Part shown: positions 1 to 33,825 of the stretch, in pieces
Numbering within the stretch: the first letter of the stretch is position 1
Layout: the number at the start of each line of letters is the position of its first letter
The notes under the pieces: model-generated
What the model saw: only the letters and a program-made list of their open reading frames with translations
What the model was told of the DNA's origin: nothing
The model's database searches: none
Program-made: the position numbers and the translations under genes
From: Patescibacteria group bacterium
Lineage (GTDB): Bacteria > Patescibacteriota > Patescibacteriia > UBA2591 > UBA4787
Reading direction: 5' to 3'
DNA length: 33,825 nucleotides
Assembly (NCBI GenBank): GCA_028715115.1
Contig: JAQUSN010000002.1
Span: forward strand, 274,816-308,640

Positions 1-260
1 ATGGTCGTACCTAGCGTCGTCGGCATGCCGGCTTCAACTTTTATTTCGGATAAATCTTCAGACTCGCCGTTTTTTAACTCGTTAATTAGTTTAATCAGCC
101 AGCTAGCATGCTCTCGTTCTTGATCGGCGGTTAATAGAAAAATCTCGCCGATTTGTTCGTAGCCTTCTTTCTTAGCAATCTTGGAATAAAAAGTATAACG
201 ATTGCGCGCCTGGCTTTCGCCGACAAAGGCTTTAGCTAAATTTAGAATTGTTTGTTTCAT
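1..260 (-). CDS. Rubrerythrin-like ferritin-fold protein, 3' end beyond the window
   Basis: The gene starts at 260 (ATG on the minus strand) and runs off the left edge, so only about 86 N-terminal residues are visible. The translation begins MKQTILNLAKAFVGESQARN and continues with a Tyr-rich helix and the motif EREHASWL. Glu15 in GESQARNRY and the ExxH of EREHA are the usual first-half di-iron ligands of rubrerythrin. Family members reduce peroxide in the cytoplasm using rubredoxin-type electron donors. The second ligand half and any rubredoxin domain lie outside the window. Family assignment is firm; the exact subtype is not. Confidence 0.85.
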   Translation of the reverse strand, partial: MKQTILNLAKAFVGESQARNRYTFYSKIAKKEGYEQIGEIFLLTADQEREHASWLIKLINELKNGESEDLSEIKVEAGMPTTLGTT

Positions 261-330
261 AAAAATATTACATTAAAAATTAATTATTAAAACATTAATA
301 TTATAAAGTAGGTAAAAATCGTGTCAATAC

Positions 331-350
331 AAAAACGCCTCACGGCGTTT
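331..350 (-). terminator. Rho-independent terminator after murF
   Basis: On the minus strand AAACGCCG-TGA-GGCGTTTTT forms a 7-8 bp stem followed by a T run. It lies 16 bases past the murF stop codon and should end the mraZ-murF transcript. Confidence 0.75.
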
Positions 351-365
351 CTGTAGCATAATCTT

Positions 366-1667
366 CTAATTTATTCTTCCCCATTCATCGCCCTGCCTAA
401 CCAGTAGATGTTTAGCCGCTTGGCCTTGTAACATTAACTCTTTTACTACTTGCTCCATTCTCATACCCTGAGAGCCTTTAACTAAAATTAGATCTCCCGG
501 CTGAATTGATTCGTTTAAAAACTTTATCAATTCCCGCTTGTCATCGAAAGATTTTATCTTTTGTTCTGGCATTCCTGCTTCACGAGCACCAAGTGCTATA
601 TTTTTTGCTCCTTCGCCAAATGTTATTAAATGGTCTAATTTATCTTTGGCGACAGCCTCGCCTACCAGCCGATGCTGTTCAGTCGAATCTTTACCCAGTT
701 CTAACATGTCCGCCAATACTATCCATTTTCTTCCGCACTCTTTTAATTTAATCTGTTTTATTGATTTAAGCGCTGACAAAACCGCATTGGGTGAAGAATT
801 ATAAGTATCATCTATAACCAATGTTTCACTTTTCCCGTCTATCGGTTTCATTCTACCGGGCAAAGACGCAAATTGCTTTAAACTATCAGAGGCCTCAACT
901 AAATTAAAATCAAAGGTCATGCCTACGGCAATGGCAGCTAAAGCAGTATAAACGTTTGCCAGAGATATTGTTTGCGGCAAAAATACAGGTACGATACTGC
1001 CATGATATTTTACTTTAAAACGCAACCCGTTTATTTTAATTTTCCCGGTTTCACTTATTTCATAATCTAAATTAATTTCTACCGCCTGTACGTTAGCCTC
1101 GGCGCTGGTTCCATAAGTAATCAGTTTATTGTCTACTTTCTCTTTAATTTTGGCAATATTGGGATCGTCAATGTTTAATACCGCCCAACCACTCCTTTTT
1201 AAATTTGTCACAATTTCTTGTTTTTCTTTAATGACGTTATCTATATTTTTAAAATATTCTAAATGGCTCGGCCCAATGGCAGTTAAAACGCCTATTTGGC
1301 ATGGCGCAAAATTAGTTAAATATTTAATATCGCCGGGGTGATCAGCGGCCATTTCTAAAATTAAAATTTCCGGATAAGACCGCTCCTTATACCAAATAGA
1401 GCCAAAAGCTAGCCAAAAAACCCTAAGCCAACCGGCTAAATTTTTACCAGGTGACATGCGGCCCAAAATTGTTAAGGGCACACCAATCTCATTGTTATAA
1501 TTTTTTAAACTGCGGCGAACCCGGCGAAAATTTTTTAAAACATAATAAACAGCTTCTTTCGTAGCCGACTTGCCGACGCTGCCAGTTATGCCGATTATAA
1601 TCGGCTGGTATTTATTTAATACCTTTTTGGCAAAAAAACGTAAAATTTTATGAAGTATTTTTTTCAT
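366..1667 (-). CDS. murF: UDP-MurNAc-tripeptide--D-Ala-D-Ala ligase, N-terminally shortened
   Basis: This cytoplasmic ATP-dependent ligase adds D-Ala-D-Ala to the UDP-MurNAc tripeptide, the last cytoplasmic step in making the peptidoglycan stem peptide. Visible Mur ligase motifs are the P-loop GITGSVGKS (26-34, Lys33), LEMAADHPGDI (104-113), SHLE (134-137), DDTYNSSP near 285 and LADMLELG. At 433 aa the P-loop starts at residue 26, whereas in ordinary MurF it is near residue 105. The UDP-binding N-terminal domain is therefore absent, and a basic, hydrophobic helix takes its place. It is the last gene of mraZ-rsmH-ftsL-ftsI-murF, 5 nt after ftsI. A different Mur ligase is possible, but the operon position and the HLE and DDTYNSSP motifs favour MurF. 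Confidence 0.9.
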   Translation of the reverse strand: MKKILHKILRFFAKKVLNKYQPIIIGITGSVGKSATKEAVYYVLKNFRRVRRSLKNYNNEIGVPLTILGRMSPGKNLAGWLRVFWLAFGSIWYKERSYPEILILEMAADHPGDIKYLTNFAPCQIGVLTAIGPSHLEYFKNIDNVIKEKQEIVTNLKRSGWAVLNIDDPNIAKIKEKVDNKLITYGTSAEANVQAVEINLDYEISETGKIKINGLRFKVKYHGSIVPVFLPQTISLANVYTALAAIAVGMTFDFNLVEASDSLKQFASLPGRMKPIDGKSETLVIDDTYNSSPNAVLSALKSIKQIKLKECGRKWIVLADMLELGKDSTEQHRLVGEAVAKDKLDHLITFGEGAKNIALGAREAGMPEQKIKSFDDKRELIKFLNESIQPGDLILVKGSQGMRMEQVVKELMLQGQAAKHLLVRQGDEWGRIN

Positions 1668-1672
1668 CTTAA

Positions 1673-3376
1673 TTATTGTTTGTTTGGCTGGACATTATAA
1701 TATTTTAACACATATGGTGCAATTTGGCCAAATATCGGCGCCGCAGTCGATTCAGCAAAATTCCCGATCTTTGGTCTATCTATTTTAATTACTCCGACCA
1801 TAATAGGATTATCGTGCGGCACAAAACCGACAAAACTATGAATCGTCTCCATTGAATAACCGCCGTTAGGATTAGCAACTTGGGCCGTACCGGTCTTACC
1901 GGCGGTCCAATAACCCGGCGTTCTCGCCAACTTACCATAACCATTTTCTAATGCCGAAACCATCATAGCGGTTAATGTTGTAGCCGTGGCCGGCGAAATA
2001 ACTTGGCGAATAAATTTTGATTCATTAACCATGGTCGTGCCATCACTTTTGACAATTTTATCAATTAAATACGGTTTCATTAATTTGCCTTGATTGGCGA
2101 TGGCGCCGACTGCCGCGGCCATTTGGACGGGCGTAATTGAAATGCCCTGCCCAAAAGAAGCAGTAGCTAAATAAATTTCACCTGATTTGTTTAAATTGGA
2201 AATATCTCCTAAAGCTTCGCCCGGCTGCTCAATACCGGTTAAGCTGGCAAGTCCAAAATTCTTAACGTAAGTGCGAAACATTCCCAGTCCTGTTTGCCTG
2301 GCGGCAAAAATAGCGCCGGTATTTAATGATTTTTCCAAAACATTGGTCATGGTCATGACTCCATGCGCTTTTAAATCGGAATTTTTAATGGTATAACCGG
2401 CGATTTTTTCGAATCCTGTATCAACATAAGTTGTTTCCGGAGCCACCTTTCCAGAATCAAGAGCAGCGGCCATAGTAATTATTTTAAACACAGAACCAGG
2501 CTCATATGCCTCAGCCACCGCAGAATTGAAAAAGGTGCTGTAATTTTTTACCTGATTATAATTATTAGGATCAAAATCAGGATAATTGCATAATGCCAAA
2601 ATTTTACCCGTTACCGGCTCTATAATAACTGCCGAACCGCCGGCTGCCTGCGCCCTTTTAACTCCTTCGGCCAATGCTTTACAGGTGATATATTGTATAG
2701 ATCGATCAATGGTTAGAACAACGTTAACGCCGCGTGTCGGTTTTTTTATAATTTTCTCCGAATCCAAAATTAAACTTCCAGACGGAGTTTTTTCGCCAGC
2801 TAATAGTCCGGCTTCGCCAGCTAGTTCATTGTTTAAATATTCTTCAATGCCGTATTGTCCGGACAGTTTATCGTCCTTAACTCCCAAAAACCCGACGACA
2901 TGACTAAAAGTATTTTTTTCCGAATAATATCTTTTATAACCATCCTCAATAAATATTCCGGGCAGAGCCAACTCTTTTATCCCCCGCGCCTCTTCCTCGC
3001 TAATATCTTTTTTTAAAATTTTATAAAAATCATTTTTATATGATAGTGTTTTTACCAAATCCTTATATTCAGCGCTGTCCTTTGACTTAATATCCAAAAA
3101 GGGCGCAAGCGCCCCAACAGTATCTTCTGGATTTTGAACATTGGCCGGAACCGCACAAAGCGAATATGATTTTAAATTAACCGCCAACGGCTGTCCACTT
3201 ATGTCTTTAATATCACCTCGTTCGGCATCAATAATTCTTTCAACGCTGCGCGTAGCTTCGGCCTGTTTTTTGTAATAACTGTATTTTAATATCTGTAAAG
3301 AAAATAGCCGAATGACGATGATGCCCCCGGCAATTAGAATTATTATAATCAACGCCCATAAACGGTTATTCTTCAT
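1673..3376 (-). CDS. ftsI: Peptidoglycan transpeptidase, class B penicillin-binding protein (FtsI/PBP2 type)
   Basis: This membrane-anchored D,D-transpeptidase cross-links septal peptidoglycan. One N-terminal transmembrane helix (about 7-29) is followed by the PBP dimerisation domain (about 45-205) and the transpeptidase domain (about 240-560). The catalytic motifs are complete: SVFK with Ser295 and Lys298, SLN at 350-352, and KTG at 494-496 within AGKTGTAQV. Length 567 aa is normal for FtsI. It is separated from ftsL by 9 nt and from murF by 5 nt, as in the conserved division and cell wall cluster, which favours FtsI over the elongation PBP2. No PASTA domains are visible at the C-terminus. 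Confidence 0.93.
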   Translation of the reverse strand: MKNNRLWALIIIILIAGGIIVIRLFSLQILKYSYYKKQAEATRSVERIIDAERGDIKDISGQPLAVNLKSYSLCAVPANVQNPEDTVGALAPFLDIKSKDSAEYKDLVKTLSYKNDFYKILKKDISEEEARGIKELALPGIFIEDGYKRYYSEKNTFSHVVGFLGVKDDKLSGQYGIEEYLNNELAGEAGLLAGEKTPSGSLILDSEKIIKKPTRGVNVVLTIDRSIQYITCKALAEGVKRAQAAGGSAVIIEPVTGKILALCNYPDFDPNNYNQVKNYSTFFNSAVAEAYEPGSVFKIITMAAALDSGKVAPETTYVDTGFEKIAGYTIKNSDLKAHGVMTMTNVLEKSLNTGAIFAARQTGLGMFRTYVKNFGLASLTGIEQPGEALGDISNLNKSGEIYLATASFGQGISITPVQMAAAVGAIANQGKLMKPYLIDKIVKSDGTTMVNESKFIRQVISPATATTLTAMMVSALENGYGKLARTPGYWTAGKTGTAQVANPNGGYSMETIHSFVGFVPHDNPIMVGVIKIDRPKIGNFAESTAAPIFGQIAPYVLKYYNVQPNKQ

Positions 3377-3385
3377 GGCACTAAA

Positions 3386-3721
3386 TTATTTTACCGCCAC
3401 TACGCCGTCAGTGAATTTCAAATAATCAAATTGTTTAATCGCTACCAAGCCCGATTGACTGGCCCATTGTTCTAGACCAACCAGAGATTCTGATTTATTT
3501 AATTGAAGCTCTGTATTTTGATTGTTGCCTTCTAGTTCGGTGATTCTCTGCTTCAGAGCGTCCATCTTAAAAGTAAAAATCGATAATGAGTTTATTTCAA
3601 CCAGATATGACAACACGCCGACAAAAAGTAAGCTCATTAAAATCATGTTAAAGCAAAATTGTTTTTTTGAGCATTGGAAATGTTTTTTAAGGTTGGAGTT
3701 GCCGACGTAGTAGGGTGTCAT
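3386..3721 (-). CDS. ftsL: FtsL-like division protein
   Basis: This is a 111-aa bitopic protein with a short cytoplasmic N-terminus, one transmembrane helix (about 23-43) and an extracytoplasmic coiled coil (about 50-80, with an ITELEGNNQNTELQL heptad pattern). This is the architecture of FtsL/DivIC septum proteins, which recruit and activate the septal synthase. FtsL is poorly conserved, so the call rests on size, topology and location between rsmH and ftsI in the dcw order. The start at 3721 puts a 22-residue cytoplasmic tail before the helix. No Shine-Dalgarno sequence is visible, as for most genes here. Confidence 0.75.
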   Translation of the reverse strand: MTPYYVGNSNLKKHFQCSKKQFCFNMILMSLLFVGVLSYLVEINSLSIFTFKMDALKQRITELEGNNQNTELQLNKSESLVGLEQWASQSGLVAIKQFDYLKFTDGVVAVK

Positions 3722-3754
3722 AAGATTAAAAGACTAAATTTTAAATATAGAATA

Positions 3755-4624
3755 CTAATTCTTTTCGGCGATTCTTAGTTTTGCACTTCTGGCCCGTTTA
3801 TTCTGTCTTAATTCTTCTTGAGTTGACGTTATCGGTTTTTTTGTAATTATGTTTAAATTTAAGTTATTTTTATAAAAATTCTTAACGATACGATCCTCTA
3901 AAGAGTGGAAAGAAATTACGGCCAGCCGGCCACCCGGAGCCAACAGATCAACGGCTTGAGGCAAAGCAGAAGATAAATATTCCAATTCATGGTTAACGGC
4001 AATGCGCAAGGCCTGAAAAATCCTGGCCAACGACTTAATGTGAAATTTTGGCCCTAAAATTTTTTTAATCGCTTCGGCTAAATCGACGGTTGTTTTGATT
4101 CTTTTCTGGCGGCGCTGGACAACAATGCCGCGAGCAATTTGATGAGCGAATCTTTCTTCGCCAAATTCTTCAAAAATTTCCGCCAAATCTTGTTCGGGCC
4201 ATTGATTTAAAATTTCTAAAGCCGTTAAATTTTGTTTTAACGGATTAAAGCGCATGTCTAATATTTCGTTCTTCTGAAAACTAATTCCCCTGCCCCTGTT
4301 TTCTATCAAATCAGTCGAAAGCCCAAGGTCAAACAAAATCCCCCTGACTTTCAAAAATTTATTTTTTCTGGCAATTGATTCTAGATTAACAAAATTGTCG
4401 TTCACTAAAATCAATCTATCGTTTAAATTTTTGTCTATTTTGACTTTCATTTCTGAAATAGCTTCCATCGAAAAGTCTATTCCCAATAATTTTCCTAGCG
4501 GGGCGGTCTGCCTCAATATTTCCAGGGCATGGCCGCCGCCGCCCAACGTACAATCAATGAAATTATCATTCGGTCTCGGACTGAGACCGTTTAACACCTC
4601 ATTTAAAAGAACTGGGGTGTGCAT
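3755..4624 (-). CDS. rsmH: 16S rRNA (cytosine1402-N4)-methyltransferase
   Basis: RsmH (MraW) uses SAM to methylate N4 of C1402 in the ribosomal decoding centre. At 289 aa it has the typical start MHTPVLLNEVLNGL, the SAM-binding loop DCTLGGGGHA (25-34), ILFDLGLST and the C-terminal FHSLEDRIVKNF. The full length and all motifs match the family. It lies 17 nt after mraZ and 33 nt before ftsL, the classic dcw arrangement. Confidence 0.97.
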   Translation of the reverse strand: MHTPVLLNEVLNGLSPRPNDNFIDCTLGGGGHALEILRQTAPLGKLLGIDFSMEAISEMKVKIDKNLNDRLILVNDNFVNLESIARKNKFLKVRGILFDLGLSTDLIENRGRGISFQKNEILDMRFNPLKQNLTALEILNQWPEQDLAEIFEEFGEERFAHQIARGIVVQRRQKRIKTTVDLAEAIKKILGPKFHIKSLARIFQALRIAVNHELEYLSSALPQAVDLLAPGGRLAVISFHSLEDRIVKNFYKNNLNLNIITKKPITSTQEELRQNKRARSAKLRIAEKN

Positions 4625-4641
4625 ATGATGAAAAAATATTT

Positions 4642-5073
4642 TTAGACCCCGAGATCGGCCAGGGCTTCGGCAATTTCAGCGCTGTCGCCTTCGCTCTTTG
4701 ATTTGTATTCTTCCCATTTATTTTCGTCCCAAATTTCTAGTCGATTATATAAACCAGCCACGACCACTTTTTTATTTATCGTGGCATAACGTCGTAAATA
4801 ATCCGGCAAAATTATTCTCCCCTGTTTATCTAGGTCGGCATCCATGGCTCCGGCCAACATCAATCTTGAAAAAGTTCTATTATTAGACTGCGCCAGAGGC
4901 AATTGGGCAATCTTCTGCGCCAGCGAATCCCATTCTTTTTTGGGATATAAAAAAAGACAGGCATCTATACCGCGGGTCACCACTGCTCCCTTACTAAAAG
5001 CATCTCTAAATTTGACCGGAACGGCTAACCTGGCTTTTTCGTCTATATTATAATGGTATTCGCCAATAAACAT
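4642..5073 (-). CDS. mraZ: Transcriptional regulator MraZ
   Basis: MraZ is a ring-forming DNA-binding protein that represses the dcw operon it heads. The 143-aa sequence has the two SpoVT/AbrB-like halves, with signature motifs DEKARLAVP at 11-19 and DKQGRIILP at 82-90. The first copy has Ala where Gly is usual (DxKGR). It begins the leftward operon mraZ-rsmH-ftsL-ftsI-murF. The upstream DNA holds a decanucleotide-periodic operator overlapping a good promoter (see 5131-5173), so autoregulation is well supported by the sequence. Confidence 0.95.
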   Translation of the reverse strand: MFIGEYHYNIDEKARLAVPVKFRDAFSKGAVVTRGIDACLFLYPKKEWDSLAQKIAQLPLAQSNNRTFSRLMLAGAMDADLDKQGRIILPDYLRRYATINKKVVVAGLYNRLEIWDENKWEEYKSKSEGDSAEIAEALADLGV

Positions 5074-5130
5074 AATAATTTTTAATGAATTTACTTATTT
5101 TGAGTTATCCACTGTTTTCTTCCCTTTTCC

Positions 5131-5173
5131 CCACCTTTATCCACACGACACCATTATAAACCATTTTCTACCA
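5131..5173 (-). promoter_or_regulatory. MraZ operator: five direct repeats at exact 10-bp spacing
   Basis: CCA trinucleotides (TGG on the operon strand) start at 5131, 5141, 5151, 5161 and 5171, with a degenerate TCC at 5121. MraZ from other bacteria binds direct repeats with a TGGG-like core in 10-bp register upstream of mraZ. The array spans the predicted -10 and spacer of the mraZ promoter, so binding should block RNA polymerase. Confidence 0.8.
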
Positions 5174-5181
5174 CTAAACAA
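5153..5181 (-). promoter_or_regulatory. mraZ operon promoter
   Basis: On the minus strand TTGTTT (5176-5181) is followed after exactly 17 bp by a perfect TATAAT (5153-5158). Initiation near 5146 would leave a 5' UTR of about 70 nt before the mraZ ATG at 5073. The MraZ repeats overlap it. Confidence 0.7.
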
Positions 5182-5237
5182 CATTTTGCTTGTGGATAAC
5201 TTCCGCACTCCCCTACTCCTAAAATTTTCATAAAAAC

Positions 5238-5271
5238 AAAAAGATTACTATCACTAAGATAATAATCTTTT
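5238..5271 (-). repeat. Hairpin between ackA and the mraZ promoter
   Basis: AAAAGATTA (5239-5247) pairs with TAATCTTTT (5263-5271). On the minus strand the hairpin is followed by TTTTTGTTTTT, so it resembles a terminator for leftward transcripts coming from ackA, which stops at 5324. Confidence 0.6.
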
Positions 5272-5323
5272 AAAAACAGGAAGCGGAGTAGCTAAATTTT
5301 ATTCAAAAAAATTTTTCTGCTAA

Positions 5324-6421
5324 CTAAAATTTAATAAACTTTAAACATTCTTTAGCAATGGCTAATTCTTCGTCTGTTTTAATGACCAATATTTTTGTCT
5401 TATTTAAAAATTTTAAATCTTTCACAACGGCCCGTCTCGTCGCCGGTTTGCCCGAACCGATTCCTCCGCTAAAAACAATCGCGTCAACTTTATTTAATAT
5501 TCCCCAATAAGCGCTAATGTATTTTTCTAAACGATAAATAAAAATATCAAAAGCTAATTTTGCTCGAGGGCTTTTATCTTTAACTTTTAATAATTTCAAA
5601 TAATGATCGCTGCCAAACAATCCTTTAATGCCCGACTCTTTGTTTAAAATATTATTCGTCTCAAATAAAAGATGTTCTGACTCTTTGTTTTTAGGATTAT
5701 TTTTAATCAAAATTTCTTGGATTTCTAAAATTACCCCTGGATCTAAATCCCCCGGCCTGGTCGTCATCACCAAGCCCTCCATCGGCGTATAGCCCAAACT
5801 AATATCAATGGGCTGGCCATTTTTAATAGCCGCCACGCTGCAACCGCCGCCCAGATGACAGGTAATTAAATTAAGTTTGGCCACCGGTTTTTTTAGTTTA
5901 GCTGCAACGGTATCAACTAAATATTGATGGGAAATGCCGTGGAAACCAAAACGTTCAATACCGAATTTTTGATAATATTCGAAAGGGATCGGATAAATTT
6001 TCGCTTTAAGAGGCAGGGTTTTAAAAAACGCCGTATCAAAAACCGCAACGTTGGGGATATTGCTGAAGTATACTAAACAACTTTTAATGCCCATTAAGTT
6101 GTACGGATTGTGTAGCGGCGCTAAGCGATTATATTTTTCTAACAATCGCAAATTCAATTGATCGATTTTGGTCGGTGCGACAAATTCATTGCCGCCATGC
6201 ACAACGCGGTGGCCAATAGCCGCGATATCGGTCAAGTTGCCGAGCGATCTAAGCAGCGATCGAATAGCCGCATCATGGCTCGTTCCCCTGTCTTCGCGCA
6301 GACCCTTAAAGTTACCTTCTTTAACTACTTTAACTACTTTAAGAGCATTATCTTTTCCAATGCTAAAAATTTTATATTTTAGGGATGTACTACCTGAATT
6401 AAAGACTAAAACCTGCTTCAT
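5324..6421 (-). CDS. ackA: Acetate kinase
   Basis: AckA interconverts acetyl phosphate plus ADP with acetate plus ATP, a main ATP source in fermentative Patescibacteria. Visible ASKHA-kinase motifs are VFNSGSTSLKYK (6-17), GHRVVHGG with Arg72, VFDTAFF with the catalytic Asp129, GFHGISH with His161, HLGGGCS and TPMEGLVMTTRPGDLDP with Arg222. At 365 aa it is somewhat shorter than the usual 400. No phosphotransacetylase gene lies in the window. It is the last gene of a leftward operon, 3 nt after a small membrane protein gene, and a terminator hairpin follows. Confidence 0.96.
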   Translation of the reverse strand: MKQVLVFNSGSTSLKYKIFSIGKDNALKVVKVVKEGNFKGLREDRGTSHDAAIRSLLRSLGNLTDIAAIGHRVVHGGNEFVAPTKIDQLNLRLLEKYNRLAPLHNPYNLMGIKSCLVYFSNIPNVAVFDTAFFKTLPLKAKIYPIPFEYYQKFGIERFGFHGISHQYLVDTVAAKLKKPVAKLNLITCHLGGGCSVAAIKNGQPIDISLGYTPMEGLVMTTRPGDLDPGVILEIQEILIKNNPKNKESEHLLFETNNILNKESGIKGLFGSDHYLKLLKVKDKSPRAKLAFDIFIYRLEKYISAYWGILNKVDAIVFSGGIGSGKPATRRAVVKDLKFLNKTKILVIKTDEELAIAKECLKFIKF

Positions 6422-6424
6422 AAT

Positions 6425-6694
6425 TTATTTCTTGATAAAATATTTTAACCAAAACTGTTTGAAAATTGGCAATGTTAATGTAGAAAGCATAAAAGCAATG
6501 GCCGGAACAATAGCGTTTAACCACGGTTTTTCAATATTAATAATCCCCAAATAAATACCCATGGCAATATATGTAAAAATTATAATCAAAAGTCTACGAA
6601 ACCAACTTAACTCCCAGGCTTTATCCTGTTCAACTTTTTGATTCCGATTATTAATTTTTATTATTTCTTGTTCTAATTCCTCTATGTTTTTCAT
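6425..6694 (-). CDS. Small two-helix membrane protein, unknown
   Basis: This 89-aa protein starts with a charged, possibly coiled N-terminus (MKNIEELEQEIIKINNRNQK), followed by two transmembrane helices at about 30-50 and 57-77 and a short basic tail. No family is recognised. It lies between the permease and ackA with gaps of 3 nt on each side, so it is surely co-transcribed with them. A link to transport or membrane energetics is only suggested by position. Confidence 0.65.
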   Translation of the reverse strand: MKNIEELEQEIIKINNRNQKVEQDKAWELSWFRRLLIIIFTYIAMGIYLGIINIEKPWLNAIVPAIAFMLSTLTLPIFKQFWLKYFIKK

Positions 6695-6697
6695 AAA

Positions 6698-7837
6698 TTA
6701 CTTGTATTGAACAAAAATGATAGTTAAGATCGGCGCAATAATAAATAATGAACCGATTAAATAATAAACATAGGTCGGTAAATTTAAAGAATATTCCGGT
6801 TTACGATCACCCGCGGCCTTGGCTCGGCGATGCATGGTTAAAAGTAAAATTCCTTCGCCGGCGCCCAGCCATAAACCCAAAAACGACAAAATCCAAATAA
6901 AATTTTGCATGCCTAGCAAGAATAAGGCAATTGGAATAAGGCACACTAATAGCAGTGAAACAGCCTTGGTTATTTTAAGATCATAAATAAAAATCTTTTT
7001 TAAGGTAATGCCCATGACCAGATATGACGTGGCCACGCATAAAATTCCCAAAATCGCCGCTAAATCGACAATGGTTTGGCTAAATATTCCCTTCATGCCC
7101 ATAATTCCTTCGGGGCTGGTTTTAGCACCGCTGGCGCCGACAATGCCCAGGCTAAAAACAAAATAAAAAATAATCGGCAGAACTGTTCCTAAAATAATTG
7201 CTTTCTTTATCCCTTTTTTGTTTTTATCTAATATTTCTTTAAGCTCGGGTACGGCCGAAGCGCCGGCAATTGAATAAAAAATCACCCCCCAGGGCAAAAA
7301 CACATATTGCCAATTTACTAAAGTAATATTAGCGGCCCTAAAATGCATAAAACCAAAAACGGCGACAATAACAATCGCCAAAAGTAACGAAACGGTCATT
7401 ATTAGATCTAAAAAAGAAACTTTTTTCCAGTCATAAATAACGCCTAGCGACAGCAGTGCCCAGAATAAAAAAACATAAAACAAATTATTGCCAATATCGC
7501 CAAAAATAGACGACAAAAAATTACCGCCCAAAATCAAATAAACCAAATTAGACATCAAGAGGTTTACTAGGGCGGCGACAAATAAAATATTTCTGCCCGA
7601 TTTGCCTAAATATTTTTCGCCGTAACCGACTATTCTGTGCGTAGATGATGTTCTTAGGACAATTTCTCCGTAAACCAAGTGCATAGTCAGAATCATTAGG
7701 CCTAAAAGAATAAAATAAAAAACGCCGATTAATAAGCCGGCCTTCATAATGACATATGGTATGGCAAAAATTCCTGACCCGATAATGGTGCCAATAAGAA
7801 TTGCGGTTGCTTCGAAAAAACCTTTCGTCTTATTCAT
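6698..7837 (-). CDS. Amino-acid permease, aromatic/hydroxy amino acid (HAAAP) type
   Basis: This 379-aa integral membrane protein has about 11 transmembrane helices. The N-terminus has ATAILIGTIIGSGIFAIPYV, the unwound TM1 substrate-binding motif of the APC superfamily; GSGIFAIPYV is most like the tryptophan/tyrosine permease (HAAAP) branch. It should import an amino acid by cation symport, but the substrate cannot be read from sequence. An importer suits an organism with few biosynthetic genes. It lies 22 nt after rmuC and 3 nt before the small membrane protein gene. Confidence 0.8.
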   Translation of the reverse strand: MNKTKGFFEATAILIGTIIGSGIFAIPYVIMKAGLLIGVFYFILLGLMILTMHLVYGEIVLRTSSTHRIVGYGEKYLGKSGRNILFVAALVNLLMSNLVYLILGGNFLSSIFGDIGNNLFYVFLFWALLSLGVIYDWKKVSFLDLIMTVSLLLAIVIVAVFGFMHFRAANITLVNWQYVFLPWGVIFYSIAGASAVPELKEILDKNKKGIKKAIILGTVLPIIFYFVFSLGIVGASGAKTSPEGIMGMKGIFSQTIVDLAAILGILCVATSYLVMGITLKKIFIYDLKITKAVSLLLVCLIPIALFLLGMQNFIWILSFLGLWLGAGEGILLLTMHRRAKAAGDRKPEYSLNLPTYVYYLIGSLFIIAPILTIIFVQYK

Positions 7838-7859
7838 GCTTAACTTTTATTTTATAATT

Positions 7860-8897
7860 TTATTTATCATCTGGCTTGTCTATTTGTAACGGCTCTATTT
7901 TATTATCTCCATCGGTTATTTTCACAATATCTCTGTCAATTTTATTTAATTCTTTATAGGCCGTATTATAAGAATTGACCGTCGTACCCAAATTGTTGCC
8001 TAACTTTTTAAAATATTCGTCATAGGTTAAAATATGTTTTCCTAATTGTTCGACTCTTTCGCGAATTTCTTTGGCCGATTCTTCTATTTGTAAGGCTCTT
8101 AACCCCTGTAAAACTGTTTGCAAATATGCCAAAAATGACGTCGGCGAAACAATTATAACTTTATATTTGCTTGCGGCTCGTTGAATTAAATTTTCAGTAT
8201 CTTCGTCTTTTAGAGCGCCGATTTTATTAACGATCAAATCATAATAAATGGCTTCATGCGGAATAAACATGAAAGCAAAGTCCATCGTTCCTTGTGATGG
8301 CTGTATATATTTGGCCGTTTCCTGAATTCTTAATTTTAAATCGGACACAAATACTTTCTCTAATCTCGCCCGTTCAGTTTCGTCTTTTTCTTCAACTAAA
8401 CGATTATAGTTCTCTAATGAGAATTTCGAATCAATAGGAATGACCTTATCTTTAACAAAAACCACAGCATCAACAATAGTTCCGTCTTTAAATGGATATT
8501 GCCTTTGATAGCTACCCGGCGGCAAAACATTCTTTAAAACAGTTTCTAAATAATATTCTCCCAAGACGCCTCGTTGCTTAGGGTTTTTTAAAATATCCTG
8601 CAAACTTTGAAGTTGATCGGTAAAATTAATTACTTGTTTATTTGTTTCATCTAGTTTAGTCAATTTTTCAGTAACGTCCCTGATAATTTGATTAGTTTGC
8701 CCAGACTGCCTTTGAACCGTCTGATGCACATCTCTTAATTTATTGTCCATCGTTTCTCTAATTTCTTTGAGTTGAGCTTGAATTAGCAACGGTGATTGGT
8801 CGTTAGCATTTTTACCGCCCAATAATTTAAGTTGACGAAATAGTAAAACCATTCCGGCAATAACGATTAATAAAATTATAAGTATTAAATAATTCAT
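7860..8897 (-). CDS. rmuC: DNA recombination protein RmuC homolog
   Basis: The 345-aa protein has an N-terminal transmembrane helix (2-20), a long coiled coil (about 30-105) and the RmuC nuclease-like domain (about 108-310). Visible motifs are RGVLGEYYLE, VDAVVFVKDKVIPIDSKFSLENYNRL and PHEAIYYDL. The VDAVV...IDSKF pair is the PD-(D/E)xK-like core of the family. RmuC limits DNA inversions at short repeats, which may matter in this repeat-rich genome. It is in a tight leftward operon, 6 nt after a small membrane protein gene. Confidence 0.9.
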   Translation of the reverse strand: MNYLILIILLIVIAGMVLLFRQLKLLGGKNANDQSPLLIQAQLKEIRETMDNKLRDVHQTVQRQSGQTNQIIRDVTEKLTKLDETNKQVINFTDQLQSLQDILKNPKQRGVLGEYYLETVLKNVLPPGSYQRQYPFKDGTIVDAVVFVKDKVIPIDSKFSLENYNRLVEEKDETERARLEKVFVSDLKLRIQETAKYIQPSQGTMDFAFMFIPHEAIYYDLIVNKIGALKDEDTENLIQRAASKYKVIIVSPTSFLAYLQTVLQGLRALQIEESAKEIRERVEQLGKHILTYDEYFKKLGNNLGTTVNSYNTAYKELNKIDRDIVKITDGDNKIEPLQIDKPDDK

Positions 8898-8903
8898 AAG
8901 TTA

Positions 8904-9101
8904 TTATATTTTATCATTATTTTTAGAAAACAACAAGGCTAACAGACCGGCAATAAAAATGATAATAACTAATATTCTTAGATTAAACCATAATGTTATT
9001 GCGCCGGGCGCATAATCTTCAACAATTAACAATAAAATCAAAAGCGCGGCTCCAAAGAAAAATAAATTACGAGCTAAATAGTAAACAAGCAGGCGTTTCA
9101 T
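8904..9101 (-). CDS. Small two-helix membrane protein, unknown
   Basis: This is a 65-aa hydrophobic protein with two transmembrane helices (about 10-27 and 40-58) and a short charged tail ending KNNDKI. No family is recognised. It is 1 nt from its upstream neighbour and 6 nt from rmuC, consistent with real translation in the operon. Its function is unknown. Confidence 0.6.
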   Translation of the reverse strand: MKRLLVYYLARNLFFFGAALLILLLIVEDYAPGAITLWFNLRILVIIIFIAGLLALLFSKNNDKI

Positions 9102-9102
9102 A

Positions 9103-9780
9103 TTATTTAAACTTATTTAAAAATTTCTGCCAAAAATTCAGGCCAGTATTAAAAAAGGTATGCCAAGTTAACGGTTCTCTAATTAGTTCCGCTTCTATCT
9201 TATATATTCTTATCTGCCCTTGATTTTTACTCAGGTCAGGCGCAGATAAAATAAACTCCAATTGCCGTCCAGCATCAAAATCAGAAGTAATTAAAAATTT
9301 TGCCTGTCCAACCTTTAAGTCGCCGGAAATCGCTGGCGTTACTTTCGGCTTTATTGTGTGATTTTCTATGTTTTGTATTTGAAATGCCCAATCTAATAGA
9401 CCTTGGCTAATATTGCCCAGGCCGATTTGCAAAACATTTTGCCCCTGATTCTGATAATATATTTTTAATTTTGCTTCAATAAATTTCCTCGGTAAAATAA
9501 TCTTGAAATAAGCCGGTTCAGAAATAATTCTTTGGAAACATCGTCCTAGATCATCAATTTCAACGTCGGCAACTCTATTGCCAGGATACAGATTTGAAAT
9601 AAATTTTTGTTGCGGAAAAAATATAACAGAATAAGTCGCGCTTTGGCAAAAATCATTTACTACCATCAAGTGACCGCTGGAAATAGAATTTTTCCAAAAA
9701 AGCCAAAATAAAAAAACCAATATAATAATAATTATAAAAATGCTCCATAATTTAAGAATTAATTTCCATTTTTTTGACAT
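9103..9780 (-). CDS. Membrane-anchored extracytoplasmic protein, unknown
   Basis: I chose the start at 9780 (MSKKWKLILKLW), which leaves 2 nt after the upstream stop codon. A longer start at 9807 would overlap the upstream gene by 25 nt, and neither has a Shine-Dalgarno sequence. The 225-aa protein has a basic N-terminus, one transmembrane helix (about 12-34) and an outside domain of about 190 residues predicted to be mostly beta, with FxIILPRKFIEAKLKIYY-like strands. The fold resembles jelly-roll accessory domains only in a general way. It follows a polytopic membrane protein and a glycosyltransferase, so a role in surface glycan or glycoprotein processing is plausible but unproven. Confidence 0.6.
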   Translation of the reverse strand: MSKKWKLILKLWSIFIIIIILVFLFWLFWKNSISSGHLMVVNDFCQSATYSVIFFPQQKFISNLYPGNRVADVEIDDLGRCFQRIISEPAYFKIILPRKFIEAKLKIYYQNQGQNVLQIGLGNISQGLLDWAFQIQNIENHTIKPKVTPAISGDLKVGQAKFLITSDFDAGRQLEFILSAPDLSKNQGQIRIYKIEAELIREPLTWHTFFNTGLNFWQKFLNKFK

Positions 9781-9782
9781 AA

Positions 9783-12023
9783 TTACTTTTTTGGCTGCCA
9801 ATGCCAAAGATAAACATCGCCGATCATCTCTGGCTGACCTAAAATATCATTTAATCGCGTTAAAATTTCCTGACGATTATAAAGGTAAATCCACCTATCT
9901 TCAGTCATGACATAACAATCATCGGCACCCGTTATTGCTAAAGCCCGATTTATGTCTATAAGTGAAGGATTTTTATTTAAATTATCAAACAATTGGACTC
10001 GCTCAGGTTGGGCATATTCGAAATAAACCGGAAATCCGCCGGTAACAATTTGCCTGCCCGAAACGCCCTCCAGGGCCAATAACGGCCAGGTGTTCGCTAA
10101 AACACAATATTTTTTTTGGCCAGTGGCGCTAATTTTCTGCCATAAATATTTAGCCGCGGTCAATTCGTCACTAGTAACGGTTTGCATTTTTGGTCCAGAA
10201 GCATAAACGGTCGTTGACAAGAGCGCCAAAAATAAAACCGCAGTAATAATTTTAACAATCTGGCTAAATCTTTTTATGCTTAACCATGCCTCAATCCCCA
10301 AGGCAAGCATTACCATGGCTAAAAATGATGTAAAAATAACCAAGCGTTTGTTAAAAATATGATTGCCATCCATGAAATAAGTGGCTAAAAATTGATTGAC
10401 TATAACTATAAGCAATAAAATCATCAACAATTTTTTGATGATATTATTTTTGTCGCGCCTTACCATTCCCCAGATCATAACCATAAACACAAGCGGCGCC
10501 AAAACAAAAGACCAGCGAATCAGCTTTAATAAATTGGCGCGGCTAATGTTTTGATTTGCCTGGGCGAAAAGCCAATTATCCTGCTCCATATTAAACATTC
10601 TAGGAAAAATCGGATTGGACAAAACTAAGGTCTTAATAAAATCAAATATGTCTTTTAAAAAATTATTTTTTATCCAATCCCAAGATTTAAAAACGTTGCC
10701 ACCGGCTAAATCGACTATAGGCAAAAGAATGCAAAACAATAAAATCAAAATTATTAGCGAGACGATCCAAAAATATTTTGAATGAGAATCAACGCGATTA
10801 ACTATCTTCTTAAGGCAAAATGATACAATAATGATTTCTAAAATTAAAATTAAATATAAAATATAATTTAAATAGTTTAATAAAATAGCAATAATAACCG
10901 CCCACCACAAATATTTATTTAATTTAAATTTTATAGCCTGACATAGTATTAATAGGGTGAATAAAAACCAGAGAAAACCAAAAGCATTTGACGTAGTAAT
11001 GGCTCCATACATTTGAAATGGAGAAAAACAAAGAGGCAAAAAGGCTAAAAGCAGTAAAAACCTCTTTTTTGAAAGTATAAATTCACCAAACCTAAACAAA
11101 AGCAGGGGCAAAAATATTGAATATAGCAAAAACCCAAGCACCAAATCTATCCAAAATATATCCATTCCGCTCATCCAACTCAAGGCAATGGTCGCGCCCC
11201 ACATATTAACATAAGAATTTTTATTGCCGACGATTAAAACTTCGGGAACGCTAACCGGACCGATTTTTTTCATATCAACCCTGTCACCAAATAAAACGGG
11301 ATAATAGGGTTCACCGGCCATTAGCGATTGTTCTGCGCCTAAATGCCTCCACTTGTCACCGCCAAAGCCGGCTTTATATACAATTGGCAGATAAGCATGA
11401 AGCAATAGTGACGCCAAAATAATCAGCAAGAAAAATTTTCGAATTTTTATTTTCGAAAACACGGCAAAACCGACTATAGCAACCAATAGCCCCCAAACGT
11501 ATAAATAATAAGGACGTATCACCTGCCAGGGCGAGGTAATAAACTCTCCCGTCCTCGATCTCAGTAAAAAAAACAACCCAACGGCCAAGAGAACGACAAA
11601 TAAAATAAAAAAACTTTTAGGCATCCTTATGCCTTTATTGTCTTCTAATCTACGTAAACTCATACCCTCGGGCAAAGGGCAATATTTAACCGACAAGGAA
11701 ATTAAAATTGTTAAGATTAATAAAACTATTAATAAGTGAATTGGTAAAAGTTTATAGAAAAAAATCGGAAAGGCCAAACCAAATCCAATTAAAAATATTA
11801 AAACGCATACTCCAAAAATAAATTCTAACTCTCTATCTAAATTAATAATTTTTACCAAGATTCGGCCCAGTAAAATTGCGTTCAAAATCAAATAAACGGC
11901 GCTAAAAATAATTGAAAAAATCTGGATGCGAAAGCCAATAAAATTAAACCACCAGCCCAGGGCGCATATAATAGTCACGCAGGTGTAAAAGAAATTCTTG
12001 TTTTTTTTAATCGAGTCAAGCAT
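9783..12023 (-). CDS. Large polytopic membrane protein, GT-C glycosyltransferase-like
   Basis: This 746-aa protein has about 14 predicted transmembrane segments over residues 10-620 and a soluble C-terminal region (about 630-746) that begins after TSDELTAAKYLWQKI. An acidic/basic loop with GFGGDKWRHLGAEQSLMAG lies after the TM helices near residue 215-235. Many transmembrane helices plus a C-terminal soluble domain resemble GT-C glycosyltransferases (PMT/STT3-like) that use lipid-linked sugars. No diagnostic catalytic motif is certain. It sits 3 nt after a GT4 glycosyltransferase gene and just before an anchored extracytoplasmic protein, which supports work on a cell-surface glycan. A polysaccharide polymerase or flippase cannot be excluded. 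Confidence 0.55.
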   Translation of the reverse strand: MLDSIKKNKNFFYTCVTIICALGWWFNFIGFRIQIFSIIFSAVYLILNAILLGRILVKIINLDRELEFIFGVCVLIFLIGFGLAFPIFFYKLLPIHLLIVLLILTILISLSVKYCPLPEGMSLRRLEDNKGIRMPKSFFILFVVLLAVGLFFLLRSRTGEFITSPWQVIRPYYLYVWGLLVAIVGFAVFSKIKIRKFFLLIILASLLLHAYLPIVYKAGFGGDKWRHLGAEQSLMAGEPYYPVLFGDRVDMKKIGPVSVPEVLIVGNKNSYVNMWGATIALSWMSGMDIFWIDLVLGFLLYSIFLPLLLFRFGEFILSKKRFLLLLAFLPLCFSPFQMYGAITTSNAFGFLWFLFTLLILCQAIKFKLNKYLWWAVIIAILLNYLNYILYLILILEIIIVSFCLKKIVNRVDSHSKYFWIVSLIILILLFCILLPIVDLAGGNVFKSWDWIKNNFLKDIFDFIKTLVLSNPIFPRMFNMEQDNWLFAQANQNISRANLLKLIRWSFVLAPLVFMVMIWGMVRRDKNNIIKKLLMILLLIVIVNQFLATYFMDGNHIFNKRLVIFTSFLAMVMLALGIEAWLSIKRFSQIVKIITAVLFLALLSTTVYASGPKMQTVTSDELTAAKYLWQKISATGQKKYCVLANTWPLLALEGVSGRQIVTGGFPVYFEYAQPERVQLFDNLNKNPSLIDINRALAITGADDCYVMTEDRWIYLYNRQEILTRLNDILGQPEMIGDVYLWHWQPKK

Positions 12024-12026
12024 AAA

Positions 12027-13202
12027 TTATTTTAAGTGTGCGTAAACTTCAGCAATTTCTTCGGCTATTTTTTGCCAAGAATATTTCTCTTCAATCATTA
12101 AACGGCCATTTCTCCCCCATTCTTGGGCCAAAGACGGGTTATTGATTAAAAAATCCAGTTTTTCCGCCAAATCATCGGCACTGCCAGGTATAACTTGAAG
12201 GCCATTATAATTATTTCTAACTAAAGATCGCGGTCCGGGCAAATTAGAAACAACAACCGGCTTAGCCGAAGCCATAGCATTTAAAACAACTAAACCAAAT
12301 GATTCTGATTGGTCGATTGACGGCAAAACAAAAACATCGGCTAAATTATAATATTCAGGCAATTCTTTGTTAGTTACCGAGTCAGCAAAAACAATGTGCT
12401 GATAAACCCCCAGTTCTCTAGCTAACTCTTTATAACTACTTTTTAAATTGCCCTTGCCGACGATTAATAATTTTATAGATTCGTTTTTCTTTTTTAGTAA
12501 TGTGGCAACGGCTTGGATTAAAATATTAACGCCCTTAAAATAATGAGCACGATCCAAGCCGCCAACGAATAAAATTATCCGATCAAATAAAGACAAGTTG
12601 TACTTAGATAAAATATTAAAATCCTTATCGTGAAGATAAAAGCATTCCGCTTCCACCCCCAAGGGTATTTCAATAAATTTATCGTAATAATTATTAAAAA
12701 ATCTCTTTAATTGCGATTTTTGCGCATAATCTAGGGTAGAAACAATAATCTTGTCGGCTAATTTTACCATCAAGGGCAGCCACAGCCAAACATAAATTTT
12801 AAAGATCGGACGAAAAATATTGTGGCCGATTAAATCCATCTGATATTGAACGATTAGTTTTTTCTTGGGATGAAATAATTTCCAGTACAAAGCCGCTTCG
12901 GCGCCACCGATAAATGGCCAATGAAGATGGACAATGTCAAATTTTTTTAATTGACATAGAACTTGCGGCGTCCAAGCGGCATTGCCATATCTTAACCAGG
13001 GCTTTAAATAAACAATCTTATGTTCCGATTCGGCCACGGTTGCTTTTATTTTTTGTTTTTTATCTTTTATGTAATACTCGGGCGTCAAAACCGTCACCTC
13101 GCAGTTGAGCCGACTTAAATATTTTGCTTCAAAATAACAGGTATTGCCAATTCCGCCCTGATATGGCGGATAAGTGCAAACCAAGTGAGCTACTTTCGGC
13201 AT
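12027..13202 (-). CDS. GT4-family glycosyltransferase
   Basis: This 391-aa GT-B fold retaining glycosyltransferase should transfer a sugar from a nucleotide donor onto a surface glycan or lipid carrier. The N-terminal acceptor domain has PPYQGGIGNTCYF (12-24). The donor domain has FVGGLDRAHYFKG (212-224) and LLIVGKGN, then ADVFVLPSIDQSESFGLVVLNAMA. In the usual E-x7-E motif the second Glu is replaced by Asn (Glu300 and Asn308). The gene is first in a long leftward operon. AGGAAGG lies 10 nt before its ATG, one of the few Shine-Dalgarno-like sites in the window. Substrate unknown. Confidence 0.87.
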   Translation of the reverse strand: MPKVAHLVCTYPPYQGGIGNTCYFEAKYLSRLNCEVTVLTPEYYIKDKKQKIKATVAESEHKIVYLKPWLRYGNAAWTPQVLCQLKKFDIVHLHWPFIGGAEAALYWKLFHPKKKLIVQYQMDLIGHNIFRPIFKIYVWLWLPLMVKLADKIIVSTLDYAQKSQLKRFFNNYYDKFIEIPLGVEAECFYLHDKDFNILSKYNLSLFDRIILFVGGLDRAHYFKGVNILIQAVATLLKKKNESIKLLIVGKGNLKSSYKELARELGVYQHIVFADSVTNKELPEYYNLADVFVLPSIDQSESFGLVVLNAMASAKPVVVSNLPGPRSLVRNNYNGLQVIPGSADDLAEKLDFLINNPSLAQEWGRNGRLMIEEKYSWQKIAEEIAEVYAHLK

Positions 13203-13248
13203 AATCTTGCCCTTCCTATAAATAAACGTATAATTAAGATATTAAAAT

Positions 13249-13254
13249 TATAAT
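13249..13254 (+). promoter_or_regulatory. Candidate -10 element before the MBL-fold gene
   Basis: A perfect TATAAT lies 21 nt before the ATG at 13276 in the short divergent intergenic region. No good -35 is visible at the matching distance, so this is a weak call. Confidence 0.35.
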
Positions 13255-13275
13255 ACAAACTAAAGAATAAACAAT

Positions 13276-13857
13276 ATGGCAAAAGTTAAGGTCTTAATTC
13301 AAGGCTACGCTAAAAAATACAAAAATGGCTGGAAGGCGTCTTCGACGTGCGTTTTAATTCAGGACAAGGGTTTAAATATTCTAGTTGATCCCGGTACTAA
13401 TAAAAAATTACTACTAACCAATCTCAAAAAATCAGGATTAAGGCCAAAAGACATCGATCTGATTTTTTTGACCCATTATCACCCCGATCACTGGCTTGGC
13501 GCCTCTCTTTTTCCTGATATAAAAATTTTAGACGGAGACATTATTTATAATGGAGATTTAGAGACCGGTTTTAACAAAAAAATACCTCATACCGACATTG
13601 AAGTCATTGCTACTCCCGGACACGCGCACGAGCATGCTGTCCTTATGGCAAAAACAGCCGAGGGTAAAGTTGCTATCGCCGGAGATTTGTTTTGGTGGAA
13701 AGACGAAGAAAAACAATCAACTGATTATAAATCTTTATTAAACAAAAAAGATCCTTATACTAAGGATCGAGTAGCTTTAATAAAAAGCAGAAAAAATATC
13801 TTAAAATCAGCCGATTATATCATCCCCGGACACGGCCAGGTAGTGGAGGTTAAATAA
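13276..13857 (+). CDS. Metallo-beta-lactamase-fold hydrolase
   Basis: The 193-aa MBL-fold enzyme has a full set of metal ligands: THYHPDHW with His67, His69, Asp71 and His72; TPGHAHEH with His116; AGDLFW with Asp137; and IPGHGQ with His186. This is the compact dinuclear-zinc type, close in pattern to small hydrolases of the glyoxalase II/MBL group (for example MBLAC1-like). The substrate is not predictable. It is divergent from the GT4 gene and ends at a strong terminator, so it appears monocistronic. A TATAAT at 13249-13254 lies 21 bp upstream. Confidence 0.85.
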   Translation: MAKVKVLIQGYAKKYKNGWKASSTCVLIQDKGLNILVDPGTNKKLLLTNLKKSGLRPKDIDLIFLTHYHPDHWLGASLFPDIKILDGDIIYNGDLETGFNKKIPHTDIEVIATPGHAHEHAVLMAKTAEGKVAIAGDLFWWKDEEKQSTDYKSLLNKKDPYTKDRVALIKSRKNILKSADYIIPGHGQVVEVK

Positions 13858-13887
13858 TGGATTTTTTAAAATAATTTAAATGAATTT

Positions 13888-13935
13888 ATAAAAATGCGCA
13901 CTTTTTCTCGGCCGAGAAAAAGTGCGCATTTTTAT
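13888..13935. terminator. Bidirectional terminator, 48-bp perfect palindrome
   Basis: Two 24-base arms are exactly self-complementary around CGGCCG, with GTGCGCAT-type stems and A/T-rich ends. The element lies between the convergent MBL-fold gene and murC, and can end transcripts from both sides. Confidence 0.9.
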
Positions 13936-13955
13936 TTTTTATTAATATTAATTTT

Positions 13956-15314
13956 TTACCTTAAATCATCCACTATTGTATAAATGTCACCAGCTCCCAT
14001 AATCAAAATAACGTCATCAGGCTGAGCAAACTCAAGAACCTTCTTGGTTGTCTCGTTTAAATCAACCGCATAATAAATATCCTTAGCTGGATATTTTTGT
14101 TTTATTGCCTTTACTAAATCCTGCGAACTAATATCGCTGTCTTGCTCCTCTTCTCGTCCGGCTACGTCATAAATTTCCGAAACAATAATAATATCTGCGC
14201 CATCAAAGCTATTAATAAAATCATTGAATAATTTTTTCGTGCGATTGTGATGATGAGGCTGAAAGACGACCATCAAACGCTGATTGGGAAAAAATTCTTT
14301 AGCGGCTAAAATCGTGCCCTTAACGGCGCTAGGCGTATGTGCATAATCACTAATAATGACCTTGTCCGAGTTAATCCGCTCGAATCGCCGCCAAATTCCA
14401 GTAAACTGCTCTCCCCTATTTTTTATTTCTTCCATCGGCACGCCAAGAGAATGAGCCACGCTAATGGCTGCTAAAAAATTATAAACATTAAAAATCCCGG
14501 GGATTTTTATTTTAAAATGGGCATTCAGATTAAATTTCTGACTAACCAGATCAAATTCTTGCCAACCTTGGCCAACTTTGATATTTTGAGCCATCAGGTC
14601 AGCTGGATTTTTTATGCCATACGTTAAAACCCGACTGCGCGGTTTTAATTTTTTTAAATTATCATCATCCACGTTTATCACCAATAAATCTTGTTTATCA
14701 AGTTTTTCAATATACGCCTGAAAAGTTTCTGTGATGTGGTTAATATCGCGATAATAATCGAGATGATCTTCTTCTAAATTAGTCAAAACTATCATCTTGG
14801 GCGATAAGTTAAGCATGTGTGCATTCCATTCACAAGCCTCGACGATAAAATATTTGGAAAGGCCTAAACGAAAATTACCATCCCATTCGGTTAATTTACT
14901 GCCGACGATTACGGTCGGATCAAGTTGGCCAGCCATTAAGCCTAATATAGCCGTGGTCGTGCTTTTACCATTAGTGCCGGAAACTGCCACGGTAAATTTA
15001 TCTTTTGATAGTTCGCCCAAAAATTCCGGATAAGATAGTTGAGCGATGTTTAATTGGACTGCCCTGATTCTCTCCGGATTATCTTCCGGCACGGCTGCAG
15101 AATAAACTACCAGGTCAACATCGCTAGTCAAATTACTAGCTTGATGGCCGATAAAAATTTTCGCGCCCAGCTTCTCTAGTTCATCGGTTCCTAAAGATGA
15201 TAAATTAGAGCCGTTCACCGTTTTACCGGCCTTCAACATCATACGGCAAATAGCTGACACGCCAATGCCACCTATGCCAATCAAGTGAATTTTCTTAATC
15301 TTATTTAAATCCAT
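13956..15314 (-). CDS. murC: UDP-N-acetylmuramate--L-alanine ligase
   Basis: MurC joins L-Ala to UDP-MurNAc using ATP, the first stem-peptide step, in the cytoplasm. The N-terminal Rossmann loop LIGIGGIGVSA (11-21) binds the UDP substrate. The ATP loop is SGTNGKSTTT (112-121, Lys117), followed by LEEDHLDYY, DYAHTPSAV and QPHHHNRT. The 452-aa length is normal. The usual cluster partners murG and ftsZ are elsewhere, at 25.4-27.7 kb. Upstream lies the GC-rich structured block, so murC may be transcribed from or through it. Confidence 0.96.
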   Translation of the reverse strand: MDLNKIKKIHLIGIGGIGVSAICRMMLKAGKTVNGSNLSSLGTDELEKLGAKIFIGHQASNLTSDVDLVVYSAAVPEDNPERIRAVQLNIAQLSYPEFLGELSKDKFTVAVSGTNGKSTTTAILGLMAGQLDPTVIVGSKLTEWDGNFRLGLSKYFIVEACEWNAHMLNLSPKMIVLTNLEEDHLDYYRDINHITETFQAYIEKLDKQDLLVINVDDDNLKKLKPRSRVLTYGIKNPADLMAQNIKVGQGWQEFDLVSQKFNLNAHFKIKIPGIFNVYNFLAAISVAHSLGVPMEEIKNRGEQFTGIWRRFERINSDKVIISDYAHTPSAVKGTILAAKEFFPNQRLMVVFQPHHHNRTKKLFNDFINSFDGADIIIVSEIYDVAGREEEQDSDISSQDLVKAIKQKYPAKDIYYAVDLNETTKKVLEFAQPDDVILIMGAGDIYTIVDDLR

Positions 15315-15775
15315 AGATCAAATTTAACATAAAATACTGCCTTCGTCAAACTGGGGGAAAAGTAAACCCGGGCGCGAAAGGCGCGCCCGGGCCAACGGAA
15401 TCAAACCGTTTTCGGATTTCGGCTTGGTGTGTACACCGTGTTGTAGTGCAACTTACTGCTGGAGAGGCGCGTATGTGGACCCCTCTAGAGACGGTGATCG
15501 GGGTTAGCACAGCGCAGACGGCGCAGGCGACGTCTTTAAGGGGGTGCTGGAGCTCTCAGCGTTGCCGGATAGAGTTACCGGCTGTCGCCCAGGGCAATGC
15601 CAGAAGTCGTGCTTTAGGTTCATCTAGTAGAAATGTCTGCGGGGATTCCCCATGTATTGATGGTTGTCGGTGCCATACCGACGCAGCGGCTACCCGTCTC
15701 CTATGTGTAGCTGGCTGGAACTACACAGCCTTGAATGCGCTACTTTACAGCAACACCAAGGAGGTCTTTCTCATC

Positions 15776-15820
15776 ATGGATCCTCCATTGCCACGAGAGT
15801 ACGTGGCCTATTTACTATAA
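15776..15820 (+). CDS. Possible 14-residue peptide with an ideal Shine-Dalgarno sequence
   Basis: ATG at 15776 opens MDPPLPREYVAYLL and a TAA stop. AAGGAGGT ends 10 nt before the ATG and is the strongest ribosome-binding site in the window. The same frame is open back to 15446 (124 codons), but the upstream part is Lys-poor and unlike proteins of this genome. It could be a leader peptide, or simply part of the RNA structure. Confidence 0.25.
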   Translation: MDPPLPREYVAYLL

Positions 15821-15845
15821 TAAAAATAATTAAATTGTCAAAACT

Positions 15846-15868
15846 AAAACGAGCCCAAGGCTCGTTTT
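15846..15868. terminator. Terminator after ftsA, usable on both strands
   Basis: AAAACGAGCC-CAA-GGCTCGTTTT forms a 10-bp stem. On the minus strand it is followed by TAGTTTTGAC and lies 24 bp past the ftsA stop. On the plus strand it closes the GC-rich block. Confidence 0.75.
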
Positions 15869-15891
15869 GTAGAATTGTCTATAATTTTATT

Positions 15892-17115
15892 TTATGGAAA
15901 TAAATTTTTGAATATTTTTTTGGTCCAACCAAAATTTAAGTTCGGCGAATATGATTTGTGAGATAAGTGTTGCGTTTTTCTACCCCAGAGGATCAGACCC
16001 ACGGCCGTGGAAAAACTCGGATTATAAATTTCTTCAACCTGCGAAGTAGTAAATCCCGCCGGCGTGCCTATGCTAACCGGCAACTTAAAGGTCTTCTTGG
16101 CCAACTCGACTAGACCTGCCAAATTTGCTCCAGCGCCGGTTAAAATCACCCCGGCCGGCAATTTACCGCTACGGCCGATGTTCTGCAGTTCTTTGTCGGC
16201 TAATTTAAAAATTTCTTCACAACGAGCTTCAATAATTTCGGCTACTTCTTTTTTTGAATAAGAACCCTGTTCTGGAGTATTTAAATCTTTCAAATCAATC
16301 GTCTCGCTTTTATTGACCAAGGGCGGATATGCTGTACCATGGCTAATTTTTATTGACTCGGCCAAATCAAGCGGAATACGCAAACCAATAGCCACGTCAT
16401 TGGTAATATAGCGCGCGCCAATCGGCAAAACCTTGGCTAATAAAATATCTCCTTCTTCGAATACGGCCAGCGAAGTAGTAGTGCTGCCGATGTTTATCAC
16501 CATCACGCCCAATTCTTTTTGCCGCTTATTTAAAACTGCTTCCGAACAAGCTAATGGCGTGAAAACCAATTCCTCTTCATTAACTCCAGCGCGATAAAGG
16601 CATTTTTTTAAATTTTTTATTTGCGCGCCCAGACCCAAAATAATTTGTGCATCAACTTCGATGCGTACACCAGTCATACCGACTGGATCTTTGATGTTGG
16701 GCTGATTATCGACTATAAATGAACGAGGCAAGATGTGTAAAATTTCATAATTTGGCGGCGTGGCCATACTTTGGGCAATATCCAAAACCCGACTAACATC
16801 GTCTTTTCTGATTTCTCCGTCAGCCCGCGAAACAGCCACCACCCCCCGACTCTCTTGGGAAATAATATGCGTACCGGAAATACCGATATAGGCTCGGCTA
16901 ACCGGCAAGCCCGTTACTTTTTCTATTTTATCTAAGGCCTGAGAAATGCTCGAGATCGTGTCTTCTAGATCAACGATGACGCCTTTGTTGACGCCTTCTG
17001 ATTTTGCTTCAGCTCCGCCTAAAATCCTGATTTCGTTTTCCGGCGTCACCTGAGCGACCGCGATTCTAATCGCTGATGAACCAATATCTAAACCTGTAAT
17101 AATATTATCCGCCAT
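15892..17115 (-). CDS. ftsA: Cell division protein FtsA
   Basis: FtsA is an actin-like ATPase that ties FtsZ filaments to the membrane. The 407-aa protein starts ADNIITGLDIGSSAIRIAV, the phosphate-1 loop, has the SHS2/1C subdomain near 85-165, the second phosphate loop INIGSTTTSLAVF and the adenosine motif VILTGAGANLAGL. A basic, amphipathic C-terminal end (NFGWTKKIFKNLF) fits the membrane-targeting helix. It is 7 nt before dgkA in transcription order, not next to ftsZ as in most bacteria; ftsZ lies about 9 kb away. Confidence 0.94.
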   Translation of the reverse strand: MADNIITGLDIGSSAIRIAVAQVTPENEIRILGGAEAKSEGVNKGVIVDLEDTISSISQALDKIEKVTGLPVSRAYIGISGTHIISQESRGVVAVSRADGEIRKDDVSRVLDIAQSMATPPNYEILHILPRSFIVDNQPNIKDPVGMTGVRIEVDAQIILGLGAQIKNLKKCLYRAGVNEEELVFTPLACSEAVLNKRQKELGVMVINIGSTTTSLAVFEEGDILLAKVLPIGARYITNDVAIGLRIPLDLAESIKISHGTAYPPLVNKSETIDLKDLNTPEQGSYSKKEVAEIIEARCEEIFKLADKELQNIGRSGKLPAGVILTGAGANLAGLVELAKKTFKLPVSIGTPAGFTTSQVEEIYNPSFSTAVGLILWGRKTQHLSHKSYSPNLNFGWTKKIFKNLFP

Positions 17116-17122
17116 AGATAAG

Positions 17123-17491
17123 TTACTTGATTAATAAATTTTTAAATTGCGGCCAAAAGATCAGCCAACCGATTATTATAGAAACAACCGCTGCGAGCAA
17201 AACCGCGCCGGCCATAATATCTTTAATTATTTTCGCCACATTGTCAATACGCGGCTTGAATAAATCTACGATTCTTTCTAAAACAGAATTGATTAATTCT
17301 AAAAGTAAAACCATAGCTACCAACAAAATTATTACCACCCTTTCATAGAGCCGAAGCGGAAAAATAAAAGCCAAAATCAAAACGATAATGGCGATAAAAC
17401 TTTGAATACGAAAAGATAATTCATAACGAAAAGTATAAACCAGTCCCCTGTAAGCATCTTTGAAACTTCTTTTAAACTGACCAAAGCTCAT
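17123..17491 (-). CDS. dgkA: Diacylglycerol/undecaprenol kinase
   Basis: This small integral membrane kinase (122 aa) has three transmembrane helices (about 31-47, 51-68 and 93-115). The signature ELINSVLERIVDLFKPRIDNVAK (65-87) carries the conserved Glu65, Asn68, Glu72 and Asp76 of the DgkA family. It phosphorylates diacylglycerol or, in Gram-positive types, undecaprenol, which would feed the lipid carrier for peptidoglycan. It overlaps ybeY by 4 nt, the common ybeY-dgkA pair, which suggests translational coupling. Confidence 0.92.
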   Translation of the reverse strand: MSFGQFKRSFKDAYRGLVYTFRYELSFRIQSFIAIIVLILAFIFPLRLYERVVIILLVAMVLLLELINSVLERIVDLFKPRIDNVAKIIKDIMAGAVLLAAVVSIIIGWLIFWPQFKNLLIK

Positions 17492-17877
17492 AAATTTTTT
17501 ATTAAACTAGCTAATTTTTTATTCATTTTTTTCTCCTGCGTGTCCGTCTTATGGTCATAGCCTATTAAATGCAAATAACCATGCGCTAATAAATTTTTTA
17601 ATTCTTCGTCAATGGTCAAGTTCTGCTCTTTCGCCTGTTTCTTGGCGCGATCAAGGCAGATGATTATTTCATTGATTTTTTCGAAAGACAGCACATCGGT
17701 AACCTTATCAAGGCGGCGATATTTTTTATTTAATTTTTTAATAGTTGCCGGACTTACCAGCGCCACTGACAAATCGAGATCCTGGCCGGTCCGACTCATT
17801 AAACCATATAAAAAAATTCTTAAAAAAGAAATCTTTGCCCTGTTTTTGGTTTGGTTATTGATTTCGACGCTAGCCAT
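17488..17877 (-). CDS. ybeY: Endoribonuclease YbeY (16S rRNA 3'-end processing)
   Basis: YbeY is a zinc endoribonuclease in 16S rRNA maturation and ribosome quality control. At 129 aa it holds the metal motif HGYLHLIGYDH with His99, His103 and His109. DKVTDVLSFE (58-67) matches the family's TDVLSFP. The GDI(V/F)I segment usually following is altered to EIIICLDRA. It overlaps dgkA by 4 nt and lies 7 nt after mreB. Confidence 0.93.
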   Translation of the reverse strand: MASVEINNQTKNRAKISFLRIFLYGLMSRTGQDLDLSVALVSPATIKKLNKKYRRLDKVTDVLSFEKINEIIICLDRAKKQAKEQNLTIDEELKNLLAHGYLHLIGYDHKTDTQEKKMNKKLASLIKNL

Positions 17878-17884
17878 ATATAGA

Positions 17885-18925
17885 TTAGGCTCTAGCCGAG
17901 GGAATTAAAACCGACTTGAGGTTTTCAAAGTCTTCTAAAATCAATCCGGCACCGCGGACCGAAGTGGTCAAGGGGTCATCGGCCAAATGAATTGGAATAT
18001 TTATTTTCTTTTGAATCAACTTATCGATATTTCTCAAGAGCGAGCCGCCGCCAGAGACAACTACGCCGCGTTCATAAATATCGGCGACTAACTCGGGCGG
18101 AGTTTTTTCGATGGTATCAGAAATACTTTCAACTATTTGTTTTAAAATCGGCAAAATCGCCTCTCTAACCTGAGCATCAGTAATATTAATTTCTTTTGGC
18201 AAACCGCTGATTAAGTCCCTCCCACGAACCTTTATCTCTTGTGGTTTGTCATTCGGAGCAGCTGCACCAATGCGAGTTTTTATTTCTTCTGCGGTTTGAT
18301 CTCCCAATAAGATGCCAAATTTTTCTCTTAAATATTGGATCAATTGTTTATTTAGAGTTTCTCCGCCAATTTTTAATGATTTCCAGGTCACTACGCCGGA
18401 CAACGAAATAACTGCCACTTCAGATAAGCCGCCGCCCAATTCTACCATCAAATTACCGATTGATTCGTGAATCGGCAAGCGAGAACCGATCGCCGCAGCC
18501 ATTGGTCGTTCAACTAAAAAAACCTGGCGTGCGCCGGCTTGTAAAATTACGTCTTCTAAAGATTTTTTTTCAACCTCAGTCACGTCAAGCGGAATTGTCG
18601 CTACGACTCTCGGACGCGGAGTGATAAAAAAATTACCGTGATGGATCTTTTCAAAAATCAAGCGCAACATTTTTTCCGCTACTTCAAAATCAGATACCAC
18701 GCCATTAACAATCGGCTTTACTATCTGGATGTGCGGCGGCACCTTACCAATCATTCTTAGCGCCATTTGACCCAAAGCAATGATTTGATCGGTACGGGTG
18801 TTAATCGCCACGACTGATGGTTCATTTAAAACCAATCCCCTATCTTTGATATAAATACGGGTATTAGCGGTCCCCAAATCAACTCCAATATCTTTGGCGA
18901 ATAAACCTAAAAGATTATTAAACAT
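17885..18925 (-). CDS. mreB: Rod-shape actin homolog MreB
   Basis: MreB forms membrane-bound filaments that guide lateral wall synthesis. The 346-aa protein has VDLGTANTRIYI (15-26, phosphate 1), EPSVVAI, VATIPLDVTEVEKKSLEDV, the phosphate-2 MVELGGGLSEVAVIS and the adenosine motif VVSGGGSLLRNID. All are near full family length. It heads mreB-ybeY-dgkA-ftsA. MreC, MreD and RodA are not in the window. The upstream sequence is one copy of a dispersed repeat (18926-19021). Confidence 0.97.
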   Translation of the reverse strand: MFNNLLGLFAKDIGVDLGTANTRIYIKDRGLVLNEPSVVAINTRTDQIIALGQMALRMIGKVPPHIQIVKPIVNGVVSDFEVAEKMLRLIFEKIHHGNFFITPRPRVVATIPLDVTEVEKKSLEDVILQAGARQVFLVERPMAAAIGSRLPIHESIGNLMVELGGGLSEVAVISLSGVVTWKSLKIGGETLNKQLIQYLREKFGILLGDQTAEEIKTRIGAAAPNDKPQEIKVRGRDLISGLPKEINITDAQVREAILPILKQIVESISDTIEKTPPELVADIYERGVVVSGGGSLLRNIDKLIQKKINIPIHLADDPLTTSVRGAGLILEDFENLKSVLIPSARA

Positions 18926-19021
18926 GCCAAAATTATTAAAAAATTAAAAATGAAATTCGTAAATTTTTTCCCTGCCTGCCGGCAGGCAGGCATAATTTTG
19001 AGCATCCCGCAGGGGCGGGAT
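18926..19021. repeat. Dispersed composite repeat with 20-bp palindrome, copy A
   Basis: CCTGCCTGCCGGCAGGCAGG at 18971-18990 is a perfect palindrome, followed by the hairpin ATCCCGC-AGGG-GCGGGAT at 19004-19021. The AT-rich lead-in (ATGCCAAAATTATTAAAAA) and the tail (GGCATAATTTTG, then GCATCCCG) recur in the same order at 22016-22157. Confidence 0.7.
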
Positions 19022-19033
19022 AGCTAAAAATTA

Positions 19034-20269
19034 TTACCCCTTTATTTTATCAATAATTTTCTTAATGTCAATCAGCTCAAATTCTTTTTTAGCGCGCTCT
19101 TTGTATTCAATTTTATCTCCTGTTTTTTGGCTGACAATTAAACGCACCGGGATGCCAATCAAGTCGGCATCTTTAAATTTTATTCCTGGAGAATCTAAAC
19201 GATCATCAAAAAGAACATCAAAGCCATTTTCAACCAGCTCTTGATAAACTTTTTCTGCTTTCTCGGCGATTTTTTTGTCATCTAAATCAAGCCCAATTAG
19301 ATGAACATCAAATGGCGCAACTGACCTTGGCCAAATAATCCCCTTATCGTCATTCGAGACTTCGACAATAGTCGCCAAAAGTCGCCCCAAGCCAATACCA
19401 TAACAACCCATAACCAAGGCCTCTTCTTTGCCATCTTTATTCATGAAATTGGCTTTCATCTTTTCGCTGTATTTTTTGCCCAACTTAAAAGCATGGCTAG
19501 CTTCAATACTATTTTTAATTTCTATTTGGCCGCCACATTTTGGACACTTACTGACGTCTTTTGCCACTTCAAGATTAGCTCCCCAGTCTCCTTTGGTGCA
19601 AATAGCGATTTTATCTTCGCCCGAATTCGCCAAAACCATAAACTCATAAGAAAAATTTCCACCAATTGAGCCAGACGAAGCCTCAACGGCCACGGCCTTT
19701 AATCCGCAGCGCTCATAAATTCTATAATAAGCAGCTACAACTTTATTAAAATAATCATCTAGGTCTTCCATATTGGCATGAAAACTATATAAATCTTTCA
19801 TGACAAATTCGATGACGCGCAATAAACCGCCAGTTGGCCGCATTTCATTTCTAAATTTATTTTGAATTTGATAAACAGCTAGGGGTAAATCTTTGTAAGA
19901 ATTAATAAATTGCCTTGCTAAATCAGTAATAACCTCTTCGTGAGTAGGACCAAGGCATAGCCATTTATCGTGGCGATTTTTTATTTTAAATAATGGCGGG
20001 TCAATAGTATCCCAACGGCCGGTCTCTTGCCACAAGTCTTTTGGCTGAAGTGCTGGCATAACTAATTCTTGCCCACCGATGGCATTTATTTCTTCGCGAA
20101 TAATATTAGCAATTTTATCATGAACTCTTAAACCAAGCGGTAATAATGTCCAGACGCCGCTGGTTAATTGATTGATAAATCCGGCGCGAACCAATAATTT
20201 GTGACTGATGGTTTGCGCGTCTTTTGGGGCTTCGCGTAGTGTTTTCGAAAATAATTTACTTTGTCGCAT
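19034..20269 (-). CDS. proS: Prolyl-tRNA synthetase, short form without the insertion domain
   Basis: This class II synthetase charges tRNA-Pro. Motif 2 is visible around QNKFRNEMRPTGGLLRVIEFVMKD, and motif 3 as MGCYGIGLGRLLATI. The anticodon-binding domain is at about 315-405 (FDVHLIGLDLDD...GIKFKDADLIGIPVRLIV). At 411 aa it is about 150 residues shorter than bacterial-type ProRS near 570. The INS editing domain between motifs 2 and 3 is missing and only a CPKCGG-containing linker remains near 244. Mis-charged Ala-tRNA-Pro would then need another editing factor. It follows rseP on the same strand, as in many bacteria, but a pilin-like gene separates them. Confidence 0.95.
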   Translation of the reverse strand: MRQSKLFSKTLREAPKDAQTISHKLLVRAGFINQLTSGVWTLLPLGLRVHDKIANIIREEINAIGGQELVMPALQPKDLWQETGRWDTIDPPLFKIKNRHDKWLCLGPTHEEVITDLARQFINSYKDLPLAVYQIQNKFRNEMRPTGGLLRVIEFVMKDLYSFHANMEDLDDYFNKVVAAYYRIYERCGLKAVAVEASSGSIGGNFSYEFMVLANSGEDKIAICTKGDWGANLEVAKDVSKCPKCGGQIEIKNSIEASHAFKLGKKYSEKMKANFMNKDGKEEALVMGCYGIGLGRLLATIVEVSNDDKGIIWPRSVAPFDVHLIGLDLDDKKIAEKAEKVYQELVENGFDVLFDDRLDSPGIKFKDADLIGIPVRLIVSQKTGDKIEYKERAKKEFELIDIKKIIDKIKG

Positions 20270-20545
20270 ATCAGGTAGTAGAGGTTTGACAAATTAACTG
20301 AATAAATTAGTTAATTTAAGTCTAAACTTTAAATTACATATTAATAATCAAACAAGTGGTGCCAAGTAGTTTCGACTTAGGTGGTCGAAAAATAGTCAAA
20401 CTTTCCCTGCCTACCGGCAGGCAGGACTACCTGACATGTCAAAATTATAAAAAATTTAAATTTGCCGCACAGCGATGAAAAAAATTTTATGACAAACAAG
20501 ATTAAAGATTCTAAATTGTTACGCACCTGTCCGCCTGCTACACGA
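20270..20545. repeat. Intergenic block with inverted repeats
   Basis: This gene-free stretch holds TCAGGTAGT (20271-20279) matched inversely by ACTACCTGA (20426-20434), the hairpin AAATTAACT/AGTTAATTT (20291-20317), and a near-perfect CCTGCC...GGCAGG palindrome at 20406-20425. The outer arms could be ends of a small non-autonomous element. No promoter for proS is clear. Confidence 0.45.
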
Positions 20546-21979
20546 CTACCGGGCGCACCGAAACCCAATGCTAAAGTACGAATCACCCGCACCCCAACTC
20601 ACGCGCAAGCTGAACACCCCGGCGTCAGCCGCATTAGGCCAAGGCCCGCCACGGATGCCCACGCGCGCGGTGGTAGCAGCCGAGTTAGAATTGTCGTAAA
20701 TCTTGCCCACTCCGTTAGCCGAATTCCAGGCATCATCAGAAGGACGAAAGACGGCCTTGCCGTCAGTGTAGCCGGTGGTAAAAGTGTTGGCGCCATTGTT
20801 GTTCAGGGCAGTAAATTCATAGTAGTTCCAACCTGAAACATCGTCATCGTCTGGCTGGTCCAATTCCTGATGGGTGGCGTCAGCGCCAGAAGGCGTAAAA
20901 GACACGTGTTCCCAGACATTACCGGAGATATCCCAAATAGTTGAACCATTAGACAGGGTCAGCATGGCTTTGGAGTTTCTGCCTAAACCTTTCTCCGGAT
21001 CAGCGCCATTGTAGCTGGCTGAATCGGAAATACCGACATTGCCTCGTTTTAAACCGCCGCCTGAAGCCACGGTGGAACCGATCTGGCTATTGGCCCAGTT
21101 TGAACTAACCTGTTCCGCGTCGCGGGCAATGGCCATCCATTCGTCATTGGTAATTAAGTGATAGCCGGTCGGGCAAGCCGAAAGAGCGTCAGTATGAGTA
21201 ATACCGGCAATGGGTGACCCTTCTGGAGAAGAAACCACTTTATTACCATCTTTATCGGTTTTATTCCAATCATAAGTATCGTAAAGTACATCTACTCTGT
21301 GGTCTGCATCTGCGTCATTGCCTATGCCGTCTCCATCAGAATCATATTTAGCCTCATACTGAAAAACATAGAAACCGGTTTTGCCATTGAGGACTGACCC
21401 AGCGCGATCAAAATAGTAAGCGTTGTTATTGTTTCTAGAGACTAAAATATCTCCTCTGGTTAATTGGTTGGCATTGTTACCGCCATAGACCTCGTAAGAA
21501 GTAGTTTCCTGGCCACCGTCATTAATAGCCGGGGCATAGTTGCTTGATTCAATATATGTCGAGATATGGTATTGGGAGCCTGAATTAGCCGTACGATACC
21601 AATAGCAGTGATCAGGGTAAACTGTATCTTGGAAGAGTGGGTCTTTGGGGATTTGGGCCATATATGAACTCATCAAAGTGGCAAAGTCAGTTGATTGCTC
21701 AAGGCAAAAACCATAGCTTGAATCGCTACTACTGGGACCAATGGCACCATTAGGATAGGAACCGCTGTCAGCCAGGTAAAGTTCCAGAGTAGTAGAAAGA
21801 GATTTTAGGGCTTGGGCCCGTTTGGCGTCTCTGGCTTTGGCCAAAGCCGGCGTAATACTGAAAACGGCAAAAGCAGTCAAGAGACCAATGATGGCAACCA
21901 CAATCAAAAGTTCGACGAGAGTAAAAGACCGTCGATGAGATGATTTTTGAAAATAAAAAAACTTCATGAAATGATTCAT
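20546..21979 (-). CDS. DGR target: type IV pilin-like protein with FGE-sulfatase/C-type-lectin domain
   Basis: This 477-aa surface protein has a class III-like prepilin signal, SFTLVELLIVVAIIGLL, with Phe19 as expected residue 1 and Glu23 as residue 5. A pilin alpha helix follows to about residue 70, then a linker with DSDGDGIGNDADAD (calcium-binding-like, 213-226). The C-terminal FGE-sulfatase fold (about 228-477) shows YHLITNDEWMAIARDAE and WDISGNVWEH. The last 41 residues (from about 437) are the variable repeat, ending in the DGR-type GFRCAR stop. DGRs use this fold to display diversified ligand-binding loops. It is inserted between rseP and proS and has a near-identical paralog at the right edge. 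The start at 21979 is the first Met; Met5 is possible. Surface export by type IV pilus machinery is inferred. Confidence 0.88.
   Translation of the reverse strand: MNHFMKFFYFQKSSHRRSFTLVELLIVVAIIGLLTAFAVFSITPALAKARDAKRAQALKSLSTTLELYLADSGSYPNGAIGPSSSDSSYGFCLEQSTDFATLMSSYMAQIPKDPLFQDTVYPDHCYWYRTANSGSQYHISTYIESSNYAPAINDGGQETTSYEVYGGNNANQLTRGDILVSRNNNNAYYFDRAGSVLNGKTGFYVFQYEAKYDSDGDGIGNDADADHRVDVLYDTYDWNKTDKDGNKVVSSPEGSPIAGITHTDALSACPTGYHLITNDEWMAIARDAEQVSSNWANSQIGSTVASGGGLKRGNVGISDSASYNGADPEKGLGRNSKAMLTLSNGSTIWDISGNVWEHVSFTPSGADATHQELDQPDDDDVSGWNYYEFTALNNNGANTFTTGYTDGKAVFRPSDDAWNSANGVGKIYDNSNSAATTARVGIRGGPWPNAADAGVFSLRVSWGAGDSYFSIGFRCAR
20547..20669 (-). repeat. DGR variable repeat VR1
   Basis: The 123 bp align without gaps to the template-like repeat at 32026-32148. 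On the coding strand about 21 of 32 template adenines differ, against about 21 of 91 other bases (hand counted). 11 of the 12 template Asn codons are replaced (Pro, Pro, Asp, Ser, Arg and others). The GC-rich end TGCGCCCGGTA is conserved, as expected for the initiation-of-homing site. Confidence 0.85.
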
Positions 21980-22015
21980 AACTTATGACAACACGCTTGA
22001 GCGTAATCTTGCAAC

Positions 22016-22157
22016 ATGCCAAAATTATTAAAAATTTAGAACGAAATTAGTAGGTTTTCTGCCTGCCGGCAGGCATAATTTTGCCCGTCCGCCGAAAGCG
22101 CGGCGGCGAAGGAGAAAGCATCCCGTGAGTCCGATCATGGTCGGACTTTTACGGGAT
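22016..22157. repeat. Dispersed composite repeat, copy B, with cruciform-like hairpin
   Basis: This copy has the same order as 18926-19021: AT-rich lead-in, TGCCTGCCGGCAGGCA palindrome (22060-22075), CATAATTTTG, and a GCATCCCG hairpin. Here the hairpin is longer: ATCCCGT (22120-22126) and ACGGGAT (22151-22157) enclose AGTCCGA/TCGGACT (22128-22147). It lies between rseP and the DGR target gene and may act as a transcription barrier. Confidence 0.65.
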
Positions 22158-22218
22158 AACCTTAATTATGGTCAAAATTTTAAACCTAATAAAATAAATT
22201 ATCTAAAATTAACTTAAA

Positions 22219-23370
22219 CTAATGCACAATTAGTTTCATGATGTCATTGTAGGTTACATAAATGATTAAAATTAAAAGAAGAGTAAAGCCAATCCCATTA
22301 ATAGCATTTTCTATACTCGGCTTAACCGGTTTGCGAAATATGCCTTCAATAACAAAGAACACTCCTCGCCCACCGTCAAGCGCCGGAAAAGGAATAAGTT
22401 GAGTAACGGCAATAAGTAAAGAAACCACGGCTACGAATTGCATTAAATAAACAATGCCCATTTTAGCCGCATCGGCAGTCATGGCAGCAAGGCCGACTAC
22501 GCCGGCCGCTTCGGCGATCATTTTGTGGTGAAAAATTAATTCCTTAAAAAATAGATAAAATCCCTGAACAATCGAACCGAGCAAAAGAAAGGTTTTACTA
22601 ATGCCGCTCCAAACAGCCAAGTGAATTGGATAATAAACTCGACCAACCTTACTAATGGCCACGCCGATTACTCCGCCAGTGCTGGTCTCATCAGGAAAAA
22701 CCTGATTAGCTGGTTTTGGCTGAACCGATAATTCAATTTGTTGATTATTACGTTCAACGATTATTTTTATAGTTTTGCCAACTTTGTCCTTGAAATAATT
22801 CTGAATATCAACGACCTCTTTAGGCGCTTGGCTATCAATGTTGATTATTTTATCATTTACCTTGAGTCCTGATATAGAAGCCGGTGAATTCGGGCTAATT
22901 GCTATTAACTGAATTCTAATATCTTTAATGACTAAACGGCTATTTAAAATTTCCGGAGTAATTTCTTGATAAGAACCAAGACCGGATGTAATGGCCAATA
23001 GGATCGCGGCTAAAATTATATTCATTCCAGCGCCGCTTAAGGTAATGAGTAAGCGCTGCCACCATGGTTTAAACGAAAAACTATCTGACTCCTTTTTGCC
23101 GCCCGCCTCTTCCCCTTTTAATCGGTTAAATCCACCAAAAGGAATCCAGTTAAAAGAATAAATTGTCCCGTGTTCTTCTTTGGGTTCTCGACGTCCAAAG
23201 AAGAATTTATTTTTATTGCCGACTTTAGTAAGGCCAAAAAGTCTGGGTGGATAACCAAAGCCAAATTCTTCAACTCGTACTTTGAATAATCTGCCAACGA
23301 TAAAATGACCTAATTCGTGGATAAAGACAATTAAACTCAGAGAGATAATTATAGCTAAAGCTATGAGCAT
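22219..23370 (-). CDS. rseP: Site-2 intramembrane zinc metalloprotease (RseP/RasP type)
   Basis: This membrane protease cuts single-pass proteins within the membrane, for signal-peptide clearance or anti-sigma factor release. The 383-aa sequence has the active-site HELGH (18-22) in the first transmembrane helix, a central PDZ domain (about 150-225, with GLKVNDKIINIDSQAP) and the third ligand motif LIPFPALDGGRG near 340. C-terminal transmembrane helices complete the fold. Gene order frr...rseP...proS echoes the conserved frr-uppS-cdsA-dxr-rseP-proS order, but uppS, cdsA and dxr are absent and pilin-like genes take their place. Confidence 0.94.
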   Translation of the reverse strand: MLIALAIIISLSLIVFIHELGHFIVGRLFKVRVEEFGFGYPPRLFGLTKVGNKNKFFFGRREPKEEHGTIYSFNWIPFGGFNRLKGEEAGGKKESDSFSFKPWWQRLLITLSGAGMNIILAAILLAITSGLGSYQEITPEILNSRLVIKDIRIQLIAISPNSPASISGLKVNDKIINIDSQAPKEVVDIQNYFKDKVGKTIKIIVERNNQQIELSVQPKPANQVFPDETSTGGVIGVAISKVGRVYYPIHLAVWSGISKTFLLLGSIVQGFYLFFKELIFHHKMIAEAAGVVGLAAMTADAAKMGIVYLMQFVAVVSLLIAVTQLIPFPALDGGRGVFFVIEGIFRKPVKPSIENAINGIGFTLLLILIIYVTYNDIMKLIVH

Positions 23371-23411
23371 GTAAAATTAATAAAAAACTAAAATACTAAA
23401 TTTAATAAAAT

Positions 23412-24665
23412 TTAATTTCCCGAACAATTTGTACAATTGCTGCATTGAGCCTGGGTCCAATATATTCTACAATGTTCACAAACCTCACAAGACTGAAGGG
23501 CTCGATTATAAATCCTGACATTGTCCATCCAACCGCTATATCCGGCTAATCCACTAGCATGAGTACCTAATAAAATTGCATCGCTATTTGTTTGAATAAG
23601 TTGAGTCGAGGTTAATGTGTTATTCAACATTCCATTAAGATAAAGGCAACCATTATTAGCCCCTCCATCAACATCGTAAGTCCCAGCAACATGATACCAC
23701 ACATCATCTGATAATCCTGCCGTAGATTGAACTTAACCGATATTTGGAACTCCATTCTGAAAACCCAACGTAACTTTACCGATACTATTGTCAACAGCTA
23801 TATAATACTGCCACCTTTTAGCAATAACACGAGAATATGATCCCTGTGCTCCGGTTTTTTTAATCCAGGCTTCAAGAGTAATTGCACGGGTAACATTGAA
23901 TATCGCATTATGAGGAATAGAAATATAATCATCCGTTCCGTCAAACAATCCGCATTTACCTGCCGTGCAATCAGTTTCTCCGCCCACCGGCCCCGTAATA
24001 TTTGGGCATGACTTGCCATTATTACTATAAGAAGAAGAATCAAGAACGTTATAAGTAGAACAGTTGTTAGTCCAACTGTCTTCGTCCATCTTCCACCAAC
24101 CAAGTAACGACGTATCCTGATATGTCTGCCAACTGGTCATGGCGTTATTAAGGCTCGCATCGGTCAAAGACACTTGGCTTATTTGCTGCCCAGCAGATCT
24201 ATAAATTTCATAATAATTAGAAGCAGTGCCGCTGTCATTTGAAGCAGAAGTGGTGTCTCGTTCTAAATAAGCAGCTATTTTGTAGTTAGTGCCGGTTGAA
24301 TCAGTGATATAGTAATAACAATAACGAGAAGAATTAGGATCAATAGGCAAAGAATTAAGGTAGGTAGAGTTAATTAGGGCAGTGCTTAAAGGATTGTAGG
24401 GATCTGAAGTGCATCCTCCAGAGGGCCAAATGGGGTAAATTCCATTGGCAGTAAGATAGACGTCAAGTGTTTTAGAGAATTGGACTAAATCGCCTATTCT
24501 ACGTATATCCCTGGCTTTGGCAGAAGCCGTAGAAACCGAGATTAAGGCGACGGCGACAAAAATACCAATAATGGCGACGACGACCAGGAGTTCGATGAGC
24601 GTAAAGGAGTAATAAAAATTATTATCTTTATTCTGCTCTGCTTTTAGCTTATCGTAGGACAACAT
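23412..24665 (-). pseudogene. Pilin-like LamG/concanavalin-domain surface protein interrupted by an in-frame TAA
   Basis: The N-terminus has a prepilin signal (SFTLIELLVVVAIIGIF, Phe21 and Glu25), then a helix and a pilin-like middle part. A LamG/laminin-G-like domain starts near residue 190 (LLGWWKMDE) with CGLFDGTDDYISIPHNAIF and LEAWIKK. A TAA at 23733-23735 stops translation after residue 310. The same frame continues through VWYHVAGTYDVDGGANNGC to YSGWMDNVRIYNRAL and a Cys-rich end, exactly the rest of a LamG domain. The coding frame is uninterrupted except for this one codon (417 codons in all). Either a recent nonsense mutation, a sequencing error or a programmed readthrough is possible. 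It lies between frr and rseP. Confidence 0.8.
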
Positions 24666-24729
24666 GAAATTAAAATTAAAAGTCGTAAATATATTTTCTT
24701 TGAGTTTCTAGATCTTAAGTTAAGCATAA

Positions 24730-25284
24730 TTAAATGGTTGTGATTTCTTTTTCTTTTTTAACGCCAATCTGATCAATTTCTTCCATAATTTTAGACGATG
24801 ATTTATCCAGATCTTCGAAAAATTCAAACTTATCGTCTTCGGTAATTTCTTTGTCCTTAGCGGCTTTATTTATTTTCGACCTGAATTCATCGCGCTCTGA
24901 CCGAATTTCATTACGCCAATGTTCAAGTTTCTGATTTAAAATTTTGACCAAATTTTTTCTTGTTTCTTCGTTTAATGGAGGTAAATTAACATGAATTAAA
25001 GATTCCCTGACCGACGGCAAAGTGCCTAAATTAGCTTGTGTTAAAGCTATTTCTATTTCTTTAACGAGATTTCTGTCCCATGGTTGAATAATAATCAACC
25101 TCGGTTCCGGTATAGTAATACTCGCCAGTTGATCAATCGGCGTTCTAACCCCATAAGCTTCAACCAAAATATGACTGATTAAATCAGCAGTAGCTCTACC
25201 GGTTCTTATGGTTTGAACGTCTTTTTTCAGAGCTTCTAAGGTCTTTTGTACGTTCTCTTGAAAATTTTTTAAATCAATGGCCAT
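24730..25284 (-). CDS. frr: Ribosome recycling factor
   Basis: RRF splits the post-termination ribosome with EF-G. The three-helix bundle and insert are visible: IRTGRATADLISHILVEAYG, ASITIPEPRLIIIQPWDRNLVKEIE, and RKNLVKILNQKLEHWRNEIRSERDE near the C-terminus. I chose the start at 25284 (MAIDLKNF), giving 184 aa, the usual family length. A Met 10 codons upstream adds a non-conserved stretch. No Shine-Dalgarno sequence helps decide. Confidence 0.95.
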   Translation of the reverse strand: MAIDLKNFQENVQKTLEALKKDVQTIRTGRATADLISHILVEAYGVRTPIDQLASITIPEPRLIIIQPWDRNLVKEIEIALTQANLGTLPSVRESLIHVNLPPLNEETRKNLVKILNQKLEHWRNEIRSERDEFRSKINKAAKDKEITEDDKFEFFEDLDKSSSKIMEEIDQIGVKKEKEITTI

Positions 25285-25339
25285 AAAAAAATAATAATTA
25301 TCCCGACGCTTCATTTAATAAATATAAAAGAAGTCGGGA

Positions 25340-25360
25340 CCCCCGACTTTACGTCGGGGG
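25340..25360. repeat. Hairpin between frr and ftsZ
   Basis: CCCCCGAC (25340-25347) pairs with GTCGGGGG (25353-25360) around TTTAC. There is no strong T run, so it may be a processing hairpin or a repeat and not a terminator. Another GC-rich palindrome, CCCGCCTATGGCGG-like, follows at about 25402-25416. Confidence 0.5.
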
Positions 25361-25421
25361 AATTATCAACCCGAAGCCCGTCTAACGGACAGGCAGGCTG
25401 ACCCGCCTATGGCGGAAAATA

Positions 25422-26600
25422 TTAAATAATCTTTTTCTTGCGCAAAAAAGCTGGGATTTCCAATTCGTCAGCCGGTTCCGGAATCAAGTGCCCATCTTTA
25501 AATGTTTCTTTGGACTCAAATTCTATCTCTTTTTTTGTTGTCGGCTGATTAACAGAAATACTGGTTTCGTCTCGCTCTATTTCTAATTGAGGCCTAATAC
25601 TAGCCCTGGTTTCTAGCTTTGGTATCGATCCACTATTAAATCCAGTGGCAATAACAATTATTTTTAATTTATTGCCCATAGCCTTATTAGCTGAAACCCC
25701 GAAAACAACCCGACAGTCAGAGTCAACCGATCCGATGATATATTTAGCTGCCTCGTTAATTTCATAAATGCTGACATTCTCAGCGCCACTCACAATAAAA
25801 ATAATACCCTTGGCGGCCTTAAAGGATAGGCTGAAAAACGGGCTTTCAATAGCCGATCGTACCGCCCTAATAGCCCGCCCCTCACCCTCGGCCTCTCCAA
25901 TGCCCAGTAGCGTTCGGCCAGCTTTTGATAAAATTGTTTTTAGATCGGCCAAGTCAAGATTAATCAATCCGGAAAAATTTATAATCTCAGTAATGCTGCG
26001 AATTGTGTCTTCTAAAATAGCGTCAACGGCGCGAAAGGCGTCGGTTAAAGAAGTTTTTCGGTCAATTAAAGATAAAATATTTTCGTTCGACAAAGAGATT
26101 AAAGAATCAACGCGTTGGGCCAAAGAATTATAACTTTGTTCGGCGATATTAATTCGGCGTGAACCCTCAAAAGTAAACGGTTTAGTTACTAAAGCAATGG
26201 TTAAAATATTTAAATCTTTTATCAAGTCAGCGATAGCTGGCAAAGCGCCACTGCCCGTACCGCCACCCAAACCGGCAATGAAAAAAATTATCTCTGCATC
26301 TTTTAATGTCTCTTTAATTTTTTTACCACTCTCTTCAATTGCCTGAGCGCCAATTCTTGGGTCCATTCCCGTGCCAAAGCCTTTAGTTATTTTTCTACCA
26401 ATGCGAATTTTTTTATGCGCTAAACTTTTAGCTAAAGATTGGCTGTCGGTATTAATGGCGATGAATTCTATTTTTGGAATCTTTGCTTTTACTAAACGAT
26501 CAATAACCGCACAACCAGCACCGCCCACACCAACAATTTTAATTTTTGTCGTTGATTTCTTGCCTGAAACTTTCTTTTTTTTCTTGGCTTTAGAGGGCAT
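25422..26600 (-). CDS. ftsZ: Cell division GTPase FtsZ
   Basis: FtsZ is the tubulin homolog that forms the division ring. The 392-aa protein has VGVGGAGCAVIDRL (23-36), the tubulin signature GLGGGTGSGA (110-119), and the synergy segment ITKGFGTGMDP. Its C-terminal tail ends EIPAFLRKKKII, which matches the conserved IPAFLRR-type peptide that FtsA binds. A Lys-rich N-terminal extension (about residues 1-18) precedes the GTPase domain. It lies just after murG in transcription order, 26 nt away. Confidence 0.97.
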   Translation of the reverse strand: MPSKAKKKKKVSGKKSTTKIKIVGVGGAGCAVIDRLVKAKIPKIEFIAINTDSQSLAKSLAHKKIRIGRKITKGFGTGMDPRIGAQAIEESGKKIKETLKDAEIIFFIAGLGGGTGSGALPAIADLIKDLNILTIALVTKPFTFEGSRRINIAEQSYNSLAQRVDSLISLSNENILSLIDRKTSLTDAFRAVDAILEDTIRSITEIINFSGLINLDLADLKTILSKAGRTLLGIGEAEGEGRAIRAVRSAIESPFFSLSFKAAKGIIFIVSGAENVSIYEINEAAKYIIGSVDSDCRVVFGVSANKAMGNKLKIIVIATGFNSGSIPKLETRASIRPQLEIERDETSISVNQPTTKKEIEFESKETFKDGHLIPEPADELEIPAFLRKKKII

Positions 26601-26626
26601 GGGCTTTGATTAAACTATTTTATTAA

Positions 26627-27706
26627 TTACTTATTGTAGCAAATTTGCTTTAAATGATCAATTATTTTCTCCGCTGCCCTTGGGTCGGCCATTTTCTTCA
26701 TCCGCTCGCCCAAGCGCGTTCGTTCTTCTTGGTCAGTTAATAAATTTTTTATTGTTTTGAAAAAATTATTATAAGAAATATTTTTTTGACTCATTAATAC
26801 CACCGCTCCTTGATCAGCATAAATCTTAGCATTGATTTCTTGGTGTGAATCAGGCATAGGGATTAAAATTGTCGGCTTGCCTAAAATAGACAATTCTGTC
26901 AAAGCGCCTAAACCGGCCCGAGAAATGATCAAATCGGCAACTGCCAATGCCTTAGGCCAGCCGTCGGTCAAAAATTCAAAACGGTGGTAATTTTTATTGT
27001 CTTGCCCGATGTTTTCATTTATTTTGTTTTTACCGGTTAAGTGAACAATCTGGCAAACCAAGGTTAAATCATCCAAATTATCCCAAATAAGTTCGTTTAT
27101 TTTTTCCGCTCCCAATCCTCCGCCATAAACCAACAAAACCGGCAAATCTTTATTTAAATTAAATTTTACTCTCGCTTTTTCGGCATTCCCGGATAAAACA
27201 AATTGCCGCACCGGATTGCCGGTTAAATAACTTTTTTTGGCTGGGAAACCAGCTAAAGATGACTTGAAATTAACAGTAATACGCTTAGCGAAGGGAATCA
27301 TAATTTTATTTGCCAACCCCGGTAAAACATCCTGCTGATGGATTAAACTTGGCACACCACAAACATAACCGGCAATAGTCATGGGCACGGCCACAAATCC
27401 GCCGGCCGAAAAAATGACATCTGGTTTAAATTTTTTAATGATGCCGATTGATTGGAAAAAACCTATTTTTAAATAAAATAAATCTATAAAATTTTTCCAG
27501 CTAAAATAACGGCGTAATTTTCCACAAAAAATTCCTTGATATTTAAGTCCGGCATGTTCGGCCATTATTTTTTCTGGATGGCCATTTTTAGTCCCAATAA
27601 ATAAAAAATCATGAGCATTCGGCTCATCTTGCTGTAATTTTTCAACTATGGCTAAAAGTGGCGAAACCGGGCCTGAACTCCCACCGCCAGCTAAGATTAT
27701 TCTCAT
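26627..27706 (-). CDS. murG: UDP-GlcNAc:lipid I GlcNAc transferase MurG
   Basis: MurG adds GlcNAc to lipid I, making lipid II on the inner face of the membrane. I start it at 27706 (MRIILAGGG), giving 359 aa; the longer frame to 27769 adds an unconserved hydrophobic stretch. Family motifs seen are FSAGGFVAVP (near 105), HQQDVLPGLANK, the donor-site LIISRAGLGALTELSILGKPTILIPMPDSHQEINAK, and GGGLGAEKIN. The first glycine loop reads GGGSSGPVSP, whereas MurG usually has GG(T/S)GGHxxP, so the conserved His is replaced by Pro here. It pairs with ftsZ. Confidence 0.93.
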   Translation of the reverse strand: MRIILAGGGSSGPVSPLLAIVEKLQQDEPNAHDFLFIGTKNGHPEKIMAEHAGLKYQGIFCGKLRRYFSWKNFIDLFYLKIGFFQSIGIIKKFKPDVIFSAGGFVAVPMTIAGYVCGVPSLIHQQDVLPGLANKIMIPFAKRITVNFKSSLAGFPAKKSYLTGNPVRQFVLSGNAEKARVKFNLNKDLPVLLVYGGGLGAEKINELIWDNLDDLTLVCQIVHLTGKNKINENIGQDNKNYHRFEFLTDGWPKALAVADLIISRAGLGALTELSILGKPTILIPMPDSHQEINAKIYADQGAVVLMSQKNISYNNFFKTIKNLLTDQEERTRLGERMKKMADPRAAEKIIDHLKQICYNK

Positions 27707-27763
27707 AATTAATATAGTAATATTATAGTTTTTTTCTAAAATTAGTAAAGAACCCCACCCTAA

Positions 27764-27795
27764 AAGCAAAACCCTTACTTAAAGGGTTTTTGCTT
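27764..27795. terminator. Hairpin in the murG-dprA divergent region
   Basis: AAGCAAAACCCTT pairs with AAGGGTTTTTGCTT (13 bp with one bulge). There are no convergent genes here, so it may be an upstream regulatory hairpin and not a true terminator; on the minus strand it is followed by TTTAGGG only. Confidence 0.4.
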
Positions 27796-27844
27796 CAACT
27801 CTAACTTATTAAAAAAAGTTGCCAAAGTTAATTTACGATTTTAA

Positions 27845-27873
27845 TTGACTTTTAAAATCGGAATTAATACAAT
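27845..27873 (+). promoter_or_regulatory. dprA: dprA promoter
   Basis: TTGACT (27845-27850) and TACAAT (27868-27873) have a spacer of exactly 17 bp. The predicted start site near 27880 is only about 7 bases before the ATG at 27887, so the dprA mRNA should be nearly leaderless. Confidence 0.75.
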
Positions 27874-27886
27874 ATATTCATATTAT

Positions 27887-28744
27887 ATGGACATTCAAAA
27901 GATAGATATCGCCCACCCAAATTATCCCCGGCTTTTGAAAGAAATTTATGATCCACCCAAACAACTATACGTTTGGGGCGAATTACAGGCCGAAGAAAAC
28001 TATCCACTCGCCGTAGTCGGCACGCGCAAAGTGACTTCTTACGGACGGCAAGCGACCATTGAACTAACACGCAATTTAACCAAGGCTGGCCTAACAATCA
28101 TTAGCGGTTTAGCGCTGGGCGTTGATGGCTTGGCTCATCAAGCGTGTCTTGATGTCGGCGGCCGCACTATTGCCGTCTTGGGTTCAGGACTAAAAAAAAT
28201 CTATCCGGCCGAACACAAAAAATTGGCCGAAAAAATTGTGGCTAGCGGCGGCGCAGTTATCAGCGAATACGAACCAGATCAAGGTCCGGCTAAATGGACT
28301 TTTCCGGTGCGTAATCGTATTGTTGCTGGCATGTCGCTAGGCGTTTTGGTTGTCGAAGCGCCAGAGGGTTCTGGATCGCTTATCACCGCTTCGTGCGCGC
28401 TTGATTTAGGACGGGAAATTTTTGCCGTACCAGGTAATATTTACAGCCAAAATTCTTTCGGCACTAACCAACTAATAAAATCGGGTGCTAAGGTAATTAC
28501 CCGGGCCAGCGATATCCTCGACGCGCTTAATTTAGAGCTTAATCCGGAGGTAAAAAGAGAAATTATTCCGGCCAATGAGGAAGAAAAAATAATCTTAGAA
28601 ATTATAAGTCTTGAGCCGATACATATTGACGAAATTATAAAAATTAGTAAATTAGAAGCACCGGTTATCAGCGCCACTTTAACTGTTATGGAAATGATGG
28701 GTAAAATAAAAAACCTCGGCGGAGGTAAATATAGTATAAAATAA
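27887..28744 (+). CDS. dprA: DNA-processing protein DprA
   Basis: DprA binds incoming single-stranded DNA and loads RecA in natural transformation. I chose ATG 27887 (MDIQKIDIAHPNYP), since a TTG start at 27845 would coincide with the -35 box. The 285-aa protein has the Rossmann-like core: GTRKVTSYGR, ISGLALGVDGLAHQ, VLGSGLKKIYPAEH, FPVRNRIVAGMS, and APEGSGSLITASCALDLGREIFAVPG. A winged-helix C-terminal domain follows (about 225-285). Its presence in a reduced genome with type IV pilin-like genes suggests DNA uptake. It is co-directional with topA, 19 nt apart, which is a common pair. Confidence 0.96.
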   Translation: MDIQKIDIAHPNYPRLLKEIYDPPKQLYVWGELQAEENYPLAVVGTRKVTSYGRQATIELTRNLTKAGLTIISGLALGVDGLAHQACLDVGGRTIAVLGSGLKKIYPAEHKKLAEKIVASGGAVISEYEPDQGPAKWTFPVRNRIVAGMSLGVLVVEAPEGSGSLITASCALDLGREIFAVPGNIYSQNSFGTNQLIKSGAKVITRASDILDALNLELNPEVKREIIPANEEEKIILEIISLEPIHIDEIIKISKLEAPVISATLTVMEMMGKIKNLGGGKYSIK

Positions 28745-28763
28745 ATTTAATATAAATTTTAGC

Positions 28764-30749
28764 ATGCATTTAATCATCGTCGAATCACCAACTAAGGCCA
28801 AAACCATCTCCCGCTTTGTCGGTGATGATTTTATCGTAGAGTCATCGCAAGGCCATGTCCGTGATTTGCCGCGCGGTAAAATGGGTATTGATATTGAGTA
28901 CGACTTCCAGCCCCAATACGTCATTCCTACCAAAAAAAGAAAGCTTGTCAACCAACTAAAGAAAAAAGCTGCCACGGCCGACTTAATCTATTATGCCTCC
29001 GATGAGGACCGCGAAGGCGAAGCTATTGCTTGGCATTTACAATATCTTTTAGGCGATGAAAAAAATCCGGAGCGAAATAAACGCATTGCCTTCCATGAAA
29101 TCACCGAAGAAGCAGTTTCTGAGGCGCTCAAAAATCCTCGTGCCATTGATTTAAATTTAGTTAATGCCCAACAAACGCGCCGCACCCTAGATCGTTTGGT
29201 CGGTTATGAACTATCACCTTTACTTTGGCAAAAAATCGCCAAGGGCCTATCAGCCGGCCGAGTGCAATCCCCTGCTCTGCGCCTAATCGTCGAACGCGAA
29301 GAAGAAATAAATAAATTTAAACCTGAAGAATACTGGACATTGTCCGCTGAATTAAAAAAATCCAACGATAAATTTGAAGCAAAGCTAATTAGAATTAATG
29401 ATAAAGCGCTAGATAAATTAGCCATTAAATCAAAAACAGGAGCCGATGATATTTTAAAAAATTTAGAAAATGCCGATTATGTTGTCACGAGCGTTGAACA
29501 AAAAGAAAGCAAAAAATCTTCTTCTGCGCCCTTAACTACCAGCTCTTTACAACAAGAATCATATAAAAAACTAGGATTCTCTTCCAAAAAAACCATGATG
29601 GTCGCCCAACAATTATACGAAGGTCTTGAGCTGGGCGCCAAAGAGGCAGTCGGTTTGATTACTTATATGCGCACCGACTCGCTCAACTTGTCAGAAAAAT
29701 TCCTGAAAGAAGCTGAAGAATTCATCACGCAAAATTACACGAAAAATTATTTAGATATTAAGCGGTTTAAGACCAAGTCAAAAGTCGCCCAAGAAGCCCA
29801 TGAAGCCATCAGACCAACTTCTTGTTATCGTGAACCGGAAAAAATCAAAGAATATCTGACGCCCGACCAATTTAAATTATATGATTTAATTTGGCGCCGG
29901 ACATTGGCTTCGCAAATGTCAACCACTATATTTATCAATACTGCTGCTGACATTAAAGCTAAAGAATATATTTTCCGCGCTAACGGCCTAAGGATAAAGT
30001 TCGATGGTTGGATGAAAATATTTCCAGAGAAACAAAATGAGACGCTCTTACCTGATTTAAAAATTAATGATAAAATTAATCTAATAAAATTAATTCCCGC
30101 CCAACATTTTACCGAACCTCCGGCGCGCTTCAATGACGCCAGTTTGGTTAAAGCGCTCGAAGCCCTGGGCATCGGCCGACCGTCAACCTATGCGCCGATT
30201 ATTGCTACGCTTCAGGCCAGAAATTATATTTATCGCGAACAACGAGCGCTGAAGCCGACAGAAATCGGTCTGATGGTCAATAAGTTATTAGTCGAACATT
30301 TTAGCGACATTGTTGACTATCAATTTACCGCTCGCCTGGAAGATGATTTGGATGAAATCGCTAACGGCCAAATGGAATGGCTGCCCATGATTAAAGAATT
30401 TTATGATAAATTTAAAAAAAATCTTATGGTTAAAGAGAAAGAAATTACCAAAACATTTAACGATGAAAAAACCGATGAAGTCTGCCCAAAATGCGGAAAA
30501 CCGTTAGTGATTAAAATGAGCCGCTATGGCAAATTTTTGGCCTGCACCGGATTCCCGGAATGCCGCCATACCAAGTCTATTAGCAATCATATCGATAGTT
30601 CCGGACCATTAGGAAAATGCCCGAAGTGTAAAGAAGGACAGATCTTGCCCCGACGAACCAAAAAGGGACGGGTGTTTTACGGTTGCAATCGCTGGCCCGA
30701 CTGTGACTACGCAACCTGGACAAGACCTAACGGAACAGAAGATGATTAA
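28764..30749 (+). CDS. topA: DNA topoisomerase I
   Basis: TopA (661 aa) relaxes negative supercoils. The TOPRIM domain has IVESPTKAK (5-13, Glu7) and ASDEDREGEA (78-87, Asp80, Asp82 and Glu84). The active Tyr301 is in GLITYMRTDS (298-306). C-terminal tetra-Cys zinc ribbons are at 574-600 (Cys574, 577, 594, 600) and 619-647 (Cys619, 622, 641, 647). No third ribbon is present in frame, but the DNA just downstream holds a remnant of one (30773-30866). Confidence 0.98.
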   Translation: MHLIIVESPTKAKTISRFVGDDFIVESSQGHVRDLPRGKMGIDIEYDFQPQYVIPTKKRKLVNQLKKKAATADLIYYASDEDREGEAIAWHLQYLLGDEKNPERNKRIAFHEITEEAVSEALKNPRAIDLNLVNAQQTRRTLDRLVGYELSPLLWQKIAKGLSAGRVQSPALRLIVEREEEINKFKPEEYWTLSAELKKSNDKFEAKLIRINDKALDKLAIKSKTGADDILKNLENADYVVTSVEQKESKKSSSAPLTTSSLQQESYKKLGFSSKKTMMVAQQLYEGLELGAKEAVGLITYMRTDSLNLSEKFLKEAEEFITQNYTKNYLDIKRFKTKSKVAQEAHEAIRPTSCYREPEKIKEYLTPDQFKLYDLIWRRTLASQMSTTIFINTAADIKAKEYIFRANGLRIKFDGWMKIFPEKQNETLLPDLKINDKINLIKLIPAQHFTEPPARFNDASLVKALEALGIGRPSTYAPIIATLQARNYIYREQRALKPTEIGLMVNKLLVEHFSDIVDYQFTARLEDDLDEIANGQMEWLPMIKEFYDKFKKNLMVKEKEITKTFNDEKTDEVCPKCGKPLVIKMSRYGKFLACTGFPECRHTKSISNHIDSSGPLGKCPKCKEGQILPRRTKKGRVFYGCNRWPDCDYATWTRPNGTEDD

Positions 30750-30772
30750 TAAATATTACAATATAAGGAATC

Positions 30773-30866
30773 TACGGCAGGCAAGCAGGCCTGACTGTTC
30801 CGCCTTCGCCAGTTGGCGAATGGCGGATACGCTACCTGGACGCGGCCAAATAATAATGAAAAATAA
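30773..30866 (+). pseudogene. Vestige of a topA C-terminal zinc-ribbon tail
   Basis: TACGG...GGCCTGACTGT (30773-30798) aligns with topA bases coding YGCNRWPDC, with a 1-nt deletion. After a 29-bp palindrome (30799-30827) comes TACGCTACCTGGACGCGGCC, which in frame reads YATWTRPNNNEK and stop, matching the topA end YATWTRPNGTEDD. So a second tail copy was broken by a palindrome insertion and frameshift. Confidence 0.6.
30799..30827. repeat. Palindromic repeat inserted in the topA tail remnant
   Basis: TCCGCC/GGCGGA outer arms enclose TTCGCCA/TGGCGAA, leaving a small loop. It is related in style to the GGCGG palindromes at about 22086-22109 and 25402-25416. Confidence 0.6.
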
Positions 30867-30877
30867 ATAGCTAAAAT

Positions 30878-30906
30878 AAAAAACGGGCCATCATGACCCG
30901 TTTTTT
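30878..30906. terminator. Bidirectional terminator between topA and tmk
   Basis: AAAAAACGGG (30878-30887) pairs with CCCGTTTTTT (30897-30906) around a 9-nt loop. It lies between convergent genes and has T runs in both directions. Confidence 0.9.
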
Positions 30907-30917
30907 ATTATCTAAAA

Positions 30918-31619
30918 TTACATTTTTATTTTTGATTGCTTTTTAAAAGGCAAAATCTGTGAAACCTTGTCCCAAATTTTATCGTTAACTTCTTCTATGC
31001 TTAATAGCTTATCATCTTTGACGCACTCTATTACTTCCCACTTAAACAATTTAGCCGCGTGAAGATACGACGTTTCAGCGCCTCTAAGGTGCGATTCACT
31101 GCCTTCATGGGCGTCTTTATTGCTCGATTTAATATATTCGCGCTGTTTTTTCTTTTCGATCAACTGCATTGCAATGGGCGTAGGAATATGTAAAAACAAC
31201 ATTAAATCCGGTTGAGGCAAGCCCATTTCTTCAAATTCCATTTTATAAACCCAATTAAAAAGTCTTTCCCGCTCTTCCGGATCATCTACCTTGGCGCCCT
31301 GGTGGCCAATATTTGAAGTCGTATAGCGATCGCCAATAACTACTCGGCCATAATTCAGCCAATCTTCGATTCTCTCTTTATTTAATAAACGATCAATGGC
31401 GTAAAAAGAAGAAACAAAACGGGGGTCAACTTTAGTCGCATCTCCAAAAAATCCATTCAAATATAAATCAACTAATTTAGCCGATAGCTCTCCGTGTCTG
31501 GGAAAAGCAATGGTTTCTATGTCATGGCCTGATTTTTTTATACGTTGCGCCAAAAGAGCGGTCTGCGTCCCCTTACCCGAACCATCCGTGCCTTCAATGA
31601 CGATAAATTTTCCGCGCAT
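30918..31619 (-). CDS. tmk: Thymidylate kinase
   Basis: Tmk phosphorylates dTMP to dTDP for DNA synthesis. The 233-aa protein has the P-loop IEGTDGSGKGTQT (8-20), the DRY-type motif VVIGDRYTTSNIGHQGA (about 93-109) and a LID-like basic segment KKKQREYI. It is slightly longer than typical Tmk (about 210) because of the C-terminal end. The gene converges on topA and is downstream of the DGR template, from which the MITE-like element separates it. Confidence 0.95.
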   Translation of the reverse strand: MRGKFIVIEGTDGSGKGTQTALLAQRIKKSGHDIETIAFPRHGELSAKLVDLYLNGFFGDATKVDPRFVSSFYAIDRLLNKERIEDWLNYGRVVIGDRYTTSNIGHQGAKVDDPEERERLFNWVYKMEFEEMGLPQPDLMLFLHIPTPIAMQLIEKKKQREYIKSSNKDAHEGSESHLRGAETSYLHAAKLFKWEVIECVKDDKLLSIEEVNDKIWDKVSQILPFKKQSKIKM

Positions 31620-31725
31620 AATTAAATGACAATGTTGATTAATTTTCCAGCCACAAAAATAATTTTTTTAATTGGCTCACATAATTAATACTTTCAAAAG
31701 CCCATTGGCCCTAAGGAAAAATTTA

Positions 31726-31868
31726 GTCCCTCACCCAGAAATTTTGATTGATTTTTCAGACAGACCATTAATAACCATAATTTCTAGGCGAATCTGTCTG
31801 CTATTCTAACTAATTTAAAAAGCAATAAAATCAATCCATGGTCTGGCTAAAATTTCTGGGTGAGGGAT
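31726..31868. mobile_element. MITE-like inverted-repeat element (143 bp)
   Basis: The ends match as inverted repeats over 20 bp with one mismatch at the first base: TCCCTCACCCAGAAATTTT on the left and its complement on the right. A TA dinucleotide flanks each end (31724-31725 and 31869-31870), as in Tc1/mariner/IS630-type insertion. Inside is a second inverted pair, CAGACAG/CTGTCTG. The outer AAAGCCC (31697-31703) and GGGCTTT (31891-31897) are also inverted and equally distant. No open reading frame of note. Confidence 0.6.
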
Positions 31869-31933
31869 TACTTTGATCCCTTAAGGATGCGGGCTTTTTG
31901 ATTTCCCTGTTCGGTCAAACCTCTAGCTGCCAT
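31868..31933 (-). CDS. Possible 21-residue ORF at the reverse-transcriptase position
   Basis: ATG at 31933 opens MAARGLTEQGNQKARILKGS and ends at a TAA that is partly made by the flanking TA of the MITE-like element. It is basic. No Shine-Dalgarno sequence is seen, and it has no recognised match. It may be the head of a gene cut by the insertion, or chance. Confidence 0.2.
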   Translation of the reverse strand: MAARGLTEQGNQKARILKGSK

Positions 31934-32025
31934 TATTTTTGATCTACTAAGGAGAGGAACGAAATCCGTAGTCTTCTGACGCTGGCTCATGCCCGTAGGC
32001 ATTTTGCTCTGGCCAGAAAAAAGAG

Positions 32026-32148
32026 TACCGGGCGCATCGCAACCCAATGTTGTTGTTCGAATTCGACGTGTTATAGTTCAAGTTCAAGTTGAACGCTCCG
32101 GCATTGGACCCATTGTTCCAGTTACCGCCACGAATGAACACGTGAGCG
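32026..32148 (-). repeat. DGR template-like repeat (TR)
   Basis: Read on the minus strand, this 123-bp repeat contains 12 AAY (Asn) codons within 33, such as GGNWNNG, FNLNLN and NSNNNIG. Adenine-rich codons are the hallmark of templates for adenine mutagenesis. It aligns end to end with VR1 and VR2, and its 3' end has the shared TGCGCCCGGTA. In place of the VR stop TAG it reads TAC, so no target ends here. It starts 20 nt after the avd stop. Its reading frame is probably never a protein. Confidence 0.85.
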
Positions 32149-32168
32149 CTTTGACTTTGTCCCTTTGA

Positions 32169-32504
32169 TTAACAGCTGCTCTTCAGCCAACCGCCGAGCA
32201 TTTTGCCGATTTCATTAATTTTCTCCGCGGTCAGGCTATATTGTTTGAGACTGACAAATTTCAAGTCCTTGCTTAAACGAATTAAAATTCTTAATTTATC
32301 CAAGTCAATACTAGCTTGCTTAAGATAAGCCGTCTTGTTTCTTTCCGCGTTGGCCTGGATAATGGTTTTCAAAACTTCCAAAATCGTATTCTCTATCTGC
32401 TGACCCAGCACAAATCGCTGCGATTTGGGGAATTTGTTAATTACCGGATGCAACCAGAGAATTAAATCGTAAATTTTTTGAAAAATAGGCAAACTTTGAA
32501 GCAT
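32169..32504 (-). CDS. avd: DGR accessory variability determinant (Avd), four-helix-bundle protein
   Basis: This 111-aa, all-helical, basic protein belongs to the Avd/23S rRNA-IVP fold. Diagnostic segments are LPIFQKIYDLILWLHPVINK, FPKSQRFVLGQQIENTILE, LKQASIDLDKLRILIRLSKDL and the C-terminal INEIGKMLGGWLKS. Avd forms a pentameric barrel that binds the template RNA and the DGR reverse transcriptase and is needed for mutagenic cDNA priming. Here it is directly followed by the template, as in typical avd-TR-RT cassettes, but no RT follows. The start ATG at 32504 has no Shine-Dalgarno sequence. Confidence 0.93.
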   Translation of the reverse strand: MLQSLPIFQKIYDLILWLHPVINKFPKSQRFVLGQQIENTILEVLKTIIQANAERNKTAYLKQASIDLDKLRILIRLSKDLKFVSLKQYSLTAEKINEIGKMLGGWLKSSC

Positions 32505-32533
32505 TATTTTAGTATTTCTTAAAAAATAAAATC

Positions 32534-32542
32534 TGTGGATAA
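32534..32542 (-). promoter_or_regulatory. Single DnaA-box-like site upstream of avd
   Basis: TGTGGATAA (TTATCCACA on the minus strand) occurs exactly once, 30 bp before the avd start. Its role is unknown and a chance match is possible in this AT-rich genome. Confidence 0.25.
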
Positions 32543-32590
32543 CTTTATTGATTAGGTTTCGCCCTGTGTTATACTAAACTATAGATAAAC

Positions 32591-32660
32591 AAGTCCTTTG
32601 CTAGCGAAAGTCGGCTTCACGCCGTGCTTCCGAGTAATCGGAACTAGCTACAAAGGGCTT
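32591..32660. ncRNA. Candidate structured RNA element at the end of the DUF3800 gene
   Basis: AAGTCCTTTG (32591-32600) pairs with the segment ending CAAAGGGCTT (32651-32660), and CTAG (32601-32604) pairs with CTAG (32644-32647), leaving a 3-nt bulge. Inside are CGGC-TTCAC-GCCG (32612-32624) and TTCCGA-GTAA-TCGGAA (32628-32643; GTAA is a GNRA loop on the plus strand). It is a three-way-junction-like fold that overlaps the DUF3800 stop codon. Structured RNAs have been described beside DUF3800 genes in bacteria; whether this is one is untested. Confidence 0.4.
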
Positions 32661-33409
32661 ATTTTATTTAGATCAAATTTATTTTTCTGATTATAAAAAT
32701 TTTTTGGGTATTTATTAAAGTCATAAATGTCCACTAAATAAGATATCTTCTCCATCATGAAGTTTAAAAACCTTGTTTCCTTTTTTATAAATGCCCGCTG
32801 AACCGCCCAATTCATATAATCTATAACCTGTAGACAAGGTTCACCAATGGGTGTTTGCACTTTAATATCATAATCAGTATTAATTTTTTTATCCCACTTT
32901 TTCTCAAATTTTAACCTTGCTTTTATAACTGCATTCTCTATAGGCTCTTGTCTCTTCCTGTCCCCTCGCTGCGCGAAATAAATTTTGCTATCTTGCTTGT
33001 GCAGTTTATTTTCAAATAATTTTATTATCATATCATCATAAAATTCTTGTATCTTGCGATGGTGGCGTTTAATAAAAATATCTTCTTTTTTACGAGCAAC
33101 AATAAATTCAGCCTTAAAATTTAAATTGATCAATTGTTTAAAAACCTTTTCTCTTATCTCTGGACAATCATCTTTGGCGTGAAAATAAAGTAAAGACTTT
33201 TGTAATGAAGGAATCTCTTGAAAATATTTATCAGCGGCAATTTCGCTTCTTAATTTTTCTAAGGCCACCCTGATTGGTTTCGGATCGTCTGTGCGCATTA
33301 AACCAATTAATAAGATTGGCGAACAGCCAGGACGTCCCACGATCACCCTACCTACTTTATCGTAAAAAACTGGATCGCCTGATTCGTCGACAAAATAATG
33401 GGTCAACAT
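32648..33409 (-). CDS. DUF3800 domain protein
   Basis: The 253-aa protein starts MLTHYFVDESGDPVFYDKVG with the typical DESGD motif (Asp8, Glu9, Asp12). It has LLYFHAKDDCPEIREKVFKQL in the centre and CLQVIDYMNWAVQRAF (Asp near 203) in the last third, the signature of DUF3800. The fold is RNase H-like by analogy; its function is unestablished, and members often accompany mobile elements and phages. It sits between the DGR target paralog and avd, so it may have travelled with them. Confidence 0.85.
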   Translation of the reverse strand: MLTHYFVDESGDPVFYDKVGRVIVGRPGCSPILLIGLMRTDDPKPIRVALEKLRSEIAADKYFQEIPSLQKSLLYFHAKDDCPEIREKVFKQLINLNFKAEFIVARKKEDIFIKRHHRKIQEFYDDMIIKLFENKLHKQDSKIYFAQRGDRKRQEPIENAVIKARLKFEKKWDKKINTDYDIKVQTPIGEPCLQVIDYMNWAVQRAFIKKETRFLNFMMEKISYLVDIYDFNKYPKNFYNQKNKFDLNKISPL

Positions 33410-33471
33410 AAATTATAATTTATAGAAATTTTTGAATTTTGAGGGGCTAAGACAAAGTCTCAATCCAACCC

Positions 33472-33485
33472 GCCCGCTGGCGGGC
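33472..33485. repeat. Hairpin downstream of VR2
   Basis: GCCCG-CTGG-CGGGC is a 5-bp stem about 25 bp past the VR2 stop. DGRs often carry a hairpin or cruciform just after the VR that boosts homing. VR1 has no equal counterpart at this distance. Confidence 0.4.
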
Positions 33486-33508
33486 CAAATACCAAATATC
33501 TACGGGGA

Positions 33509-33825
33509 CTACCGGGCGCAGCGAAAACCAACACTGCCGCCCGAATTCGACGCGCTCCAAGTCAAGTCCAAGTCGAAGACCCCGGCATTCGACGTATTGC
33601 TCCAGCTGCCGCCACGAATGAACACGTGAGCGGTGGTAGCAGCCGAGTTAGAATTGTCGTAAATCTTGCCCACTCCGTTAGCCGAGCTCCAAGTATCGTC
33701 AGAAGGACGAAAGACGGCCTTGCCGTCAGTGTAGCCGGTGGTAAAAGTGTTGGCGCCATTGTTGTTCAGGGCAGTAAATTCATAGTAGTTCCAACCTGAA
33801 ACATCGTCATCGTCTGGCTGGTCCA
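33509..33825 (-). CDS. DGR target paralog (FGE-sulfatase domain), 5' part outside the window
   Basis: The last 104 residues and the stop at 33509 are visible. From DQPDDDDVSGWNYYEFTALN the protein runs identical to the 20546-21979 target (about residue 375 on) except DDTWSS where the other copy has DDAWNS. The diversified tail is TAHVFIRGGSWSNTSNAGVF through to GFRCAR and stop. It should carry the same prepilin signal upstream, beyond the edge. The gene is read leftward into DUF3800. Confidence 0.85.
   Translation of the reverse strand, partial: DQPDDDDVSGWNYYEFTALNNNGANTFTTGYTDGKAVFRPSDDTWSSANGVGKIYDNSNSAATTAHVFIRGGSWSNTSNAGVFDLDLTWSASNSGGSVGFRCAR
33510..33632 (-). repeat. DGR variable repeat VR2
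   Basis: Without gaps to the template-like repeat, about 16 of 32 template adenines and about 11 of 91 other bases differ (hand counted), with most adenine changes A to G. 9 of the 12 Asn codons changed. The first 25 bases on the coding strand, GCTCACGTGTTCATTCGTGGCGG plus flanks, are shared with the template but are altered in VR1, so VR2 is closer to this template. Confidence 0.85.

Follow-up and report, generated by a model that had tools for sequence, protein, structure and literature searches.

One of the closest described systems for the locus discussed here is the diversity-generating retroelement (DGR) of Bordetella phage BPP-1, comprising a reverse transcriptase (bRT, with structures of the 8ub7 series), the accessory protein Avd, a template repeat (TR), a variable repeat (VR), an IMH and a hairpin. 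The hairpin behind the VR is needed for efficient BPP-1 homing (PMC3240598), and inactivation of avd lowers the activity of the BPP-1 DGR in E. coli to about 1e-9 (PMC12875486). The reverse transcriptase (RT) found in the present work is related to that of BPP-1 (phmmer E=1e-44), and Avd, adenine-specific differences between TR and VR and a hairpin 3' of the VR are likewise shared. The loci differ from BPP-1 in the position of the RT, which is located 5' of the target in the family to which the present cassette belongs, or divergently from avd in most loci of the class, as well as in the presence of simple-repeat tracts in avd or RT, which are a feature of these loci.

Clade 2 of the DGRs classified by Roux et al. 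2021 is restricted to Patescibacteria (PMC8144416). The DGRs described here resemble this clade in being cellular, in occurring in very small genomes and in often being present several times per genome. Together with the genome sizes in the phylum sample (0.4-1.5 Mb), the restriction of this clade points to a patescibacterial host. Neither repeat tracts nor phase variation were found to be described for the Patescibacteria DGRs in the open-access papers searched. Incomplete and remote DGR loci have been described in Thiohalocapsa PB-PSB1 (PMC10907252); here the defects of the two cassettes differ from each other, and the RT probably lies in cis. Templating in trans has also been published (PMC10907252) and is thus not new by itself.

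Simple-sequence contingency loci are known from Neisseria, Campylobacter and Haemophilus (e.g. PMC6321876, PMC5084427). Their likeness to the loci treated below lies in poly-G/C, di- or tetranucleotide tracts inside a gene or at its 5' end, in repeat units that are not divisible by three, and in mixed frames. Contingency loci mostly switch surface structures or modification enzymes, whereas here a gene for a targeted mutator would be switched. Little is known about the regulation of DGRs. If the mutator were always active, good variants would be lost again.

The cassette at the contig end

The window, i.e. the whole stretch of 33,825 nucleotides that was analysed, corresponds to C2:274816-308640, where C2 is contig JAQUSN010000002.1 (308,640 bases), and its right edge is the end of C2. 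Read on the minus strand from this edge, the order is the VR1 target gene, of which only the 3' part is present, a DUF3800 gene, avd, TR and then tmk (Table 1). A second target gene, containing VR2, is located 11.5 kb from this contig-end cassette. A preliminary description of the sequence had proposed a TR with 12 asparagine codons, a neighbouring Avd and the two VRs, all of which were confirmed by translation, Pfam and NCBIfam profiles and repeat comparison. It had also pointed out that an RT is lacking from TR to tmk, and indeed no frame of at least 60 codons exists between tmk and the TR-containing ORF. The avd of the window is without a repeat tract, and an Rfam scan of the window gave nothing at the gathering threshold.

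Contig C2 ends inside the VR1 target gene, and its final 127 bases recur without a mismatch in the VR2 gene. Since the contig is cut at this point, the absence of an RT from the window does not mean that the cassette has none; a contig end can make a cassette look like a satellite without RT.

Table 1 Features of the contig-end cassette and the second target (window positions) and of the paralogous cassette (contig C2 positions)
Feature	Position	Strand	Remarks
VR1 target gene, 3' part	33509..33825	-	Open at window edge; 5' part beyond contig end
VR1 (variable repeat)	33507..33632	-	78% to adjacent TR
Hairpin 3' of VR1	33464..33489	-	By folding: 11-bp stem, 4-nt loop (AGCG)
DUF3800 gene between target and avd	32648..33409	-	Pfam DUF3800 E=1e-6
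avd (DGR accessory protein)	32169..32504	-	NCBIfam DivGenRetAVD E=1e-36, above cut-off; Pfam bAvd E=2e-28
TR (template repeat)	32023..32148	-	Encodes GGNWNNGSNAGAFNLNLNYNTSNSNNN, 12 Asn codons; repeat family D2
Second target gene, complete	20546..21979	-	Prepilin-type N terminus, Pfam N_methyl E=2e-6
VR2	20544..20669	-	66% to window TR; probably inactive as target now
C2-start RT	C2:3005-4100		Split by frameshift at (AG)10
C2-start target	C2:4097-5563		In paralogous cassette, after RT
C2-start small gene (X)			Between target and avd of paralogous cassette
C2-start avd	C2:6270-6605		89% identical to window avd
C2-start TR	C2:6626-6751 (C2:6615-6774 as matched to the window TR)		92% to window TR

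Templating of the variable repeats

The adjacent TR and VR1 differ at 28 positions, 16 of which are TR adenines (hypergeometric P=4e-5), a concentration that indicates a pair beyond chance. The TR of a paralogous cassette at the start of C2 shows 15 differences with VR1, 13 of them at A (P=5e-8), and 17 with its own VR, 16 of them at A (P=3e-11). Such adenine-specific differences, found for the C2-start TR against both VRs, are among the features by which a DGR is recognized, as are an Avd scoring above the DivGenRetAVD cut-off, the IMH-type difference that all VRs display near the 3' end (G where both TRs have C), and the hairpin behind VR1.

The two TRs differ from each other at 13 sites. 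Since VR1, like the C2-start VR, agrees with the C2-start TR at all 13 of these diagnostic sites, it was last written from that TR or from an identical one hidden in the assembly gap, most simply in trans. Gene conversion with the paralogous target as donor of VR1 was dropped as an explanation. In the 193 bases before the VR, the VR1 gene shows 97% likeness to the VR2 gene, while its likeness to the C2-start target upstream of the VR amounts to 84%, right up to the VR edge, where the close resemblance to the C2-start cassette stops.

VR2 has 42-43 mismatches to either TR, half of them not at A, and it lacks the 11-bp hairpin that follows VR1 and the C2-start VR in identical form; for these reasons it looks like a retired target.

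Position of the reverse transcriptase gene

In the paralogous cassette (C2:3005-6830) the order is RT, target, small gene, avd and TR. The expectation that an RT should directly follow the TR is therefore probably wrong for this family, in which the gene is found 5' of the target. Searches of the genome for DGR-type RTs and for further copies of the TR, as recommended earlier, yielded four RT loci and the second TR of Table 1.

One of these RTs is found at the start of contig C3, which on the minus strand reads leuS, an open RT of 384 codons and the first ~120 bases of a target, followed by the contig break. It belongs to the same family as the C2-start RT and carries YMDD and GLPIGNLTSQ. It has ATA where the C2-start paralogue has ATG, it contains an insert of about 40 residues, and its expression may be poor. 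Structure prediction from the single sequence gave a mean pLDDT of 34.7, and a search for close relatives yielded two distant matches in GTDB contigs and none in IMG/VR. Contig C1 starts with lysS, an RT remnant reading MKTYSHIFP (the first nine codons, followed by a stop) and then the same target 5' end as at the C3 start, so that an RT-deleted target copy is present there.

The starts of C1 and C3 have exactly 127 bases in common, and the ends of these contigs also overlap by exactly 127 bases. The contig ends are exact 127-mers common to the target genes, as is to be expected of an assembler with k=127 at repeated target genes. The end of C2 must run on either into the start of C3, which places the RT in cis, or into the start of C1, where the RT is deleted. 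Under either join, GC skew in sampled stretches shows one minimum at ~C1:205 kb and one maximum at ~C2:190 kb. The replichore arms are ~395/392 kb if C2 is joined to C3 and 464/323 kb if it is joined to C1, as worked out by hand from the sampled skew table, with switch points good to ~15 kb. This balance favours the join to C3, which we consider very probable, and an RT in cis with the window cassette is a likely, if not proven, arrangement. A comparison of the gene order of tmk, leuS and lysS in relatives gave no decision on the join, as the order is not conserved.

The preliminary description read the cassette as an RT-less satellite or remnant, which would hold literally if the end of C2 were joined to the start of C1 and the C3 RT served in trans. 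The 127-base target 5' end at C1, preceded by the RT remnant, fits such an arrangement, as do the presence of the other cassette's template in VR1 and the precedent for trans templating elsewhere (PMC10907252). However, it implies the unequal replichores given above, and the target behind the C3 RT would be one of which Avd and TR are missing from the assembly. A truly RT-less cassette is thus unlikely, and the RT is rather to be expected beyond the contig end, where the open family RT of C3 would follow. The accompanying suggestion of an RT acting in trans retains some value, in view of the other DGR RTs in the genome and of a VR1 whose latest template was identical to the TR of the other cassette, but for the RT of the window cassette itself a location in cis is likely.

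The target copies at the starts of C1 and C3 face outward and, with C1 and C3 joined, form inverted repeats at the two ends of a segment of ~480 kb. This segment could be inverted by recombination between the two copies, by which the RT would pass from one cassette to the other.

Repeat tracts in avd and RT genes

The C3 RT contains an (AG)17 tract and is in frame, whereas the C2-start RT has (AG)10 at the same place and is out of frame; these are the only AG tracts of at least 10 units in the genome. Repeat tracts are common in related loci. In a class sample of 114 DGR-type RT loci they were found in 67, with 62 located at the junction (within 75 bases of the RT start) and 5 inside the RT, the latter being under-counted because selection of the loci by RT score works against broken RTs. 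Elsewhere in these 114 loci, from -2000 to +3000 relative to the RT start, only three comparable non-AT repeats occur, which are poly-G at L064 +1053, L076 -310 and L100 -357. These three poly-G tracts are possibly located in target genes.

In 100 of the 114 class loci avd is divergent from the RT gene, with the starts side by side, and in divergent loci only tens of bases separate the conserved avd and RT cores. The junction tract belongs to the 5' coding end of avd, where it separates an upstream ATG from the conserved core of the protein. On the RT strand most junction tracts read G9 to G15. The same site can be occupied by (GA)n and (ATTG)n, and (CT)n and pentanucleotides were found in addition in the phylum sample (genomes of 0.4-1.5 Mb). 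Of 99 tracts in all samples, the unit length is 1 nt in 69, 2 nt in 26, 4 nt in 2 and 5 nt in 2, and never 3 or 6.

The second tract site, found in another part of the RT tree, is the RT loop that precedes the GLPIGNLTSQ motif. In a search of the phylum, many RT matches broke near model position 182. As a test of the predicted RT-loop tract, 20 loci with broken or partial RT matches were picked before looking at their sequence, and all 10 RTs that were in two frames near the break had a dinucleotide tract at the split. The frame-shifted RTs are otherwise intact on both sides of the tract. Alignment to the RT of PDB 8ub7, which we take to be the BPP-1 bRT, shows that this enzyme is shorter at both loops, which indicates that the loops tolerate changes in length.

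Among close homologues the tract site persists while the repeat differs. Two avd homologues that are 89% identical have (CAAT)7 and C12 at the same site, another pair, 87% identical, has (CT)18 and (TC)20, and on the RT tree the tract state has changed ~30 times. Such repeated turnover of both site and unit suggests selection for a switch and not for a given sequence. A conserved poly-proline or RNA motif was dropped as an explanation of the tract, as the units and the encoded residues differ and the frames are broken.

Among DGR loci from IMG/VR, in which avd is mostly upstream and in the same direction, a junction tract was present in 0 of 80. In view of this number and of the only three simple repeats elsewhere near the class RTs, chance low complexity was dropped as well. 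Poly-G tracts of at least nine total 176 in the 48 genomes with tract-bearing DGRs, and in 14 of these genomes the DGR tract is the single one. The other three such poly-G tracts of the host genome, at C1:202930, C2:63178 and C2:183755, may mark further phase-variable genes.

Frame states and a proposed switch for hypermutation

Variation in the tracts was seen between close homologues, with one genome per species. Of the 58 tract-bearing avd genes, 24 have the upstream start in frame and 31 have it only out of frame, where it should be kept in mind that homopolymer length in draft genomes can be wrong by one base; the frequency of 24/58 does not differ from one third (P=0.21). Tractless avd genes, on the other hand, are in frame in 37 of 41 cases (Fisher P=6.8e-7), and the out-of-frame genes keep an intact core. 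The loci thus share two features of contingency loci, namely a slippage-prone coding tract with a unit that is not a multiple of three, and in-frame as well as out-of-frame states among homologues, for both avd and RT. The positions, unit lengths and mixed frames of the tracts are plain from the sequences.

These results can be combined in a single explanation, which as a whole we regard as probable. The window would hold an ordinary DGR from the target 3' end through DUF3800 and Avd to the TR, with its RT 5' of the target just past the contig end, most likely the RT that begins C3. The two paralogous cassettes would share parts, the C2-start TR, or an identical TR within the gap, having been the latest template of both VR1 and the C2-start VR, and of the two family RTs only that of C3 is now in frame, the C2-start RT being broken at (AG)10. 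The (AG)n tracts would be contingency tracts, in which strand slippage alters the number of units and shifts the frame, so that Avd or RT, and hypermutation with them, are turned off and on reversibly. Since Avd and RT are each needed for retrohoming, gain or loss of units would indeed have this effect. That slippage takes place in living populations and affects diversification is what we infer. The broader proposition, that DGR hypermutation is phase-variable throughout the phylum, with a repeat in avd or in an RT loop that randomly toggles a targeted mutator, appears to us well founded enough to be held with good, though not full, confidence. No paper joining DGRs with repeat-tract phase variation was found in the open-access literature, of which the coverage was incomplete.

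A different role of the junction tract can be envisaged in transcription, where its length would set the spacing in overlapping divergent avd/RT promoters, as in hif of Haemophilus. The divergent arrangement in most class loci, the short distance between the cores and the location of the tract in both 5' regions are in agreement with this. However, the second-site tracts are within the RT reading frame, where the frame matters, and most tract-bearing loci have an avd ATG upstream that reads through the tract in some frame. As the sole explanation, an effect on transcription is therefore improbable, and frame and promoter spacing could both be affected at once.

Homopolymers can promote transcriptional slippage. 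Programmed slippage by RNA polymerase or the ribosome would allow some Avd or RT to be made at any tract length, so that the tract would merely cause a fixed lowering of expression, and the intact core of out-of-frame avd genes would be explained as well. Tetra- and pentanucleotide tracts and long dinucleotide tracts, however, are poor sites for programmed slippage and classic sites for replication slippage, and no fixed frame is kept. We regard this possibility as improbable. Decay or misassembly, with the tracts as neutral debris in frame-shifted RT and avd genes, is improbable as well. The genomes are metagenome drafts, and some genes contain further stops (e.g. G041). Decay, however, would not explain why two sites recur as the places of tracts in dozens of genera, with varied units of which none has a length of 3 or 6; moreover, tractless loci are in frame in 37 of 41 cases, and the rest of the frame-shifted RTs is intact on both sides.

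If phase variation of hypermutation is real, a slippage-repeat switch would be an answer to the question of DGR regulation for a large group of cellular DGRs. A population would keep both cells that are still diversifying the target and cells that hold a proven variant, and two mechanisms for generating diversity, contingency tracts and DGRs, would be joined in one system. Copies that are switched off would be overlooked, or taken for decayed, in DGR surveys that demand an intact RT or Avd frame. The tract switch can be tested from existing reads.

Other elements of the host genome

A palindromic element of 146 bp, with a 22-bp outer stem and a folding energy of -47 kcal/mol, is located at window positions 31724-31869. 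Two further copies, making three in the genome, are found at C2:131833-131983, beside a third DGR, and at C1:216976-217118; the element is absent from Rfam and looks MITE-like. The third DGR itself (C2:132212-134651) has C10 in the 5' end of avd, which is in frame, and a TR and VR that differ at 9 positions, 7 of them at A.

Head to head with the C2-start cassette, a second, unrelated DGR is present at C2:6999-10936, which consists of an RT, a divergent avd without tract, a TR and two targets. One of its VRs agrees well with the TR, 14 of the 17 differences being at A, and the other poorly. Around this pair of DGRs, at C2:1-2106 and C2:11227-12561, there are phage-like genes (by reading, amidase-like and holin-like) and a large serine recombinase that resembles CcrB, which suggests that the C2-start pair is part of a mobile element.
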